From: Sphingopyxis sp. FD7
GTDB lineage: Bacteria > Pseudomonadota > Alphaproteobacteria > Sphingomonadales > Sphingomonadaceae
Assembly (NCBI RefSeq): GCF_003609835.1
Contig: NZ_AP017898.1
Coordinates: 124,001-188,000 of the forward strand
Reading direction: 5' to 3'
DNA: 64,000 bases
The position numbers and the translations under genes were made by a program. Each line of letters starts with the position of its first letter. Positions within the stretch are counted from its first letter, which is position 1. A model generated the notes under the pieces. It made no database searches. It was not told where the DNA came from and worked only from the letters and a program-made list of their open reading frames with translations. Of this stretch, positions 1-64,000 are shown piece by piece.

Positions 1-54
1 CCCCCGCCTTCGCGGGGGAATACGGATAGATTAGGCCCCTGCCTTCGCATGGGC
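1..54. repeat. Two short TTCGC-loop palindromes upstream of sucA
   Basis: Two REP-like hairpins lie directly before sucA: positions 1-18 (CCCCC arm, GCCTTCGC centre, GGGGG arm) and 35-54 (GCCC arms around TGCCTTCGCA, one arm imperfect). They belong to the same family as copies at 2908-2971, 4217-4325, 9075-9153, 14751-14829 and 62351-62428. No coding signal is seen in the first 71 bases. Confidence 0.7.
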
Positions 55-71
55 ACTGCGAGTGTGAGATT

Positions 72-2894
72 ATGAACCTCGAGAGACAAAGCTTCGACAT
101 CGACGAGCCGCAGGCCGGCCCCAGCTGGGCGCCGAAGAACTGGCCGCTGATCGACAGCGACGATTTGACCGCCGCGCTCGATCCGCAGCAGATGCAGGTC
201 GCGGTGAAGGCGGCGGCGGCGAAGGCGGGTGCGCCCTTGTCGAATGCGGAGGTCGAGCGCGCGGCGAATGATTCGATCCGCGCGATGATGCTGATCCGCA
301 CCTATCGCGTACGCGGCCACCTTGCCGCGACGCTCGATCCGCTGGGGCTCAGCCAGCGCGAGCTGCCCGCCGACCTCACTCCCGAGTATCATGGTTTCGT
401 CGGCGCCGATCTCGACCGGCCGATCTGGCTCGGCGGCGCGCTGGGGCTGGAAAAGGCGACGGTGCGCGAGATTGTCGCGATTTTGCAGGCCAATTATTGC
501 GGCCATGTCGGCCTTGAATATATGCACATTTCCGACGTCGAGGAGCGGCGCTTCCTGCAGGAGCGGATGGAGGGCGCCGACAAGAGCGTCGAGTTCACCA
601 GGGAAGGCAAGCAGGCGATCCTCAAGAAGGTGATCGAGGCCGAGGAGTGGGAGAAGTTCCTCGCGCGCAAATATGTCGGCACCAAGCGTTTCGGGCTCGA
701 CGGCGGCGAAGCGATGATCCCCGCGATGGAAGCGATCATCAAATATGGCGGCCAATATGGCGTCAAGGAAATCGTCTATGGCATGGCGCACCGCGGGCGG
801 CTCAACATGCTCGCGAACGTCATGGCGAAACCCTATCAGGTGATCTTCCACGAATTTGCCGGCGGCAGCGCGAACCCCGACGACATCGGCGGGTCGGGCG
901 ACGTCAAATATCACCTCGGCACCTCGACCGACCGTGAGTTCGACGGCATTTCGGTGCATATGTCGCTCGTCCCCAACCCCTCGCACCTCGAGGCGGTCGA
1001 TCCCGTCGTGCTCGGCAAGGTGCGCGCGCAGCAGGTGGTGCGCGACGACCTCGTCAAGCATGAACAGGTGCTGCCCGTGCTCATCCACGGCGACGCGGCC
1101 TTCGCGGGGCAGGGGATCGTCTGGGAATGCCTCGGTTTCTCGGGCATTCGGGGCTATAATACCGGCGGGTGCATCCATTTCATCGTCAATAACCAGATCG
1201 GTTTTACAACCAGCCCGCAGTTTGCCAGATCGTCTCCCTATCCGTCGGACGTCGCCAAGGGCGTGCAGGCGCCGATCCTGCACGTCAACGGCGACGATCC
1301 CGAGGCGGTGACCTTTGCGTGCAAGCTCGCGATCGATTTCCGCCAGCAGTTCAAGCGCGACGTCGTGATCGACATGTGGTGCTATCGCCGCTTCGGCCAT
1401 AACGAAGGCGACGAGCCTTCGTTCACCCAGCCGCTGATGTACGAGCGCATCCGCAAGCATCCGCCGGTGTCGCAGCTCTGCGCCGCGAAGCTGGAGGCCG
1501 AAGGCGTGATCGAGCCGGGCTGGGCCGATGCGCGCCGCGCCGAATTCGTCGCGCGGCTCGAAAGCGATTTCGAGGCGGCGAAAAGCTACAAGCCGAACAA
1601 GGCCGACTGGTTCGCGGGCCGCTGGTCGGGGCTGTATGCGCCCACCGACCCCGAAAATGCGCGCCGCAACATCGCGACCGGGGTGACCGAAAAGCTGTTC
1701 GATTCGATCGGCCGCACGCTGACGACGATCCCCGCCGATGTCGAGGTCCACAAGACGCTGCGCCGCGTGATCGACGCGCGCGCCGCGATGTTCGCCGACA
1801 AGGAGGATGGCGAGGTGTTCGACTGGGCGACCGCCGAGAGCCTCGCCTTTGGCACCCTGCTCAGCGAAGGCTATCAGGTGCGCCTGTCGGGGCAGGATTC
1901 GGGGCGCGGCACCTTCAGCCAGCGCCACGCCGTATGGGTCGACCAGAAGAGCGAAGAAAAATATGTGCCGCTGACCACCGTGCCGCACGGCCGGTTCGAG
2001 GTGCTCGACAGCCCTCTTAGCGAATATGGCGTGCTCGGCTTTGAATATGGCTATGCGATGGCCGATCCGAAAAGCCTTGTTCTGTGGGAAGCGCAGTTCG
2101 GCGACTTCGCCAACGGCGCGCAGATCATGATCGACCAGTTCGTCGCCGCGGGCGAAGCCAAGTGGCTGCGCGCCAACGGGCTCGTGATGCTGCTGCCGCA
2201 CGGATATGAAGGGCAGGGACCGGAGCATAGCTCGGCGCGCCTCGAACGCTTCCTGCAACTGTGCGCGGGCGACAATATCCAGGTGTGCAACATTTCGACC
2301 CCGTCGAATTATTTCCACGTCCTGCGCCGCCAGATGCTGCGCCCGTTCCGCAAGCCGCTGATCATCATGACGCCCAAGTCGCTGCTGCGGCACAAGCTGG
2401 CGGTGTCGCGGCGCAGCGACTTCATCGGCGACGCGCATTTCCGCCGCATCATGTCGGACCGCACCCCGCCCGCTGACGCCGACATCAAGCGCGTCGTGCT
2501 GTGTTCGGGCAAGGTCGGTTACGACCTGATGGAAGCGCGCGATGCCGCCGGCCTGACCGACACGACGGTGATCCGCATCGAGCAGCTCTATCCCTTCCCC
2601 GGCGAGGCCCTGGCCATTCGGTTGAAGCGGATGCCGAAGCTGGAAGATGTCGTCTGGGCGCAGGAAGAGCCGCGCAACAACGGCGCCTGGTTCTTTGTGG
2701 GCGAGCTGATCGAGGAAGCGCTGGCCGAGGCGGGCAAGAAGGGGATGCGTCCGCGCTATGCCGGCCGTGCCTCCGCCGCCTCGCCCGCGACCGGCCTGAT
2801 GAGCCGCCACCAGACTGAACAATCGGCGCTCGTCGCCGACGCGCTCGGTCTGTCGGTACGGGCGGAAATCAGGCGAGCGAAAAACAAGGCGTAG
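72..2894 (+). CDS. sucA: 2-oxoglutarate dehydrogenase E1 component
   Basis: This is the thiamine-diphosphate-dependent decarboxylase of the 2-oxoglutarate dehydrogenase complex (TCA cycle, cytoplasm). At 940 residues it has full family length. The N-terminal segment (about 17-50, with SWAPKNWPL) resembles the E2-binding arm of SucA. The TPP domain follows, with HGDAAFAGQG near residue 339 and NNQIGFTTSP near 373, then RRFGHNEGDEPSFTQP. The transketolase-like pyrimidine domain (about 590-790) contains SGQDSGRGTFSQRHAVW. sucB and lpd follow on the same strand, giving the full complex. The ATG at 72 lies just after two palindromes, and its ribosome site is weak. Confidence 0.97.
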   Translation: MNLERQSFDIDEPQAGPSWAPKNWPLIDSDDLTAALDPQQMQVAVKAAAAKAGAPLSNAEVERAANDSIRAMMLIRTYRVRGHLAATLDPLGLSQRELPADLTPEYHGFVGADLDRPIWLGGALGLEKATVREIVAILQANYCGHVGLEYMHISDVEERRFLQERMEGADKSVEFTREGKQAILKKVIEAEEWEKFLARKYVGTKRFGLDGGEAMIPAMEAIIKYGGQYGVKEIVYGMAHRGRLNMLANVMAKPYQVIFHEFAGGSANPDDIGGSGDVKYHLGTSTDREFDGISVHMSLVPNPSHLEAVDPVVLGKVRAQQVVRDDLVKHEQVLPVLIHGDAAFAGQGIVWECLGFSGIRGYNTGGCIHFIVNNQIGFTTSPQFARSSPYPSDVAKGVQAPILHVNGDDPEAVTFACKLAIDFRQQFKRDVVIDMWCYRRFGHNEGDEPSFTQPLMYERIRKHPPVSQLCAAKLEAEGVIEPGWADARRAEFVARLESDFEAAKSYKPNKADWFAGRWSGLYAPTDPENARRNIATGVTEKLFDSIGRTLTTIPADVEVHKTLRRVIDARAAMFADKEDGEVFDWATAESLAFGTLLSEGYQVRLSGQDSGRGTFSQRHAVWVDQKSEEKYVPLTTVPHGRFEVLDSPLSEYGVLGFEYGYAMADPKSLVLWEAQFGDFANGAQIMIDQFVAAGEAKWLRANGLVMLLPHGYEGQGPEHSSARLERFLQLCAGDNIQVCNISTPSNYFHVLRRQMLRPFRKPLIIMTPKSLLRHKLAVSRRSDFIGDAHFRRIMSDRTPPADADIKRVVLCSGKVGYDLMEARDAAGLTDTTVIRIEQLYPFPGEALAIRLKRMPKLEDVVWAQEEPRNNGAWFFVGELIEEALAEAGKKGMRPRYAGRASAASPATGLMSRHQTEQSALVADALGLSVRAEIRRAKNKA

Positions 2895-2907
2895 AATAAT
2901 AGGGTGT

Positions 2908-2971
2908 GCCCCTGCGAAGGCAGGGGCCCATCTCCCACCCTTTGATGATGCGCCCCTGCCTTCGCAGGGGC
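2908..2971. repeat. Pair of REP-like palindromes between sucA and sucB
   Basis: Two oppositely written copies of the TTCGC hairpin occur at 2908-2928 (GCCCCTGCGAAGGCAGGGGC type) and 2952-2971 (GCCCCTGCCTTCGCAGGGGC). Each is a near-perfect palindrome, and the two copies are inverted relative to each other. They occupy most of the 95-bp sucA-sucB spacer, so they would be in the operon mRNA if the genes are cotranscribed. A role in mRNA stability is possible but inferred. Confidence 0.75.
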
Positions 2972-2989
2972 ACGGAAAGAGAAGAAGCG

Positions 2990-4207
2990 ATGAGCACCGA
3001 AGTCAAAGTTCCCACGCTGGGCGAAAGCGTTACCGAAGCGACGATCGGCGAATGGCTGAAACAGCCCGGCGAAGCGGTCGCGCTCGACGAGCCGATCGCC
3101 AGCCTCGAAACCGACAAGGTCGCGGTCGAAGTGCCCTCGCCGGTCGCGGGCGTGATGGGGCAGCAGCTGGCCGCGGTCGGCGATACGGTGAACGTCGGCG
3201 CGGTGATCGCGACGGTCGAAGCGGGCGGCGCGGCCGCGGCACCCACGCCGGCGAAGGCCGAGGCGGCGGCGCATGTTCCCCACGCGACCGCGCCCGGCGC
3301 GGGCGAAGGTGTCGATACGGTCGCGACCATGTCGCCCGCGGTGCGCCGCCTCGTGCTCGAACACGGACTCGACCCGACGAAGATCAAGGGCACGGGCAAG
3401 GACGGTCGGCTGACCAAGGAAGATGTGCTTGCCGCGGCGAATGCCGCGCCCGAAGCCGCACCCGCTTCGACCCCCGCAGCGGCGCCTGCCGCCAGCGGCG
3501 CGCCCGGCCGCCAGGAAGAGCGCGTCAAGATGACCCGCCTGCGCCAGACGATCGCCAAGCGGCTGAAATCGGCGCAGGACACCGCGGCGATGCTGACGAC
3601 CTTCAACGACGTCGACATGTCGGCGGTGATCGAGGCGCGCGCGCGGTACAAGGATCTCTTTGAAAAGAAGCATGGCGTCCGCCTCGGCTTCATGGGCTTC
3701 TTCACCAAGGCCGCGTGCCTGGCGCTGAAGGATATTCCGGCGGTCAACGGCCGGATCGACGGCGACGAGATCGTCTATAATAATTATATGGACATCTCGG
3801 TCGCGGTGAGCGGCCCCAGCGGCCTGGTCGTGCCGGTGATCCGCAATGCCGAGGCGCTTAGCTTTGCCGAGATCGAAAAGACGATCGGCGATTTCGGCAA
3901 GCGCGCCAAGGAGGGCACGCTGACCATGGACGACATGGCGGGCGGCACCTTCACCATCTCGAACGGCGGCGTGTTCGGCAGCCTGATGTCGACCCCGATC
4001 ATCAACCCGCCGCAGTCGGCGGTGCTGGGCCTCCACCGCATCGACGAACGCCCGGTCGTCGTGAACGGCGAGATCGTCATCCGCCCGATGATGTATCTGG
4101 CGCTGAGCTATGACCACCGCCTGATCGACGGGCGCGAGGCGGTGACCTTCCTCAAGACGATCAAGGAAGCGATCGAGGATCCGACGCGGTTGCTGATTGA
4201 TCTGTGA
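2990..4207 (+). CDS. sucB: Dihydrolipoyllysine-residue succinyltransferase, E2 of 2-oxoglutarate dehydrogenase
   Basis: E2 core of the 2-oxoglutarate dehydrogenase complex; it transfers succinyl from lipoamide to CoA. Of 405 residues, 1-75 form a lipoyl domain with the lipoylated lysine in [10 protein letters not shown] (Lys43). An Ala/Pro-rich linker and a peripheral-subunit-binding domain (about 112-150, [20 protein letters not shown]) follow. The catalytic acyltransferase domain ends with [12 protein letters not shown] (His about 376). The start at ATG 2990 is preferred over an in-frame start at 2906, because the earlier codons only translate the repeat and the lipoyl domain starts at [13 protein letters not shown]. 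An AGAGAAGAAG ribosome site precedes it. Confidence 0.97.
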
Positions 4208-4216
4208 TGACATGTG

Positions 4217-4325
4217 CTCCTGCGAACGCAGGAGATATTTGAGCTGTTCTCCTGCGAACGCAGGAGTCCAGGGTGGAGAGCAATGACGGCGCAACCAAAC
4301 CCTGGGTTCCTGCTTCCGCAGGAAC
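4217..4325. repeat. Three REP-like hairpins upstream of the GIY-YIG gene
   Basis: Copies are at 4217-4234 and 4249-4266 (both CTCCTGCGAACGCAGGAG) and at 4306-4325 (GTTCCTGCTTCCGCAGGAAC). The last is part of a 26-nt unit, 4300-4325, that recurs in the same orientation at 4635-4660 with a single mismatch. The two units bracket the GIY-YIG reading frame. The arms differ in sequence from the sucA-sucB copies but keep the same size and centre. Confidence 0.75.
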
Positions 4326-4338
4326 ACGGAAGTGCGAT

Positions 4339-4632
4339 ATGACTCGGCCGGGCTATCTCTATCTGATGGCTAGTGCGCGGAACGGCACGTTATATCTTGG
4401 GGTTACCAGCGATCTGCTGGCGCGAGTGTGGCAGCATCGCAATGAGGTGGTGGAAAGTTTCACCAAGAAATATGGCTGCCACACGCTGGTCTGGTACGAA
4501 GCGTTCGACGATATTCAGCAAGCGCGTAAGCGCGAACTGCAAATGAAGAAATGGAAGCGGGCGTGGAAAATTGAGCTGATCGAACGCGATAATCCGCAAT
4601 GGCTGGATTTGTTCGACAGGCTCTCTCTTTGA
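4339..4632 (+). CDS. Small GIY-YIG nuclease-domain protein (YhbQ/UPF0213 type)
   Basis: A 97-residue protein made of a single GIY-YIG domain. The GYLYLMASARNGTLYLGVT motif is near the N terminus, followed by the usual LLARVWQHR arginine segment and, near the C terminus, ARKRELQMKKWKRAWK. Family members cut or bind branched or structured DNA; the substrate here is unknown. ATG 4339 is chosen because an earlier in-frame start (4273) would translate the flanking repeat (PWVPASAGT). Its codons are visibly poorer in G+C than those of sucB and lpd on either side. It is bounded by 26-nt direct repeats at 4300-4325 and 4635-4660 inside an otherwise standard sucAB-lpd cluster, which suggests it entered as a unit. 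Confidence 0.85.
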   Translation: MTRPGYLYLMASARNGTLYLGVTSDLLARVWQHRNEVVESFTKKYGCHTLVWYEAFDDIQQARKRELQMKKWKRAWKIELIERDNPQWLDLFDRLSL

Positions 4633-4634
4633 CG

Positions 4635-4660
4635 CCCTGGGTTCCTGCTTTCGCAGGAAC
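4635..4660. repeat. Downstream copy of the 26-nt direct repeat bounding the GIY-YIG gene
   Basis: Begins two bases after the GIY-YIG stop codon and contains the palindrome GTTCCTGCTTTCGCAGGAAC (4641-4660). It matches 4300-4325 in 25 of 26 positions and in the same orientation. Confidence 0.8.
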
Positions 4661-4676
4661 GCATATGGAGTGAGTT

Positions 4677-6089
4677 ATGGCTGATTACGACTATGACGTC
4701 CTTGTCATCGGTGCCGGTCCCGGCGGTTATGTCGCGGCGATCCGCGCGGCGCAGCTGGGGCTCAGGACCGCGTGCGCCGAAGGGCGCGCGACGCTGGGCG
4801 GCACCTGCCTCAACGTCGGCTGCATCCCGTCGAAGGCGATGCTGCATGCGTCGGAATATTATGAGGCGGCGGCGGGCGGTGCAATGGCGGCGATGGGCAT
4901 CAAGGTGAAGCCCGAGCTCGACCTTGGCGCGATGCACGGCCAGCGCAAGGATGCGGTGAAGGGGCTGACCGGCGGTATCGAGTTCCTGTTCAAGAAGAAC
5001 AAGGTCGACTGGCTGAAGGGCTATGCGCAGTTCACTTCGAAAGACAGTGTTGAGGTCGCGGGCAAGACCTATCGCGCCAAGAATATCATCATCGCGACCG
5101 GCTCGTCGGTGACCCCGCTGCCGGGTGTCGAAGTCGATAACGACAAGCAGGTGATCGTCGATTCGACCGGCGCGCTCGAGCTTGCCAAGGTGCCGGGCCA
5201 TATGGTCGTGATCGGCGGTGGGGTGATCGGGCTGGAGCTTGGCAGCGTGTGGCGCCGCCTGGGCGCCAAGGTCACCTGCGTCGAGTTTCTCGACCAGATC
5301 CTGCCGGGCATGGACGGCGACGTGCGCAAGGAAGCCAACAAGATCTTCAAGAAGCAGGGCATCGAGTTCAAGCTGAAGACCAAGGTGACGAAGGCCGAAG
5401 TGAAGGGCAAGAAGGCGGTGCTGACGCTCGAACCCGCGGCGGGCGGCGCGGCCGAAACGCTGGAAGCCGACGTGGTGCTCGTGTCGATCGGGCGGCGGCC
5501 GAACACCGACGGCCTCGCGCTCGACAAGGCGGGGCTGACGGTCAACCAGCGCGGGCAGATCGAGATCGACCATGATTTCCGCACGAGCGTTCCCGGCATC
5601 TGGGCGATCGGCGACGTCGTGCCGGGCCCGATGCTCGCGCACAAGGCCGAGGACGAGGGCATCGCCTGCGCCGAGAATATCGCTGGGCAGACGGGCATCG
5701 TGAACCACGACGTCATCCCCTCGGTCGTCTATACCTGGCCCGAAATCGCCGGCGTCGGGCTGACCGAGGAGCAGGCCGTTGAGAAGGCGGGCGGGGAAAA
5801 GGGCGAGGTGAAGGTCGGCAAGTTCCCGATGCTCGCGAACAGCCGCGCCAAGACCAACCACGAACCCGACGGCTTTGTGAAAGTGATCGCCGACGCCAGG
5901 ACCGACCGCGTGCTCGGCGTATGGTGCATTGCGAGCGTCGCGGGCACGATGATCGCGCAGGCGGCGCAGGCGATGGAGTTCGGCGCGACGTCCGAAGACA
6001 TCGCCTATACCTGCCACGCGCATCCGACGCACAGCGAGGCGATCAAGGAAGCCGCGATGGCGGTGACGGGCAAGCCGATCCACATCTGA
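4677..6089 (+). CDS. lpdA: Dihydrolipoyl dehydrogenase (E3)
   Basis: FAD-dependent E3 that reoxidises dihydrolipoamide with NAD+ for the 2-oxo acid dehydrogenases. Of 470 residues, the N-terminal FAD fold carries GAGPGGYVAAIRAAQLG, the redox disulfide is in GGTCLNVGCIPSK (Cys44, Cys49), the NAD fold carries VIGGGVIGLELGSVW, and the C-terminal dimer interface has the catalytic HPTHSE. A purine-rich GGAGTGAGTT lies before the ATG. It is the third gene of the sucA-sucB-lpd set, separated from sucB by the GIY-YIG unit. Confidence 0.97.
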   Translation: MADYDYDVLVIGAGPGGYVAAIRAAQLGLRTACAEGRATLGGTCLNVGCIPSKAMLHASEYYEAAAGGAMAAMGIKVKPELDLGAMHGQRKDAVKGLTGGIEFLFKKNKVDWLKGYAQFTSKDSVEVAGKTYRAKNIIIATGSSVTPLPGVEVDNDKQVIVDSTGALELAKVPGHMVVIGGGVIGLELGSVWRRLGAKVTCVEFLDQILPGMDGDVRKEANKIFKKQGIEFKLKTKVTKAEVKGKKAVLTLEPAAGGAAETLEADVVLVSIGRRPNTDGLALDKAGLTVNQRGQIEIDHDFRTSVPGIWAIGDVVPGPMLAHKAEDEGIACAENIAGQTGIVNHDVIPSVVYTWPEIAGVGLTEEQAVEKAGGEKGEVKVGKFPMLANSRAKTNHEPDGFVKVIADARTDRVLGVWCIASVAGTMIAQAAQAMEFGATSEDIAYTCHAHPTHSEAIKEAAMAVTGKPIHI

Positions 6090-6113
6090 CGCGAACATAA
6101 GAGGGAGGGATTC

Positions 6114-7451
6114 ATGGCGAAGTACGGTCTCTGGGCAGCGGCTTCGCTGGCGCTCTCGCTCGCCGCGACGGGCGCGCAGGCGGCGCCCGACATGGGCGCG
6201 GCCCAGGCGCGGCTGACCGCGCTGCTGGACAGGAATTATCCGGCGCTCGAGGCACTCTACAAGGATCTGCACCAGCATCCCGAACTCGGGATGCAGGAGG
6301 TGCGGACCGCGGGCCTGTTGGCGCAGCATCTGCGCGATGCGGGCTTTACCGTGACCGAGAAGGTCGGCGGCACCGGCGTCGTCTGCATCCTCAAAAATGG
6401 CGAAGGTCCGACGATCCTCGTGCGCGCCGACATGGATGCGCTGCCGATGGAGGAGAAGACGGGGCTTGTCTGGGCGAGCAAGGCGCGCGCGACCTATGAG
6501 GGCAAGGATGTGCCCGTGATGCACGCCTGCGGCCACGACACGCATGTCGCCTATCTGGTCGGGGTCGCACAGGCACTGAGCGCGATGCGCGACAGCTGGG
6601 CGGGAACGGTGATGCTGATCGGCCAGCCCGCCGAGGAACCATTGAGCGGCGCGCGCGCGATGCTCGACGATGGGCTGTTCACGCGCTTTCCCAAGCCCGA
6701 CTTCGGCTTTGCCGCGCATGTCACCAACCTGCCCGCCGGTGTCGTCGCGATCAAGGCAGGGCCGTCCTCGTCGGCGTCGGACAGCTATGCCATCACCTTT
6801 CACGGGCGCGGCGGCCACGGCTCCATGCCCGCGGCGACGATCGACCCGATCCCCATCGCCGCGCGCTTCGTCACCGACGCGCAGGTGGTCATCAGCCGCG
6901 AAAAGGATCCGGCGGCGTTCGGCGTGCTGACCATCGGCGCGATCAACGCGGGCAGCGCGCCCAACATCATTCCCGACCAGGCCGAAGTGAAGGTCAACCT
7001 CCGCTCGCAGTCGCCCGAAGTGCGCAAGCTGCTCCGCGACGGCACCGCGCGCGTCGCGAGGTCGGCGGCGGCGATGGGGGGCGCGCCCGAACCGACGATC
7101 CGTTACCTCGGCGGCACGGGCGTAATGACGAATGACGAGGCGATGGCGAAAGCCGCGACCGACGTGCTCGCACCGGCTTTTGGCAAGGGGCTGGTCTTTG
7201 CCCCCGCCGACGCGACGCCAATGTCCGGAAGCGAGGATTATTCGGAGTTCGTCGATGCCGGCGTGCCGTCGCTCTTTTTCGGGATCGGCGGCTATGACCC
7301 CGCCGTGCTCGCCGCGCTCAAGGCCAGGGGCGAACCCGCGCCGACCAATCATTCGCCCTTTTTCGCGCCCAAGGCCGAACCGGCGATCCGGGGCGCCGTA
7401 ACCGCGATCACGCTGTCGATCATCGGCGGCGTGCGCCCGGCGGCCAAATAG
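6114..7451 (+). CDS. Exported M20 family amidohydrolase
   Basis: A metal-dependent amidase/peptidase of the M20D (hippurate hydrolase / AbgA-like) group, 445 residues. An N-terminal signal peptide (about 1-24, ending ATGAQA-AP) points to the periplasm. Metal-site motifs include VRADMDALPMEE, HACGHDTHVAYLVG and GQPAEEPLSGARAML. A dimerisation insert follows (GRGGHGSMPAATIDPI), and a C-terminal GSEDYSEF supplies another ligand region. The substrate is not deducible. A GAGGGAGGG ribosome site precedes the ATG 24 nt after lpdA, and the next gene starts 9 nt after its stop, so cotranscription is likely. Confidence 0.9.
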   Translation: MAKYGLWAAASLALSLAATGAQAAPDMGAAQARLTALLDRNYPALEALYKDLHQHPELGMQEVRTAGLLAQHLRDAGFTVTEKVGGTGVVCILKNGEGPTILVRADMDALPMEEKTGLVWASKARATYEGKDVPVMHACGHDTHVAYLVGVAQALSAMRDSWAGTVMLIGQPAEEPLSGARAMLDDGLFTRFPKPDFGFAAHVTNLPAGVVAIKAGPSSSASDSYAITFHGRGGHGSMPAATIDPIPIAARFVTDAQVVISREKDPAAFGVLTIGAINAGSAPNIIPDQAEVKVNLRSQSPEVRKLLRDGTARVARSAAAMGGAPEPTIRYLGGTGVMTNDEAMAKAATDVLAPAFGKGLVFAPADATPMSGSEDYSEFVDAGVPSLFFGIGGYDPAVLAALKARGEPAPTNHSPFFAPKAEPAIRGAVTAITLSIIGGVRPAAK

Positions 7452-7460
7452 GTTTCGGCC

Positions 7461-8087
7461 TTGTTCGAGCTCGACAATGCGCTGATCGTCCGACTGCTCG
7501 ACCTCATCGGCATCGGCGTCTTTGCGCTGTCGGGCGCGCTGATGGCGGTGCGGCTGCGGCAGACGCTGGTGACCGCGGCCTTCTTTGCGCTCGTCACCGG
7601 GGTCGGCGGGGGCAGCGTGCGCGACCTGCTGATCGGCGCGCCGGTCTTCTGGGTGCAGGATGGCGCCATCGCCGCGGTGTGCATCGCGATCGCGCTGATC
7701 GTGTGGGTGACGCCCGAACGCTGGTGGCAGGGGCAATTGCTCGAATGGGCCGACGCGGTGGGGCTTGCCGCCTATGCCGTGTTCGGCACGGCCAAGGCGC
7801 TGGCGTGGGGCGTGCCGCCCGTCCCGGCGCTGCTGATGGGGGTCATCACCGGATGCGTAGGCGGGACGATCCGCGACATATTGGCGGGCGTGCCGTCGAT
7901 CATCGTGCGCCCCGAAGTCTATGTGACCGCCGCGGCGCTCGCGTCGGGGCTGTTCCTGCTGCTGATCTGGCTGGGCACAGGCACGCCGGTGGCTGCGATC
8001 GTCGGCGCGCTTGCGGGCTTTGCGCTGCGCGGCGCGGCGATCCACTGGTCGCTCGCGCTCCCCGCCTATCGCGGTCCCAGGGTCTAG
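7461..8087 (+). CDS. UPF0126 / TRIC-like membrane protein
   Basis: Integral membrane protein of 208 residues with six or seven hydrophobic segments, made of two tandem UPF0126 repeats. Each repeat has the small-residue pattern and the GG..RD signature: GVGGGSVRDLLIGAP in the first and GCVGGTIRDILAGVP in the second. The family is related to trimeric intracellular cation channels; the bacterial role is not established. The predicted start is TTG at 7461, 9 nt after the amidohydrolase stop, suggesting coupling. It ends just before a palindromic site and a new transcription unit. Confidence 0.88.
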   Translation: MFELDNALIVRLLDLIGIGVFALSGALMAVRLRQTLVTAAFFALVTGVGGGSVRDLLIGAPVFWVQDGAIAAVCIAIALIVWVTPERWWQGQLLEWADAVGLAAYAVFGTAKALAWGVPPVPALLMGVITGCVGGTIRDILAGVPSIIVRPEVYVTAAALASGLFLLLIWLGTGTPVAAIVGALAGFALRGAAIHWSLALPAYRGPRV

Positions 8088-8088
8088 C

Positions 8089-8104
8089 TTGACGTGCGCG
8101 TCAA
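8089..8104. promoter_or_regulatory. Inverted repeat TTGACG-N4-CGTCAA, possible operator
   Basis: TTGACGTGCGCGTCAA is a 6-4-6 inverted repeat starting one base after the stop codon of the UPF0126 gene and 42 bp before the alpha/beta hydrolase start. Its form (TTGAC-N6-GTCAA) is typical of dimeric repressors such as TetR family members. A similar site (TTGAC-N6-GTCAG) occurs at 33104-33119. No matching regulator is encoded next to it. Confidence 0.4.
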
Positions 8105-8146
8105 CCGCGCCATGATGCGGGAAACAGGACAGGGGATTTCCGCAGC

Positions 8147-9052
8147 ATGACAACAGAGCAAGCGGCCGTGAACGGCATCGACATCACCTATGAGGACAAG
8201 GGGCCGAAGGATGCGCCCGCGATCCTGATGGTGATGGGGCTGGGCGGACAATTGACGCTGTGGCCCGACGAGTTCGTCGCGGCGCTCAACGATCGCGGTT
8301 TCCGTACCATCCGCTACGACAATCGCGACGTCGGCCTGTCGACGCGCTTCGACGCGGCGGGGGTGCCGAACCTCAAATGGATGTTCGTCAAGGCGGCGAT
8401 CGGCCTGCCGGTGCGCCCCGCCTATACGCTCGCCGACATGGCCGCCGACGGCATCGGCCTGCTCGATCATCTGGGCATCGGCCGGGCGCATGTCGTCGGC
8501 GTGTCGATGGGCGGGATGATCGCGCAGCATATCGCCGCGCGCCATCCCGATCGCCTGCTGTCGCTGACCTCGATCATGTCGACCACGGGCAACCGCCGCC
8601 TGCCGCGCGCGCGCAAGGAAGCGATGCAGGCGCTCGCCAACCGGCCGATGAGTGGCGACAGGGAGGCGCTCATCGCCTATTCGGTGAACGCGGCGCGGGT
8701 GATCGGCAGTCCCGGCTATCCGCCCGACGAGGAACGGCTCCAGCGCCGCGTCCGCACCGATTTCGAGCGCGGCTGGTATCCGCCGGGCTTTGCGCGCCAG
8801 ATGGCGGCGATCGTAGCCGACGGCGACCGGCGGCCGATGCTGCGGACGATCAAGGCGCCGACGCTGGTGATCCATGGCGAGGATGACCCGCTCGTCCCGC
8901 TGGCGGGCGGGCGCGATACGGCAAATAATATCGCGGGGGCGCGGTTGATGACGGTCCCCGGCATGGGGCACGACCTGCCGCTCGCGCTGGTCGATACGCT
9001 CGCCGATGCGATCGCGGGGCATATCGGCGAGGTGGCTACCGTCGCAGCATAG
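8147..9052 (+). CDS. Alpha/beta hydrolase fold protein
   Basis: A 301-residue soluble alpha/beta hydrolase. The oxyanion-hole region is MVMGLGGQLTLWP, the nucleophile elbow is VVGVSMGGMIAQHIA (Ser about 120), the acid is probably in HGEDDPLVP, and the catalytic His lies in GMGHDLP near the C terminus. Relatives are esterases, haloperoxidase-like enzymes or C-C hydrolases, so no substrate can be named. It is monocistronic: a palindromic possible operator lies upstream and REP-like hairpins follow. Confidence 0.88.
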   Translation: MTTEQAAVNGIDITYEDKGPKDAPAILMVMGLGGQLTLWPDEFVAALNDRGFRTIRYDNRDVGLSTRFDAAGVPNLKWMFVKAAIGLPVRPAYTLADMAADGIGLLDHLGIGRAHVVGVSMGGMIAQHIAARHPDRLLSLTSIMSTTGNRRLPRARKEAMQALANRPMSGDREALIAYSVNAARVIGSPGYPPDEERLQRRVRTDFERGWYPPGFARQMAAIVADGDRRPMLRTIKAPTLVIHGEDDPLVPLAGGRDTANNIAGARLMTVPGMGHDLPLALVDTLADAIAGHIGEVATVAA

Positions 9053-9074
9053 CAGCGTCATGGAATTATCCGTG

Positions 9075-9153
9075 TCCCCGCGAAGGCGGGGATCCATCTC
9101 CTGACAGTTCGCAATCGCACCGACGGGTGATGGGCCCCCGCCTTCGCGGGGGG
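9075..9153. repeat. Two REP-like palindromes between convergent genes
   Basis: Copies at 9075-9092 (TCCCCGCGAAGGCGGGGA) and 9134-9153 (GCCCCCGCCTTCGCGGGGGG type) are inverted relative to each other. They lie between the 3' ends of the hydrolase gene and sppA and fill most of the 121-bp gap. Either could act as a bidirectional transcript end, although no T-run follows. Confidence 0.7.
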
Positions 9154-9173
9154 CACGCGGCCTATCTACCTTT

Positions 9174-11159
9174 TTATTTCAACAGCAGCGCCAGCGTCGC
9201 AAGAAAACCCTGCGCCTCGCGCTTGTCCGGCCGCGGCACGGCGGGCAGATAGGCGCGGCAGTCGAGACAGGCCGCCTGGATCGACCCCGCCCGCGCGAGC
9301 ATCGTCAGATCCTGCACCAGCCGCCGTTCGGCAAGCTGGCGATTCATCGCCGCGATACCGAACCAGCCGCGCGGCAGCGCCGCGGCTTCCTCGTCCCCGG
9401 CGCCCGTCAAGTTGGCGAGCATCTTGGAAAATTCGCTCGGTTCTTCCTCGAAATATCTGGCGTGGAAATCGCCCTCGACCCTGGCGAGCTTCGCCGCCGC
9501 GGCGAGCGCATCGGGGAGGCCGCCGAACTGGTCGACAAGGCCCAGCTGGCGCGCGGTGCCGCCCGCCCACACGCGCCCCTCGGCGATCGGCAGGATCTTG
9601 TCGAGCGGCTGCTTGCGGCTTTTGGCGACCAGCCCGGTGAAGCGCGCATAGACATCCTCGACGCTCGCCTGCGCCAGCGCGTTGAACTCCGCGTTCACCC
9701 CGCCCAGTATGTCGGGCTGGCCCGACAGCGGCGTCGTTGCGATGCCGTCGGCGTTGACGCCGATCTTCGCCAGCGCCTGATCGAAACTGGGTATGATGCC
9801 GAACACGCCGATCGACCCGGTGATCGTTTCGGGTTCGGCAAAGATGCGGTCGGCGGGGGTGGAGATCCAATAGCCGCCCGACGCCGCGACATTCGCCATC
9901 GAGACAACGACGGGCAGCTTCCTGGCCTTGGCGGCGAGCAGCGCCTGGCGGATTTCTTCCGACGCCAGCACCGATCCGCCGGGCGAATCGACGCGCAGGA
10001 CGATCGCCTTGACGCCGCTGTCGGTCGCGGCGTCGAGGATATGCTCGGCGATCGTCGCGCCGCCCGCGAGGCCGGTCGGCGCCTCACCATCGACGATCTC
10101 GCCGACGACGGGGACGACCGCGATCGCGCTGCCCTTTTCTTCGGGCGGGTTCGCGGCGACCCAGTTTTCGAGGGGGATGGCGTTAAACTCCCACGGCTTG
10201 CCCTCGTCGGTCGCGCCGCTGATCTCGGCGACGCGGCGGCTGAACGCCATGCGGCTGCCAAGCTTGTCGACGAGGCCCGCGTCGAGCGAGGCTTTCGACA
10301 GATCATTGCCCGCCGCGCGCACGGCGCCGGGGGTGTCGGCGATATAGGCGTCGAGCTTGGCCGCCGGGCGGGCTTTCTTCACATCGGCCAGCCAATTGTC
10401 CCACAGGACACCGGCGTAAGCGAGGTTGGCCTCTTTCGCTTCGGGCGACTGATCGCTGCGGAGGAAAGGTTCGACCGCGCTTTTGAAGGTGCCGACGCGA
10501 TAGATGTTCGCGGTGATGCCGAGGCGATCCATCAGCCCCTTGTAATAGAGGCGCGACCCGCCCGGTCCCGCGATCGCGACGCCGCCGATGCTGTCGGCCC
10601 AGATTTCGCTCGCGTGGGCGGCGATCTGATAGCTGTCGGTGGTATAGGCGGTGGCAAAGGCGAGCACCGGTTTTTTCTTCGCGCGCACCTTGTCGACCGC
10701 CGCGCCGATTTCGGCGAGCGAAACCTGCCCGCCGCCAAGAAAGCGGTCGAGGTCGAGCACGACCGAGGTGATCCGCTTGTCCGCCGCCGCGGTTTCGAGC
10801 GCGTGGACGACATCGCGCGTGCGGATTTCCTTGATCTGCGGTCCACCCGACAGCGCCGCGAAGGGGTCGGTTTCGGCCGGCTGTTCGCTGACGATGCCGT
10901 CAAGCTCGATCAGCAGCGCGCCCTCGCTGACCGGCAGGCCCGCATTGGGGCGCCCCGCGAGCAGCCCGAAGAGCGCAACGAAGAAAAGCAGCAGGAAAAT
11001 CAGCGCCAGCGCATCCTTGATTCCGACAAGCAGGTTCCAGACCTTGCGCGGGAAGCTGGTCGTGGTGCGCGGCTTGTCCTCGCCCGGCAGCGGGCGGCGG
11101 ACGGGGATGGCCCAGGGGCCGGCGGGATCGTTGGGCGCGGTCGCGGTGCTGTCGGTCAT
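9174..11159 (-). CDS. sppA: Signal peptide peptidase SppA, long (67K) type
   Basis: Membrane-bound serine protease that degrades cleaved signal peptides; 661 residues, the long tandem-domain form. One N-terminal transmembrane anchor (about 44-68, DALALIFLLLFFVALFGLLAG) is followed by two protease-like domains. The general-base lysine is in the first half (VGTFKSAVEPF) and the nucleophilic serine in the second (VAASGGYWIST), as in Escherichia coli SppA. It appears last in the leftward series proB, SDR gene, sppA, with repeat-containing gaps between them. Confidence 0.95.
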   Translation of the reverse strand: MTDSTATAPNDPAGPWAIPVRRPLPGEDKPRTTTSFPRKVWNLLVGIKDALALIFLLLFFVALFGLLAGRPNAGLPVSEGALLIELDGIVSEQPAETDPFAALSGGPQIKEIRTRDVVHALETAAADKRITSVVLDLDRFLGGGQVSLAEIGAAVDKVRAKKKPVLAFATAYTTDSYQIAAHASEIWADSIGGVAIAGPGGSRLYYKGLMDRLGITANIYRVGTFKSAVEPFLRSDQSPEAKEANLAYAGVLWDNWLADVKKARPAAKLDAYIADTPGAVRAAGNDLSKASLDAGLVDKLGSRMAFSRRVAEISGATDEGKPWEFNAIPLENWVAANPPEEKGSAIAVVPVVGEIVDGEAPTGLAGGATIAEHILDAATDSGVKAIVLRVDSPGGSVLASEEIRQALLAAKARKLPVVVSMANVAASGGYWISTPADRIFAEPETITGSIGVFGIIPSFDQALAKIGVNADGIATTPLSGQPDILGGVNAEFNALAQASVEDVYARFTGLVAKSRKQPLDKILPIAEGRVWAGGTARQLGLVDQFGGLPDALAAAAKLARVEGDFHARYFEEEPSEFSKMLANLTGAGDEEAAALPRGWFGIAAMNRQLAERRLVQDLTMLARAGSIQAACLDCRAYLPAVPRPDKREAQGFLATLALLLK

Positions 11160-11251
11160 CGGTCAAATCTAGGGATGCGCCCGGTCGTTGGCAATGCACG
11201 CTTCGACGGGCGGGCGATGGGAGCGCATGGGCGGCCGATATTCCCTCAATC

Positions 11252-11279
11252 CGTCATCCCGGCCTTCGCCGGGATGACG
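11252..11279. repeat. Perfect palindrome with TTCG loop between the SDR gene and sppA
   Basis: CGTCATCCCGGC and its exact complement GCCGGGATGACG flank a TTCG loop, giving a 12-bp stem. It lies in the 159-bp gap upstream of sppA. It belongs to the same general TTCG-centred class as the other hairpins but has longer arms starting CGTCAT. Confidence 0.75.
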
Positions 11280-11318
11280 ATTGGGTTGTGGCGGTGTCGT
11301 CGGGATCGGGGTCGGGCA

Positions 11319-12239
11319 TCAAAGCCAGCCTTCGCGGCGATACCAGCGCACCGTTTCGGCGAGCGCCTCGTCGGTGTCCTGTTCGGGGCGCCAGATCGTC
11401 GCGGGCGGGCGCGCGCCCTCGGTGACCACCCAGTCGGGATGCGCGATATAGCGGGCGCGGTCGGGGGTCAGCTTGGCGCGGTCGCGGCGCACGAACCGAT
11501 CGATCCGCCCGCCGGCCCTGAGCAGCAGCGCGGGGGTCGCGAGCGTCGGCACATGGGCGCGGCCGACCGCGCGGCCGATCGCGCGGGCGAAGCCGCGGTG
11601 CGACCAGCCGCCCGGCGTGCCGTCGTCGGGTTCATAGACCTCGCCGATGCTCGCCCTGTCGTCGGCGGCGAGCGCGACGAGCAGGCGGGCGAGATCGCCC
11701 ACATAGATCGCCGACATTCTTCCCCTGGGAGGCAGCAGCGCGATGCCGCGGCGGACCATGCGGAACAGGTCGAGCATTTCGGTATCGCCGGGACCGAACA
11801 CCGCGGGCGGGCGCACAATCGTCCAGTCGAGCCCGCTGTCCCGAACGACCACCTCGGCGCGTTCTTTCGACCAGCCATAGTCGGAAAGGCCAGGTTCGCG
11901 CGCCGCGAGCGAGGAGACATGGATGAAGCGCGACACACCGGCATCGCGCGCGGCGTCGACGACGTTCGCGGTTGCGGCGGCATTGCCCGCCTCGAAAGCG
12001 GCGCGGTCGGGTGCGTTGACGACGCCTGCGATGTGCAGCACGACGTCGGCGCCCGCCGCCATTTCGGCAAGACTGTCGGTCCGGTCGAGCGCACCCGCGA
12101 TCCAGGTCACGCCCTCGCGCGCGGGCTGCGGGCGGCGGGTGAGCGCGCGGACGTGCCAGCCCGCCTCGATGGCGCGGCGGAGCGTCGCGCCGCCGACAAA
12201 GCCGGTCGCGCCGGTCATGGCGAGGGTGGCGTGCGTCAT
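11319..12239 (-). CDS. NAD(P)-dependent epimerase / SDR family protein
   Basis: Extended short-chain dehydrogenase/reductase fold, 306 residues. The N-terminal TGATGFVGGATLRRAIE is the TGxxGxxG cofactor site, followed by ALTRRP. The active-site region has HVSSLAAREPGLSDYGWSKERAE with a YxxxK motif (YGWSK). It resembles NDUFA9-like and nucleoside-diphosphate-sugar epimerase-like SDRs common in alphaproteobacteria; the substrate is unknown. The start gives a canonical N-terminal strand (MTHATLAMTGATG). A long inverted repeat separates it from proB upstream. Confidence 0.85.
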   Translation of the reverse strand: MTHATLAMTGATGFVGGATLRRAIEAGWHVRALTRRPQPAREGVTWIAGALDRTDSLAEMAAGADVVLHIAGVVNAPDRAAFEAGNAAATANVVDAARDAGVSRFIHVSSLAAREPGLSDYGWSKERAEVVVRDSGLDWTIVRPPAVFGPGDTEMLDLFRMVRRGIALLPPRGRMSAIYVGDLARLLVALAADDRASIGEVYEPDDGTPGGWSHRGFARAIGRAVGRAHVPTLATPALLLRAGGRIDRFVRRDRAKLTPDRARYIAHPDWVVTEGARPPATIWRPEQDTDEALAETVRWYRREGWL

Positions 12240-12258
12240 AATCTGATGCCTTTTGCTT

Positions 12259-12361
12259 CGTCATGCTGAACTTGTTTCAGCATCCATGGCCCGCCTTCTC
12301 GTTCAACGCGGCGCAGGCCGAACGGGCTGGCCATGGATGCTGAAACAAGTTCAGGGTGACG
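12259..12361. repeat. Long-armed inverted repeat (GTTTCAGCATCCATGG type)
   Basis: Two arms of about 31 nt, starting CGTCATGCTGAACTTG and ending CAAGTTCAGGGTGACG, face each other across about 40 bp. The arms are nearly perfect complements. A second member with the same arms but a different centre lies at 54096-54197, so this is a dispersed family. The element fills most of the proB-SDR gap and could fold in the transcript. Confidence 0.8.
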
Positions 12362-12384
12362 AGGAAATGGACGGCAGCCCTCGC

Positions 12385-13491
12385 TCACAGCAGCACCATA
12401 TGGTCGCGGTGGACCATCGCGCTGCGCGGCGCATAGCCGAGCGCGGCCTCCTGCGCCTCGCGGCCGAGGCCGAGGATCGCGGCGGCGTCGGCGGCGGGAT
12501 ATTCGGACAGGCCGCGCGCGACGACGCGCCCGTCGGGTCCGGCGATGTCGAGGATGGCGCCGCGCGCGAACTGGCCCGACACGGCGGTCACCCCGGCGGC
12601 GAGCAGGCTGGCGCCGCCTTTGAGCGCCTTGAGCGCGCCCGCGTCGATCGTCAGCCGCCCTTCGGCGGTCAGCCCGCCCGCAAGCCACGCCTTGCGCGCG
12701 CTCGCGCCCTTTTCGGCGATGAACAGGCTGTGCCGCGCCACGGTCGACAGCGGCCGGTCGATGCGGCCCGACGCGATGGCGAGGTGCGCGCCCGCGGCGT
12801 TGGCGATGCGCGCGGCGGCGATTTTCGACACCATGCCGCCCGACCCCATGCCCGACGCCGACCCGGCATCGGCCATCGCCTCGATCTTCGCGTCGATCCG
12901 CCCGATCCGCGCGATGTGGACGGCTCCCGGCTGCGCCGGGTTGCGGTCATAGAGGCCGTCGATGTCGGACAGCAGGATGACGCCGCGCGCCGCCGCGGCC
13001 TGCGCGACGCGCGCGGCGAGCCGGTCGTTGTCGCCGAAGCGGATCTCCTCGGTCGCGACGCTGTCATTCTCGTTGATGATCGGCACGACGCCCAGGCTGA
13101 GCAGTCGGTCGAGCGTCGCGGCGGCGTTGAGATAGCGGCGGCGATGTTCGAGGTCGCCGAGCGTCACCAGCATCTGCGCGGCGGTCAATCCTTCGGCGCC
13201 GAGAACCTCGGCCCACACCTGGCTGAGCGCGATCTGCCCCGTCGCGGCGGCGGCCTGTGCGTCCTCCAGGCTCGCGCGGCCGCCCTTGGCAAGCCCCAGC
13301 CGTCGTGCGCCGAGCGCGATCGCGCCCGAAGAGACGACCGCGACCTGTTGCCCGGCGCGCGTGCGCCCCGCAATGTCGGCGGCGATGCCCGCGAGCCAGT
13401 CGCGCCGCACCGCGCCATCGGGATCGACGAGCAGCGCCGACCCGATCTTGACGATCAGCCGCGGGCAGGAGGCAGGCGGAAACAGGCTCAT
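12385..13491 (-). CDS. proB: Glutamate 5-kinase
   Basis: Catalyses the first step of proline synthesis, ATP-dependent phosphorylation of glutamate. Of 368 residues, the amino acid kinase domain (about 1-255) begins LIVKIGSALLVD and contains VSSGAIALGARRLG and INENDSVATEE, with GTGGM-like GMGSGGMVSKI for nucleotide binding. The C-terminal PUA domain (about 275-355) is present. The start is set at ATG 13491 (MSLFPPASCP); an in-frame start at 13581 would add an Arg-rich, non-conserved extension overlapping the divergent promoter region. proA is not adjacent. Confidence 0.95.
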   Translation of the reverse strand: MSLFPPASCPRLIVKIGSALLVDPDGAVRRDWLAGIAADIAGRTRAGQQVAVVSSGAIALGARRLGLAKGGRASLEDAQAAAATGQIALSQVWAEVLGAEGLTAAQMLVTLGDLEHRRRYLNAAATLDRLLSLGVVPIINENDSVATEEIRFGDNDRLAARVAQAAAARGVILLSDIDGLYDRNPAQPGAVHIARIGRIDAKIEAMADAGSASGMGSGGMVSKIAAARIANAAGAHLAIASGRIDRPLSTVARHSLFIAEKGASARKAWLAGGLTAEGRLTIDAGALKALKGGASLLAAGVTAVSGQFARGAILDIAGPDGRVVARGLSEYPAADAAAILGLGREAQEAALGYAPRSAMVHRDHMVLL

Positions 13492-13604
13492 GCCGCCGCC
13501 GATAGCGCGGCGGCGGCCCCGCGCCAATGCGAATGTCGATTGGCGCGCGCGGAAGGCTGGACGCGGCGCGCGCCGTCCCATAGGTCTTGCGCGTGGAGGG
13601 GACC

Positions 13605-14165
13605 ATGCAACCCCATATGACCGCCGCCGAGGTGCGGCATTTTGAATTGCAGCTGGCGGGGCTGGGCTCGCTGCTCGAGTTCGGCTGCGGCGGCAGCACG
13701 CTCGTCGCGGCGCGACAGGTGCGGCGCATCGTCAGCGTCGACAGCGACCCCGCCTGGCTCGCGCGTGTGCAGGCGGAGATCGCGCGCGAGGCGGTGGAGT
13801 TCACGCCCGTCCCTATCGATATCGGGCCGGTCGGCGAATGGGGCTATCCGGTCGATGAAAGCCGCCTGCGTGACTGGCCGCGCTATCACATGCAGGTCTG
13901 GCGCGGCATGGGGGGCAGCCCCGACGCGGTGCTGATCGACGGGCGTTTTCGCGTCGCCTGCCTGCTCCAGGCGATCATCCACTGCAAACCCGACTGCATC
14001 CTGCTGTTCCACGATTTCGCCGACCGGCCGCATTATCATGCCGTGCTGCGCCACGTGGACGTGCTCACGCGCGTCGATACGCTGGCGGTCATGCGCGTGA
14101 AACGGCGGGTCGATGGCAAGGCGGTGCTGCACGACCTGTTCGACCATTTCCTTGTCCCCGATTGA
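13605..14165 (+). CDS. Class I SAM-dependent methyltransferase-like protein
   Basis: A 186-residue protein with a Rossmann-type N-terminal half: LLEFGCGGSTLVAA matches motif I (E/DxGxGxS) and IVSVDSDPAWL matches the acidic end of strand 2. The strand-4 segment DAVLIDGRFRVACLLQAI and the hydrophobic ILLFHDFADRPHYHAV resemble O-methyltransferase-like proteins of unknown target. A strong GGAGGGG site precedes the ATG at 13605, so the longer TTG start (13587) is rejected. The GNAT gene begins 31 nt after its stop. Confidence 0.7.
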   Translation: MQPHMTAAEVRHFELQLAGLGSLLEFGCGGSTLVAARQVRRIVSVDSDPAWLARVQAEIAREAVEFTPVPIDIGPVGEWGYPVDESRLRDWPRYHMQVWRGMGGSPDAVLIDGRFRVACLLQAIIHCKPDCILLFHDFADRPHYHAVLRHVDVLTRVDTLAVMRVKRRVDGKAVLHDLFDHFLVPD

Positions 14166-14196
14166 CCGCGCGCGTCGGCTTGGGCACATCCCGCCG

Positions 14197-14727
14197 ATGC
14201 CAACCATCGCTCCCGTTGTCGAAACCGATCGCCTGCGCCTGCGCCCCGGACGCCTTGCCGACAAGGACCGGCACATCGCGATGTGGGCCGACGCGCGCGT
14301 CACGCGCTTCATCGGCGGCGAACCGCGCGCGCCCGACGTCAGCTGGGGCAAGTTCCTGAGCGCGGCGGGACTGTGGCCGGTGATGGGTTTCGGTTACTGG
14401 GTGTTCGCCGACCGCGCGAGCGATGCGCTGATCGGCATGGGCGGCCTCAGCTATTTCGGCCGCGGCATTGCCGAGCTCGAAGGCGTGCCCGAAGCGGGCT
14501 GGGCGTTCGATGCCGACCATTGGGGCGCGGGCTATGCGACCGAGGCGATGACCGCCGTGCTCGGCTGGGCGGACGCGCACCTCGACGTATCCGATGTGCG
14601 CTGCATCATCGACCACGGCCATGCGGCGTCGGAACGGGTCGCGGCGAAGCTGGGGTTCCGGCACATCGGCGACAGCGACGCGCTGGGGCATGTGACGGCG
14701 ATTTATTCGCGGCCGCGCGGAGGGTAG
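14197..14727 (+). CDS. GNAT family N-acetyltransferase (RimJ/RimL-like)
   Basis: A 176-residue acetyltransferase of the GNAT fold. It opens with VETDRLRLRPGRLADKD, typical of the RimJ/RimL-like group, has a GYWVFADR...LIGMGGLSYF core, and carries the acetyl-CoA-binding stretch WGAGYATEAMTAVLGWA followed by HGHAASERVAAKLGF. Target unknown. The start at 14197 is supported by alignment of the first strand; an in-frame start at 14113 lies inside the preceding gene. It probably forms a two-gene unit with the methyltransferase-like gene. Confidence 0.88.
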   Translation: MPTIAPVVETDRLRLRPGRLADKDRHIAMWADARVTRFIGGEPRAPDVSWGKFLSAAGLWPVMGFGYWVFADRASDALIGMGGLSYFGRGIAELEGVPEAGWAFDADHWGAGYATEAMTAVLGWADAHLDVSDVRCIIDHGHAASERVAAKLGFRHIGDSDALGHVTAIYSRPRGG

Positions 14728-14750
14728 TCCGGCAAAGGGAAAAGCTGCGT

Positions 14751-14829
14751 GCTCCCGCGAAGGCGGGAGCCCGTCTCCGATCGGTGCCATTTGGAACCGG
14801 CAGGAGATGGGCCCCCGCCTTCGCGGGGA
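14751..14829. repeat. Two REP-like palindromes between convergent genes
   Basis: Copies at 14751-14770 (GCTCCCGCGAAGGCGGGAGC) and about 14812-14829 (CCCCCGCCTTCGCGGGGA type) lie in inverted orientation between the 3' ends of the GNAT and nfeD genes. The paired layout matches 2908-2971, 9075-9153 and 62351-62428. Confidence 0.7.
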
Positions 14830-14851
14830 CGCACGGCTTGATTTATCGGGG

Positions 14852-15298
14852 CTAAGCCGGCTCCACCACCAAGACGCCGCCGTCGGCGCTCACCACCCGC
14901 ACCTTGCTGCCCTCGGCGGCGTCGGGGCCGCGCACGGGCCATTCGCCGTCGCCGACCCTGGCGCGGCCACGGCCGTCCTCGATCGCTTTCGTGACGGTGA
15001 GCACCTCACCGACCAGGCGGCTGCCGCGCTGGTTCAGATTGGGATCGGTAGTGGTGATCGGGTTCGCCTTCAGCCAGCGGCGCCCGCCATAGAGCGCGAC
15101 GAACGACAGCACCGCAAAGATGCCGAGCTGGAGCGGGACGCTGAGCGGCACGATCCACGCGATGACGCCGGTGACGACCGCCGCGGCGCCGATCCAGATG
15201 AGGAAAAAGCCCGGCGCGACGATTTCGGCGGCGGCGAGCAGAACGCCGAGCGACAGCCACGCCCAATGCGGTTCCATATTGGTGAGCCAGCCGAGCAT
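14852..15298 (-). CDS. NfeD family membrane protein (short form)
   Basis: Short NfeD protein of 148 residues. Two or three N-terminal transmembrane segments (about 10-70: WAWLSLGVLLAAAEIVAPGFFLIWIGAAAVVTGVIAWIV and the next hydrophobic run) precede a C-terminal OB-fold beta barrel (about 85-145, RGSRLVGEVLTVTKAIEDGRGRARVGDGEW). NfeD proteins partner with SPFH/stomatin proteins in membrane microdomains. The gene begins one base after the stop of the SPFH gene, so the two are almost certainly cotranscribed. Confidence 0.9.
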   Translation of the reverse strand: MLGWLTNMEPHWAWLSLGVLLAAAEIVAPGFFLIWIGAAAVVTGVIAWIVPLSVPLQLGIFAVLSFVALYGGRRWLKANPITTTDPNLNQRGSRLVGEVLTVTKAIEDGRGRARVGDGEWPVRGPDAAEGSKVRVVSADGGVLVVEPA

Positions 15299-15299
15299 G

Positions 15300-16214
15300 T
15301 CAGGCTCCCGGCTTGCGTTCGAGCGCGTCGCGGGCGAGTTCGCCGATGCCGCCCAGGGTGCCGATCAGCTGCGTCGCCTCGACCGGGAACAGGATCGTCT
15401 TGCTGTTCGGGCTCGTCGCGAACTGGCTCACCGCCTCGACATATTTCTGCGCGACGAAATAGTTGATCGCCTGGGCATTGCCGCTGGCGATCGCGTCGCT
15501 GACCATCTGCGTCGCCTTGGCTTCGGCCTCGGCTTCGCGCTCGCGCGCCTCGGCGTCACGAAAGGCGGCCTCGCGGCGGCCCTCGGCCTGCAAAATCTGG
15601 CCCTGCTTCTCGCCCTCGGCGCGCAGGATTTCGGAGGCGCGCAGCCCTTCGGCCTCGAGGATCGCGGCGCGCTTTTCGCGTTCGGCCTTCATCTGGCGGG
15701 CCATGGCGTTTGAAATGTCGGCGGGCGGGCGGATGTCCTTGATTTCGACGCGGGTGATCTTGACCCCCCACGGCGTCGTCGCATCGTCGACGACGTGCAG
15801 CAGCCGCGCGTTGATCTCGTCGCGCTTCGACAGCGTTTCGTCGAGGTCCATCGACCCCATGACGGTGCGCAGGTTCGTCGTCGTCAGGTTCATGATCGAC
15901 AGATACAGGTCGCTGACTTCATAGGCGGCCTTGGCGGCGTCGAGCACCTGGAAGAAGACCACCCCGTCGACCGCGACCATTGCATTGTCCTTGGTGATGA
16001 TCTCCTGCCCCGGAATGTCGAGCACCTGCTCCATCATGTTGACCTTGCGCCCGACGCGGTCGAAGATCGGCATGATGAAGTTGAGCCCCGGCTGCGCGGT
16101 GTGCGTGTAGCGGCCGAAGCGTTCGATCGTATAGGCGAAGCCCTGCCGCACGGGCGTCAGCGCCCAGATCAGGAACACCAGCGCCAGGACCACCAGTGCG
16201 AGTGCGAATTCCAT
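15300..16214 (-). CDS. SPFH/stomatin family protein (QmcA/paraslipin type)
   Basis: A 304-residue membrane-anchored SPFH protein. An N-terminal hydrophobic anchor (about 3-22) is followed by the band-7 domain (GFAYTIERFGRYTHTAQPGLNFIMP to about residue 190) and a long Ala/Glu-rich coiled coil (about 170-250, EREAEAEAKATQMVSDAIAS). Such proteins oligomerise at the inner membrane and are linked to membrane quality control with FtsH or NfeD partners. It heads a two-gene unit with the NfeD gene, divergent from the CitE-like gene. Confidence 0.92.
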   Translation of the reverse strand: MEFALALVVLALVFLIWALTPVRQGFAYTIERFGRYTHTAQPGLNFIMPIFDRVGRKVNMMEQVLDIPGQEIITKDNAMVAVDGVVFFQVLDAAKAAYEVSDLYLSIMNLTTTNLRTVMGSMDLDETLSKRDEINARLLHVVDDATTPWGVKITRVEIKDIRPPADISNAMARQMKAEREKRAAILEAEGLRASEILRAEGEKQGQILQAEGRREAAFRDAEAREREAEAEAKATQMVSDAIASGNAQAINYFVAQKYVEAVSQFATSPNSKTILFPVEATQLIGTLGGIGELARDALERKPGA

Positions 16215-16299
16215 CGATCATCCCCTCTTGCAAAATTGCGCCTTTGCAAACCCGCCTTCCTTATTGCGGCAATGGCGCGGCTGCGCCACAGAAAAGCGC

Positions 16300-17106
16300 A
16301 TGACCGACTTCGCCCCGCGCTCGCTGCTCTATGTTCCGGGATCGAACGCCCGCGCGCTCGAAAAGGCGGCGGGTCTGGCCGCCGACATGCTGATTATCGA
16401 CCTCGAGGATGCGGTGCCCGCCGATCGCAAGGACGCGGCGCGCGACGCGATGTGCGCGGCGGTGATCGCGGGCTATCCCGGCAAGCGCATCGCGGTGCGG
16501 ATCAACGGCGCGGGGAGCGCGCATCAGGCGGCGGACATCAACGCGCTTGCCGCACTGCCGCTCGACGCGGTCGTGCTGCCCAAGGTCGACGCCGCCGCCG
16601 ACCTCGCCCCGGCGCGCGGGCTCGGTCTGCCGATGCTGGCGATGATCGAGACGCCGACCGCCATCTATGCCGCGCGCGAGATCGCGGCGGACAGCGCAGT
16701 CGCCGGGCTGATCGCGGGGCTCAACGACCTTGCGCACGAATTGAAACTGCCGGACGGCACCGACCGTGGCGCGATGAGCCATGCGATTCAGGCGATCGTG
16801 CTTGCGGCGCGCGCGGGCGGCGTCTGGTGTTTTGACGGCGTTTACAACGCGATCGACGATGCCGCGGGTTTCGCCGCCGAAGCCGCCGAGGCGCGGCGGC
16901 TCGGCTTCGACGGCAAGACGCTGATCCACCCGTCGCAGGTTGATCCGTGCAACGCCGCCTTCGCGCCGACAGCGCGGGAGATTGCGGCGGCCGAGGCGCT
17001 GATCGCCGCGGCAACCGGCGGCGCGCAGCGGCACGAGGGCCGGATGATCGAGGATATGCACGTCGCCGCGGCGCGTGCGCTGCTGGCGCGGGCGGGGCGC
17101 GCCTGA
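16300..17106 (+). CDS. CoA ester lyase of the HpcH/HpaI (CitE-like) family
   Basis: A 268-residue TIM-barrel lyase related to the citrate lyase beta chain and malyl-CoA lyase/thioesterase. Family motifs are present: RSLLYVPGSNARALEKA at the start, IIDLEDAVP (Mg-binding acids), a VRING segment with the conserved Arg, and MIETPTAIYAAREIA. The C-terminal GFDGKTLIHPSQ is conserved too. No citrate lyase alpha or gamma gene is nearby, so it probably acts on a beta-hydroxyacyl-CoA such as malyl- or citramalyl-CoA (inference). ATG 16300 gives the standard N terminus; 16228 adds unrelated codons. Confidence 0.88.
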   Translation: MTDFAPRSLLYVPGSNARALEKAAGLAADMLIIDLEDAVPADRKDAARDAMCAAVIAGYPGKRIAVRINGAGSAHQAADINALAALPLDAVVLPKVDAAADLAPARGLGLPMLAMIETPTAIYAAREIAADSAVAGLIAGLNDLAHELKLPDGTDRGAMSHAIQAIVLAARAGGVWCFDGVYNAIDDAAGFAAEAAEARRLGFDGKTLIHPSQVDPCNAAFAPTAREIAAAEALIAAATGGAQRHEGRMIEDMHVAAARALLARAGRA

Positions 17107-17229
17107 CCCTCCCCTCCCGCTTGCGGGAGGGGTCGGGGGTGGGCCAGCAGCGGCGCAGATGCCCACCCCGCTGCGAGTAGCGAGCAAGCTCGCAACTCTC
17201 GCTGCCCCTCCCGCCAGCGGGAGGGGAGG
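17107..17229. repeat. Long-armed inverted repeat of CTCCC / GGGAGG type
   Basis: Immediately after the CitE-like stop codon, a CCCTCCCCTCCCGC / GCGGGAGGGG hairpin begins a 123-bp element. It ends with another such hairpin (CCCCTCCCGCCAGCGGGAG). The outer arms are complementary and the inner segments contain further short repeats. Similar CTCCCC/GGGGAG elements lie at 37668-37795, 46269-46408 and 57459-57527. Confidence 0.75.
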
Positions 17230-17292
17230 CCGCCGTTCGTCGTTCGACGAACCGCCTTGCCTACGTGCGGCCGCCATGCCATCGGCGCGACC

Positions 17293-18795
17293 ATGCAGAC
17301 GATCAAGTTTCGCGCCGCGATTGTGGCTGTCGCCCTGGCTGCTTTCGCCGCCGTCCCCACTGTCCATGCCAGATCCGCCGATGCCCCGGTCACCGAAGCC
17401 GACCTCGCCGCGCATATCCGCACGCTGGCCGGCGATGCGTTCGAGGGGCGCGCGCCGGGCACCGATGGCGAGGATCGCACGATTGCCTATATCGTCGGCG
17501 AATGGGCGAAGGCGGGGCTGGAAGCCGTGCCGGGCAGCGCGACGCCGTGGCTCCAGCCGGTGCCCTTTGTCGAGACGCAGGCGCTGAGCGGCACCGCGAT
17601 GTTCAAGGTGAACGGCCGCGATTTCGCGCTCGGCGATGACGGCATCGTCGTGACCGGGCGCGATGCGTCGGTGGCGCTCGCGAGCCTTCCCGCGGTCTTC
17701 GTCGGCTATGGCATCGACGGCGCGGGGCAGGTCAACGCCGACGTCAAGGGCAAGCTCGCGATCATGCTGTTCGACAATGCGCCCTTTGGCGAAGCGCTGC
17801 CGCGCTATCGCGAGCGGCGCCAGATGCTCGCCGATGCGGGCGCGAGCGCGGTGCTGGTGATCGCGACCGACGCGGTGCCGTGGGACGCGCTGCGCGAAAG
17901 CGTCGGCAGCAAATCCATGCGCCTTGCCAGCGCCAAGGCGGGCGCGCCGGTGAGCGGCTTTCTCTCACCCGAAGCCGCCGACGCGCTGTTCAAGGCCGCG
18001 GGGCAGGATGGCGCCGCGCTGCGCGAGGCGGCCAAGGCGGCGGACTATCAGGGCGCCGTGCTGCCGGTGACGGCGGACTTCACCACGGCGTCGACGGTCC
18101 GTTTCTTTGCGAGCCACAATGTCATTGCCAGGCTGCCCGGCGCACGGCCCGACGGCAAGGCGGTGCTCTTTCTCGGCCATTGGGATCATCTCGGCATCTG
18201 CGCGCCCGAGGGCGCGGCCGACCGCATCTGCAATGGCGCGGTCGACAATGCGAGCGGGATCGCGGTGCTGATCGAGGTGGCGAAGCGGCTGGGCAGGGGC
18301 GCGCGCCCCGACCGCGACATCTATTTCCTGGCGACGACGGCGGAGGAGAAGGGTCTGCTCGGCGCGCGCTGGTTTGCCGATCATCCCGTCGTTCCGCTGT
18401 CCGACATCACCGTCGCACTCAACGTCGACACGATCGCGATCTCGCCGCGCGGCACGCCGGTCGCGACGATCGGGCGCGGCAAGCCCGCCTATGACGCGGT
18501 GGTGCGCGAGGTCGCGACGACACTCGGCCGCACGCTCGACGCGGATGGCGAGGCCGATGCCTTCATCCAGCGGCAGGATGGCTGGGCGCTCGGCGCGAAA
18601 GGCGTCACCTCGCTGATGGTCGGCGGCAGCTTTTCGGACATGGCGCTGCTCGAAGCCTTTTTGTCAGGCAATTATCACCGCGCGGGGGACAATTTCTCCG
18701 ACCAGATCCCGCTCGGCGGCGCGGCCGAGGATGCCGACCTGCATGTCGCGCTGGGACGGGCGTTTGCCGATACGAAGCGGTGGGCGGTTAAGTAG
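17293..18795 (+). CDS. Exported M28 family metallopeptidase
   Basis: A 500-residue exported aminopeptidase-like protein. The signal peptide spans about 1-27 (AAIVAVALAAFAAVPTVHA). A protease-associated (PA) domain-like insert is present in the middle, followed by the M28 zinc site: FLGHWDHLG, NGAVDNASGIAVLIEVAKRL, and LATTAEEKGLLGARWFADHP, with a C-terminal NYHRAGDNFSD. The substrate is probably peptide N termini in the periplasm. ATG 17293 starts directly at the signal peptide; an earlier in-frame ATG (17257) would add a non-signal leader. It appears monocistronic, with repeats on both sides. Confidence 0.92.
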   Translation: MQTIKFRAAIVAVALAAFAAVPTVHARSADAPVTEADLAAHIRTLAGDAFEGRAPGTDGEDRTIAYIVGEWAKAGLEAVPGSATPWLQPVPFVETQALSGTAMFKVNGRDFALGDDGIVVTGRDASVALASLPAVFVGYGIDGAGQVNADVKGKLAIMLFDNAPFGEALPRYRERRQMLADAGASAVLVIATDAVPWDALRESVGSKSMRLASAKAGAPVSGFLSPEAADALFKAAGQDGAALREAAKAADYQGAVLPVTADFTTASTVRFFASHNVIARLPGARPDGKAVLFLGHWDHLGICAPEGAADRICNGAVDNASGIAVLIEVAKRLGRGARPDRDIYFLATTAEEKGLLGARWFADHPVVPLSDITVALNVDTIAISPRGTPVATIGRGKPAYDAVVREVATTLGRTLDADGEADAFIQRQDGWALGAKGVTSLMVGGSFSDMALLEAFLSGNYHRAGDNFSDQIPLGGAAEDADLHVALGRAFADTKRWAVK

Positions 18796-18806
18796 CTCTT
18801 CTAGAG

Positions 18807-18905
18807 CGTCATTGCGAGGAGCCGGAGGCGACGCGGCAATCTCCAGCCCTCGACCTCACGCAAAGGTCGAGGGCTGGAGATTGCTTCGCTTCGCTCGCAA
18901 TGACG
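18807..18905. repeat. Long-armed inverted repeat (CGTCATTGCGAG type)
   Basis: The outer arms CGTCATTGCGAG and CTCGCAATGACG and the inner arms CAATCTCCAGCCCTCGACCT / AGGTCGAGGGCTGGAGATTG are exact complements, separated by short non-matching segments. The element sits between the convergent M28 peptidase and DAHP synthase genes. A second member with the same outer arms lies at 34765-34859, next to the 3' end of purL. Confidence 0.8.
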
Positions 18906-18914
18906 AGAATGGCG

Positions 18915-20288
18915 TTAAGCCGCCTGCTTCGCGCGATCCGCCATTTCCTGATTGAGCATTTCGGCCAGCAGGAAGGCCAGTTCGAGCGACTGCCCCGCGT
19001 TGAGGCGCGGGTCGCAATGCGTGTGATAGCGGTCGGCGAGGTCCATCTGCGTCACGTCCATCGCGCCGCCGGTGCATTCGGTGACATTCTGGCCGGTCAT
19101 TTCGATATGGATGCCGCCGCCATGCGTGCCCTCGGCGCGGTGGACGGCGAAGAAGCCGCGCACTTCGGCGAGGATGCGCTCGAACGGCCGCGTCTTGTAG
19201 CCGGTCGAGGTCTTGATGACATTGCCGTGCATCGGGTCGCACGACCAGACGACGGGATGGCCCGATTCCTTCACCGCGCGCACGAGCCTGGGCAGATGCG
19301 CCTCGATCTTGTCGTGGCCGTAACGCGTGATGAGCGTCATGCGGCCCGGCACATGATTGGGGTTGAGCGTGTCGAGCAGGCGCAGCAGCGCGTCGGGTTC
19401 GAGGCTCGGCCCGCACTTCATGCCGATGGGATTGCCGATGCCGCGCAGAAACTCGATATGCGCCGACCCCTCGAAACGGGTGCGGTCGCCGACCCACAGG
19501 AAATGGCCCGACGTGTCGTACCAGCCGCCGGTCAGGCTGTCCTGCCGGGTCAGCGCCTGCTCATAGGGGAGCAGCAGCGCTTCATGGCTGGTGTAGAAGC
19601 TGGTGCCCTTGATCTGCGGCACCGTTTCGGGCGTCACGCCGCACGCTTCCATGAAAGCGAGCGCTTCGGAAATGCGCGCGGCGGTTTCCTGATATTTCTT
19701 GGCCCACGGGCTGCGGTCCATGAAATCGTGCGTCCAGGCGTTGACCTGATGCAGATTGGCATAGCCGCCGCCCGCGAAGGCGCGCAGCAGGTTGAGCGTC
19801 GCCGCCGACTGGTTATAGGCCTTGACCATGCGCGCGGGGTCGGGCTCGCGGCCGTCGGCATCGAACGCGATGTCGTTGATGATGTCGCCGCGATAGCTTG
19901 GCAGCGACACGCCGCTCACTTCCTCCATATCCGCTGAACGCGGCTTGGCGAACTGGCCCGCCATGCGGCCGAGCTTCACCACCGGCATTTTCGATGCGAA
20001 GGTCAGCACGACCGCCATCTGAAGCAGGACGCGAAAGGTGTCGCGGATATTGTTCGGATGGAACTCGGCAAAGCTTTCGGCGCAGTCGCCGCCTTGCAGC
20101 AGAAAGGCCTTGCCCTCCGCGACGCGCGCGAGTTCGCTCGTCAATTCGCGCGCTTCGCCCGCAAAAACGAGCGGGGGATAGCCCGCAAGCTCGCGCTCGG
20201 CGGCCGCGAGCGCTTCGCCGTCGCGATAGGTGGGCAGCTGGCGGGCCTCGTGCGTGCGCCAGCTATGCGGTTGCCAGTTTTTCGTCAT
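18915..20288 (-). CDS. 3-deoxy-7-phosphoheptulonate synthase, class II
   Basis: First enzyme of the shikimate pathway, condensing phosphoenolpyruvate with erythrose 4-phosphate. At 457 residues it is the plant/actinobacterial class II type. Signature segments are [71 protein letters not shown] and [17 protein letters not shown], covering substrate and metal sites. It looks monocistronic with a 251-bp upstream gap. No class I enzyme is seen in the window. Feedback regulation cannot be read from the sequence. Confidence 0.95.
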
Positions 20289-20539
20289 CTGCCTGTCATT
20301 TCATCTTCGAATCATGCGCCCCATGGCGCGAATGCCCCGCCGGTGCAATGTTTGCCGGGCGCGCGAGGCCGAAAATTAGCATTATCGTGACCTTTGCGCA
20401 CCTATGCTTTTCTTAGGGCCAGGGAACTGATAGTTTATTGCAGGCTTGGCGCGGTGGCGGCGCGATCCAAGGGACAGGGCTATCGACAACGTCATTCACC
20501 CAATGGCCCGATCGCGGGCCGGGATGCGAGCGATTGGCT

Positions 20540-21232
20540 ATGGCGAGTTTCGACTCCGCGTGGTTCCTTTACGGGGCGTTGCTGCTCCTTCTGGCGACAA
20601 GCTTTGTCGTACGCATCGACTATGCGCGCATCGGGCTGGCCGCGGCGGCGTTCGTCGCGCTGCCGCTCACCCTCTTTCGCGCCGCCGACCCCGGCTACAG
20701 CCTGCTCGTGCTCGCGATCCTCGTGGTCAATATCGGCATTCTCGCGCGGCTGTGGCTGCGCGGGACGAAAGTGCGCTTCTCGCCCGAGGATGAGGAGTTG
20801 CGGCGGCGGCATTTTCCGGGGCTGGGCGCACACGCCGCGCGCGGGCTGATCGATCAGGGGCACTGGATTTCGGCGAAGCGCGGCGAGGTGCTGATCCGCG
20901 AGAATCAGGCGGCGCCCAGCCTTTTCTATCTCGCCGACGGCCAAGCGACGATTCTGTGCGACGGCGCCGAGGTCGGGCGCCTCGCCGACGGCGAGCTGAT
21001 CGGCGAGGCGACGGTGCTCGATGGATCGCACGCGACGGGGACGGTCGTGCTCGCCAGCAATGCGCGGCTGTGGTTCGTCCCCGCGGCGGCGCTGCGCGCC
21101 TATCTCGCGGCCAACCCCGGTATCGCGGCCGAACTGCACGAAGGCTTCGCCCGCGCGCTGCGCGGCAAGCTGGCGAACGCCAACACGCGCATCGCCGACC
21201 GCGCGCCCGCTTCCTCGGCATCGGCTGCTTGA
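20540..21232 (+). CDS. Membrane protein with a cyclic-nucleotide-binding-like domain (Popeye-like architecture)
   Basis: A 230-residue protein with three hydrophobic segments in the first 75 residues (WFLYGALLLLLATSFVV, IGLAAAAFVALPLTLF, SLLVLAILVVNIGILARLWL), followed by a cytosolic cNMP-binding-like beta barrel (about 100-210: LIRENQAAPSLFYLADGQATI, GRLADGELIGEATVLDG). The GEL/IGE region resembles a phosphate-binding cassette, but the usual arginine is not evident, so ligand binding is uncertain. Three membrane helices plus one cNMP domain is the Popeye-domain layout. ATG 20540 is chosen because codons upstream lack coding character. Confidence 0.75.
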   Translation: MASFDSAWFLYGALLLLLATSFVVRIDYARIGLAAAAFVALPLTLFRAADPGYSLLVLAILVVNIGILARLWLRGTKVRFSPEDEELRRRHFPGLGAHAARGLIDQGHWISAKRGEVLIRENQAAPSLFYLADGQATILCDGAEVGRLADGELIGEATVLDGSHATGTVVLASNARLWFVPAAALRAYLAANPGIAAELHEGFARALRGKLANANTRIADRAPASSASAA

Positions 21233-21271
21233 GCCTCGAATCTGCAACGCGCTGCTGCTAATCACGCGTCC

Positions 21272-21622
21272 ATGGCGATGATTCTTTATGGCATTCCCAA
21301 TTGCGACACGGTGAAAAAGGCGCGGCGCTGGCTCGACGATCGCGGCGTCGCATACCGATTTCATGATTTCCGCAAGGACGGGCTGGACCCTGACCGCCTG
21401 CAAGGCTGGATCGATGCCGTCGGTTGGGAAAAGCTGCTCAACAAGGGCGGCACGACCTTTCGCAAATTGCCCGATGAAGCCAGGGTCGGACTGGATGCCG
21501 CTTCGGCCAGGGCGTTGATGCTCGAACAACCGGCGATGATCCGGCGGCCGGTCGTCGAGACCGCGAATGGAATCAGCGTCGGTTTTTCCGCCGACGACTG
21601 GCAGGCGCGCTTTGCGGCATGA
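21272..21622 (+). CDS. ArsC/Spx family protein (YffB-like)
   Basis: A 116-residue thioredoxin-fold protein of the ArsC family, YffB subgroup. MILYGIPNCDTVKKARRWLDD carries the single Cys (NCDTVKKA) used by glutaredoxin-type arsenate reductases, followed by YRFHDFRKDGLD and, late, RPVVE. YffB proteins are thought to be thiol reductases rather than true arsenate reductases; no ars genes are nearby. Its stop overlaps the start of the next gene (ATGA), indicating translational coupling. Confidence 0.88.
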   Translation: MAMILYGIPNCDTVKKARRWLDDRGVAYRFHDFRKDGLDPDRLQGWIDAVGWEKLLNKGGTTFRKLPDEARVGLDAASARALMLEQPAMIRRPVVETANGISVGFSADDWQARFAA

Positions 21623-22686
21623 TGCGCGCGCTTGCGGCCATGCTGGCCTTGATGCTGTCCGCCGGCTGCTCGGCTGATCCGGTGATGGCGGAGCCCACGC
21701 TCGACGGTAAGCCGCCCATCGTCATCGCGCATCGCGGCGCGTCGGGCGAGCGGCCCGAACATACGCTGGCGAGCTACAGGCTGGCGATCGAACAGGGCGC
21801 CGATTTCATCGAGCCCGATCTCGTGCTCACGCGCGACGGCGTCCTCGTCGCGCGTCACGAGAACGAGATTTCGGAAACCACCGACGTCGCGGATCGTCCC
21901 GAGTTTGCCGATCGCAAGGCGACGAAGATGATCGACGGCAAAGAGGTGACCGGCTGGTTCACCGAGGATTTCACGCTCGCCGAGCTCAAGACGCTGCGCG
22001 CGAAGGAACGGCTGCCGCAGCTGCGCGGGACGGCGTTCGACGGGCGGTTCGAGGTGCCGACCTTCGAGGAGATATTGACGCTGCTCGCCGAGGCGAACCG
22101 CGGACGCAGCGTGCCGGTCGGCGTCTATCCGGAGACCAAGCATCCGAGCTATTTCGCGTCGATCGGCCTGCCGCACGACGCGCCCTTGCTCGCGCTGCTC
22201 GATCGATTCGGCTATCGCGGACGCAGCGCGCCGGTGTTCATCCAGAGCTTCGAGGTCGGCAATCTGATGGACCTGCGCGCGAAGAGCGACCTGCCGTTGA
22301 TCCAGCTCGTCGATGCGAGCGGCGGCCCCGCCGACCGGCCCGATACGAGCTATGCCGCCATGACGTCGCCTGCGGGACTCAGAATGATCGCCGCCTATGC
22401 CGACGGCATCGGACCCAACAAGACGATGATCATCCCGCGCGGCGCTCTGGGATCACTGGGCGAGCCGACGAATTTGGTTCGCGATGCGCACGCCGCGGGG
22501 CTCAAGGTCCATCCATGGACGTTCCGCCGGGAGAATTATTTCCTGCCGCTCGGCAACAAGGGCGGGGTCAATCCCGCGGGCCACGGCGACCTGGGCGGCG
22601 AGATCGAGGCCTATCTTGCCACCGGTATCGACGGGCTGTTCAGCGACAATGTGCGCGAAGCGGTGGCGGCGCGGACGGGACGTTGA
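21619..22686 (+). CDS. Glycerophosphodiester phosphodiesterase, lipoprotein
   Basis: A 355-residue GDPD-family enzyme hydrolysing glycerophosphodiesters to glycerol 3-phosphate and an alcohol. The N terminus has a lipobox (LMLSAGC), so the mature protein should be membrane-anchored in the periplasm. Catalytic motifs are VIAHRGASGERPEHTLASY, GADFIEPDLVLTRDGVLVARH and GVYPETKHPSYF, with a C-terminal GIDGLFSDN. It is of the longer GlpQ type. The start codon lies within the stop region of the YffB-like gene (4-nt overlap). Confidence 0.93.
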   Translation: MMRALAAMLALMLSAGCSADPVMAEPTLDGKPPIVIAHRGASGERPEHTLASYRLAIEQGADFIEPDLVLTRDGVLVARHENEISETTDVADRPEFADRKATKMIDGKEVTGWFTEDFTLAELKTLRAKERLPQLRGTAFDGRFEVPTFEEILTLLAEANRGRSVPVGVYPETKHPSYFASIGLPHDAPLLALLDRFGYRGRSAPVFIQSFEVGNLMDLRAKSDLPLIQLVDASGGPADRPDTSYAAMTSPAGLRMIAAYADGIGPNKTMIIPRGALGSLGEPTNLVRDAHAAGLKVHPWTFRRENYFLPLGNKGGVNPAGHGDLGGEIEAYLATGIDGLFSDNVREAVAARTGR

Positions 22687-22902
22687 TTTTTCGAGCGTTT
22701 GGCTTCGGCTGAAACCGGCCCTCGATTTCACCGTCGTCCAGGACTTGATGCGGAACCGATCGCAGCGCCGACGTCATGGATCCCGGATCGGGTCACGGAT
22801 GACGAAGGTTGGCAGCCTTCGCTCCCCTTCCGAAAAACGCCGCAAGCCCGACCCGACGCCCCCGGGGAGGTGGCGCGGGCCGGGCCGCGCGGCCGCGCTG
22901 GC

Positions 22903-23124
22903 TCAGCCCTGACCGTCCTTCCACTGGAACACGGCTTCGAGCGGCTTTCCAAAGACGCGCGCGATGCGGAAGGCGACTTCGAGCGAGGGAGAATATTTGC
23001 CCTGCTCGATCGCGGCGATCGTCTGCCGCGTCACCCCCACGCGCTCGCCAAGTTCGGCCTGCGTCATTTCACCGGCCAGGAAACGCAGCGTGCGAATATC
23101 GTTGTCGAAGGGCGGCTTAGCCAT
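22903..23124 (-). CDS. Small XRE-type helix-turn-helix regulator
   Basis: A 73-residue DNA-binding protein consisting of one HTH domain (about 10-65). MTQAELGERVGVTRQTIAAIEQGKYSPSLE is the classic helix 2 - turn - recognition helix. Small regulators of this form (COG1476-like) are usually encoded with a membrane protein. Here the gene overlaps the preceding membrane-protein gene by 8 nt (ATGGCTAA), so it is translationally coupled as the third gene of a leftward operon. It may act on the inverted repeat at 24062-24083 (inference). Confidence 0.92.
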   Translation of the reverse strand: MAKPPFDNDIRTLRFLAGEMTQAELGERVGVTRQTIAAIEQGKYSPSLEVAFRIARVFGKPLEAVFQWKDGQG

Positions 23125-23605
23125 GCCAGCCCCTCCGGTAGCTCATCAGGACGACCACGCTGTTCACCAGTTCGGCAAGCACGATCGCGAGCAGGCCGCA
23201 ATTCGCCAGCGCCGCGCCGCTTTCCACGAAGGGCATGTAGACGCCGACGACCATCATGCCGACCAGCAGGACATAATAAGCGGCGGCGGCTCCGCGTCGA
23301 CGGATCGCGCGATCGCGCTCGTCGGCGCGCGCGCGCTCCGATTTCGGTGCCTGCGCCGACAGGATGATCGTGCCGACGATGACCGTGACGGCGTGGGCCA
23401 CGGCGACCGATCCGAAGAGCCACAGCATCGGAAACACCTCGCGTCCGGCGGGATGCCCGGAGAGGAGAAGCCCGAAATAGAGGGTGTAGGCCGCGGCCAT
23501 CGCGATGACGTTCAGCCAGGCGGTCTTTTCGCGGAAGTTCATGGGCAGCTCTCCGGGTTCGGCGCCGGCGAGCCGCCGCGCGGATTCGAGGATCGCGGGC
23601 GACAT
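23117..23605 (-). CDS. Four-helix membrane protein, paralog of the upstream gene
   Basis: A 162-residue integral membrane protein of unknown function with four predicted transmembrane segments. It contains NFREKTAWLNVIAMAAAY near the N terminus, a cytosolic DERDRAIRRRG loop, and a C-terminal MSYRRGWHG. These three blocks match the upstream gene (FREK, DERDR, YRRG), so the two arose by tandem duplication. The start at 23605 lies 3 nt after the previous stop and its first codons keep the local GC3 bias. An alternative ATG at 23542, after GGAGAG, would align exactly with the paralog's start. Confidence 0.8.
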   Translation of the reverse strand: MSPAILESARRLAGAEPGELPMNFREKTAWLNVIAMAAAYTLYFGLLLSGHPAGREVFPMLWLFGSVAVAHAVTVIVGTIILSAQAPKSERARADERDRAIRRRGAAAAYYVLLVGMMVVGVYMPFVESGAALANCGLLAIVLAELVNSVVVLMSYRRGWHG

Positions 23606-23608
23606 GGT

Positions 23609-24031
23609 TCAATAGCCCCGGCGATAGAGGTAGAGCTGGGCGCCGATCCGCACGAGTTCGGCAACAACGACGATCGCGAGCAACAGGTTGAGCTGCTGCG
23701 CCTGGCTGACTCCGCTGAAAATCAGGAAGATATTGATCCAGATGCCGACGACGAGCGGATAATAGGCGTAGTGCGTCCCGCGCACATGAAAGCTGCGGTC
23801 GCGTTCGTCCTCCTTCAGCTCGACTTCGCCGGGACTCCGGAACGCCAGCACGGCGGTCGCGATCGACATCGACGCGATGATCGCGATCGTCGCCGGAATG
23901 ATCATTCCCACCGATGCCCACACGCCCGCCGGGCTGGCGACGAGGTGCCAGGGATAGGCGAGGAAATACCAGCCAAAGGCGGCCGCCATCGACACCAGCG
24001 CTACCCAGTGGATCTTTTCACGAAACGCCAT
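23609..24031 (-). CDS. Four-helix membrane protein, first gene of an XRE-membrane protein operon
   Basis: A 140-residue integral membrane protein of unknown function with four predicted helices, signature FREKIHWVALVSMAAAF, DERDRSFHVRGTHYAYY and a C-terminal LYLYRRGY. ATG 24031 is chosen because GGAG lies 6 nt before it, whereas in-frame ATGs at 24043 and 24103 lack a ribosome site, and 24103 lies upstream of the AT-rich candidate promoter. It leads a three-gene leftward operon with its paralog and a small XRE regulator. Related membrane/XRE pairs are common but their job is unknown. Confidence 0.8.
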   Translation of the reverse strand: MAFREKIHWVALVSMAAAFGWYFLAYPWHLVASPAGVWASVGMIIPATIAIIASMSIATAVLAFRSPGEVELKEDERDRSFHVRGTHYAYYPLVVGIWINIFLIFSGVSQAQQLNLLLAIVVVAELVRIGAQLYLYRRGY

Positions 24032-24061
24032 TTCCAACTCCATGTCAGGTGATATGAACTC

Positions 24062-24090
24062 AATGTTCGATATTTTTAACATTAAGTCAA
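24062..24090 (-). promoter_or_regulatory. AT-rich promoter region with AATGTT-N10-AACATT inverted repeat
   Basis: A perfect 6-10-6 inverted repeat, AATGTT (24062-24067) and AACATT (24078-24083), lies about 30 bp upstream of the chosen start of the membrane-protein operon. Reading leftward, TTGACT at 24090-24085 could be a -35 element overlapping the repeat region; no good -10 is evident. The block is conspicuously AT-rich for this genome. It is a plausible operator for the XRE protein encoded in the same operon. Confidence 0.45.
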
Positions 24091-24156
24091 GAATAATCGA
24101 CATGACTGGGCTTTGCCGCTTTCGCCGCGGCGCGTTACCGGCTAAGCCCCGGCGCC

Positions 24157-25020
24157 ATGTCCACGCTCCCCAAAACGCTCACCCTCGACACCTCCACGAG
24201 CCGCGCGAATCCGACGCCGCAGCCGATGAAGCGGCTGACGGTGCCGCGCATCCGCCAGCGCAAAGGCGGCGAGCCGATCGTGATGCTCACCGCCTATACG
24301 GTGCGCATGGCGCAGTTGCTCGACCCGCATTGCGACATGCTGCTCGTCGGCGATTCGCTCGCGCAGGTGATCTATGGCCTGCCGCACACGGTCGGGGTGA
24401 CGATGGAGATGATGGCGCTGCACGGCGCCGCGGTGGTGCGCGGCAGCTACCACGCCGCAGTGATCGTCGACATGCCCTTCGGCAGCTATGAAGGCAGTCC
24501 CGAGCAGGCGTTCGACAATGCCGCGCGGCTGCTCAAGGAAACGGGCGCCGCGGCGGTGAAGGTCGAGGGCGGCAAGGTTCTCGCCCCGACGATCGAGTTT
24601 CTGACCCAGCGCGGCATCCCGGTGATGGGCCATGTCGGCCTGACGCCGCAGGCGGTGAACATCCTCGGCGGCTATGGCGTGCGCGGCAAGAGCGAGGAAG
24701 AGGCCCGCTCGATCGTCGAGGATGCGGTCGCGGTGGCGCAGGCGGGCGCCTTTTCGATCGTGATCGAGGGGGTGCTCGAATCGATCGCGATCGAGATCAC
24801 GAACAAGGTCGCCTGCCCGACGATCGGCATCGGCGCATCGGCGCAGTGCGACGGCCAGGTGCTCGTCACCGACGATATGCTGGGCATGTTCGAGCGCGTC
24901 CCGAAATTCGTCAAACGCTATCAGGACATGGCGGGCGTCGTCAGCGGCGCGGTGCAGGATTATGCGGGTGAAGTCAGATCCCGTTCATTCCCGACCGAGG
25001 ATCAGATTTACGCCGGTTGA
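24157..25020 (+). CDS. panB: 3-methyl-2-oxobutanoate hydroxymethyltransferase
   Basis: Ketopantoate synthesis step of the pantothenate/CoA pathway, using methylene-tetrahydrofolate. The 287-residue TIM barrel shows [32 protein letters not shown] (Mg-binding Asp in VGDS), [47 protein letters not shown] and [14 protein letters not shown]. It is divergent from the XRE/membrane-protein operon and followed by the YfgM-bamB-der group. panC is not adjacent. Confidence 0.96.
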
Positions 25021-25121
25021 TTGACCCCGCGTGTCCACAAGTGAAACGCTTGGCCTTTCCCCGTGCCGTCGCTAAGGAAGCGGGCCGGCCTCGCGCCGTC
25101 ACGAAGTTTACGGAGGTTTGA

Positions 25122-25883
25122 TTGGCCCTGAGCCCGACGAATGACGCCGCGCTGTTGCAGGAAGTCGATGAAGCCGTTCGCAAGGATCGGCTCGACACGA
25201 TCATGCAGCGCTATGGCCGCTGGATCATCGGCGGCGTGCTGGCGATCCTGCTGGCCTTTGGCGGCTATCTTTACTGGAACCACCGGCAGGAGGTCGCGCG
25301 CGGCGAACAGGCCGAACAGCTGATCGCGGCGCTCGACAAGCTTCAGACCAACCAGCCGCGCGCCGCGGCGAGCGAACTGGAGAAGATCGCTGCCGAAGGC
25401 ACCCCGGCCTATCGCGCCGCGGCGCTTATGCAGCAGGCGAATATCAAGGCCGGTGCGGGCGACCTCAAGGCCGCCGCCGCGCTGATGGCCAAGATCGTCG
25501 CCGATACCGAGGTCGATCGGTCGCTTCGCGACCTCGCGCTCATTCGCCAGACGGCGTTCGAATATGACACGCTGAAGCCCGAGGCGGTGATCGCGCGGAT
25601 GAAGCCGATCGTCGATGCCAGGGATCCCGCGTCGAGCTGGTTCGCCAGCGCCGCCGAATTGTCGGCGAGCGCGCATTACCGGCTCGGCCAGTTCGACCAG
25701 GCGGGCGCGCTCTATGGCCGGATCGCCAAATTGCCCGACCTTACCCGGTCGCTGCAATCGCGTTCGGTCCAGATGGCGGGGATGCTGGGCGTCGATGCCG
25801 TCGCCGACCGCGCCGCCGACAGCGTCGCCGCCGAGCAGAAAGGCGCGGCGTCCGCCGCCCCGAAGACTGAGGAAGCCAAATAA
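25122..25883 (+). CDS. YfgM-like tetratricopeptide-fold membrane protein
   Basis: A 253-residue protein with one N-terminal membrane anchor (about 30-48, WIIGGVLAILLAFGGYLYW) and a periplasmic helical region of TPR type (ALMQQANIKAGAGDLKAAAALMAKI and following pairs), the YfgM/TPR_21 layout. Escherichia coli YfgM works with PpiD at the SecYEG translocon and is also encoded beside bamB and der. The likely start is TTG 25122, 6 nt after GGAGG. The bamB ATG is one base after its stop. Confidence 0.88.
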   Translation: MALSPTNDAALLQEVDEAVRKDRLDTIMQRYGRWIIGGVLAILLAFGGYLYWNHRQEVARGEQAEQLIAALDKLQTNQPRAAASELEKIAAEGTPAYRAAALMQQANIKAGAGDLKAAAALMAKIVADTEVDRSLRDLALIRQTAFEYDTLKPEAVIARMKPIVDARDPASSWFASAAELSASAHYRLGQFDQAGALYGRIAKLPDLTRSLQSRSVQMAGMLGVDAVADRAADSVAAEQKGAASAAPKTEEAK

Positions 25884-25884
25884 T

Positions 25885-27219
25885 ATGCGGACTGCGCGTT
25901 TCGGACTATATGCGGCGCTGCTGGCGCTGCCGCTGGCGGGTTGCGGGGTGTTCAAGGGCGATGGCGGGCCGAGGACACCGACGATCGGCAATCGTGTCTC
26001 GATCCTGTCGAACGACAACAGCGTCAAGGTCGATCCGGCGACGGCGGCGATCGCCGTTGTGCTGCCCGATCCGGTCGTGAACGCCGCCTGGGCGCAATCG
26101 GGCGGCAATGCGGCAAAATCCATGGGGCACCCCGCGCTCGGCGCGGCGCGGACGAAGCTCTGGGAAGCGAATATCGCGGGCAGCACGAACAAGCAGCGCC
26201 TCGCTTCGTCGCCGGTGGTTGCCGACAACCGCCTGTTCGTCGTCGATACCGACGCGGTCGTTTCGGCCTTTGCGGCCGACACGGGGGCAAGGCTGTGGAG
26301 CGTCGCGATCGGCAGCACGGGCAAGGATTTCAAGGATTCGCTGTTCGGTGGCGGGGCGAGCGTCGATGGCAATGTCGTCTATGCGACCAGCGGCGTTGGC
26401 GACGTCGCGGCGCTCAACGCGGCCGACGGGTCGGTGCTGTGGAAGGTGCGGCCCGCCGGGCCACTGCGCGGCGCGCCGACGGTGGCGTTCGGCGGCGTCT
26501 ATGTGATCAGCCAGGACAACCAGATTTTTGCGCTGAATGCCGCCGATGGCGCCGTCCAGTGGCAGGCGACGGCGTCGCTGGAGGCGGGCAGCGTGTTCGG
26601 CGCGGCGTCGCCCGCGGCGGGGCAGGGCACGATCGTCGCGGGCTTCTCGTCGGGCGAGGTGCAGGCCTATCGTTACGAGAATGGCCGCGACCTGTGGGAA
26701 GATGCGCTGGCGCGCACTTCGATGGCGCTGTCGGTGTCGACGCTCACCGACGTCGATGCCGATCCGGTGATCGACCGCGGCCGCGTGTTCGCGCTCGGCC
26801 AGGGTGGCCGCATGGCGAGTTACGAGCTGGTCACCGGCCAGCGCAGCTGGGAAATCTCGATCGCCGGCATTTCGACGCCCTATGTGGTCGGGGAATGGGT
26901 CTATGCGATGACCGACGACGGCAAATTGCTGTGCGTCGCGCGGTCGAGCGGCAAGGTGCGCTGGCTCCAGCAGCTCGCGCGCTTCCGCGTCGAGACCGAG
27001 AAGAAAAAGAAGGATCCGATCCGCTGGACGGGGCCGATCCTCGCGGGTGGGCGCCTGATCGCGGTGAACAGCGAAGGCACGCTGGCGGAGTTTTCGCCGA
27101 CCGACGGATCGCTGCTCGCATCGACCGAGTTCAAAACCTCGCTGTCGCAGCCGCCGATCGTCGCGAACAACATCCTCTACATCCTCGCCGACGACGGGAC
27201 GATCACGGCCTGGCGTTGA
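25885..27219 (+). CDS. bamB: Outer membrane assembly lipoprotein BamB
   Basis: BamB is the beta-propeller lipoprotein of the BAM outer-membrane protein insertion machine. Of 444 residues, the N terminus has a lipobox (LALPLAGC, lipidated Cys about 20). The rest consists of repeated PQQ-like blades such as LFVVDTDAVVSAFAADTGARLW, VYATSGVGDVAALNAADGSVLW, VYVISQDNQIFALNAADGAVQW and a final LYILADDGTITAW. It starts one base after the YfgM-like stop. A longer in-frame reading from 25615 overlaps that gene and is rejected. der follows after a strong inverted repeat. Confidence 0.95.
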   Translation: MRTARFGLYAALLALPLAGCGVFKGDGGPRTPTIGNRVSILSNDNSVKVDPATAAIAVVLPDPVVNAAWAQSGGNAAKSMGHPALGAARTKLWEANIAGSTNKQRLASSPVVADNRLFVVDTDAVVSAFAADTGARLWSVAIGSTGKDFKDSLFGGGASVDGNVVYATSGVGDVAALNAADGSVLWKVRPAGPLRGAPTVAFGGVYVISQDNQIFALNAADGAVQWQATASLEAGSVFGAASPAAGQGTIVAGFSSGEVQAYRYENGRDLWEDALARTSMALSVSTLTDVDADPVIDRGRVFALGQGGRMASYELVTGQRSWEISIAGISTPYVVGEWVYAMTDDGKLLCVARSSGKVRWLQQLARFRVETEKKKKDPIRWTGPILAGGRLIAVNSEGTLAEFSPTDGSLLASTEFKTSLSQPPIVANNILYILADDGTITAWR

Positions 27220-27239
27220 TAGAAATATCGCCGCTATTA

Positions 27240-27352
27240 GTCCGTCTCCCCGAGCGAAGACGAGGGGCTCGTTCGAGCGGAGCGAGAACCGCAGGTGTCG
27301 CAGCCTCGACTTCGCTCGGCATGGCCCCTCGTCTTCGCTCGGGGAGACGGAC
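27240..27352. repeat. Perfect 28-bp inverted repeat between bamB and der
   Basis: Arms 27240-27267 and 27325-27352 are exact reverse complements (28 of 28), starting GTCCGTCTCCCCGAGCG. The 57-bp centre contains a smaller imperfect hairpin (GTTCGAGCGGAGCGAGAAC). No third copy is seen in this window. The element ends 38 bp before the der start, and the transcript could fold into a very stable stem. A terminator or RNA-processing role is inferred only. Confidence 0.85.
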
Positions 27353-27390
27353 CTGTTTGTCGTTTTGTGTTCTAAGATAAGGATAATCTG

Positions 27391-28761
27391 ATGTCGCGAC
27401 ATGCGACGATCGCCATTGTCGGCCGTCCCAATGTGGGTAAATCGACGCTGTTCAACCGGCTCGTCGGCAAGCGGCTCGCGCTTGTCGACGACCAGCCGGG
27501 GGTGACGCGCGACCGGCGCGAGGGCGACGGCAAGCTGCTCGGTCTCGAGTTCCGCATCGTCGACACCGCGGGGTTCGAGGATCAGGATGCGGCGACGCTG
27601 CCCGGCCGGATGCGTGTCCAGACCGAAAAGGCGGTCCGCGAGGCCGACGCCGCGCTGTTCCTGATCGACGCGCGCGCCGGGGTGACGCCGCTCGACGAGG
27701 AAATTGCGCGCTGGCTGCGCAGCGAGGACACGCCGATCATCCTCTGCGCGAACAAGGCCGAAGGCAAGCAGGGCGAGGCGGGGCTGATGGAGGCCTGGTC
27801 GCTCGGTTTCGACACGGTGCTCGCGCTCAGCGCCGAACATGGCGAGGGGCTGGTCGAACTGTTCGACGCGCTGCGCCCGGTCGTCGAGCCCTTCATGGAT
27901 GCCGAGGCCGAAGCGGCGGACGATGCGGAGGAAGAGGCGCTTGGCCCGATGAAGCTCGCGATCGTCGGCCGCCCCAATGCGGGCAAATCGACGCTCATCA
28001 ACCGGATGATCGGCGAGGACCGGCTGATCACGGGCCCCGAGGCGGGGATCACGCGCGATTCGATCCGCGTCGACTGGCGGTGGGAACAGGATGGCGAGGT
28101 CCACGAAATCCAGCTGTTCGACACCGCGGGAATGCGCAAGCGCGCGAAGGTGCAGGACAAGCTGGAAAAGCTCTCGGTCGCCGATGCGCTGCACGCGGTC
28201 GATTTCGCCGAGGTCGTCGTGCTGCTGCTCGACGCGACCAAGGGGCTGGAGGCGCAGGATCTGCGCATCGCCGACCGGGTGCTCCAGGAAGGCCGCGCGC
28301 TGATCGTCGCGCTCAACAAATGGGACATCGCCGAAGACCCCTCGGCGCTGTTCAACGGCGTGCGCACCGCCCTCGATGACGGGCTTGCCCAGGTGAAGGG
28401 CGTGCCGGTGCTCAGCATTTCGGGCGCGACCGGCAAGGGGATCGACACGCTCGTCCGCGTCGCGTTCGAACAGCGCGCGATCTGGACGAACCGCGTCCCG
28501 ACGGCCCGGCTCAACCGCTGGTTCGAGGGCGCGGTGACCGCGAATCCGCCGCCGGCGCCGGGCGGCAAGCGCATCAAGCTGCGTTACATCACGCAGGCGC
28601 GCACGCGTCCGCCCACCTTCGTCGTCTTCGGATCGCGCACCGACGCGCTGCCCGGCAGCTATGAACGCTATCTGGTCAACGGGATGCGCAAGGAACTGGG
28701 GTTTCAGGGCGTGCCGGTGCGGCTCAATTTCCGCAATTCGCGCAATCCCTATGACGAATGA
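27391..28761 (+). CDS. der: Ribosome-associated GTPase Der (EngA)
   Basis: Double-GTPase ribosome assembly factor acting on the 50S subunit. Of 456 residues, the first G domain has GRPNVGKSTLFNRL (G1) and DTAGFED (G3). The second has GRPNAGKSTLINRM, DTAGMRKRAKV and ALNKWDIAED (G4). The C-terminal KH-like domain follows (RWFEGAVTANPPPAPGGKRIKLRYITQ). An AAGGATAATCTG ribosome site precedes ATG 27391. Its stop overlaps the start of the TusA-like gene by 11 nt. Confidence 0.97.
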   Translation: MSRHATIAIVGRPNVGKSTLFNRLVGKRLALVDDQPGVTRDRREGDGKLLGLEFRIVDTAGFEDQDAATLPGRMRVQTEKAVREADAALFLIDARAGVTPLDEEIARWLRSEDTPIILCANKAEGKQGEAGLMEAWSLGFDTVLALSAEHGEGLVELFDALRPVVEPFMDAEAEAADDAEEEALGPMKLAIVGRPNAGKSTLINRMIGEDRLITGPEAGITRDSIRVDWRWEQDGEVHEIQLFDTAGMRKRAKVQDKLEKLSVADALHAVDFAEVVVLLLDATKGLEAQDLRIADRVLQEGRALIVALNKWDIAEDPSALFNGVRTALDDGLAQVKGVPVLSISGATGKGIDTLVRVAFEQRAIWTNRVPTARLNRWFEGAVTANPPPAPGGKRIKLRYITQARTRPPTFVVFGSRTDALPGSYERYLVNGMRKELGFQGVPVRLNFRNSRNPYDE

Positions 28762-28975
28762 CGCAGTGGTGCGGCTGGTCGACGCGCGCGGGATGCGCTG
28801 TCCCTGGCCCGCGCTGCGCCTCGCGCGCGCGATGCGCGAGGCGGAGGCGGTGCTGCTGATCGCCGACGACCCCAATGCGGGCCGCGAGATCGCGGCGCTC
28901 GCTGCCGAGCATGGCTGGGCGGTGGCTGACGAGAGCGCCGACGCGGGCGAGGGACGCTGGCGCGTTCGCCGCTGA
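28751..28975 (+). CDS. TusA-family sulfurtransferase-like protein
   Basis: A 74-residue protein of the TusA/SirA fold. VDARGMRCPWPALRLARAM carries the single catalytic-type Cys in the CPxP motif, followed by the short alpha/beta core (LLIADDPNAGREIAALAAEHGW). Members relay persulfide sulfur in tRNA thiolation, molybdenum cofactor or sulfur metabolism; which applies here is not shown. ATG 28751 overlaps the der stop (28759-28761), indicating coupling. An in-frame start at 28661 lies inside der. Confidence 0.85.
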   Translation: MTNDAVVRLVDARGMRCPWPALRLARAMREAEAVLLIADDPNAGREIAALAAEHGWAVADESADAGEGRWRVRR

Positions 28976-29091
28976 CCCAAAATGGGGCGGCTTCGGCCGG
29001 CTGGCGCGCGGTTCGTAACCTCTTTTTTACCGACTTTGGGGCATGGATCGGCCGGGACCACGACCGATCTGAACACCAAGGGACGAAAGCA

Positions 29092-29496
29092 TTGGACGAA
29101 ATCCTGGTCGATTGGGACGAGTTTCGCGCGACGCGCACCCAATTGGGGGCGGCTTTTGTGCGCATTCTCGGCTATTTTCGCGAGGACGGCACCAAATCGG
29201 TCGCCGCGATCGAAGAGGCGATGCGCGCGCGCGATCCGCGCGGGCTGGTCATGCCCGCGCACACGCTGAAGAGCGAAGCGCGCCAGTTCGGCGGCGAAAA
29301 GCTCGGCGCGCTGGCCGAAGACATCGAAATGTTCGCGCGCCATTGCGTCGAAAGCCAGACGAGCCCCGAGGAATATCTGCCGCGCGTGGTCGCGCTGCGC
29401 CCGCTGTTCGAGCAAACGCTCGCCGCGCTTGAACGCGAAGCCAATCCCCTCGTCCAGCGACGCCCCGCCGCTTTCGGTCGCGCCGTCGGTTATTGA
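29092..29496 (+). CDS. Stand-alone Hpt domain phosphotransfer protein
   Basis: A 134-residue histidine phosphotransfer protein. The four-helix Hpt fold is indicated by the phosphorylatable-His motif AHTLKSEARQFG, followed by LGALAEDIEMFAR. There is no kinase or receiver domain, so it would shuttle phosphate between separate partners; none is adjacent. The predicted start is TTG 29092 behind AAGGGA. It ends 13 bp from the convergent DUF418 gene. Confidence 0.85.
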   Translation: MDEILVDWDEFRATRTQLGAAFVRILGYFREDGTKSVAAIEEAMRARDPRGLVMPAHTLKSEARQFGGEKLGALAEDIEMFARHCVESQTSPEEYLPRVVALRPLFEQTLAALEREANPLVQRRPAAFGRAVGY

Positions 29497-29509
29497 CCGC
29501 CGCGCCGTT

Positions 29510-30760
29510 TCAGCCCGGAAAGCGCTTTCGCATCGGCTGCACCTGCCAACGCGACAGGCTGCGCCACAGCCATTCGAGCGGGCCATATTGATGACGATCG
29601 AGCCAGGGTTTTGACCAGAGCAGCATCGCCGCCCACATGCCGAAGCAGAAAAGATAGAGCGGCAGGCGGCCGATACTGCCGAACAGACCAAGCCCATAGC
29701 CGTAAAAGATCGTCGTCATCACGACCGAGGTGACGAGATAATTGGTGAAGGCCATGCGCCCCGCCGCAGCAAGCCGCGCGCGCACGGCGTTGCTCGCCGC
29801 GGTCCTGATGAGCAGCATGATGAGCGCCGCCCAGCCGATCGTCATCAGCGTGTCGAAGGGCACCGACAGCGCGATCGTCGCGCCGAACACCGACACCGCG
29901 TCATAACCGGTGCGCATCTGATAGAGGGCGAGTCCGACGAGTGGCGCCGCCGCGACCAGGAAGCAGGCGATCGCCCATTTGCGATAGCGCGCCGCTTCCC
30001 ATTCGCCGGTCAGCATATGCGATTTGAACAGCGCCATGCCGATCAGCATCAGCCCGATCGTTTCCCACAGGAACAGGCCGAGGAAGAAGAGCGGGTCGCC
30101 CGCCATTTCGCCGGTGCGATGTGCGACGATGCTGGCATAGCTGCCGAGATAAAGCGCCTTCTCCTCGGCATAGACGGGGGTGGACGGGCCCATGTCGGCG
30201 TTCATCTGTCGCAACGCCTCCTGCATCGCGGCGGCGGCATCGGGGGGCAGCGCGCCGGCCTGCGCCATCGCCATCATCGCCCAGAGGATCGTGTGCAGGC
30301 CGATGCCGACGAGGAAAAAGGGGATCGCCCAGAGCAGCAGCGCGCGCGCCGACAGGTTGCGGAACAGAAAGAGGATCAGCCCACAGATGGCATAAAGGAA
30401 CAAGATGTCGCCGAACCAGATGAGGTAGAAATGCGCAAGGCCGAAGATCGCGAGCCAGAACATGCGCGAATAATGCGCACCCGCCGCGCTGCGCCCCGCC
30501 GTGGCGGCGCTGTCGATCACCAGCAGCGTGCTCGCCCCGAACAGCATCGAGAACAGGCCGCGCATCTTCGAATCGACGAAAACGAAGTTGAAGAACCAGG
30601 TCGCGACATCGCTGCCGGTCGGCGGTCCCCCGGCGGCGGGGTTGCCATAGGCCGGAAAGGGCAGCGCAAAGGCGACGATGTTCATGGCGAGGATGCCCAT
30701 CACCGCGACTCCGCGGATCGCGTCGAGGCTTTCGTATCGCGTCGTCATTCCCCGGTTCAT
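29510..30760 (-). CDS. DUF418 family membrane protein
   Basis: A 416-residue polytopic membrane protein with about ten hydrophobic segments. The N terminus RYESLDAIRGVAVMGILAMNIVAFALP is the DUF418/DUF1624 acyltransferase-like signature, and the C-terminal DUF418 domain includes GRMAFTNYLVTSVVMTTIFYGYGLGLFG. The family is widespread and uncharacterised. It lies 30 bp downstream of the nitroreductase gene on the same strand and may share its transcript. Confidence 0.9.
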   Translation of the reverse strand: MNRGMTTRYESLDAIRGVAVMGILAMNIVAFALPFPAYGNPAAGGPPTGSDVATWFFNFVFVDSKMRGLFSMLFGASTLLVIDSAATAGRSAAGAHYSRMFWLAIFGLAHFYLIWFGDILFLYAICGLILFLFRNLSARALLLWAIPFFLVGIGLHTILWAMMAMAQAGALPPDAAAAMQEALRQMNADMGPSTPVYAEEKALYLGSYASIVAHRTGEMAGDPLFFLGLFLWETIGLMLIGMALFKSHMLTGEWEAARYRKWAIACFLVAAAPLVGLALYQMRTGYDAVSVFGATIALSVPFDTLMTIGWAALIMLLIRTAASNAVRARLAAAGRMAFTNYLVTSVVMTTIFYGYGLGLFGSIGRLPLYLFCFGMWAAMLLWSKPWLDRHQYGPLEWLWRSLSRWQVQPMRKRFPG

Positions 30761-30790
30761 CGCCTTTTCCCCTCCAGCTTCCGCGCCGCG

Positions 30791-31465
30791 TCAAAGCCAG
30801 CTGCTGATCTGTTCCAGCGGTTTCTTGCGCGTCGCGTGAACGGGCACCGTCGCGTCGGCCGCCGGATGCCCCGCGACGACGAGCATCAGCGGCTTTTCGT
30901 CGGCCGGGCGGCCGCAGATGTCGCGCAGAAAGCCCATCGGCGACGGTGTGTGCGTCAAGGTCGCAAGCCCGGCGCCGTGGAGCGCGGTGAGCAGCAGGCC
31001 GCACGCGATGCCGACGCTTTCGGTGACATAATAATTCTGCCGCGCCTCGCCCGGCTCGATCCCGCCGCGCCGCTGTCCGAACACGACGATCAGCCATGGC
31101 GCGATGTCGAGAAAGGCCTTGTCCTCGTCGGTGCCGAGCGGGGCAAGCGCTTCGAGCCATTCCCGCCCGGCGCGGCTCGCGTAGAATTCGCGCTCCTCGG
31201 CCTCGGCGGCGAGGCGGATGCGGTGCTTGATGTCGGGCGAGGAAACCGCTGCGAAATGCCAGGGCTGGTGGTTGGCGCCGCTCGGCGCGGTGCCCGCGGC
31301 GGCGATCGCGGCTTCGATCACTTCGCGCGGCACCGGTGCGTCGCTGAACATCCGGCACGTCCGCCGCGTCGCGACATGGTCGCGAAATGCCTCCGCCGCG
31401 GCGATCCGCGCGGCGTCGGTCATCGCGGGCGGCGCGCTATAGGGGACCGTCGGATGCGCTTTCAT
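30791..31465 (-). CDS. Nitroreductase family flavoprotein
   Basis: A 224-residue FMN-dependent oxidoreductase of the nitroreductase fold. RRTCRMFSDAPVPREVIEAAIAAAGTAPSGANHQPWHF is the FMN phosphate-binding N terminus, and the rest has the family pattern (SVGIACGLLLTALHGAGLATLTHTPSPMGFL). Such enzymes reduce nitro compounds, quinones or enones with NAD(P)H; some close relatives are iodotyrosine-deiodinase-like. The physiological substrate is unknown. It is divergent from the TIR-like membrane protein gene. Confidence 0.92.
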   Translation of the reverse strand: MKAHPTVPYSAPPAMTDAARIAAAEAFRDHVATRRTCRMFSDAPVPREVIEAAIAAAGTAPSGANHQPWHFAAVSSPDIKHRIRLAAEAEEREFYASRAGREWLEALAPLGTDEDKAFLDIAPWLIVVFGQRRGGIEPGEARQNYYVTESVGIACGLLLTALHGAGLATLTHTPSPMGFLRDICGRPADEKPLMLVVAGHPAADATVPVHATRKKPLEQISSWL

Positions 31466-31655
31466 GGCGCCGGTCTATCGGCGATCGGACGATCGCGCCA
31501 GCGCTGTTTGCGCGCTATTGGCGCGGGCGGGCCCCGCATCGGGAACGCACGGCGCCGCCACCGGAGCGCTCGACCTCGCCTTGCCTGTGTTGCTGCGGCG
31601 ATCGGCATGATAAGCTCGCGCCGGCATCCGGCGGTCAGCGAACGGGGGGACGGGA

Positions 31656-33092
31656 TTGGCGATCAGGGTCACGCTCGATACGGCGCCGCCGCCGCAACCA
31701 TCGCTGCCGATCGCGATCGTCGGGCGCGCCGTGACGGGGGCCTTTCTGGGTCTTGTCGCCCTCTTCGCGCTGGCCTGTCTGATCGTCATTCCCTGGTGGC
31801 TGATCGGCCTTGCGATTCCGGCCCTCGACTATGATGCCGCGCTCACGCGCTGGGGTCACGACCGCGACAGCAGCTTCGCGGCTCTGCCCTGGGTCTGGGC
31901 GGCTGCGGCAGGGGTCGTGATCGGCCTGTACCATCTGTCGCTCCAGCGCCGCTGGCGGGCATCGCACAGCCAGCGCACGATGCGCGACATGACGCGCGCG
32001 GTAGCCAGGGCCGCCGGCAGGGACAGTCGGCGTGTGCGGCGGAGCCGCTGGTTGTTCGCTGCGGCGCTGCTCTGGATTCCGGCGATCCTCCTGTCGAAAC
32101 CGGTCTGGGGCGAGTGGCTGGGCATGGGTGCCGACGGGCGGCTGCCCGATCCATGGATCGGCATCATGGTCGCGATCACATGTCTCGGCCCCGTCCCGCT
32201 TGCGGCGCTCGCCGTTTTTGCCGACGCACGCGCGACGCCGGCGCGGCGGCAGGCCGTGTCGGCGGTCGCGCGCGTGGCCATGGCCTATGGACCCTTTCTG
32301 TTGTTCGCGGCGCTGCTTGCCGCGGCGATCGCCGGGGGTGCCGCCGTCGGCGGAGGCGACGCGGCGGGGCGGTCGTCGTGGCAGGCCGACTATGGCCCGC
32401 CGCTGGTGCTGGGCGGAATCGTCCTGCTCTACTGGCTTTCCATCCGCACCAGCGGCGCGCTCGAACGCCGCTATGCGTCGCGGCTCGCGGCCTGGGCGCT
32501 GCCGCGCGTCGACGAGGAAAGGCGCGGCGACCGGCGGGCGCCCGTGGTCTATCTCCGCTCCTTCGGCGACGATTTCGCCCTGGTGGTGGCGAGCGAGGAG
32601 GGCGAACGCCGCCGCGTGACGCGCCTTGAGACACTGCTCGCCGACGACGCGCGACGATTTGGACCCGTCATCGCGATCGGCGAGCCGGGCTATCTGCCGG
32701 TCGAGGGCGCGGCGCGCGCCTATTTCGCCGACGACGCCTGGCAGAATGCCGTGCGCTGCTGGATCGACGAGGCCGCTTTCGTCCTTGTCGTCGCAGGCTA
32801 TACGAGCGGGGTCAGCTGGGAGCTGGAAACCGTGATCGCACGCGGCCATGCCGCGAAGCTGATCGTCGTCTTTCCGCCCGACCCCGATCATTTTTCGGCG
32901 CGATGGGCATGGCTGCGCGAACGCGCCCATGCCAGTCGCATTGCGCGGCTGCCCGCCCGCCCCGTCGAGGGGACGATGCTCGCCTGTCTCGACCGTTATG
33001 GCGAAATCCTGCTTCTGACCGCCGCCGAACCCGACGTGCGGCGATACCGCAGCGCGCTTGTGATCGCATTGGCGGAGATATTCGCGGTCTGA
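31656..33092 (+). CDS. Polytopic membrane protein with a C-terminal TIR-like alpha/beta domain
   Basis: A 478-residue protein. Residues about 20-270 hold five or six transmembrane segments. Residues about 290-478 form a soluble alpha/beta domain: strand PVVYLRSFGDD (296-305), strand GPVIAIGEPG, a helix with DDAWQNAVRCWID, strand AAFVLVVAGY, then TSGVSWELETVIARG (Trp388, Glu389) and strand KLIVVFPP. The order and the WEL motif resemble TIR-type domains, whose conserved Glu is catalytic in NADases, but I cannot verify homology. The start is probably TTG 31656 after a GGGGGGACGGG stretch. No obvious partner gene is adjacent. Function unknown. Confidence 0.7.
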   Translation: MAIRVTLDTAPPPQPSLPIAIVGRAVTGAFLGLVALFALACLIVIPWWLIGLAIPALDYDAALTRWGHDRDSSFAALPWVWAAAAGVVIGLYHLSLQRRWRASHSQRTMRDMTRAVARAAGRDSRRVRRSRWLFAAALLWIPAILLSKPVWGEWLGMGADGRLPDPWIGIMVAITCLGPVPLAALAVFADARATPARRQAVSAVARVAMAYGPFLLFAALLAAAIAGGAAVGGGDAAGRSSWQADYGPPLVLGGIVLLYWLSIRTSGALERRYASRLAAWALPRVDEERRGDRRAPVVYLRSFGDDFALVVASEEGERRRVTRLETLLADDARRFGPVIAIGEPGYLPVEGAARAYFADDAWQNAVRCWIDEAAFVLVVAGYTSGVSWELETVIARGHAAKLIVVFPPDPDHFSARWAWLRERAHASRIARLPARPVEGTMLACLDRYGEILLLTAAEPDVRRYRSALVIALAEIFAV

Positions 33093-33103
33093 CTCGCCCT
33101 CTA

Positions 33104-33131
33104 TTGACATTTGTGTCAGTAATGCTATCTC
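33104..33131 (+). promoter_or_regulatory. Promoter with overlapping palindrome upstream of coq4
   Basis: TTGACA (33104-33109) and TATCTC (33126-33131) are spaced by 16 bp, a reasonable sigma-70 type promoter 32 bp before the coq4 start. The -35 box is part of the inverted repeat TGACATTTGTGTCA (33105-33118, 5-4-5), so a bound dimeric regulator would block polymerase. The palindrome resembles the one at 8089-8104. Confidence 0.5.
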
Positions 33132-33162
33132 GACGGCGCAAGGATTCGCTACAGAGGTTCGC

Positions 33163-33981
33163 ATGACCAGTCTCCCGCTCTCCCATCCCGACCGCATCGA
33201 CGGCGGTTTTCGTCCGCTCAAGGCGTGGCGCCATTTCCGCCAGCTCATCGCGGACAAGGAAGATACCGAACAGGTGTTCCACATCATCGAATCGCTGCGC
33301 GACAAGCGCTTCGGCAAGGCGGCGGAGGCCTTTTTCGCCACCGCGGAGGGGCGCAAGCAGCTTGCCGAGCGGCCCTGTCTGCCCGCGATGCTCGACGACC
33401 ATGACACGCTGCGCAAACTGCCCGAGGGCAGTGTCGGGCGCGCCTATGTCGACTTCATGGAGCGCGAGGGGCTGACCGCGCAGGGGCTGGTCGACGAGTT
33501 CGACAAGTTTCGCCGCGGCCAGCCGCGCTATGACGATATGCTGGAGCTTTACGGCAACCGGCTGCGCGACACGCACGACCTGTTCCATATTCTCACCGGC
33601 TATGGCCGCGACGCGCTCGGTGAACAGTGCGTGCTCGCCTTTTCCTACAGCCAGACCCCGAGCTGGGGGACGCTGTTCATCGCCTGGGCCGGCGCGCGCG
33701 AAATCCGCAAGGGGTTCGGCACCCGCTATCCCATTTATGGCGCGGTGCGTGAAGGGCAGCGCATCGGCCGCGCCGCGCAGCAGATCGCGCACCAGGATAT
33801 CGCGGCGCTGCTCGCCGAACCGCTCGACGCCGCGCGGCGGCGGCTCGGCATCGCGGAGCCCAGGCTTTACAAACAGGTCCACGCGATGATGCGCGCCGAC
33901 GGCATCGACCCCTATGACCTGCTGGGGAAAAAGGCGGCCGAAGCGGCGTCGGCGCCCGCGCCGCTCGCGCAGGCGGCCTGA
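33163..33981 (+). CDS. Coq4 family ubiquinone biosynthesis protein
   Basis: A 272-residue Coq4-like protein. The family metal-site motif HDLFHILTGYGRDALGE (HDxxHxxxG) is near residues 145-160, and NRLRDTHD precedes it. Eukaryotic Coq4 is needed for ubiquinone assembly and has been linked to decarboxylation/hydroxylation of the ring; alphaproteobacterial homologs are presumed to act likewise. It ends with an Ala/Pro-rich tail. It is preceded by its own promoter-like site and is convergent with the DUF72 gene, so it is probably monocistronic. Confidence 0.9.
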   Translation: MTSLPLSHPDRIDGGFRPLKAWRHFRQLIADKEDTEQVFHIIESLRDKRFGKAAEAFFATAEGRKQLAERPCLPAMLDDHDTLRKLPEGSVGRAYVDFMEREGLTAQGLVDEFDKFRRGQPRYDDMLELYGNRLRDTHDLFHILTGYGRDALGEQCVLAFSYSQTPSWGTLFIAWAGAREIRKGFGTRYPIYGAVREGQRIGRAAQQIAHQDIAALLAEPLDAARRRLGIAEPRLYKQVHAMMRADGIDPYDLLGKKAAEAASAPAPLAQAA

Positions 33982-33985
33982 CCGG

Positions 33986-34741
33986 TCAGTCGCTGGCGCG
34001 CAGCCGCGCGATCAGCGCCCGCGCAGCGGCGGGGTTGCGGACCTTGGCGCCGGCGATGAAGAAGAGGAAGAGGTCGCGGCCGCCCGCGGCCCAGTCGCGC
34101 GCGCGCTGTGTCCAATGGTCGAGCGCCGCCGCATCATAGCCGGTCTCCACCTCCTCGCGGCTGCGCTGGAGGCGTGCATAGGTGAAGTCGGCGGTCTGCT
34201 CGTCGATGCACGGAAACTCGTCGCTGTCGGCGTAAACGACCGCCATGTTGCGCGCCCGCAGAAGGTCGAGGAAAGCGGGATCGCGGAAGCTTTCGTGCCG
34301 CACCTCGATCGCGTGGCGCAGCGGCACACCGTCCTGGGCTTCGGGAAGCATGTCGAGGAAGGCCGCGAAATCGTCGCGCTCGAACATTTTCGTGGCCATG
34401 AATTGCCACAGGATCGGGCCGAGCCGGTCGCCGAGCCGCGTCAGCCCCTGCGTCAGAAACTTCTCGACCGAGGCCGCGCCCTCGGCCAGCACCTTGCGGT
34501 TGGTGCAAAAACGTGACGCCTTGACGCTGAACCTGAAGCCATCGGGGACCGACGCGGCCCAATTGGCAAAGCTTTCGGGCTTCTGGCTGCCATAATAGGT
34601 GCCGTTGATCTCGATGCCGGTCAGATGCTGGCCGGCATATTCAAGTTCGCGCTTCTGCGGATGTTTGGGCGGATAGAAAGTGCCGCGCCATGGTTCGAAG
34701 GTCCAGCCGCCGATGCCGATATGGATGCTCATGGGGTTCAC
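33986..34741 (-). CDS. DUF72 family protein (YecE-like)
   Basis: A 251-residue TIM-barrel-like protein of the DUF72/YecE family. IHIGIGGWTFEPWRGTFYP is the conserved N terminus, then GIEINGTYYGSQKPESFANW, FSVKASRFCTN, GPILWQFMATKMFE, and a C-terminal DWAAGGRDLFLFFIAGAK. Function is unknown, with suggested links to nucleic acid or [Fe-S] metabolism. ATG 34729 (MSIHIG) is an alternative start to 34741. It sits 120 bp downstream of nothing on its own strand and is separated from purL by an inverted repeat. Confidence 0.9.
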   Translation of the reverse strand: MNPMSIHIGIGGWTFEPWRGTFYPPKHPQKRELEYAGQHLTGIEINGTYYGSQKPESFANWAASVPDGFRFSVKASRFCTNRKVLAEGAASVEKFLTQGLTRLGDRLGPILWQFMATKMFERDDFAAFLDMLPEAQDGVPLRHAIEVRHESFRDPAFLDLLRARNMAVVYADSDEFPCIDEQTADFTYARLQRSREEVETGYDAAALDHWTQRARDWAAGGRDLFLFFIAGAKVRNPAAARALIARLRASD

Positions 34742-34764
34742 TCCTCCACCCGAAAGCCCTGCCT

Positions 34765-34859
34765 CGTCATTGCGAGGAGCCGAAGGCGACGCGGCAATCT
34801 CCAGCCATCGTCATTGGTGGACGGTCGCTGGAGATTGCTTCGCTACGCTCGCAATGACG
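34765..34859. repeat. Second member of the CGTCATTGCGAG inverted-repeat family
   Basis: Arms CGTCATTGCGAG and CTCGCAATGACG enclose inner arms CAATCTCCAGC / GCTGGAGATTG. It shares these blocks with 18807-18905, while the innermost segment differs. It lies 2 bp beyond the purL stop codon and upstream of the DUF72 gene. Confidence 0.8.
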
Positions 34860-34861
34860 AT

Positions 34862-37105
34862 TTAGGCCAGCGCCGCGTCGGCGCCCATCAGCTTCGGGAA
34901 GAAGCCTTCGTGCGCCTCGCGCAGCTCCGCCAGCGTCACCTGATGATCGCTCTCGGGCAGCTCGAAGACGATGCGATCCTTGATCGTGCGGCCGAGCGGG
35001 TCGACCGGCACGTCGGCGCGGTTCGCGGCATCGAGGAAATCGGCAAGGCAGGTGTCGCAGACGGTGACGAGATAGACTCCCTGATCCTCGCCGAAGAAGC
35101 TCTCTGCAATCCCGAACGGCTGTTCCTCGCTGACCAGCACGCCGATGTTCGATGCGAGCGCCATTTCGGCGAGCGCGACGGCGACGCCGCCATCGGAGAC
35201 GTCGTGGCAGGCGGTGATCCAGCCCTTGTTGATGCTCTTGCGGATGAAATCGCCGGTGCGCTTTTCGGCGCGCAGATCGACAGGCGGCGGCGGGCCTTCC
35301 TCGCGGCCGTGGATCTCGCGCAGCCAGATCGACTGGCCAAGATGGCCCATGCGTTCGCCGACCGCGAGAATGATGTCGCCCGTGCGCTTGAAACCGATGC
35401 CGACCGCCCTGGTCAGATCGTCGATCACGCCGACGCCGCCGATCGCGGGGGTGGGCAGGATCGCGCTGCCGCCGCCGGTCGCCTTGCTCTCATTATAGAG
35501 GCTGACATTGCCCGACACGATCGGATAGTCGAGCGCGCGGCACGCCTCTGCCATGCCTTCCAGGCAGCCGACGATCTGCCCCATGATTTCGGGGCGCTGC
35601 GGATTGGCGAAATTGAGGCAGTTGGTGATCGCGAGCGGCGTTGCGCCGACCGCGCTGATGTTGCGCCACGTCTCCGCGACCGCTTGGCGACCGCCCTCGA
35701 CCGGGTCGGCGTAGCAATAGCGCGGGGTGCAGTCGGTCGACATGGCGAGCGCGCGGTTCGTCCCGTGGATGCGGACGAGCGCGGCGTCGCCGCCCGTCTG
35801 CACCGTGTCGGCGCCGACCTGGCTGTCATACTGCTCCCAGATCCAGCGGCGGCTGGCGATGTCGGGGGTGCCCATCAAGGCCTTGAGGTCGGCGGCGACA
35901 TCCTTCGTTTCGGGCACATCGGTCAGCGGCGCCTGCTTCGGCGTCGGGACGTGCGGCCGGTCATAGAGCGGCGCGTCGTCGGCGAGCGGGGCGAGCGGAA
36001 TGTCGCAGACGATTTGCCCATGATGTTCGAGCACCATGCGCCCGGTATCGGTGACGGTGCCGATGACCGCGAAGTCGAGCTCCCATTTCTCGAAGATCGC
36101 CTTCGCAAACTCTTCCTTGCCGGGTTTCAGGACCATGAGCATGCGTTCCTGGCTTTCGGACAGCATCATCTCATAAGCGGTCATGCCGGTTTCGCGCTGC
36201 GGCACGTCGTCCATCCTGAGGTGGATGCCGACACCGCCCTTCGACGCCATCTCGACCGACGAGCTGGTCAGCCCCGCGGCGCCCATGTCCTGGATCGCGA
36301 CGATCGCGTCCGACGCCATCAGCTCGAGGCACGCCTCGATCAGCAGCTTTTCGGTAAAGGGGTCGCCGACCTGCACCGTCGGGCGCTTTTCCTCTGCATC
36401 CTCGCCGAAGTCGGCCGACGCCATCGTCGCGCCGTGGATGCCGTCGCGGCCGGTTTTCGAGCCGACATAGACGATCGGATTGCCGACGCCCGATGCGGCC
36501 GAATAGAAGATCCTGTCCTGTTCGGCGACGCCGACGGTCATCGCGTTGACCAGGATATTGCCGTCATAGGCCTTGTGGAAATTGACCTCGCCGCCGACCG
36601 TCGGCACGCCGACGCAATTGCCATAGCCGCCGATGCCGTGGACGACGCCGGCGATCAGGTGGCGCATCTTCGGATGGTCGGGACGGCCAAAGCGCAGCGC
36701 GTTGAGATTGGCGACCGGGCGCGCGCCCATGGTGAACACGTCGCGCAGGATGCCGCCGACGCCCGTGGCCGCGCCCTGATAGGGCTCGATGTAGCTCGGA
36801 TGGTTGTGGCTCTCCATCTTGAAGATGGCGGCGAGCTTCTTGCCGTCCGGCCCTTCGCCGATGTCGATCACACCGGCATTCTCGCCGGGGCCGCAGATCA
36901 CCCACGGGGCCTCGGTCGGCAGTTTCTTGAGGTGAATGCGCGAGCTCTTGTAGCTGCAATGCTCGGACCACATGACCGAGAAGATGCCGAGTTCGACGAG
37001 ATTCGGCTCGCGCCCGATCGCGGCGACGATGCGCTCATATTCTTGCGGAGAAAGCCCGTGCTCGGCGACGATTTCGGGGGTGATGGCGGGCGCTGGCTGA
37101 GTCAT
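34862..37105 (-). CDS. purL: Phosphoribosylformylglycinamidine synthase subunit PurL
   Basis: ATP-dependent amidation step of purine synthesis (FGAR to FGAM). At 747 residues it is the small PurL type that needs separate PurQ and PurS subunits. Markers are [12 protein letters not shown] near the N terminus, [55 protein letters not shown] and [16 protein letters not shown] in the second synthase-like half. purQ and purS are not in the window. It is monocistronic, with an inverted repeat right after its stop. Confidence 0.97.
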
Positions 37106-37191
37106 GGCGCGCCTTTAGCGGCGCGCGCGCGAAACGAACAGACCCCATATCGCCTTTTTGGGCGACGGGGGCCTGCCGTCGGAGAGCGATG

Positions 37192-37488
37192 TCAGCGCGA
37201 AGCGAGCCTGGTCTTGTCGGTCTTCAGCGGCTCGACCTCGCGAAGCGGGAAACTCACCTGCTGCGACCCCACGGTGCCGCGAACGCGATGCGCGCCGACG
37301 CGGAGCACGAACGGCTTGCCGGTGCGTTCCTCGATACCCTTGATCACGCGCGTGCCGCCGACCTGGGTGACGGTGTAGCTATAGGTGGCGCCGTCGTGCT
37401 GGAAACGCTTGACCGTTTCGTCCTTCGCCAGCGCAGCGGTGGGCGCCAGCGCGAGCAGGCCGAGGGCGGGGAGGATGATGGTTTTCAT
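37192..37488 (-). CDS. Small exported protein of unknown function
   Basis: A 98-residue protein with a clear signal peptide (MKTIILPALGLLALAPTAALA, cleavage near residue 21-22). The mature part is basic and beta-rich (FQHDGATYSYTVTQVGGTRVIKGIEERTGKPFVLRVG...). I do not recognise a domain. It starts at ATG 37488, about 85 bp separate it from the purL start, and a 650-bp gene-free stretch lies upstream of it. Confidence 0.75.
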   Translation of the reverse strand: MKTIILPALGLLALAPTAALAKDETVKRFQHDGATYSYTVTQVGGTRVIKGIEERTGKPFVLRVGAHRVRGTVGSQQVSFPLREVEPLKTDKTRLASR

Positions 37489-38142
37489 GGTGCAAGTCCT
37501 TGTCGATGGAACAAAACTTGCCTTCGAGCCCCTCTCTTCTTGTGCGGTGCAACATGGCTCGCGCGGTGCGCCGAGGCAATTGCAAAAAGCGGAATCGCGA
37601 TTGCGCGGAGGGGCCTCTGCGCAAATTATCCGGAGGGCGGCATCCGACCGGTTGCGGACGCGGCGCTCCTCCCCGGAACGGGGAGGGGGAGCATCGAAGG
37701 TGGTGGAGGGGCACTATCGGTCGAACGCGGCCTGTGCGGGCCCGTACCCCTCCACCATGCTTCGCATGGTTCCCCTCCCCCTGCGGGGGAGGATCGGCCG
37801 GAATCCACTCCATACCGGCCACCAAAAACGGTGTCCTACATGGCCCGGCTGTGCCAGCCTTCATCCCGGCTCTTTCAAATGTGGACAAAGCGCTCGCCGC
37901 CCGGCGTGAAAACAGGGGATCAACCGCGCGCGGCCTGCGCGCCGGGCGCGGCCAATCGGCGGTCGCACAAGGCTGACCTTTCCTGACCTTTGGGCCGATT
38001 GCGCCGGGCCGCGCCGACCGCTCCGCGCCCGGAAACGGACGTGGCTGCAACACGAGCAGGGACGACCGGATCGACAGCGATCGTCGGGGGCGACGACTCG
38101 CCGCCCTTGACCGAGAGGGGGCGAAGAGGCCAAAGCAGCGGT
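37489..38142. other. 654-bp gene-free region with a CTCCCC/GGGGAG inverted repeat
   Basis: I see no credible gene here on either strand. The longest frames are GC-rich by-products that translate repeat sequence. The main structure is a repeat element at 37668-37795, opening CCTCCCCGGAACGGGGAGG, containing an inner CACCATGCTTCGCATGG hairpin and closing CCCTCCCCCTGCGGGGGAGG. The remaining sequence (37800-38140) shows no RNA motif I recognise; promoters for the exported protein and xseB probably lie at the two ends. Confidence 0.6.
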
Positions 38143-38406
38143 ATGACGGACACCCCCGCAACCGCTGCCCTTCCCGATATCGCCGCCCTGTCATTCGAGG
38201 CCGCGATGGGCGAGCTTGAAACGATCGTCCGGCGGCTCGAAAGCGGCGACGTCAGCCTCGAGGAATCGGTCAGCCTCTATGAACGCGGCCACGCGCTGCG
38301 CAGCCATTGCGAGGCGCGGCTCGCCGCGGCGCAGGCACGGATCGAGCAGGTCAGCCTGGCCGCCGATGGTCGGCCGGCGGGAACCACGCCTTTCGGCGAG
38401 GACTGA
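38143..38406 (+). CDS. xseB: Exodeoxyribonuclease VII small subunit
   Basis: An 87-residue small subunit of exonuclease VII, which trims single-stranded DNA with Xse[54 protein letters not shown] is the complete two-helix family domain. ATG 38143 gives the usual length; an in-frame extension from 37990 translates non-conserved intergenic sequence. ispA starts 6 nt after its stop, the common xseB-ispA arrangement. Confidence 0.95.
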
Positions 38407-38412
38407 GCGGGC

Positions 38413-39333
38413 GTGGCGTCGGCAGGCGGCGACAATGCGCGCGGCGCCGCGCTGCTCCGCGCGACCCAGGCCGAAGTCGCCGAGGGGATCGACGCGCTGT
38501 TCGACAAATTGCTTGCCGTCCCCGCCGACCCGCGCGGGCCGCTGTACGAAGCGATGCGCTATGCGGCGATCGCGGGGGGCAAGAGATTGCGTCCTCTGCT
38601 CGTGCGCGCCGCCGGCGATCTGTTCCACGTCGACCGCGCGCTGACGCTGCGCGTCGGCGCCGCGGTCGAGGCAATGCACGTCTATTCGCTGATTCACGAC
38701 GATCTGCCGTGCATGGACGATGACGATATGCGCCGCGGCAAGCCTACGGTGCACAGGGCATATGACGAAGCGACCGCGGTGCTCGCGGGCGATTCGCTTC
38801 ACGCGCTGGCCTTTGAATGGCTGTGCGACCCGGCGACGAGCGCCGATCCCTTCGTGCGCGGCGAGCTGTGCTGCGAACTCGCGCGCGCCGCGGGTCCGGC
38901 AGGCATGGCGGGCGGGCAGATGATGGACCTTGCCGCCGAGACGGCGGATTTCGACCTGCCGACGGTGACGCGGCTGCAACAGCTCAAGACCGGCGCGCTG
39001 ATCGCCTTTTCGGTCGAGGCGGGAGCGATCCTGGCGCGCATCCCCGTCGAGGGCCGCCGACCGCTGCGCGGCTATGCGCGCGACATCGGCCTCGCGTTCC
39101 AGATCGCCGACGACATCATGGATGTCGAGGGCGACGAGGCGTTGGCGGGCAAGGCGCTGCACAAGGATGAAGCCGCGGGCAAGGCGACCTTCGTGACGCT
39201 GATGGGGCTCGAACGCGCGCGCGACCAGGCGACGTTGCTCGTCGAACAGGCGATCGCTCATCTCGGCGGCTTCGGCGAGGAAGCGGCGCTGCTCCGCGCG
39301 ATCGCGCGCTATGTCGTGGAAAGGGACCGATAA
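38413..39333 (+). CDS. ispA: Polyprenyl synthetase, farnesyl diphosphate synthase type
   Basis: Chain elongation of isoprenoid diphosphates to farnesyl diphosphate, feeding quinones, undecaprenyl phosphate and carotenoids. Of 306 residues, GGKRLRPLL is near the start, the first Asp-rich motif is DDLPCMDDDDMRRG, and the second is QIADDIMDVEGD. The start is GTG 38413, 6 nt after xseB. The stop overlaps the coaD start by one base (TAATG). dxs, often next, is not present here. Confidence 0.93.
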   Translation: MASAGGDNARGAALLRATQAEVAEGIDALFDKLLAVPADPRGPLYEAMRYAAIAGGKRLRPLLVRAAGDLFHVDRALTLRVGAAVEAMHVYSLIHDDLPCMDDDDMRRGKPTVHRAYDEATAVLAGDSLHALAFEWLCDPATSADPFVRGELCCELARAAGPAGMAGGQMMDLAAETADFDLPTVTRLQQLKTGALIAFSVEAGAILARIPVEGRRPLRGYARDIGLAFQIADDIMDVEGDEALAGKALHKDEAAGKATFVTLMGLERARDQATLLVEQAIAHLGGFGEEAALLRAIARYVVERDR

Positions 39334-39839
39334 TGCGGGTGGGGGTTTATCCGGGGACGTTCGATCCGATCACGCTCGGCCATATGGACATCATCCGGCG
39401 CGGGGCCAAGCTGGTCGACCGGCTGGTGATCGGGGTGACGACCAACATCACCAAATCGCCGATGTTCGACGATGACGAACGCATAGCGATGGTGAAACGC
39501 GAGGTCGCGTCGATCGAGGGCGACATTCATGTCGTCGGTTTCAACTCGCTGCTGATGGACTTTGCGACGCGCGAGGGTGCGACCGTCATCGTCCGGGGGC
39601 TGCGCGCGGTCGCCGACTTCGAATATGAATATCAGATGGCGGGCATGAACCAACAGCTCAACGACCGCATCGAAACGGTCTTCCTGATGGCCGACGTCTG
39701 CTTGCAGCCCATCGCTTCGCGGCTGGTCAAGGAAATCGCGATCTTCGGCGGCGAGATCCACAAGTTCGTGACGCCTGCTGTCTGCGACGCGGTTGTCGCG
39801 CGCATCGCCGAACGCGGATTGCGCCAGGGCGAAGGTTGA
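39333..39839 (+). CDS. coaD: Phosphopantetheine adenylyltransferase
   Basis: Penultimate step of coenzyme A synthesis. Of 168 residues, VGVYPGTFDPITLGHMDII carries the nucleotidyltransferase T/HxGH-type site, FNSLLMDFATREGATVIVRGLRAVADFEYEYQM is the conserved core with RGLR, and VFLMADVCLQPIASRLVKEIA is the ISST-like region. It overlaps ispA by one base and is followed after 86 bp by the cyclophilin gene. Confidence 0.97.
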   Translation: MRVGVYPGTFDPITLGHMDIIRRGAKLVDRLVIGVTTNITKSPMFDDDERIAMVKREVASIEGDIHVVGFNSLLMDFATREGATVIVRGLRAVADFEYEYQMAGMNQQLNDRIETVFLMADVCLQPIASRLVKEIAIFGGEIHKFVTPAVCDAVVARIAERGLRQGEG

Positions 39840-39925
39840 CGCCAATCATTGAGCGTTCATATTTTTCCCGCTAGGGGAGCGCCCGACGGGGCGCATATTC
39901 CGATTATCCAAGAGGCCGATCCAGC

Positions 39926-40642
39926 ATGACATTTTTCTTCCGCCCCATGATTCTCACGGCGATGGCGTTCGGTCTGGCGACTGCGGCGGTGGCGCAGGAC
40001 GCGTCGCCGCCCGCCACGACGGGCGAGGCAGCGCCTGCGGCGGAAGCACCCGCGGCCCCGGCGATGACTCCCGACCAATATCTGAACAACCCCGAATATA
40101 TGCTCAACCTCGACCTTTCGACCGGCGGCCGCGTGGTGATCCAGCTCTATCCCCATGTCGCGCCGAACCATGTCGAGCGCGTGAAGCAGCTCGCGCGCGC
40201 GGGCTTTTATGACGGCGTCAAGTTTCACCGCGTGATCGACGGCTTCATGGCGCAGGCGGGCGATCCGACCGCGACGGGGCAGGGCGGATCGCAGCTTCCC
40301 GACCTCAAGGCCGAGTTCAATGCGGTTCCGCACCTGCGCGGCACGGTGTCGATGGCGCGCGCGCAGAGCGAGGACAGCGCGAACAGCCAGTTCTTCATCA
40401 TGTTCCAGCCGCGCTTCTCGCTCGACCGTCGCTACACCGTCTTCGGCCGCGTGGTGTCGGGGATGCAATATGTCGATGCGATCCAGAAGGGTGAGCCGCC
40501 GGAAGTGATGTCGCGCATGGTCCAGGTGTCGGTCGCCGCCGACAACAAGCCGGTCCCGCCCGCCTCGATGCTCACCGAAGCGCAGCCCGCGGCGCCCGCC
40601 GAGGTGACCGTCGACGATCTCAACGCGCCGATCGCGCAATAA
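39926..40642 (+). CDS. Periplasmic cyclophilin-type peptidyl-prolyl isomerase
   Basis: A 238-residue exported prolyl isomerase. The signal peptide is about 1-23 (ending ATAAVAQ), then an Ala/Pro-rich spacer, then the cyclophilin domain (about 50-215): YDGVKFHRVIDGFMAQAGDPTATGQGGS, VSMARAQSEDSANSQFFIMF and RYTVFGRVVSGMQYVD. The FHRVI..FMxQxGD and SxxSQFFI active-site blocks are intact. queA follows 24 bp downstream, so xseB to queA may be one operon. Confidence 0.94.
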   Translation: MTFFFRPMILTAMAFGLATAAVAQDASPPATTGEAAPAAEAPAAPAMTPDQYLNNPEYMLNLDLSTGGRVVIQLYPHVAPNHVERVKQLARAGFYDGVKFHRVIDGFMAQAGDPTATGQGGSQLPDLKAEFNAVPHLRGTVSMARAQSEDSANSQFFIMFQPRFSLDRRYTVFGRVVSGMQYVDAIQKGEPPEVMSRMVQVSVAADNKPVPPASMLTEAQPAAPAEVTVDDLNAPIAQ

Positions 40643-40666
40643 TCGCGGAAGGGCGCGCGAACCGCC

Positions 40667-41713
40667 ATGCGCGTCGACGCCTTCGATTTCGATCTGCCCA
40701 GCGAGCGCATCGCGCTGCGCCCCGCTCGTCCGCGCGACGCGGCGCGGATGCTGGTTGTCGATGGCCGCGCAATCGTCGATGCCGGGGTACGCGACCTGCC
40801 GCAATGGCTGCGGCCCGGCGACTGCCTGGTGTTCAACGACACGCGCGTGATTCCGGCGCAGCTCGAAGGGCAGCGCGGCGAGGCGAAGATTGGCGCGACC
40901 CTGCACAAGCGCATCGACCTGCGCCGCTGGCAGGCGTTTGTGCGCAACGCCAAGCGGCTGCGCGTCGGCGAGACGGTCGATTTCGGTTCGGGAGTCGCCG
41001 CGCTGGCCGAGGAGCGGCTCGCCGACGGCAGCTTCGTCCTCGCCTTTGCCGGCGATGAGCCGGTCGAGCTGCTGCTCGAACGCGCGGGGACGATGCCGCT
41101 GCCGCCCTATATCGCCGGCAAGCGCGGCGCCGACGAGGCTGACCGCACCGATTACCAGACGATGTTCGCGCGCGAAGATGGCGCGGTCGCGGCGCCGACC
41201 GCGGCGCTGCATTTCACCCCCGAACTGCTTGCGGCGTTGGCGGCGGCCGGGATCGCGACCGAGACGCTGACCCTCCATGTCGGCGCAGGCACCTTCCTGC
41301 CGGTCAAGGCCGACGACACCGACGATCATGTCATGCACGCCGAATGGGGGCGGATCGACGCTGCCACCGCGGCGCGGCTCAATGCCGTGCGCGCCGCGGG
41401 CGGCCGGGTGATCGCGGTCGGAACGACCAGCCTGCGCCTGCTCGAAAGCGCCACCCGCGACGATGGCACCATCGCACCCTTCGCGGGCGACACGTCGATT
41501 TTCATCACCCCCGGCTATCGCTTCAAGGCGATCGACGGGCTGATGACCAATTTCCACCTGCCGCGCTCGACGCTCTTCATGCTGGTGAGCGCGCTGATGG
41601 GGCTGGAGACGATGCAGGCGGCCTATGCCCATGCAATCGCCGCCGAATATCGCTTCTACAGCTATGGCGATGCGAGCCTTCTCCTGCCGCCTCAAAGCGA
41701 CCGTTCGGCGTAG
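40667..41713 (+). CDS. queA: S-adenosylmethionine:tRNA ribosyltransferase-isomerase
   Basis: Makes epoxyqueuosine in tRNA wobble position 34 from the preQ1 base. At 348 residues it has normal length: [24 protein letters not shown] at the N terminus, [23 protein letters not shown]-type [32 protein letters not shown] and [16 protein letters not shown]. The tgt gene for the partner step is at 46453-47580 but not adjacent. Its last 22 nt overlap the 3' end of the convergent MerR-family gene. Confidence 0.97.
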
Positions 41714-42468
41714 ATTGCCATCGCCTCGGCGATGAACTCGGGACAGCCCGGCAATGTGCCGTCGTCATATGTCGCGCGAAACTCGGGATTTTCGACGTAA
41801 AAGCGGCCGAGTCCCGCAAAGGCCGCCGCATCGGGGGTCCAACTGTGCGAAACCCAGCGATAGTGCCGGTCGGTGACGGCCTGCACTGCGTCGGACCCCG
41901 GAGCGGCGCCGCTGCGAAACAGGCGCGTGAAAGCGTCGCGGATCTCCTCCATCTCGCGGCGGAGCCCGCCGACCTGCTCCTTCGTCAGCGCGCGCGCCCT
42001 TTCCCGGGCCGCGGCGACGGCCTCCTTGCCCCAGAAGGCCTCGGCCTCGCGTTCCCAACGTTCGCGCGTTTCGGGTGCGATTCCGGCATAATAGTCATTG
42101 TCTTCCATCGCTTCATTCCTTTCCAGTGATGCGATCGTGCGATCGATGGTCTGGATGAGGCCCTGATATTGCGCGATCCGGCGCTGAAGCGCGGCGCGGT
42201 GCCCGCGCAGCGCGGCGAGCAGGTCGAAGGCGGGATCGTCGAGCACCGCGCCAATCTCCGCCAGCGGCATACCGAGCTCGCGGTAAAAGAGGATTTGCTG
42301 GAGCCGCAGCAGTTCCTCTTTCCCATAATAGCGATAGCCGTTGGCGCCCACATGCGCGGGCCTGAGCAGGCCCACCGCATCATAATGATGCAGCGTTCGG
42401 ACGCTGATCCCCGCGGCTTTGGCCAGCTGCTTGACGTTCGCACATGCTGTCTCCTCATCACGCGCCAC
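41692..42468 (-). CDS. MerR family regulator with TipAS ligand-binding domain
   Basis: A 258-residue transcription regulator. The N-terminal MerR winged helix (about 10-80) has [38 protein letters not shown], a coiled dimerisation helix follows, and the C-terminal TipAS domain (about 130-250) has the typical helical pattern ([31 protein letters not shown]). TipAS domains bind diverse toxic compounds and activate efflux or stress genes; no target gene is adjacent. The 3' end overlaps queA by 22 nt, so the two convergent transcripts are antisense there. Confidence 0.93.
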
Positions 42469-42634
42469 CCTATCGGGGATGACGCTGCGTGAGGGTCAAG
42501 CGCGTTTTGAAGGCTGGGACCGATCGACATTCAGCTCTGGCGGTCTGCAAATGGCGGCCTTCCGCGCTTCCGCTTCTCACGTGCAAAAAAAACACGCTCG
42601 CTCCGTCTCGCCTTCAACCTTACTGAAACAGGGT

Positions 42635-43303
42635 CTAGATTTCGACGGTGATCCGCACCCGGTCGACGCCGATGCCGGCCGCGCGGGCAATTTGCTGCTT
42701 GGCGCGGGCGATGACCGTGCCGAGCGTTTCGCTGCCGTCGATGCCGAGCAGTTCGGAAATCTCGACGCCCAGCGCCTCGGACAACGCTTCCAGTCGGCCG
42801 GCCTTGGGCCGCGCCTTGTCGAGTTCCCAGGCCGAGATCGACGGTTCGCTGACGCCGAGCTGCGCGGCAAGCTGTTCCTGCGTCAACTCGCGCGCGACGC
42901 GCAGCCGCTGGAGGCGGCTCCCGAAGGTTTCGATCGACGTTGGCGCGCCCGCGTCGGTGGCCTGGGCGTCGGCGTCGACGACGACACTGCGCAGCTGCGC
43001 GGCACTCAGCGTCGCGGGCGAAATTGGCATGTCGAACTGGCATCCCGCGAGCCGCGCGCTCGTCCATATCACTCTCGCCGCGGTTTTCCCGCTGTGCGGC
43101 AGGTTGACTTCGATTTCCTCGCCGACATCGAGCGCGGCCTCGCTTTCGACCAGCATTCCGGTAGCGGATATATTGTGGACGAGTCCCTCGATCTCGGCGC
43201 CGGTCGCTTTCGACCCATGGAGCGGCAGGCGCAACTGGCGCCGCGAGGCGCGCCCCTTGCCGACCGTGCGTGGGGTCTCGTTGAGAAATATCTTCATCGC
43301 CAT
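42635..43303 (-). CDS. PilZ - XRE fusion, probable c-di-GMP-responsive DNA-binding protein
   Basis: A 222-residue two-domain protein. The N-terminal PilZ domain (about 18-100) has the RxxxR motif in RRQLRLPLHG and the (D/N)xSxxG motif in NISATGML, both c-di-GMP contacts. The C-terminal XRE helix-turn-helix (about 127-185) has LRVARELTQEQLAAQLGVSEPSISAWELDKARP. A short tail follows (IARAKQQIARAAGIGVDRVRI). It is divergent from the PAS-GGDEF-EAL-PilZ gene across 217 bp, so it may sense that enzyme's output and control the shared region (inference). Confidence 0.88.
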   Translation of the reverse strand: MAMKIFLNETPRTVGKGRASRRQLRLPLHGSKATGAEIEGLVHNISATGMLVESEAALDVGEEIEVNLPHSGKTAARVIWTSARLAGCQFDMPISPATLSAAQLRSVVVDADAQATDAGAPTSIETFGSRLQRLRVARELTQEQLAAQLGVSEPSISAWELDKARPKAGRLEALSEALGVEISELLGIDGSETLGTVIARAKQQIARAAGIGVDRVRITVEI

Positions 43304-43370
43304 CGTGCATCCATCGCGACCGCGGCCTTAACATCTTGCTTCGGCACAGGGTTAATTCGGCGCGCCGAGC

Positions 43371-43429
43371 CGACAGGAAAAGGCGGCAGGATAACCGGTC
43401 CACACGGCCGCAAACTTTCCTTCCTGTCG
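43371..43429. promoter_or_regulatory. 9-bp inverted repeat in the divergent c-di-GMP gene spacer
   Basis: CGACAGGAA (43371-43379) and TTCCTGTCG (43421-43429) are exact complements 41 bp apart in the spacer between the PilZ-XRE and GGDEF-EAL genes. They could be paired binding sites for the XRE regulator or chance. No -35/-10 assignment is attempted. Confidence 0.3.
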
Positions 43430-43520
43430 CGTTTTGGAACAAACACTTAGATATTTACTCTCTGGCAAGGGATTCTCGGCATAGCGGCCGGACTGGGGAT
43501 CAGACCGAAGAGTTTATCTG

Positions 43521-45710
43521 ATGGACATGCCATCGCGGATAGCGCCGGAGGAGCAGGGGGATCACGGCGCCGACGAGGGCCCGCGCGGTTTTTTCGGCCG
43601 GATCGGGTCGCGCGCAGCGCGACCGCGCGGCGACGCCGCGGCGAACCTGCAAACGCGCGAGGCGCTGCTCCTCCTCCAGAATTACGAGGAAAGCGGGCGC
43701 GGCTGGTTCTGGTCGACGGATACTGACGGACGCCTGACTTATATCACCGATCCGGTCGCGCGGACGATGGGACGTTCGGCGACGGCGCTGCTCGGCACCC
43801 CCTTTACGGATTTGTTCCTGGCCGCCGACAGTCATGGCGAGCGTCAGCGCACCCTGCCTTTCCTGCTCACGCGCCAGTCGAAGTTCGACGACCTGCCGCT
43901 CTGCGGCGCGTTCGAGGGCGACGATCGCTGGTGGGCGATATCGGGGCGGCCGCAATATGATGCCGACGGCAAGTTCACGGGCTATCGGGGCAGCGGCACC
44001 GACATCACCGTGCAGCGCCGTTCCGCCGAGGATGCGTCGCGGCTCGCGCTCTATGATTCGCTGACCGGTCTCGCCAACCGCTTCAACATCTCGAAAAAGC
44101 TCGACGCGACGCTTGCCGCCTTTGCGCAGCAACAGCGCCCGTGCGCGATCATGCTGCTCGATCTCGATCGTTTCAAACAGGTCAACGATACGCTCGGTCA
44201 CCCGGCGGGCGACGCGCTGCTCAAACAGGTGGCCGAACGGCTGCTCAAGATCGTCGGCGACAGGGAAATGGTCAGCCGTCTCGGCGGCGACGAGTTCCAG
44301 ATCATCCTTCCCGACGTGGAGGATCGCGGCAAGCTGGGCGACATGGCGGCCGACATCATCGCCAGCCTGTCGCAACCCTATTCGGTGGACGGCAGCCGCT
44401 GCATCATCGGCGCGTCCGTCGGCGTCGCGATCGCGCCGTTCGACGGGCAGAGCAGCGACGATCTGGTCCGCAATGCCGACCTCGCGCTCTATGCCGCCAA
44501 GGGCAATGGCCGCGGGCGTTTCGCCTTTTATTCGAGTGACCTGCATCGGGCGGCCGAGGACCGACGGGTGCTCGAGGAAGATCTGCGCGATGCGCTGGCG
44601 CGCGGAGAGATTGCGCTCGCTTACCAGCCGGTCGTCAACACGAGGACGAACATGGTCACCGGGGTCGAGGCGCTGATCCGCTGGATGCACCGCGACCGCG
44701 GCGCGATATCGCCCGCGCTGTTCATCCCGATCGCCGAAGAGGCCAACCTCATCTGGCCGCTCGGCGAATGGGTGCTGAGGAAGGCGTGCGAGGATGCCGC
44801 AAGCTGGCCTGCCGCGATGCGCGTGGCAGTCAATGTTTCGCCGATCCAGTTCGCGAACCCCGAACTGCCCAGGATCGTCGCGAAGGCGCTTGCGGCGAGC
44901 GGATTGTCGCCCGACCGGCTCGAACTCGAGATCACCGAAAGCGTCTTCCTTGGCGACACCGCAGAAACCAACCGGATGTTCAACGCGCTGAAGGGCCTGG
45001 GCGTGCGGCTTGCGCTCGACGATTTCGGCACCGGCTATTCGTCGCTCGGCTACCTGCAATCGGCGCCGTTCGACAAGATCAAGATCGACCAGAGTTTCGT
45101 GCGCGGCGCGACCGAAAAAGGGTCACGCAACGGCGCGATCATCGCGGCGATCGTCGCGCTGGCCGAGGCGCTCGATATGGAAACCACCGCCGAGGGCATC
45201 GAATCGCTCGATCAGCTCGAACTCGTTCGCAAGCTCAACGTCAGCCATGTGCAGGGCTATGTCTACAGCAAGCCGGTGGCGTCGGCCGACCTCGTCCGCC
45301 ATGGCGAAGAAGGGACGTGGACGATCAGGCCGTCCGGCCCCGCGCGCCAGCGCAACGGCCGTTTTTCGATGTTCCGCAAGGTAACGGCGATTCACGACAA
45401 TCATCGCTATCCGGTCGTCATCCGCAACCTGTCGGCGACCGGCGCCTTCATCGAGGGCATATTGGACGTCCCCATCGGCACGCGCTTCGTGATTGATTTC
45501 GGCGAGGGGCAGCTCGTCACCGCGACAGTGCGCCGGTCGACGAAGCATCAGCAGGGGATCGAGTTCGAGCAGACGATGGTGAGCGACGGCAATGGCGGGC
45601 TTTGCACCCGCCACCGCGTCTCGCCTTATCTGATCGCGGCCGCGACGCAGCAGACGAGCGCGCTCGCGCTGCCGGCCTTCGCGACGACGAGCGACTGGAA
45701 AGCCGCCTGA
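43521..45710 (+). CDS. PAS-GGDEF-EAL-PilZ c-di-GMP turnover protein
   Basis: A 729-residue cytoplasmic signalling protein. Order: a PAS-like sensor (about 55-165), GGDEF cyclase (about 170-335, with RLGGDEFQIIL near 253-263), EAL phosphodiesterase (about 355-600, GVEALIRW with Glu383, NVSPIQF, ITES, DDFGTGYSSLGYL, KIDQSF, TAEGIES) and a C-terminal PilZ-like domain (about 615-705, RNLSATGAFIEG). Both enzyme sites look intact; the inhibitory RxxD before GGDEF is absent. The PilZ part has NxSxxG but I do not find RxxxR. No membrane segment is seen. Net activity cannot be told. Confidence 0.93.
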   Translation: MDMPSRIAPEEQGDHGADEGPRGFFGRIGSRAARPRGDAAANLQTREALLLLQNYEESGRGWFWSTDTDGRLTYITDPVARTMGRSATALLGTPFTDLFLAADSHGERQRTLPFLLTRQSKFDDLPLCGAFEGDDRWWAISGRPQYDADGKFTGYRGSGTDITVQRRSAEDASRLALYDSLTGLANRFNISKKLDATLAAFAQQQRPCAIMLLDLDRFKQVNDTLGHPAGDALLKQVAERLLKIVGDREMVSRLGGDEFQIILPDVEDRGKLGDMAADIIASLSQPYSVDGSRCIIGASVGVAIAPFDGQSSDDLVRNADLALYAAKGNGRGRFAFYSSDLHRAAEDRRVLEEDLRDALARGEIALAYQPVVNTRTNMVTGVEALIRWMHRDRGAISPALFIPIAEEANLIWPLGEWVLRKACEDAASWPAAMRVAVNVSPIQFANPELPRIVAKALAASGLSPDRLELEITESVFLGDTAETNRMFNALKGLGVRLALDDFGTGYSSLGYLQSAPFDKIKIDQSFVRGATEKGSRNGAIIAAIVALAEALDMETTAEGIESLDQLELVRKLNVSHVQGYVYSKPVASADLVRHGEEGTWTIRPSGPARQRNGRFSMFRKVTAIHDNHRYPVVIRNLSATGAFIEGILDVPIGTRFVIDFGEGQLVTATVRRSTKHQQGIEFEQTMVSDGNGGLCTRHRVSPYLIAAATQQTSALALPAFATTSDWKAA

Positions 45711-45714
45711 GACC

Positions 45715-45739
45715 GGAACCGGACGCGCGGCGCTTCGTT
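45715..45739 (+). promoter_or_regulatory. EcfG-type (general stress response) promoter before the hemerythrin gene
   Basis: GGAAC (45715-45719), 16 bases, then CGTT (45736-45739). This matches the alphaproteobacterial EcfG sigma factor consensus GGAAC-N16-CGTT exactly. It begins 5 bp after the stop of the GGDEF-EAL gene and ends 34 bp before the hemerythrin start. Confidence 0.75.
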
Positions 45740-45773
45740 CTGTCTTCGACCCGATCAACGGACGGAGACCATA

Positions 45774-46262
45774 ATGGCTGAAACCAAAATCTTCGCGCGG
45801 CTGAAGGCCGACCACGACCGCCACCGCGAATTGCTCGACCGCATCGACGCGACAAAGGGCGACAGCGACGAGCGCCGCACGCTGTTCGAGGCGTTCCGCG
45901 TCGAGGTGACGGCGCACGCCGCGTCGGAGGAAATGTCGCTCTATGCGACGATGCTCGCCGACCCCGACCTGCGCGACGAGGCGCAGCACAGCGTTGCCGA
46001 GCACAAGGAGATCGAGGATTTCCTGACCGAATTATATGAGATGGATTTTGCGTCGAGCGGCTGGCTGACGCGCTTCCGCACGATGAAGGATCGCTATCTC
46101 CACCATATCGACGAGGAGGAAGAGGACATGTTCCCCGCGGCTGAGAAGGAACTGTCCGACGCGCGGAAGAAGGAACTAATCGAGATATTCGAGAAGGAGA
46201 AGCCGAAGGAGAAGGCCAAGGCGGCCGCCGAGGAACCGTCGAGCGAACACGCGCGGGATTAG
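45774..46262 (+). CDS. Hemerythrin HHE-domain protein
   Basis: A 162-residue four-helix protein of the hemerythrin/HHE cation-binding family. Candidate di-iron ligands are in LKADHDRHRELLDRI, VTAHAASEEMSLY, SVAEHKEIEDFL and YLHHIDEEEEDMFP. A Lys/Glu-rich tail follows (EKEKPKEKAKAAAEE). Relatives sense or bind oxygen, nitric oxide or iron; function here is open. The upstream EcfG-type promoter makes it a likely general-stress-response gene (inference). A long inverted repeat follows. Confidence 0.9.
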   Translation: MAETKIFARLKADHDRHRELLDRIDATKGDSDERRTLFEAFRVEVTAHAASEEMSLYATMLADPDLRDEAQHSVAEHKEIEDFLTELYEMDFASSGWLTRFRTMKDRYLHHIDEEEEDMFPAAEKELSDARKKELIEIFEKEKPKEKAKAAAEEPSSEHARD

Positions 46263-46268
46263 TCGATC

Positions 46269-46408
46269 CAATCCTCCCTGTCGCGCAGCGATGGGGAGGT
46301 GGCAGCGCGAAGCGCTGACGGAGGGGCAATAACGCGACGTCGTCGCCCCTCCGCCACCGCCTGCGGCGGCGGTCCCCCTCCCCATGGCTTTCGCCACAGG
46401 GAGGATTG
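46269..46408. repeat. Long-armed inverted repeat of CTCCC / GGGAGG type
   Basis: The outer arms CAATCCTCCCTGT and ACAGGGAGGATTG are complementary. They enclose further pairs such as GGGGAGGTGG / CCCCCTCCCC and CGGAGGGGC / GCCCCTCCG. The element fills most of the gap between the hemerythrin gene and tgt. Confidence 0.75.
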
Positions 46409-46452
46409 CCTGACCTCGACTTTCGCGCACAGCCCCGCCATAGGCGCGCGCC

Positions 46453-47580
46453 ATGACGACAAGATTCGCCTTTTCCATTGCCGCGACCGACGGCGCCGCG
46501 CGCACCGGCACGATTAGGATGCGGCGCGGCGAAATCCGCACTCCGGCCTTCATGCCCGTCGGCACCGCCGCAACGGTGAAGGCGATGCGCCCGGCCGAGG
46601 TGCGCGCGGCGGGCGCCGACATCATCCTCGGCAACACCTATCATCTGATGCTGCGCCCCGGGGCCGAGCGCATGGCGCGGCTCGGCGGGCTTCACGCCTT
46701 CATGGGCTGGGACCGCCCGATCCTGACCGACAGCGGCGGTTATCAGGTGATGAGCCTGTCGGCGCTGACCAAGCAGAGCGAAGAGGGCGTCGCGTTCAAG
46801 AGCCACCTTGACGGCTCGCGCCACTTGCTCACCCCCGAACGCTCGATGGAAATCCAGCGCCTGCTCGGCAGCGACATCGTGATGGCTTTCGACGAATGCC
46901 CGCCCGCCGGGGTCGACGCCCGGCGCGCCGAGGCGAGCATGGAGCGCTCGATGCGCTGGGCCGCGCGCAGCCGCGCGGGTTTCGACGCGGGCGAGGATCA
47001 TGCCGCCCGCGCGGCCTTGTTCGGCATCCAGCAGGGATCGCTCGACGAGAAATTGCGCGCGCGCTCGGCGGCCGCACTCATCGACATCGGCTTCGACGGC
47101 TATGCGATCGGCGGGCTTGCGGTGGGCGAGGGGCAGGAAGCGATGTTCGGCGTGCTCGACTTCGCGCCCGCCCAGCTGCCCGCGGACAAGCCGCGCTACC
47201 TGATGGGCGTCGGCAAGCCCGACGATCTGGTGGGCGCGGTCGCGCGCGGGGTCGACATGTTCGATTGCGTGCTGCCGACGCGGTCGGGACGCAACGGCCA
47301 AGCCTTTACCTGGGACGGTCCGCTCAATATCCGCAATGCGAAGTTCGCGGAGGATCGAGGTCCGCTCGATGCGTCATGCGGCTGTCCGGTGTGCACGACC
47401 TGGTCGCGCGCCTATCTGCATCATCTCGTCCGCGCGGGCGAAATGCTCGGCGCGATGCTGATGACGCAGCATAATATCCATTTCTATCAGGATCTGATGC
47501 AGGCGATGCGCGATGCCATCGCCGTCGGCGGCTTCGCTTCCTTTCAGTCCGAATTCGCCGGGCGCTATCGCCGGGTCTGA
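46453..47580 (+). CDS. tgt: tRNA-guanine transglycosylase
   Basis: Exchanges guanine-34 for preQ1 in Asp, Asn, His and Tyr tRNAs. At 375 residues it has standard length. The catalytic and substrate blocks are [25 protein letters not shown] (Asp), [12 protein letters not shown] and [11 protein letters not shown]. The second Asp is in [13 protein letters not shown], and the zinc site is [20 protein letters not shown]. Its stop (47578-47580) directly abuts the stop of nepR on the other strand. Confidence 0.97.
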
Positions 47581-47751
47581 TCAGTCGAGTTTGCCGAGCA
47601 GATCGAGCAGCGATTGCGGAATCGCCTCCTCGACTGTCGATTCATAGGCCCGGCGCAGGGCGCCATTGACGTCCGGCCCCTTCATGGACGGTTTTTTACC
47701 GGCGCCCTTCCCGGCTGTCTCGCCACGCGGCGACCCGGTTTTAGGCGTCAT
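47581..47751 (-). CDS. nepR: Anti-sigma factor NepR
   Basis: A short reading frame of 56 residues on the minus strand. Its second half (VNGALRRAYESTVEEAIP, then a LLDLLGKLD C terminus) is the NepR signature: two amphipathic helices that hold the EcfG sigma factor and are captured by phosphorylated PhyR. The N-terminal half is short, basic and low-complexity, as usual. phyR lies divergently 211 bp away. An EcfG-type promoter lies upstream (47860-47836), which would give feedback. Unlike in many alphaproteobacteria, no ecfG gene follows: the stop codon touches that of tgt. Confidence 0.9.
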   Translation of the reverse strand: MTPKTGSPRGETAGKGAGKKPSMKGPDVNGALRRAYESTVEEAIPQSLLDLLGKLD

Positions 47752-47835
47752 TATAAATGCATCCGCTCGACATGGGGCCTTTTGCTAACGGCGCGCGCGC
47801 CAAAGAGCAATGGCGCGTTTGTTTCTTTCCCATGA

Positions 47836-47860
47836 AACCATTTTCGCGCTAAATCGTTCC
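47836..47860 (-). promoter_or_regulatory. EcfG-type promoter for nepR
   Basis: On the minus strand GGAAC (47860-47856) is followed by 16 bases and GGTT (47839-47836), one mismatch from GGAAC-N16-CGTT. It lies 84 bp upstream of the nepR start, as expected for an autoregulated general stress response locus. Confidence 0.6.
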
Positions 47861-47962
47861 CGCAAGTTGAAATATGTCGGATGCGCGCGGGGGTTGGGCC
47901 TTCCATCTGTCCCTGTTTCGGACGATCTGTCCGCGGCCTGCGCGGCTTTCAGGAGGTAATTT

Positions 47963-48757
47963 ATGTCATTGGGTCAGTCGATTGCGCCGCATCTTCCCTA
48001 TCTGCGACGCTATGGCCGGTCCATTTCCGGAAGCCAGCAGAACGGCGATGCGCTTGTGGCCCGGATGCTCGAAACGCTTGTCGCGCATCCCGATGCGATC
48101 GATCCCGATGGCGATCTGCGCATCCAGCTATACCGGATGGTGCATGACAATTTCGGCCTGATGGCCGATCGGGCGGTGCCCGAGGGCGAGGCGGAGCGGA
48201 GCGACATGGCCATCGCCGACGCGCGGCTGCGTCGCATTCCCTCGCTCGCGCGGCAGGCCTTGCTGCTCACCGCGGTCGAGGGTTTCAGCGTCGAGGACAC
48301 CGGCCGGATCATCGGCCGCGACGCCGACGCGGTGCGCGCGCTGATCCACGATGCGACCGACGAAATCGACCGCCAGACGCGTGCGCGCATCCTGATTATC
48401 GAGGATGAACCGATCATCGCGATGGACATCGAAATGATCGTTCGCGACCTGGGCCACGATGTCGTCGCCGTCGCGACCACCCACACCGAAGCGGTCGCAG
48501 AGGCACAGAAGCATCAGCCGGGCCTCGTCCTCGCCGACATCCAGCTCGCCGACAACAGCTCGGGGATCGAAGCGGTGCAGGAAATCCTGTCGGACGTGAA
48601 ACTGCCCGTCATTTTCATCACCGCCTTTCCCGAACGGCTGCTCACCGGCGACCGCCCCGAACCGGCCTTCCTGCTTACCAAGCCCTATCAGCCCGCGACG
48701 CTGCGCGCGGCGATTTCGCAGGTGCTGTTCTTCGACGAAAGCACGGTTCCGGCCTGA
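47963..48757 (+). CDS. phyR: General stress response regulator PhyR
   Basis: A 264-residue anti-anti-sigma response regulator. The N-terminal half (about 1-130) is the sigma-like domain that mimics EcfG (PSLARQALLLTAVEGFSVEDTGRIIGRD resembles sigma region 4). The C-terminal receiver (about 137-255) has ILIIEDEPIIAMDIEM, phospho-acceptor Asp192 in LADIQL, ITAF, and LTKPYQP with the conserved Lys. On phosphorylation it binds NepR and frees EcfG. A strong AGGAGGTAATTT site precedes the ATG. nepR is divergent; no EcfG or PhyR kinase gene is adjacent. Confidence 0.96.
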   Translation: MSLGQSIAPHLPYLRRYGRSISGSQQNGDALVARMLETLVAHPDAIDPDGDLRIQLYRMVHDNFGLMADRAVPEGEAERSDMAIADARLRRIPSLARQALLLTAVEGFSVEDTGRIIGRDADAVRALIHDATDEIDRQTRARILIIEDEPIIAMDIEMIVRDLGHDVVAVATTHTEAVAEAQKHQPGLVLADIQLADNSSGIEAVQEILSDVKLPVIFITAFPERLLTGDRPEPAFLLTKPYQPATLRAAISQVLFFDESTVPA

Positions 48758-48770
48758 TGTCTTCGTCATT

Positions 48771-48796
48771 GCGACCCCGGCCTTCGCCGAGGTCGC
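48771..48796. repeat. TTCG-centred palindrome after phyR
   Basis: GCGACC and GGTCGC flank CCGGCCTTCGCCGA, giving an imperfect hairpin between phyR and glnE with the same TTCG centre as the other palindromes. It has no following T-run, so it is not a clear terminator. Confidence 0.5.
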
Positions 48797-48849
48797 TCTG
48801 ACGGGGTAGGGGTTGCTACCTCCTCGGGGGCGGGCGATAGCGGCTTTCG

Positions 48850-51567
48850 ATGACCATCCTCGACGCTTCCACGCGCCAGTCCGCACTCGACCGGCTCACC
48901 GCGCACGCGCCGTTTCTGGCGCGGCTTGCCCAGCTCAATCCCGACGATGTCGCGCGCTTCCTGGCCGACGGCACCGATGCCGCGCTCGCCGCGGTGGCGC
49001 CGCCCGCGATCGACGACGATATCATGCGCACGCTTCGCCAGTGGCGCGGGCGGATCGCGCTGCTGCTCGCGCTCGGCGACCTGTCGGGCGAGCATGACGT
49101 CGCCGCGACGACACGCCTCCTGTCCGATTTCGCCGACCGCGCCTGCGATACCGCGCTCGCCGCGGCCTTTGCCGAGCGCGTGCCCGATGCCGAACCGCGC
49201 GGGCTGTCGGTGATCGCATTGGGCAAGCTCGGCAGCCACGAACTCAACTATTCGTCGGACATCGACCCGATCCTGATCTTTGACCCCGAAACGCTGCCGC
49301 GCCGATCGCGCGACGACCCTGATGAGGCGGCGGTGCGGATCGCGCGGCGGATGGTGGAGATTTTGTCGGCGCGCACCGCCGACGGCCATGTGCTGCGCGT
49401 CGACCTGCGCCTCCGCCCGCATCCCGAAGTGACGCCGATCGTGCTGCCCGAAAGCGCCGCCATCTCCTATTATGAGTCCGAAGCGCTCGCGTGGGAGCAG
49501 GCGGCGTTCATCCGCAGCCGCGCCTCGGCGGGCGATCGCGCGCTGGGGGCGCATTTCCTGTCGGCGATCCAGCCCTTCATCTGGCGCCGCAGCCTCGATT
49601 TCCGCCAGCTCAAGGAAATCGGCGCGATGAGCGACCGCATCCGCGACCATTTTGCGCAGGGGCAGGCGTTCGGCCCGGGTTATGACCTGAAACGCGGGCG
49701 CGGCGGCATCCGCGAGATCGAGTTTTTCGCGCAGGTCCACCAGCTCATCTATGGCGGGCGCGACCCGTCGCTGCGCGCGCCCGCGACGGTCGATGCGCTC
49801 GCGGCGCTCGCGGCGGCGGGACGGATCGAGGGCGAGGTCGCGGCGCGGTTGTCGGACCATTATGCGACGCTCCGCCGGATCGAGCATCGGCTCCAGATGG
49901 TCGAGGACCAGCAGACGCATAGCCTGCCGGTGCAGACGGCGGCGCTGGACGGCGTTGCGCGCCTCGATGGGTTGGCCGACGGCGCCGCGCTGCTCGCCGC
50001 GCTCGAACCTGTCAGCGCGGATGTCGCCGCCTGTTACGACCGGCTGGTCGTCGAACGCGCGGCGACGACCGGCCTGCCGCGCGACGACGATGCGCTGGCA
50101 GGCCACCTGACCGCAGCGGGGTTCGACCCGCCCGACGCGGCGCTGCGCACGATCGCCGAGTGGCGCGGCGGCAAGCTGCGCGCGCTGCGCAGCGCGGCGG
50201 CGCTCGAGGCGCTGGAGACGGTGCTCCCCGAACTCGTCCGCGCGATCGGCGCCGCGCCCGACCCGCAGGCGACGCTGCTGCGCTTCGACAAGCTCGTCGC
50301 GGGGCTGCCGAGCGCGGTGGGCTTTTTTCACCTGCTCGCGGCGCAGCCCGAACTGGCGAAGATCGCGACGCGCATCCTCTCGCTCGCGCCAACGCTCGCC
50401 GACGCGCTCGGCGCGCGCGTCGAACTGATCGAGGGGCTGATCGACAAGCGCGCCTTCGAGGCGCCCGCGACCAAGGCCGACCTGCTCGCCGAATGGGCGC
50501 CGGGCCTCGCCGGACTCGATTATGAACGCTTGCTCGACCGCGTGCGCGACCGCGTCGGCGAGCGGCGCTTTGCTTATGGCGTCCAGCTGATCGCCGGGGC
50601 GAACGACCCGCTCGCCATCGCCTGCGGCTATTCGGAACTGGCCGAAGCGGCGCTGCAAGTGCTCGCCGACGCGACCGTCGCCGAATTTGTCGAGGCGCAC
50701 GGGCGGGTGCCGGGGAGCGAGCTGGTCGTGCTCGCGCTCGGGCGGCTCGGCGGGCGCGCGCTCACCCACGCCTCCGACCTCGACCTCATCTATCTTTTCA
50801 CCGGCGATCATCTCGCCGAATCGGACGGGCCGCGTCCCCTGGGCGCGACGACCTATTACAACCGCCTCGCGCAGCGCGTGACCGCGGCGATGTCGGTGCC
50901 GACCGCGGCGGGCAAGCTCTATGACGTCGATACGCGGCTGCGTCCGCAAGGCGCGCAGGGGCCGCTCGTCGTCACGCTCGACAGCTTCGCGCGCTACCAG
51001 CGCGAGGAGGCGTGGACGTGGGAGCATATGGCGCTGCTGCGCGCGCGGCCGGTCTATGGGTCGGACGCCGCGCGCGCCGAACTGCAACGCATCATCGACG
51101 ATCTGCTCGCCGCGCCGCGCGACCGCGATGCCGTGGCGAGCGACGCGGCGGCGATGCGCGACAGGATCGCCGCGCACAAGCCACCGCAGGGGCCGCTCGA
51201 CATCAAGGGCGGCTCCGGCGGGCTTGTCGATCTGGAGTTCGCGATGCAGGTGATTCAGCTCGCGACCGGGCGCTGCCACGATCCCAATATCGGGTCGGCG
51301 CTCGCCTGCATGAAGGTCGAGGGGCTGGCGCCACCGGCCATCTGCGACGCGCACGGCCTGCTCGCGCGGATGCTCGTGATGTTGCGCCTCACCGCGCCCG
51401 ACGGGGAACCCGCCACCGCGGCCGCGCGTCAGCTCGTCGCCAGCCAGTGCGGCGAACCCGGCTGGCCGCAGCTGCTTGCCGCGCACGACGCGGCGCGGCA
51501 GGAGATTGCGACCTGGTGGGCCTCGATTCGGCCCGCCGCCCCCGCTGAGCAGGAGAAACAGCCATGA
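48850..51567 (+). CDS. glnE: Bifunctional glutamine synthetase adenylyltransferase/deadenylase
   Basis: Controls glutamine synthetase by adenylylation and deadenylylation in response to PII and glutamine. At 905 residues it is near family length. Two nucleotidyltransferase domains each carry a G(S/G)xE/A..SDxD site: LGSHELNYSSDIDPILIFD (about 125-145) and LGGRALTHASDLDLIYLF (about 630-650). Helical GlnD_UR_UTase-like segments follow each (LKRGRGGIREIEFFAQ and IKGGSGGLVDLEFAMQ). Its stop overlaps the start of bcp by 4 nt. Confidence 0.96.
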   Translation: MTILDASTRQSALDRLTAHAPFLARLAQLNPDDVARFLADGTDAALAAVAPPAIDDDIMRTLRQWRGRIALLLALGDLSGEHDVAATTRLLSDFADRACDTALAAAFAERVPDAEPRGLSVIALGKLGSHELNYSSDIDPILIFDPETLPRRSRDDPDEAAVRIARRMVEILSARTADGHVLRVDLRLRPHPEVTPIVLPESAAISYYESEALAWEQAAFIRSRASAGDRALGAHFLSAIQPFIWRRSLDFRQLKEIGAMSDRIRDHFAQGQAFGPGYDLKRGRGGIREIEFFAQVHQLIYGGRDPSLRAPATVDALAALAAAGRIEGEVAARLSDHYATLRRIEHRLQMVEDQQTHSLPVQTAALDGVARLDGLADGAALLAALEPVSADVAACYDRLVVERAATTGLPRDDDALAGHLTAAGFDPPDAALRTIAEWRGGKLRALRSAAALEALETVLPELVRAIGAAPDPQATLLRFDKLVAGLPSAVGFFHLLAAQPELAKIATRILSLAPTLADALGARVELIEGLIDKRAFEAPATKADLLAEWAPGLAGLDYERLLDRVRDRVGERRFAYGVQLIAGANDPLAIACGYSELAEAALQVLADATVAEFVEAHGRVPGSELVVLALGRLGGRALTHASDLDLIYLFTGDHLAESDGPRPLGATTYYNRLAQRVTAAMSVPTAAGKLYDVDTRLRPQGAQGPLVVTLDSFARYQREEAWTWEHMALLRARPVYGSDAARAELQRIIDDLLAAPRDRDAVASDAAAMRDRIAAHKPPQGPLDIKGGSGGLVDLEFAMQVIQLATGRCHDPNIGSALACMKVEGLAPPAICDAHGLLARMLVMLRLTAPDGEPATAAARQLVASQCGEPGWPQLLAAHDAARQEIATWWASIRPAAPAEQEKQP

Positions 51568-52025
51568 TCGCGATCGGCGACCCCATCCCCGATGTGAAAC
51601 TTCTCGATGCCGACGGCGCGGCGATCGACCTTGCCGCGATGAAAGGCGCGCCGCTGGTCGTCTATTTCTATCCGAAGGCCGATACGCCGGGATGCACCAC
51701 CGAGGCGCAGGATTTCACGCGGCTCGCGCCCGACTTTGCGCATCTGAACGCGCAGGTGCTCGCTGTCTCGCGCGACGCGCCCGCAAAGCTCTGCAAGTTC
51801 CGCGACAAATATGGGCTGACCGTGCGCCTCGCTTCCGATGAGGACGGCGCGGTATGCGAAGCCTTTGGCACCTGGGTCGAAAAGCAGAATTACGGCCGCA
51901 CCTATATGGGCATCGAACGCTCGACCTTCCTGTTCGACCGTGACGGCACGCTGGCGAAAGAGTGGCGCAAGGTGCGCGTGAAGGGCCATGCCGACGCGGT
52001 GCTGGGGGCGGCGAAGGCGCTTTGA
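51564..52025 (+). CDS. bcp: Peroxiredoxin, BCP/PrxQ type
   Basis: A 153-residue thiol peroxidase. The peroxidatic Cys is in YFYPKADTPGCTTEAQDF (Cys about 45). The residue five positions on, a resolving Cys in many BCPs, is not Cys here. Another Cys (KLCKFRDKYGL, about 75) could serve instead, or the protein may be a 1-Cys form. It overlaps glnE by 4 nt and is followed by a start codon overlapping its own stop (TGATG), so three genes are coupled. Confidence 0.93.
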   Translation: MIAIGDPIPDVKLLDADGAAIDLAAMKGAPLVVYFYPKADTPGCTTEAQDFTRLAPDFAHLNAQVLAVSRDAPAKLCKFRDKYGLTVRLASDEDGAVCEAFGTWVEKQNYGRTYMGIERSTFLFDRDGTLAKEWRKVRVKGHADAVLGAAKAL

Positions 52026-52816
52026 TGACCAGCCTCGGCGAAGCCGCGCGCGCGGTGCTGCTGACCGCCGACCCGCATGGCAAGCGCCGCGCGGCGCGCA
52101 GCCTGGCGCGCGCCTGGCGGCGCGGCGAGCTTGCGCACCGCTGCGACGTGGCGATGCCCGACCGGCCCGCCTGGCCCGCGCGGCCCGAACTGCTCGCGCC
52201 CGCGCAGATGCCGCGCCGCCGCAAGGGCGGGTCGCAGCGCGGGCGCATCGCGATGCTCCACGCGCTCGCGCATATCGAATTCGTCGCGATCGATCTGGCC
52301 GTCGATCTGGTGGGGCGCTTCGGCGGCGCATTTCCGCGCGGCTTCGTCGACGACTGGATCGGTGTTGCCGCCGACGAGGCGATGCACTTTGCGCTGCTCG
52401 ACCGGCGGCTGCGCCAGCTCGGCAGCTTTTACGGCGATTTGCCCGCGCACGCCGGATTGTGGGAAGCGGCCGAGGCGACGCACGACGATGCCCTCGCGCG
52501 GCTCGCGATCGTGCCGATGGTGCTGGAAGCGCGCGGGCTCGACGTCACACCGGCGACGGTCGATCGCCTCCGCGCCGTCGGCGATGAGGCCTCGGCACGG
52601 ATTTTATCGCGTATTTACAGTGATGAAATCCGCCATGTGCGCGCGGGCACAGACTGGTTCCGGCAAAAGTGCGACGAAATGGGATTCAACGCCGTCGAAA
52701 CGTGGCAGGCGCTCGTAAAATCGCGGTTTCGGGGGGCTTTGAAGCCACCGTTCAACGACTCGGCGCGTGCTCGCGCCGGTTTAACGCAAGAATACTACGC
52801 CGTTATTGCTTCCTAA
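52025..52816 (+). CDS. DUF455 ferritin-like protein
   Basis: A 263-residue helical protein of the DUF455 family, which has a ferritin-like fold. Likely metal ligands occur in LHALAHIEFVAIDLAVDLV, VAADEAMHFALLDRRL and YSDEIRHVRAGTDWF, giving the E...ExxH pattern twice. Function is unknown; some relatives are linked to tRNA hydroxylation or stress. The start at 52025 overlaps the bcp stop by one base. An in-frame start at 51962 inside bcp is rejected. Confidence 0.9.
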   Translation: MTSLGEAARAVLLTADPHGKRRAARSLARAWRRGELAHRCDVAMPDRPAWPARPELLAPAQMPRRRKGGSQRGRIAMLHALAHIEFVAIDLAVDLVGRFGGAFPRGFVDDWIGVAADEAMHFALLDRRLRQLGSFYGDLPAHAGLWEAAEATHDDALARLAIVPMVLEARGLDVTPATVDRLRAVGDEASARILSRIYSDEIRHVRAGTDWFRQKCDEMGFNAVETWQALVKSRFRGALKPPFNDSARARAGLTQEYYAVIAS

Positions 52817-52931
52817 GGATCGGAACAGCACACAGGCTTCCGCGGGGGATGAGCAATCATCCAGAGCAGAGTTACCGGCACCAGGGCCCAGTTTCGGGCT
52901 TTGGCGACATGGCAAACGCGGGGTCGTTGTT

Positions 52932-53633
52932 TTGACTAACATTCTACTGGCGCAAAAGTTGCACCGAGTCGCAATTTTCTGTGCAGCAGCCTGTTTCGTA
53001 ACGGCCACCCCGGCCGTTCACGCCGCCGAAACCAGCGCTGATGCTGGCATCGTCGTTCCCGACGAACCCGATGACGACAGCTTCGCCGTCGGCGCGCCCT
53101 CGGTCGGCGAGGACAGCGAGGCGCGCGCGATCTTTCAGGCGTGGAAGCGTCTCGACACCGGGCTGACGGCCTCGATCGGCGTGGCGGTGCCCTCGCGCCG
53201 TCCGATCGACCAGATGTCGCTCTCCTCCTCGTACGGGATGCGCGTGCATCCGATCACCGGCAAGGTCGCGCGCCACAACGGCATCGACATTCCGGCGCCG
53301 CACGGCACCCCGATCTACGCCACCGCCGACGGCATCGTCGGCCGCGCCCAGCGCCTCGGCGGCTATGGCAATTATGTCGAAATCGAACATGGCAATGCGA
53401 TCCAGACGCGCTACGGCCATATGTCCTCCTACATCGTGCGCCCCGGGCAGCAGGTGAAGAAGGGCGAAATCATCGGTTACGTCGGCTCGACGGGCCGCTC
53501 GACCGGCAACCACCTCCATTATGAAGTCCGCATCGAAGGCGCGCCGGTCAACCCGATGCCCTTCGTTCGTTCGGACCAGATGGCGATCGCCGCGATCACC
53601 GGCAAGAATGTCGCGATGGGCGGACCCGAATAA
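52932..53633 (+). CDS. Exported M23 family metallopeptidase (LytM-like)
   Basis: A 233-residue periplasmic peptidoglycan-hydrolase-like protein. A signal peptide lies just after the start (KLHRVAIFCAAACFVTATPAVHA), then an acidic spacer, then the M23 domain (about 110-215): SSYGMRVHPITGKVARHNGIDIPAPHGTPIYA (HxxxD), GYGNYVEIEHG, RYGHMSS and GNHLHYEVR, so all zinc-site residues are present. The start is unsure: TTG 52932 places the signal peptide at the N terminus, while ATG 52806 would add about 40 non-signal residues and overlap DUF455. Confidence 0.88.
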   Translation: MTNILLAQKLHRVAIFCAAACFVTATPAVHAAETSADAGIVVPDEPDDDSFAVGAPSVGEDSEARAIFQAWKRLDTGLTASIGVAVPSRRPIDQMSLSSSYGMRVHPITGKVARHNGIDIPAPHGTPIYATADGIVGRAQRLGGYGNYVEIEHGNAIQTRYGHMSSYIVRPGQQVKKGEIIGYVGSTGRSTGNHLHYEVRIEGAPVNPMPFVRSDQMAIAAITGKNVAMGGPE

Positions 53634-53670
53634 GAATCCAAAAAAAGAGCTTTCCTGGGTCGGAGAGGAG

Positions 53671-53709
53671 GGGCGCGCCGCGGCTGATGCCGGGGCGCCC
53701 TTTTCTTTT
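53671..53709 (+). terminator. Rho-independent terminator after the M23 peptidase gene
   Basis: GGGCGC (53671-53676) and GCGCCC (53695-53700) form a stem with an internally structured loop, followed directly by TTTTCTTTT (53701-53709). It is the only clear GC-stem plus T-run I find in the window. It closes the glnE-bcp-DUF455-M23 region before erpA. Confidence 0.65.
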
Positions 53710-53734
53710 GGGCGCGACGCCCTATCTTGCCGCC

Positions 53735-54076
53735 ATGGCCACGCAGATTTCCGACATCACCCTGTCGCCCGCCGCTGCGGCGCGCGTCCGCTGGATTGCC
53801 GACCGCAAGGGTGAGGCGCAGGCGGCGCTGCGCCTGTCGGTCGACGGCGGCGGTTGTTCGGGATTCACCTATCGCTTCGGCCTCGCCGAAAGCATCGACG
53901 CCGATGACATCGTCACCGAAACCGACGGGGTGAAGCTGGTCGTCGATCCGGTCAGCATCGACCTGGTGCGCGGCTGCACCGTCGATTTCGTCGATTCGCT
54001 CGGCGGATCGTCCTTCAAGGTCGAAAATCCCAACGCGGCCTCAGGCTGCGGCTGCGGGTCCAGTTTCGCGATTTAG
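53735..54076 (+). CDS. erpA: Iron-sulfur cluster insertion protein, A-type
   Basis: A 113-residue A-type carrier that delivers [Fe-S] clusters to apo-proteins. The three cluster cysteines are in GGGCSGFTYRFG and SGCGCGSSF at the C terminus, with LGGSSFKVENPNA between them. IscA and SufA have the same motif, so the symbol is the most likely of three. ATG 53735 gives the standard length; the earlier in-frame start overlaps the terminator. No isc or suf genes are adjacent. Confidence 0.92.
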   Translation: MATQISDITLSPAAAARVRWIADRKGEAQAALRLSVDGGGCSGFTYRFGLAESIDADDIVTETDGVKLVVDPVSIDLVRGCTVDFVDSLGGSSFKVENPNAASGCGCGSSFAI

Positions 54077-54095
54077 TGCCCGCCGCTCTTTTCTG

Positions 54096-54197
54096 GTCAT
54101 GCTGAACTTGTTTCAGCATCCATGACCTGAGCGTCCGTCCCACGCTGCGCTGAAGGAGGCGACGGGCCATGGACCCTGAAACAAGTTCAGGGTGACG
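54096..54197. repeat. Second member of the GTTTCAGCATCCATGG inverted-repeat family
   Basis: Arms starting GTCATGCTGAACTTG and ending CAAGTTCAGGGTGACG match the arms of 12259-12361. The inner part of the right arm has a few mismatches (CCATGGACCCTG in place of CCATGGATGCTG) and the centre is different. It lies between erpA and xthA. Confidence 0.8.
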
Positions 54198-54240
54198 AAG
54201 GGGCTGTGATCGGCGTCGGCTTGCTGGCATAGGGGCGGGC

Positions 54241-55011
54241 ATGAAAATCGCGACCTTCAATATCAACGGGATCAAGGCCCGCCTGCCGCGCCTCGTCGAA
54301 TGGCTCGAGGAAACGCAGCCCGACGTCGCCTGCCTGCAGGAACTGAAATCGAGCGACGAGACGATGCCGACCAAGGAGATCGAGGCGGCGGGCTATGGCT
54401 TCCTCTATCACGGCCAAAAGGGTTTCAACGGCGTCGCGATCCTCGCGAGAGGCGCCGATCCCGTCGAGGTGCAGCGCGGCCTGGCGGGCGAGGAGGAGGA
54501 CGAGCAGTCGCGTTATCTGGAGGCCGACGTTCACGGCATCCGCGTCGCGTCAATATATCTTCCCAACGGCAATCCGCAGCCGGGGCCGAAATTCGATTAC
54601 AAGCTGCGCTGGATGGCGCGGCTGCGCGAAAGGGCGAAGGCGCTGCTCGCCGCCGAAATCCCGACGATCCTGACCGGCGACTACAACGTCATCCCGCACG
54701 ACGACGATGTCTGGGATTCCCGCGCGATGGCGACCGACGCGCTGATGCAGCCCGAATCGCGCGACGCTTATTTTCGTCTGCTCGGCGACGGTTGGACCGA
54801 CGCGCTGCGCAGCCGTCATCCGGCGGGGCATGTCTGGACCTATTGGGACTATCAGGCGGGGGCGTGGCAGCGCGACCACGGGTTCCGCATCGATCATCTG
54901 CTGCTCAGCCCGGCGCTTGCCGACCGGCTGGTCGATGCGGGCGTCGACAAGGATCATCGCGGCCGGGAAAAGGCGAGCGATCACGCGCCGACCTGGGTGC
55001 GGCTGTCCTGA
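54241..55011 (+). CDS. xthA: Exodeoxyribonuclease III
   Basis: AP endonuclease / 3'-exonuclease of base-excision repair. Of 256 residues, MKIATFNINGIKARLPRLVEWL opens the endonuclease-exonuclease-phosphatase fold, the Mg-binding Glu is in CLQELKS, then GDYNVIPHDDDVWD, and the C-terminal FRIDHLLLS plus KASDHAPTWV hold the catalytic Asp-His. It ends 3 bp from the convergent GNAT-like gene. Confidence 0.96.
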   Translation: MKIATFNINGIKARLPRLVEWLEETQPDVACLQELKSSDETMPTKEIEAAGYGFLYHGQKGFNGVAILARGADPVEVQRGLAGEEEDEQSRYLEADVHGIRVASIYLPNGNPQPGPKFDYKLRWMARLRERAKALLAAEIPTILTGDYNVIPHDDDVWDSRAMATDALMQPESRDAYFRLLGDGWTDALRSRHPAGHVWTYWDYQAGAWQRDHGFRIDHLLLSPALADRLVDAGVDKDHRGREKASDHAPTWVRLS

Positions 55012-55014
55012 CCC

Positions 55015-56184
55015 TCAGGTCAGCATCTTGTCGTAAATCTGATACACGCGGTTGACGCGGGCATTGATCGCGGCGGCGACCGCGTTCATCCCCTGATTGT
55101 CGTCGAGCACCCAGCCGATGTCGCCCTCTTCGGCGCCATAATCGCGCACCGCGTCGCGGCGGATGAACTCGATCATCATAAAGGCCAGCGTGCTCGCCAT
55201 TCGGCTGTTCTGCAATTTCTTGACCACGCCCATCAACGGCACGCGCAGGCGCCGACTCCTGGGTTTGCGCAGCCACCAGAGCAGCCGCGCCCAGTTGAAG
55301 GGCAGCAGCGATCCGTCCATGTCGATGAGCAGCTGGTTGATGTCGGGCAGCACGATCATGAAGGCCACCGGCTCGCCGTCGAGTTCGGCGACGCGGATCA
55401 GATCCTCGAAGACAATGTCCTTCAGCTTTTTGCCGATATAGGCGATCTCGCTGTCGGTGAGCGGCACGAAACCCCAATTGTCCGACCAGGCATCGTTGAG
55501 GATGCCCATGATCAGCCGCGCTTCGGCGTCGAACTGCCGTTTGTCGACGCGGCGGATGCGGATGCGCTCATTCTTCTCGCCCGCGGCGACGATGCGGTTC
55601 ACCAGCGGTGGAAAGCCGTCGGCGATGTCGACCGCGAAGTTTCTGAGCTGCTTGACCGGATGATATCCAGCGGCCTCGATCCAGCCGCGATAGAGCGGGC
55701 TGTTGTGGCCGAGCATGATCGTCGGCGGTGTCTCGAACCCCTCGATCAGCAGGCCGGGTTCGTCCCAGATCGAAATCGACAGCGGGCCGAGCGCGCGCGT
55801 CATGCCTTGTGCGCGCAGCCAGTCCTCGGCCGCGGCGATCAGCGCCGCGGCGCTCGCTTCATCCTCGGCTTCGATCAACCCCCAATTGCCCGTGCCCGGA
55901 CCCATGCCCTGTTCCACCGGCTGTGCGAGCGCGAGCTCGTCGATATGCGCCGAAATGCGTCCGACGGTGCGGCCATTGCGGCGCGCAAGGAAAAACTGCG
56001 CCTTGCCATGCTCGAACCACGGATTCTTGCCGGGGGTAAGCAGGCCGTAGACCTCCCCCTTCAGCGGCGGCACCCACGCGGGATCGCCGCGATTGAGCCG
56101 AAAGGCCAGCTCGACGAACTCGCGCAGGTCGTTCTTGTCCTTGACCGGATGGATCGTGACCGGGCCTTGGTTGTGCGCGCGCAT
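55015..56184 (-). CDS. GNAT-fold protein of unknown function (YghO-like)
   Basis: A 389-residue protein of a family often left as hypothetical or called N-acetyltransferase. ELAFRLNRGDPAWVPPLKGEVYGLLTPGKNPWFEHG and AQFFLARRNGRTVGRISAHID form a GNAT-like N-terminal half, with LGPLSISIWDEPGLLIEGFETPPTIMLGHN in the middle. The second half includes RVAELDGEPVAFMIVLPDINQLL. The acyl-CoA P-loop is not obvious. ATG 56184 is chosen because AGGA lies 8 nt before it; ATG 56208 has none. Divergent from the desaturase gene. Confidence 0.8.
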   Translation of the reverse strand: MRAHNQGPVTIHPVKDKNDLREFVELAFRLNRGDPAWVPPLKGEVYGLLTPGKNPWFEHGKAQFFLARRNGRTVGRISAHIDELALAQPVEQGMGPGTGNWGLIEAEDEASAAALIAAAEDWLRAQGMTRALGPLSISIWDEPGLLIEGFETPPTIMLGHNSPLYRGWIEAAGYHPVKQLRNFAVDIADGFPPLVNRIVAAGEKNERIRIRRVDKRQFDAEARLIMGILNDAWSDNWGFVPLTDSEIAYIGKKLKDIVFEDLIRVAELDGEPVAFMIVLPDINQLLIDMDGSLLPFNWARLLWWLRKPRSRRLRVPLMGVVKKLQNSRMASTLAFMMIEFIRRDAVRDYGAEEGDIGWVLDDNQGMNAVAAAINARVNRVYQIYDKMLT

Positions 56185-56301
56185 ACTGGTTTCCTGAAAA
56201 GACGACATTATATTTGACGCGAGGCATTAGGGCATCAAAAGCGCGCTGGCGACCCGCATTCGGCCATTTTGCTGCCACGAAGCTATGGTTCTGGACCCGC
56301 T

Positions 56302-57408
56302 ATGACGACGATCAATCCCCCCGCCGATCGGGTCGCGACACCCTTCGCGCCGTCGATGCCCTCGACGCCCAAATCGGCCATCACGGACGATATGGCGATG
56401 ATCCGCGCGGCGTCGGAACTGACGCGCGACCTCGTGCAGCCTTCGCCAAGCATCTACTGGACCGACTTTCTCGCCTCGACCGTCATCGGCTATGCCGGCA
56501 TCGCGGCGGCGATCCTCGCGCCGTCGATCGCATGGACGCTGCTTGCCGCGGCGATTGCCGTCGTCGCGCTGTATCGCGCGGGCAGTTTTATCCACGAACT
56601 CACGCATATCCGCAAGAATGCGCTGCCGGGCTTCCGTTTCGCGTGGAACCTGCTCGTCGGCGTGCCGCTGCTGATCCCCTCCTTCATGTATGAAGGCATC
56701 CACAGCCTGCACCACAACCGCACCAAATATGGCACGGTCGAGGATCCCGAATATCTGCCGCTCGCATTGATGAAGCCGTGGACGGTGCCGCTGTTCGTCG
56801 TCGCCGCGGCCTTTGCGCCGATTGCGCTCGTCTTTCGCTATGCGGTGCTGACCCCGCTGTCGTTGCTGATCCCGCCGCTGCGCCGGATCGTCGTCGAACG
56901 CTATTCGGGGATGATCATCAACCCGCTGTTTCGCCGCAAGCCGCCCGAGGGCGCGTTCCGCCGCATGTGGGCGTGGCAGGAAGGCGGCGCCTGGGCCTGG
57001 TCGACCCTGCTGATCGCCGCGGGCGTCTTCGGCTGGGTGGCGCTGCGCGCGCTCGCCATCTTTGGCGCAATTGCCGCGGCGACCCTGGTGCTCAACCAGA
57101 TTCGCACTTTGGTGGCGCATCTGTGGGAAAATGACGGCGAGGTGCTGACCGTGACCGGCCAGTTCCTCGACAGCGTCAATGTGCCCCCGCCGGGGCTGCT
57201 GCCCGAACTGTGGGCCCCGGTGGGCCTGCGCTATCATGCGCTCCACCATCTGCTGCCCGGCGTCCCCTATCACGCGCTCGCCGAAGCGCACCGCCGCCTG
57301 AAGGACGCGCTGCCCGCCGATTCGCAATATCATGGCGCCAATTACGACAGCCTGCCGAAGCTGGTAGCGAATCTGGTCGCGGGTTCGGCGCGGGGCAAGG
57401 CGGCCTGA
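56302..57408 (+). CDS. Membrane fatty acid desaturase
   Basis: A 368-residue di-iron membrane desaturase/hydroxylase-type enzyme. His boxes are HELTH, HSLHHN and HALHH (in YHALHHLLPGVPYHALAEAHRR). Hydrophobic segments lie at about 55-100, 115-135 and 160-200. The second box is followed by RTKYGTVEDPEYLPLAL, seen in this family branch. The substrate could be an acyl lipid or carotenoid/sterol-like compound; not decided by sequence. ATG 56302 is preferred over 56269. A strong hairpin follows its stop. Confidence 0.88.
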   Translation: MTTINPPADRVATPFAPSMPSTPKSAITDDMAMIRAASELTRDLVQPSPSIYWTDFLASTVIGYAGIAAAILAPSIAWTLLAAAIAVVALYRAGSFIHELTHIRKNALPGFRFAWNLLVGVPLLIPSFMYEGIHSLHHNRTKYGTVEDPEYLPLALMKPWTVPLFVVAAAFAPIALVFRYAVLTPLSLLIPPLRRIVVERYSGMIINPLFRRKPPEGAFRRMWAWQEGGAWAWSTLLIAAGVFGWVALRALAIFGAIAAATLVLNQIRTLVAHLWENDGEVLTVTGQFLDSVNVPPPGLLPELWAPVGLRYHALHHLLPGVPYHALAEAHRRLKDALPADSQYHGANYDSLPKLVANLVAGSARGKAA

Positions 57409-57458
57409 TATTGTCTTGCCGACGGCGTGTCCGCTTTGGGGTGGGGAGTGGACGGAAG

Positions 57459-57527
57459 CGATCCTCCCCGGCACGGGGAGGGGGACCATGCTTCGCATGG
57501 TCCCCCTCCCCCGTTGGGGGAGGATCG
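57459..57527. repeat. Strong inverted repeat between desaturase gene and lptG
   Basis: A near-continuous 69-bp hairpin. CGATCCTCCCC and GGGGAGGATCG are the outer arms, GGGGAGGGGGACCATGC and GCATGGTCCCCCTCCCC the inner arms, and TTCG the loop. It also contains CCCCGGCACGGGG-type sub-hairpins. It lies between convergent genes and could end both transcripts. It is the cleanest member of the CTCCCC/GGGGAG class. Confidence 0.8.
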
Positions 57528-57556
57528 GCAACGGCCGCTTCCGGCCGCAATCAGCC

Positions 57557-58657
57557 CTATTCCTCGGTCCTGATCAAAATCATCTCACCAATCAGCGCGA
57601 ACAATATGAACGGCCCCCACGCCGCCAGGAACGGCGAATACGCCCCCAGATCGCCCATCGCGAGAGCGAAATTGTCGGCGACGAAATAGGCGAAGCCCAG
57701 CGCCATGCCGATGATCGCGCGCACGAACAGCTTGCCTGATCGCGCCAGCCCGAACGCCGCGACCGCGCCCAGGAGCGGCATCAATATCGCCGACAGCGGC
57801 CCCGAAATCTTGTGCCACAGCACGCCTTTCAGCGCCTCGACCGGGCGCCCCGCGGCTTCGAGGTCGTCGATCGCGGCCTTCAGCTTCAGAAAGGGCAGTT
57901 CGTCGCCATCGACCTGCGCCAGCGTGAACTGGTCGGGGCGCACATCGCGCGCCGCAATGATCGTGCCCAGCGGCGCGAGCGTCCCCGACCGGCGCTCAAA
58001 GCGCCGCGCGTTCGTCATTTCCCAGCCGCCGCCGGGCAGCGCGCGCGCGCTGTCGGCCGACAGCATCGACGACAGCACGCCGCCGGTGCGTTCATAGATG
58101 GTGACGCCGCGCAGCACGACTGCTGCGCCCGCAGTCTCGACCGTTTCGGCGTTGATCAGATCGTCGCCGTCGCGCACCCAGATGTTGCTGCGCACCCCGC
58201 TGTCGGCGGGGACGCGCCGATATTCGACCTTCTGCCACGCGCTGAGCGCCGCGGTCGAACGCGTGACGATGCGTTCGTTGAAGGCAAAGCTGATCCCGGC
58301 AACCAGCAGCGCGGCGAGGAACAGCGGCGCCAGCACCTGATGCGCCGACATGCCCGCGGCCTTCATCGCGACGACCTCGCTGTTCTGGTTGAGCGTCACC
58401 ATCGTCAATATCGTGCCGAGCAGCACCGAAAAGGGCAGGAAAGTCTCGATGATCTGCGGCATCCGCATCCCGACATAGCGCCACACGTCGCTGTCGCTAT
58501 TGCCCGCGACCGCCAGGATCTTGCCGCTTTCGCCGAGCAGGTCGAGCGTTTGCAGAATCAGGACGAGCGCGAAGAGGATCGCAAAGGTGCGGAACAGGAA
58601 CAGCCGCCCGACATAGAGCGCCATGGTGCGCGAGGGGAAAAAATGAAGCTGGTGCAT
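57557..58657 (-). CDS. lptG: LPS export ABC transporter permease LptG
   Basis: Inner-membrane permease of the LptB2FG complex that extracts lipopolysaccharide and passes it to LptC. A 366-residue YjgP/YjgQ family protein with three transmembrane helices at the N terminus (about 10-35, 60-85, 98-125), a periplasmic beta-jellyroll domain (about 130-260) and three C-terminal helices (about 275-365). Its start overlaps the lptF stop by one base, so the pair is coupled. lptB, lptC and lptA are not in the window. Confidence 0.93.
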   Translation of the reverse strand: MHQLHFFPSRTMALYVGRLFLFRTFAILFALVLILQTLDLLGESGKILAVAGNSDSDVWRYVGMRMPQIIETFLPFSVLLGTILTMVTLNQNSEVVAMKAAGMSAHQVLAPLFLAALLVAGISFAFNERIVTRSTAALSAWQKVEYRRVPADSGVRSNIWVRDGDDLINAETVETAGAAVVLRGVTIYERTGGVLSSMLSADSARALPGGGWEMTNARRFERRSGTLAPLGTIIAARDVRPDQFTLAQVDGDELPFLKLKAAIDDLEAAGRPVEALKGVLWHKISGPLSAILMPLLGAVAAFGLARSGKLFVRAIIGMALGFAYFVADNFALAMGDLGAYSPFLAAWGPFILFALIGEMILIRTEE

Positions 58658-59865
58658 CAGCCCGGCCTTTGCTCGCGCTGGAACAGACGGATCAGACTGC
58701 GGAGCCGCCCGGCACCCTTCGCCGCGACCCGCTCGAGCGCGCCGATCGGCTGGCCGCCCGGAACATGGGCGATCGTATAATACATCCAGATCGCGAGCGC
58801 CGCGAAGAGGAGGAAGGGCACCCAGAGCGCGATCAGCGGATCGACCGCGCCGCGCGCGCCCAGATCCTCGGCATATTGGTTGATCTTGTGCTGGGTGACG
58901 AGCAGCACGATCGACAGGAAGACGCCGAGCGAGGAGGTCGACCGTTTCGGCGGCACCGCCAGCGCGACCGCGATCAGCGGAATGAGGAACATCGACATCA
59001 CCTCGACGATGCGGAAGTGGAAATTGGCGCGCGATTCGAGCCGCGTCTGTTCGCTCTGGCTGCTGTCCTTGCCCGCGACGAACAGCTCGGGGATCGTCAT
59101 TTCGCGATCGGCGCCGCCGCGCAGGCGGAACGCCTCGATCTTGGGCAACGGGATCGGCAGGTCGTGATTGTCGAAGGTCAGCACGCGCGGAACCGCGAAC
59201 TTGGGCGATTCGTGGATCAGCACCCCCTGCGACAGCCTGAGGATGATCGTTTCGGGATCGTCGGTGGCCAGGAACTGCCCGCGCGACGCCGTCGCCGACA
59301 CGCGCTGGCCGTCGCGCTGCTCGCCGCGCACGAAAATGCCGCGCAAGCTGCGGCCCTCATTATAGCTCTCCTCGATGCGCAGCGTCATCCGGTCGCCCAG
59401 CCTGGTGAACTCGCCGACCTTGATCGACGCGCCGAGCGCGCCCGAGCGCAGTTCGAACTGCAGGCCTTCATAGGCGTAGCGGGCATAGGGCTGAATGAAG
59501 CCGACGATCGCCAGGTTGAGCGCGGCGAGCGCGACGGCGTAGACATAGGGCATTCGCATCAGCCGCCCGAAACTCATGCCGACGCCTTTCAGCACGTCGA
59601 GCTCGCTCGACGTCGCAAGCCTTCGGAAAGCCAGGAGAATCCCCAGCATCAGCCCGATCGGAATGCCGAGCGAAAGATATTCGGGAATCAGGTTCGCGAG
59701 CATCCGCCACACGACGCTGACCGGCCCGCCCTCGGTCGCGACGAAATCGAACAGCCGCAGCATCTTTTCGAGCACGAGCAGCATCGCCGACAGCACAAGC
59801 GTACCGAGCATGGGGAAAAAGATGAGCCGCGCGATGTAGCGGTCGATGGCAGGCAGCTTATTCAA
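58657..59865 (-). CDS. lptF: LPS export ABC transporter permease LptF
   Basis: Partner permease of LptG, 402 residues of the same family. The first helix starts IDRYIARLIFFPMLGTLVLSAMLLVLEKMLRLFDF, then two more helices, a periplasmic domain (about 130-270) and three C-terminal helices (about 285-390), with PPKRSTSSLGVFLSIVLL between them. First gene of the leftward lptF-lptG pair, divergent from the DUF2141 operon across 132 bp. Confidence 0.93.
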   Translation of the reverse strand: MNKLPAIDRYIARLIFFPMLGTLVLSAMLLVLEKMLRLFDFVATEGGPVSVVWRMLANLIPEYLSLGIPIGLMLGILLAFRRLATSSELDVLKGVGMSFGRLMRMPYVYAVALAALNLAIVGFIQPYARYAYEGLQFELRSGALGASIKVGEFTRLGDRMTLRIEESYNEGRSLRGIFVRGEQRDGQRVSATASRGQFLATDDPETIILRLSQGVLIHESPKFAVPRVLTFDNHDLPIPLPKIEAFRLRGGADREMTIPELFVAGKDSSQSEQTRLESRANFHFRIVEVMSMFLIPLIAVALAVPPKRSTSSLGVFLSIVLLVTQHKINQYAEDLGARGAVDPLIALWVPFLLFAALAIWMYYTIAHVPGGQPIGALERVAAKGAGRLRSLIRLFQREQRPG

Positions 59866-59997
59866 TCTTTCGTCGCCCCATCACCATGTTTTGGCCGCAA
59901 ATGTTTCCCATATGCCGATTCAAGGGCGACAGGGACCCATGTCGGCGTGCGCCGTGCGTGCGCGGACGTGGCTATAGCCTCTGGAGGTTTTGAGGTC

Positions 59998-60471
59998 ATG
60001 TCGAAATTTGTATCGGGCCTGATTGCCGTCGCTCTGTTGGCGGCGGGGTCCACGGCGCATGCCATGGGCCGGGTGATCCCGAACGATCTCGCTAATTGCC
60101 GCAGCGGACCGTCGACGCTGGTTCAGATCAACGGAATCAAGGCGTCGAGCGGCAAGATTCGCGTGCAAAGCTATCGCGGAACGTCGACCGACTGGCTGGA
60201 AAAGGGCCGCTGGCTGGCGCGTATTGAGGTGCCGGCGCGCGCCGGATCGATGACCGTTTGCGTCCCCCTGCCCGAAGCGGGGGTCTACGGTATCGCCGTG
60301 CGGCACGACGTCAACGGCAATGGCAAGACCGACATCAGCAAGGATGGCGGCGGCATGTCGAACAATCCGAGCATCAACATCTTCAACCTCGGCAAGCCGA
60401 GCTACAAGAAGACGGCCTTTTCGGTTGGCGATGCGCCGCGGACCATCTCGATCACGATGAAGTATATGTGA
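59998..60471 (+). CDS. Exported DUF2141 protein
   Basis: A 157-residue secreted protein with a signal peptide (about 1-22, SGLIAVALLAAGSTAHA) and a beta-sandwich DUF2141 domain (LVQINGIKASSGKIRVQSYRG, then YGIAVRHDVNGNGKTDIS with a Ca-site-like DVNGNGKTD loop, SNNPSINIFNLGKPSY, and a final ISITMKYM). Function unknown. A TATAGC hexamer lies about 24 bp upstream and GGAGG precedes ATG 59998. The lipid-kinase gene starts 7 nt after its stop, implying an operon. A longer in-frame reading from 58669 is antisense to lptF and rejected. Confidence 0.88.
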   Translation: MSKFVSGLIAVALLAAGSTAHAMGRVIPNDLANCRSGPSTLVQINGIKASSGKIRVQSYRGTSTDWLEKGRWLARIEVPARAGSMTVCVPLPEAGVYGIAVRHDVNGNGKTDISKDGGGMSNNPSINIFNLGKPSYKKTAFSVGDAPRTISITMKYM

Positions 60472-60478
60472 ACCGCCG

Positions 60479-61453
60479 ATGGCCAGTGTCGCGCTCCTCT
60501 CGAATCCTCGCTCGACGGGCAACCGCTCGCAATTGCCGCGGGTTCGCGAGTTTTGCGCGGCGCACCCCGACATCTTCCACTATGAGGTGGAGGACGTCGA
60601 ACAGATCGGCGAGGCGATCCGCACGATCGCCATGGTGTCCCCGCGCGTCGTTGCGATCAACGGCGGCGACGGCACGGTGCAGGCGGCGTTGACCGAGCTT
60701 TATTCGGGCGGTCATTTCGGCGGTTCGCCGCCACCGGTCGCGGTGCTGCCCAACGGCAAGACCAATTTGATCGCGCTCGACCTCGGCGCCGAGGGCGACC
60801 CGATCAAGGCGCTCCAGCGCGTGCTCGATCTTGTCCAGGCGGGCGAGATCGACGACCATGTGATCGAGCGCCAGCTTATCGCGCTCGACGGCGGCGGCAA
60901 CAGCCGCCCGGTGCTCGGCATGTTCCTCGGCGGCGCCTATCTCGCCGACGTCATGCTCTATTGCCGCAACCGTATCTATCCGCTCGGCCTGCCCAACGGC
61001 ATTTCGCATTTCCTCGCGGCGATCCTCGGACTGTTCGCGATCGTCTTCGGCATCGGCGGCGGGCGCCTGCCGCCCAAGCCCGAACCGATGACGGTGTCGC
61101 TCGTCCGACAGGGCGAGTTCAAGGGCAAATTCTCGCTGCTCATCGTCACGACGCTCGAAAAACTGCTGCTCAGTATCCGCACCAGCGACAGCCATGGCAG
61201 CAACGGCCATATGAAGCTGCTCGCGACCGACAGCAATGTCGGCGCGCTGCTGAGAATGCTCGGTGCGACCTGGCGTGGCACGCTCGGGCAAAAGCAGCTC
61301 GCCGGCGTGCATTTTCAGCAAGGCGACGAGATACGGATCGAGGGCGAGCGGTCGAACGTGATCCTCGACGGCGAGATTTTCGAGGCCAGGAGCGGTGCGC
61401 CGATCATCCTCACCTCGACGCAGCCGGTTCCCTTCCTGCGTCTCGCCGCCTGA
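60479..61453 (+). CDS. Diacylglycerol kinase-catalytic domain lipid kinase
   Basis: A 324-residue cytoplasmic lipid kinase of the DAGK_cat (DgkB/YegS) family. LLSNPRSTGNRS opens the fold, the nucleotide-binding signature is VVAINGGDGTVQAALTELY (about 60-80), PVAVLPNGKTNLIALDLG follows, and the C-terminal half is beta-rich (GDEIRIEGERSNVILDGEIFEA). It would phosphorylate diacylglycerol or a related lipid. It is the middle gene of a tight three-gene group, 7 nt after DUF2141 and 6 nt before the Tam41-like gene, suggesting a phospholipid role for the group. Confidence 0.9.
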   Translation: MASVALLSNPRSTGNRSQLPRVREFCAAHPDIFHYEVEDVEQIGEAIRTIAMVSPRVVAINGGDGTVQAALTELYSGGHFGGSPPPVAVLPNGKTNLIALDLGAEGDPIKALQRVLDLVQAGEIDDHVIERQLIALDGGGNSRPVLGMFLGGAYLADVMLYCRNRIYPLGLPNGISHFLAAILGLFAIVFGIGGGRLPPKPEPMTVSLVRQGEFKGKFSLLIVTTLEKLLLSIRTSDSHGSNGHMKLLATDSNVGALLRMLGATWRGTLGQKQLAGVHFQQGDEIRIEGERSNVILDGEIFEARSGAPIILTSTQPVPFLRLAA

Positions 61454-61459
61454 CCCTAG

Positions 61460-62320
61460 ATGACCCGCCTGACCGATCTCGTCCGCGAAGAGCTGGCGGT
61501 TCCCGTCGATCCGCGCGTGACCGCGATGGCCGCCGCGATCGCCGAGCGCTATCCCGGCAGCGCGCGCGCGGTGCTGTTTTACGGCAGCTGCCTGCGCGAA
61601 AGCGTGCTCGACGGCTTGATGCTCGATTTCTACCTGATTGTGTCGGATTATGGCGACGCCTATCCGAAACGCTGGATGGCGGCCGCGAACCGGCTGATCC
61701 CCCCCAACGTCTTTCCTTTTCAGCACGGCGGGTTGATCGCCAAATATGCGGTGCTGAGCGAAGCCGATTTCCACCGCCTGAACGGGCCGGAGACGCGCAA
61801 CGTGTCGGTATGGGCGCGTTTTGCACAACCTTCGCGGCTCGTCTGGGCGGTCGACGATACCGCTCGCGATCGCGCCGTCGCGGCGGTGGCGCGCGCCGCA
61901 CCCGCCTTGCTTGCGGCCGCGGGGCGACAGGCGGGCGAAGCGCCGCTCGACTGGTGGCGCCGCGCCTTTCGTCTCACTTATTCGGTTGAGCTGCGCGCCG
62001 AGCGAAGCGGCCGCGGGCAATCGGTCGTCGATGCCGATACTGCCCGTTACGAGCGCTTCAGCGCGCCTGCCATTGCTGCGATTCCACCCGGAGCGCGGAG
62101 CGGTGGCTGGCGGCGGCGGCGGATCGAGGGCAAGCTCATCAGTATCGCGCGCCTTGCCAAGGCCAGCCTGACCTATGCTGGCGGGATTGATTATCTGGCG
62201 TGGAAGATCAACCGGCACGCGGGGACGAAGATCGAGATCAAGCCCTGGCAGCGCCGCTGGCCGCTCTTCGCCGCGCTGACGCTCGTGCCGCGTCTGATCC
62301 GGGGCGGCGCGATCCGGTAG
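61460..62320 (+). CDS. Tam41-like nucleotidyltransferase, possible phosphatidate cytidylyltransferase
   Basis: A 286-residue protein usually left hypothetical. VLFYGSCLRESVLDGLMLDFYLIV (Tyr41-Gly42-Ser43, Asp56) followed by RWMAAANRLIPPNVFPFQHGGLIAKYAVLS resembles the core of mitochondrial Tam41/MMP37, a nucleotidyltransferase-fold CDP-diacylglycerol synthase with the pattern YGS...MxDxxxxV...KYGV. No transmembrane helix is certain, though the C-terminal basic/hydrophobic region could bind membranes. It follows a diacylglycerol-kinase-like gene by 6 nt, consistent with phosphatidate use. The assignment rests on motif resemblance only. Confidence 0.6.
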   Translation: MTRLTDLVREELAVPVDPRVTAMAAAIAERYPGSARAVLFYGSCLRESVLDGLMLDFYLIVSDYGDAYPKRWMAAANRLIPPNVFPFQHGGLIAKYAVLSEADFHRLNGPETRNVSVWARFAQPSRLVWAVDDTARDRAVAAVARAAPALLAAAGRQAGEAPLDWWRRAFRLTYSVELRAERSGRGQSVVDADTARYERFSAPAIAAIPPGARSGGWRRRRIEGKLISIARLAKASLTYAGGIDYLAWKINRHAGTKIEIKPWQRRWPLFAALTLVPRLIRGGAIR

Positions 62321-62350
62321 CGATGGCGACCAGCCTGTAATAACCCGTGC

Positions 62351-62428
62351 GTCCCCGCGAAGGCGGGGGCCATCCTCTGCCGGTTCGATTTTGCGCCGTC
62401 CGGCGATGGATCCCCGCGTTCGCGGGGA
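62351..62428. repeat. Two REP-like palindromes between convergent genes
   Basis: Copies at 62351-62370 (GTCCCCGCGAAGGCGGGGGC type) and 62411-62428 (TCCCCGCGTTCGCGGGGA, perfect) lie between the Tam41-like gene and the histidine kinase gene. They make up the main content of this 147-bp gap. Confidence 0.7.
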
Positions 62429-62467
62429 TATATTCTGATCTCATCCGATCGCGATCGAGAAGCGACC

Positions 62468-64000
62468 TCAGCTCGCGAGCCGCTGCCGCGCCGACCGTGC
62501 CTCGCCGCAGCGTCGGATCGCCTGGTCGAGCGCCGACAGGGTGAAGGGCTTGCGCAACACGTCATGGTCGCCGAACGCCGCGACCTCGCTTGCATCGCCG
62601 GCATAGCCGGTGACGAACAGCACTGACAGGCCGGGCCAGCGCAGCTTCAGCCGCGCGACCAGTTCGGGGCCGGTGAGTTCGGGCATCAGAACGTCGGTCA
62701 GGATCAGGTCGAACCCGGCCTGCCCCTCGTTGAGCCGCGCCTCGACCAGCGCCTCGGCCTCCAGCGGATTATCGCACGCAACGGCGCGGTGGCCCAGTTC
62801 GCGCACCGCGTCGACCGTCGCGGCGAGCACGCGCGCATCGTCCTCGACCACCAATATGGTCAGTGCATCGGCGGGGATCGCTTCGGCCTCTTTCTCGCCC
62901 GGCGCCTCGTCGTCGGCGACACCGGGCACGGCGCTGGCGATGGGCAGCAGCATCGCGACGGTCGTGCCTTCGCCTTCGGTCGACGCGATCTGCACCTCGC
63001 CGCCTGACTGGCGGCAGAAGGCAAAGACCTGGCTCATGCCGAGCCCCGTGCCCTGGCCCGCGGGTTTGGTCGTATAGAAGGGGTCGAATACGCGCTCCAG
63101 CACATCGGGCGTCATGCCGCAGCCGGTGTCGATCACCTCGACCGCCAGCGTCTGTGCGCCCTCCTTGTGCGTGCCGCGCGTGCGGATCGTCAGCGACCCG
63201 TGGCCGTTCATCGCGTCGCGCGCATTGACGGCCAGGTTGAGCAGTGCATTTTCAAACTGCTGCCGGTCGATCCAGCACGCCAGCGTCGCGGCATCGAGGT
63301 CGAGCGCCAGCGCGATGCGATCGCCGATCGTGCGCTCGATCAGCGGCGCGAAGCGGCCGATCGATTCGTCGATCGCGGTCATTTCGGGGCGCGCGGGTTC
63401 GGCGCGGGCAAAAGCGAGCAGCCGCCGTGTCAGGTCGGCGGCGCGATTGGCGCCGTCGAGCGCGTTGGAGAGGTGCCGCTGCGCCTTTTCGGGCTCGCCG
63501 GGCAGCCAGCGCTCGGCGAGTTCGAGTCCGCCGACGACGACTGCGAGCATATTGTTGAAGTCGTGCGCAATGCCGCCGGTCAGCTGGCCGACCGCCTCCA
63601 TCTTCTGCGCCTGACGCAGCTGCGCCTCGGCGGCTTCGCGTTCGGCCATTTCGCTGCGCAGCGCGATATTCGCCTGTTCGAGCTCGGCGGTGCGCGCCTC
63701 GACCGCGGCTTCGAGCTGCATCGCGCGCTCGCTTTCCGCCGCCTGTTCGCGCCGCGCCAGTCGTCGTTCACCCTGCACGCGGATCAGCGAGAAGGTCGCG
63801 CCGATCGCGAGCACTGCCGCTGCCGCGCCAAGCAGCGAAAAGAGCAGCATCGCCTGATCGAGGCTCGCGCGGTCGGCGGCGGCGATACGATTGCGCTCGC
63901 GCAGCAGCGCGCGCTCGTTGGTGATGATCTGCGTCAGCAGCTTGTCGATCTTGGCCAGCCCGTCGCCCTGGCCCGCGGCATAATATTTGGAGATGGCGGC
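62468..64000 (-). CDS. Hybrid histidine kinase with CHASE3-like sensor, 5' end outside the window
   Basis: The reading frame is open to the right edge, so the N terminus is missing. The visible part of 510 residues has: the end of a helical CHASE3-like periplasmic region (LTQIITNERALLRERNRIAAADRASLDQA), a transmembrane helix (MLLFSLLGAAAAVLAIGATFSLI), a coiled coil, a HisKA domain (GGIAHDFNNMLAVV, phospho-His), HATPase (NALLNLAVNARDAM, DTGCGMTPDVLERVFDPFYTTK, GTGLGMSQVFAF) and a C-terminal receiver (LVVEDDARVLAATVDAV, LILTDVLMPELTG, FVTGYAG, LRKPF). Signal and partner unknown. The ATG at 63850 is internal. Confidence 0.93.
   Translation of the reverse strand, partial: AAISKYYAAGQGDGLAKIDKLLTQIITNERALLRERNRIAAADRASLDQAMLLFSLLGAAAAVLAIGATFSLIRVQGERRLARREQAAESERAMQLEAAVEARTAELEQANIALRSEMAEREAAEAQLRQAQKMEAVGQLTGGIAHDFNNMLAVVVGGLELAERWLPGEPEKAQRHLSNALDGANRAADLTRRLLAFARAEPARPEMTAIDESIGRFAPLIERTIGDRIALALDLDAATLACWIDRQQFENALLNLAVNARDAMNGHGSLTIRTRGTHKEGAQTLAVEVIDTGCGMTPDVLERVFDPFYTTKPAGQGTGLGMSQVFAFCRQSGGEVQIASTEGEGTTVAMLLPIASAVPGVADDEAPGEKEAEAIPADALTILVVEDDARVLAATVDAVRELGHRAVACDNPLEAEALVEARLNEGQAGFDLILTDVLMPELTGPELVARLKLRWPGLSVLFVTGYAGDASEVAAFGDHDVLRKPFTLSALDQAIRRCGEARSARQRLAS

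Follow-up and report, generated by a model that had tools for sequence, protein, structure and literature searches.

The locus between sucB and lpd in Sphingopyxis sp. FD7 raises the question of why a very small nuclease gene should be closely bracketed by hairpin repeats, and whether gene and hairpins belong together. In the window, i.e., the whole stretch of 64,000 nucleotides that was analyzed (NZ_AP017898.1, positions 124,001 to 188,000), sucB (2990-4207) and lpd (4677-6089) enclose a GIY-YIG open reading frame of 97 aa. The features of the locus, in window coordinates, are as follows.

4217 to 4234, plus strand: additional upstream hairpin, a copy of the one at 4249 to 4266.
4249 to 4266, plus strand: REP hairpin CTCCTGC-GAAC-GCAGGAG, which forms an inverted REP pair with 4306 to 4325 (REPIN-like, 4249 to 4325).
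4300 to 4325, minus strand: left 26-nt direct repeat, with the REP hairpin GTTCCTGC-TTCC-GCAGGAAC at 4306 to 4325.
4339 to 4632, plus strand: GIY-YIG nuclease gene, 97 aa, with its ATG at 4339 and its stop ending at 4632; Pfam match and residues Y8, Y19, R29, E66, and N85 kept.
4635 to 4660, minus strand: right 26-nt direct repeat, with the REP hairpin GTTCCTGC-TTTC-GCAGGAAC at 4641 to 4660.

A first-pass annotation of this DNA had described two 26-nt units in the same orientation, with one mismatch and a 20-bp palindrome in each, around a 97-residue GIY-YIG gene poorer in G+C than its neighbors, and coordinates and sequence agree with that description. The repeats are CCCTGGGTTCCTGCTTCCGCAGGAAC (4300-4325) and CCCTGGGTTCCTGCTTTCGCAGGAAC (4635-4660), each contains a 20-bp hairpin with 8-bp arms and a 4-nt loop, the open reading frame lies between them, and its G+C content is 52.7%, compared to 64.6% for sucA, 66.8% for sucB, and 65.4% for lpd. 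Missing from that annotation were the two further hairpins upstream (4217-4234 and 4249-4266), on account of which we describe 4249-4325 as an inverted REP pair, a second GIY-YIG unit upstream of sucA, and the presence of five such units in the genome. The pattern TTCCTGC-N4-GCAGGAA occurs in the 3.94-Mb genome only at the two places flanking the window nuclease, and a reversed-pattern control gave 0 matches in the same genome.

In the window protein, Pfam recognizes only GIY-YIG (E = 2.2e-13), and not the HUH tyrosine transposase domain (Y1_Tnp) of RAYT proteins; a search of NCBIfam gave no usable match, and the named best matches of the protein are from Sphingopyxis. Residues Y8, Y19, R29, E66, and N85 are invariant in 11 sequences, and Y8 is nearly invariant in a 30-row alignment. 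We take the GIY Tyr, the YIG Tyr, the Arg, the Glu, and the Asn to be the catalytic set, and by these residues the protein is presumed to be an active nuclease. AlphaFold predicts one compact domain that spans the whole protein (pLDDT 92.1, pTM 0.84). The best match in the PDB, both by sequence (E = 4.7e-6) and by fold (E = 7.5e-4), is 1zg2, a UPF0213 protein with 25% identity and the sole solved fold at E ≤ 0.001; structures of Slx1, a structure-specific nuclease and a distant fold relative, come next at E of about 0.08 and above. The model has no extra DNA-binding domain, and so recognizing a REP would be left to the nuclease domain, as would fit structure-specific recognition.

Thirty lpd loci were fetched for comparison of the site, 57 of the 60 genus genomes giving a match. 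The gene with its REPs stands between sucB and lpd in five of these loci, our own included; a bare gap of 42 to 45 bp is found in eight, and other sequence in 13, eight of which were inspected. L009 has a different CGTC pair at this site, and L015 and L022 have other repeats. The first-pass annotation had proposed looking for an empty site in sister strains. In L021 the site is gene-less and contains nothing but two inverted REPs belonging to this family, with an identical right-hand junction. Judged by its sequence, this state is what would be expected either from loss between the direct repeats or from a stage before the arrival of the gene. Copies of the nuclease with at least 80% identity are present in the window's own genome and in seven others of the 60 searched, and the copy in G018 carries stop codons. 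Since every copy at this cutoff sits at sucB-lpd, the subfamily seems to be an old one, with a patchy distribution and a fixed position; the window unit appears to be old and settled, not active, and a recent hop of the gene is ruled out within these 60 genomes.

The window unit has company in its own genome. A search with PF01541 finds six genes, one of them UvrC-like, and hairpins adjoin all five of the others, each set with arms of its own: CCCGC with loop 4, CTGAA with loop 5, CCTGC with loop 4 (the type of the window unit), CCGGA with loop 5, and CCGGG with loop 5. Arm-perfect hairpins are present on both sides in four of the five units and on the right-hand side only in L004. Three further features of the window belong to this setting.

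1 to 18, minus strand: right-hand REP hairpin of the neighboring unit, whose GIY-YIG gene (C1:123670-123888) lies just before the window, upstream of sucA.
2908 to 2971, no strand assigned: inverted REP pair GCCCCTGC...GCAGGGGC between sucA and sucB.
54099 to 54193, no strand assigned: REPIN of the CTGAA/loop-5 family, for which the GIY-YIG paralogue at C1:3514685-3515008 is the likely cognate.

In sister genomes (L141 and L142), REPs with the arm type of the pair at 2908-2971 bracket a GIY-YIG gene of another subfamily, which lies upstream of sucA. Copies of the CTGAA/loop-5 REPIN are seen at both 12263-12283 and 54099-54193, with their likely cognate nuclease about 3.3 Mb off in the same genome. 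CCCGC/loop-4 REPs, the arm type of the unit directly upstream of the window, form an inverted pair at 9075-9152, and a lone perfect palindrome at 11252-11279, CGTCATCCCGGC-CTTC-GCCGGGATGACG, has CGTC tags at both ends and no partner nearby in the hairpin list. The CTGAA and CCGGA arm types are scattered through the genome, mostly in inverted pairs, of which many have a spacing of 74 bp or 44 to 47 bp. Dispersed inverted REP pairs within one genome are what defines REPINs, and pairs of CTGAAACAAGTTCAG, the CTGAA REP, are of this kind both here and in relatives. The genome-wide class I counts (155 + 181) were set aside as a measure of REP number, because many of the hits are CCGGCGAAGGCCGG, which was taken for coding background.

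Some further observations concern other sites. The genome's own L005 unit (G000:C1:2870873-2871154; set L334 to L363) lies between phage-head-like terminase and portal genes, a neighborhood that by its gene content appears gene-transfer-agent-like; several relatives have short gene-less gaps at this site, some of them with other REPs. A 327-aa open frame at L005 was considered as a longer protein and rejected, being an open stretch that precedes a nuclease of about 99 aa. The gaps of L354, L360, and L328 contain other long palindromic intergenic repeats (CGTCATTGCGAGCG... and ...CTTCGACAAGCTCAGGG...) at the same kinds of site. The genome has one match to Y1_Tnp (RAYT-type; L263), with no CGTC REP near it and apparently with longer terminal repeats of another kind.

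The hairpins can be assigned to a described class of repeat. CGTC REPs have a stem of 8 to 9 bp, a loop of 4 to 5 nt, an unpaired CGTC or TGTC head, and a CCA tail, and they occur mostly as inverted (HH) pairs; the superfamily is found in several phyla and, in the survey that described it, is said to “apparently lack a dedicated transposase” (Di Nocera 2013, PMC3733652). The hairpins beside the GIY-YIG genes agree in stem, loop, head, and tail and differ in having a gene associated with them, the GIY-YIG gene, where the survey reports none for a transposase. Arms are mostly 7 to 8 perfect pairs, in a search that itself imposed loops of 4 to 5 and arms of at least 7. CGTC or TGTC heads are present in 71 and CCA tails in 73 of the 114 oriented loop-4 REPs of our wide set (the best 80 of at least 549 loci, duplicates removed). 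Among 164 such REPs from Sphingopyxis, 68 have a CGTC head and 27 have GTCA, i.e., CGTC one base further out, and the CCA tail is rarer (32/164). Inverted pairs occur with the 74-bp and 44- to 47-bp spacings noted above. The repeats as a set thus appear to fit the CGTC superfamily; the tags of the window's own four REPs have diverged from CGTC (ATGTG and CTGTT, with GCATA after the right arm).

The association of gene and hairpin extends far beyond this genome. GTDB contigs were scanned for the protein alone, with a pattern taken from 11 aligned relatives, and the best 80 of at least 549 encoding stretches were kept, so the wide set leans toward close relatives of the query. Hairpins were defined there by arms of at least 7 and loops of 4 to 5. 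In these best 80 of at least 549 loci, which include 15 named phyla, hairpin density within 100 bp of the gene is 8.75 per kb on the left and 8.11 per kb on the right, compared to 0.51 per kb on either side at 0.5 to 3 kb, an enrichment of about 16-fold; one or more hairpins lie within 300 bp in 77 of the 80. A lack of palindromes near family members was an outcome that the first-pass annotation had named as fatal to its proposal, and the enrichment answers it. After removal of three duplicates of Sphingopyxis loci, hairpins with the REP motif are found on either side in 71 of the 77 remaining loci and on both sides in 50. Loci positive for the motif occur in 14 of the 15 named phyla among the best 80 of at least 549, with Kerfeldiibacteriota at 0/1 and Chloroflexota at 1/3; for 11 loci no phylum is named, a single label is archaeal, and the labels are only as good as the binning, since most records from outside the sphingomonads are metagenome bins.

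Within Sphingopyxis, 128 of 146 loci have a REP-motif hairpin on one side or the other, 102 of them on both. The 146 are the loci left from the 150 fetched, just as 77 are left from the 80 of the wide set, once the duplicates L037, L046, L051, L147, L166, L171, and L175 were taken out; L117, which repeats the window's own locus, was also excluded from the comparison. The control gene BolA, of similar size, has hairpins on both sides in 0 and on one side in 3 of 30 loci of the same genus, with 0 REP-motif hairpins. The 18 Sphingopyxis loci with no REP-motif hairpin on either side comprise one clade, which acts as a negative group within the data, and seven further loci.

L232, L234, L235, L241, L243 to L245, L247, L248, L253, and L255: REP-free GIY-YIG clade of 11 genes at one Sphingopyxis locus, possibly domesticated.

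Five loci from a plasmid collection, drawn from 33 matching records, were examined as well, and three are bracketed by hairpins. A Neisseria gonorrhoeae GIY-YIG gene of this collection has CGTC-ATTCCCGC hairpins around it, which by their sequence fit the dRS3 type of Neisseria, itself among the CGTC-tagged REPs, and a Shinella gene has loop-5 hairpins on both sides, while Photobacterium and Rhizobium tumorigenes genes have hairpins on the right only. In Sinorhizobium meliloti, a GIY-YIG gene between hflX and mazG (L365) is bracketed by long palindromes that we take to be RIME1-like, and so the idea of a nuclease partner may extend to RIME elements. Among the matches listed in searches of open-access full text in PMC, there was no report of a GIY-YIG gene tied to REPs or dRS3.

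In 100 of the 104 Sphingopyxis loci that have hairpins left and right of the gene, and in 48 of 52 such loci of the wide set (best 80 of at least 549), left and right agree in the inner five arm bases. The commonest layout, REP> gene <REP with the gene inside an inverted pair, is seen at 35 Sphingopyxis and 22 wide loop-4 loci, and 13 Sphingopyxis loop-5 loci have the matching inverted layout. On the protein tree, restricted to REP arm types, 127 Sphingopyxis rows with nine states require 11 changes, compared to a mean of 81.8 (minimum 72) in 300 shuffles. Many of the rows are orthologues at one locus, and the count was therefore repeated on a set reduced to a single row for each combination of locus and label; its 32 rows require 11 changes versus 18.8 (minimum 14; 500 shuffles). 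Outside the Sphingomonadales, 48 rows require 10 changes versus 18.9 after shuffling (minimum 15). An earlier version of the tree test took in every label that recurred (204 of 223 rows), two non-REP label types among them, and in it 137 Sphingopyxis rows with 11 labels require 13 changes versus 91.4; the counts restricted to REP arm types are the ones relied on here. Stop codons were entered as X in 13 rows (eight Sphingopyxis, five wide), and no reliance is placed on single branches, since these are quick trees of about 97 columns. At the locus upstream of sucA, defined by clustering of the flanks, REPs are CCTGC in six genomes and CCCGC in five, and there are two groups of nuclease, 52 to 66% identical between groups and 77 to 100% within them. 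REP arm type is linked to nuclease clade, and the gene is flanked by REPs of a type specific to its enzyme, as in RAYT/REPtrons.

Copy numbers point in the same direction, with exceptions. GIY-YIG relatives are present in 47 of the 60 genus genomes, with up to nine per genome and several arm types. Eight of the 60 encode a nuclease with 66% or more identity to the L002 protein, and these eight have 2 to 92 copies of CTGAAACAAGTTCAG (median 27.5), compared to a median of 1 in the other 52 (Mann-Whitney p = 1.2e-4, relatedness not corrected for). Ten or more CTGAA REPs occur in seven of the eight genomes with an L002-type nuclease and in nine of the 52 without. The lowest count among the eight is two, and in G013 the only two copies of CTGAAACAAGTTCAG in the genome flank its nuclease gene. 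G053 has 23 CTGAA REPs and no GIY-YIG match at the cutoffs used, which speaks against a tight link between nuclease and REP.

Most subfamilies, that of the window included, are confined to a single orthologous locus and appear to have been inherited vertically. Two CCGGG/loop-5 subfamilies are different, with 15 copies in 13 flank clusters. Measured from CGTC to GACG, nine copies are 394 to 396 bp long and six are 384 to 386 bp, and the GIY-YIG gene is the only gene identified inside these units. In the nine copies of 394 to 396 bp, the outermost 24 bp have a mean pairwise identity of 0.99 on the left and 0.96 on the right, and the adjoining 20 bp outside have 0.37 and 0.33; homology of the copies ends at the CGTC...GACG tags. 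From the 15 copies, their 13 flank clusters, and this limit of homology we conclude that the REP-gene-REP unit has moved: the same unit stands at unrelated sites with defined ends, as expected of a transposable element. G023 carries the unit twice (C1:484 kb and C1:1,611 kb), with two substitutions and one single-base gap between the copies. The last 17 bp to the left of the near-identical copies L214 and L222 agree too, which is probably a repeated intergenic motif.

A search for empty sites with the joined flanks of five loci, plus those of L005, found gene-less orthologous sites and among them none that was base exact. The intergenic flanks of these sites have diverged, and for that reason no target-site duplication is claimed. 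At some of them other CGTC REPs are present, likewise ending in CGTC...GACG; an example is the L214 site in the window's own genome, with one lone 28-bp CGTC palindrome. A gene-less pair in G003 appears by eye to have subterminal sequence in common with the gene-bearing unit, as would be expected of a deletion derivative.

Taken together, the gene and its hairpins are probably one unit of a REP/nuclease system, in which the GIY-YIG nuclease likely recognizes its own CGTC REP family and is predicted to nick at the CGTC tag, the REP-bounded DNA being copied or moved. By analogy, the best reading is a RAYT/REPIN-like system with an unrelated enzyme. Binding and cutting of the REPs by the nuclease are what we infer from sequence comparison. 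The single-domain nuclease would recognize its cognate CGTC-tagged hairpin as single-stranded or extruded DNA, in a structure-specific manner like its fold relative Slx1, and would nick it at the tag. Units bounded by REPs would spread by this action, and REP pairs may be nonautonomous units served in trans. To our knowledge GIY-YIG enzymes hydrolyze DNA and none rejoins it, and so host polymerase, ligase, and repair would presumably complete the joining. We know of no GIY-YIG enzyme that transposes DNA alone.

Some of the same observations would be seen if the nuclease gene were simply selfish, likely using REP hairpins as landing sites only, cutting there, and being copied in by repair in a homing-like manner without spreading the REPs. 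The genes do lie inside or beside REP pairs, the same intergenic spots have different REP families in different genomes, and the locus-fixed orthologues fit homing into allelic sites. We nonetheless hold this to be unlikely. REP arm type follows nuclease clade, cognate REPs are more numerous where the nuclease is present, and the 15 copies, found at unrelated sites, carry terminal REPs of their own and cease to be homologous at the CGTC tags, so that the REPs are ends of the element and not merely its targets. Quite unlikely, in our view, is a guardian role for the host, in which the nuclease would trim or resolve REP hairpins and cruciforms and the REPs beside the gene would regulate its expression. 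The best fold match to an uncharacterized UPF0213 protein, the weak matches to structure-specific Slx1 that follow it, and the retention of the presumed catalytic residues would suit such a role, but the patchy presence in 47 of 60 genomes is untypical of a housekeeping enzyme, and neither up to nine relatives per genome with several arm types nor element-like copies at many sites would be expected of one.

That a tyrosine transposase of the RAYT or IS200 type moves the CGTC REPs in trans, with the GIY-YIG gene as a passenger, gains something from the one Y1_Tnp match in the genome. There is no CGTC REP near that gene, the sole match of its kind, which makes a RAYT-type driver unlikely for this genome, and the 2013 survey reports that tyrosine transposase genes are without flanking CGTC sequences in all the CGTC-positive species for which it names such genes (PMC3733652); we give this explanation very little weight. 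REPs are common between genes in these genomes, and a gene could come to lie beside such hairpins by chance or through assembly, but coincidence has a negligible claim against the genome-wide counts, the distance profile with its roughly 16-fold enrichment (best 80 of at least 549 loci), the agreement of left and right arms, the control with BolA, and the test on the tree, and was rejected.

The preferred reading, a nuclease partnered with its own REPs, invites comparison with known systems. In RAYT/REP systems (REPtrons) and REPINs, too, REPs of a matching type flank a small nuclease gene, there are several nuclease/REP pairs per genome, inverted REP pairs are dispersed between genes, and the nuclease genes are mostly at fixed loci, as is the rule for RAYT genes. 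The enzyme there is an HUH tyrosine transposase and here a GIY-YIG nuclease, and the repeats are GTAG tagged there and CGTC tagged here; lacking the tyrosine transposase, the present system works like RAYT/REPIN and yet is no member of it. The first-pass annotation had likened the locus to a RAYT/REP cassette. The analogy holds in that palindromes are enriched beside the genes and a gene-less site with a REP pair exists, but the direct-repeat layout on which it was built is not the commonest, the inverted REP> gene <REP being so, and this copy is not recently mobile. IS200/IS605 elements are likewise small, with end hairpins that adjoin a tetranucleotide; they differ in the fold of the enzyme, and the units here are 384 to 396 bp. 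GIY-YIG homing endonucleases such as I-TevI, which spread selfishly by cutting DNA, have a catalytic domain of the same family, whereas here no intron is seen, there is no separate DNA-binding domain in 97 aa, and the unit has its own terminal hairpins. UPF0213, the best match by sequence and fold, is a weak one at 25% identity to 1zg2, and Slx1 follows at E of about 0.08 and above; we know of no tie between either of them and REPs.

What moves CGTC REPs was left open by the 2013 survey (PMC3733652), and a nuclease matched to them by clade makes that question directly testable, in a small system of one protein and one 20-nt hairpin. We lean slightly toward regarding the 384- to 396-bp unit, with CGTC-tagged hairpins for ends and no gene other than that of a single-domain GIY-YIG nuclease, as a new class of bacterial transposable element and the missing engine of CGTC REPs across many phyla; it would be a second independent invention of the RAYT/REPIN lifestyle and possibly the smallest autonomous mobile element known. 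If this is true, two unrelated nuclease folds would have been recruited independently to drive hairpin repeats in bacteria, and a function would be assigned to many genes whose sole annotation now is “GIY-YIG nuclease family protein.”
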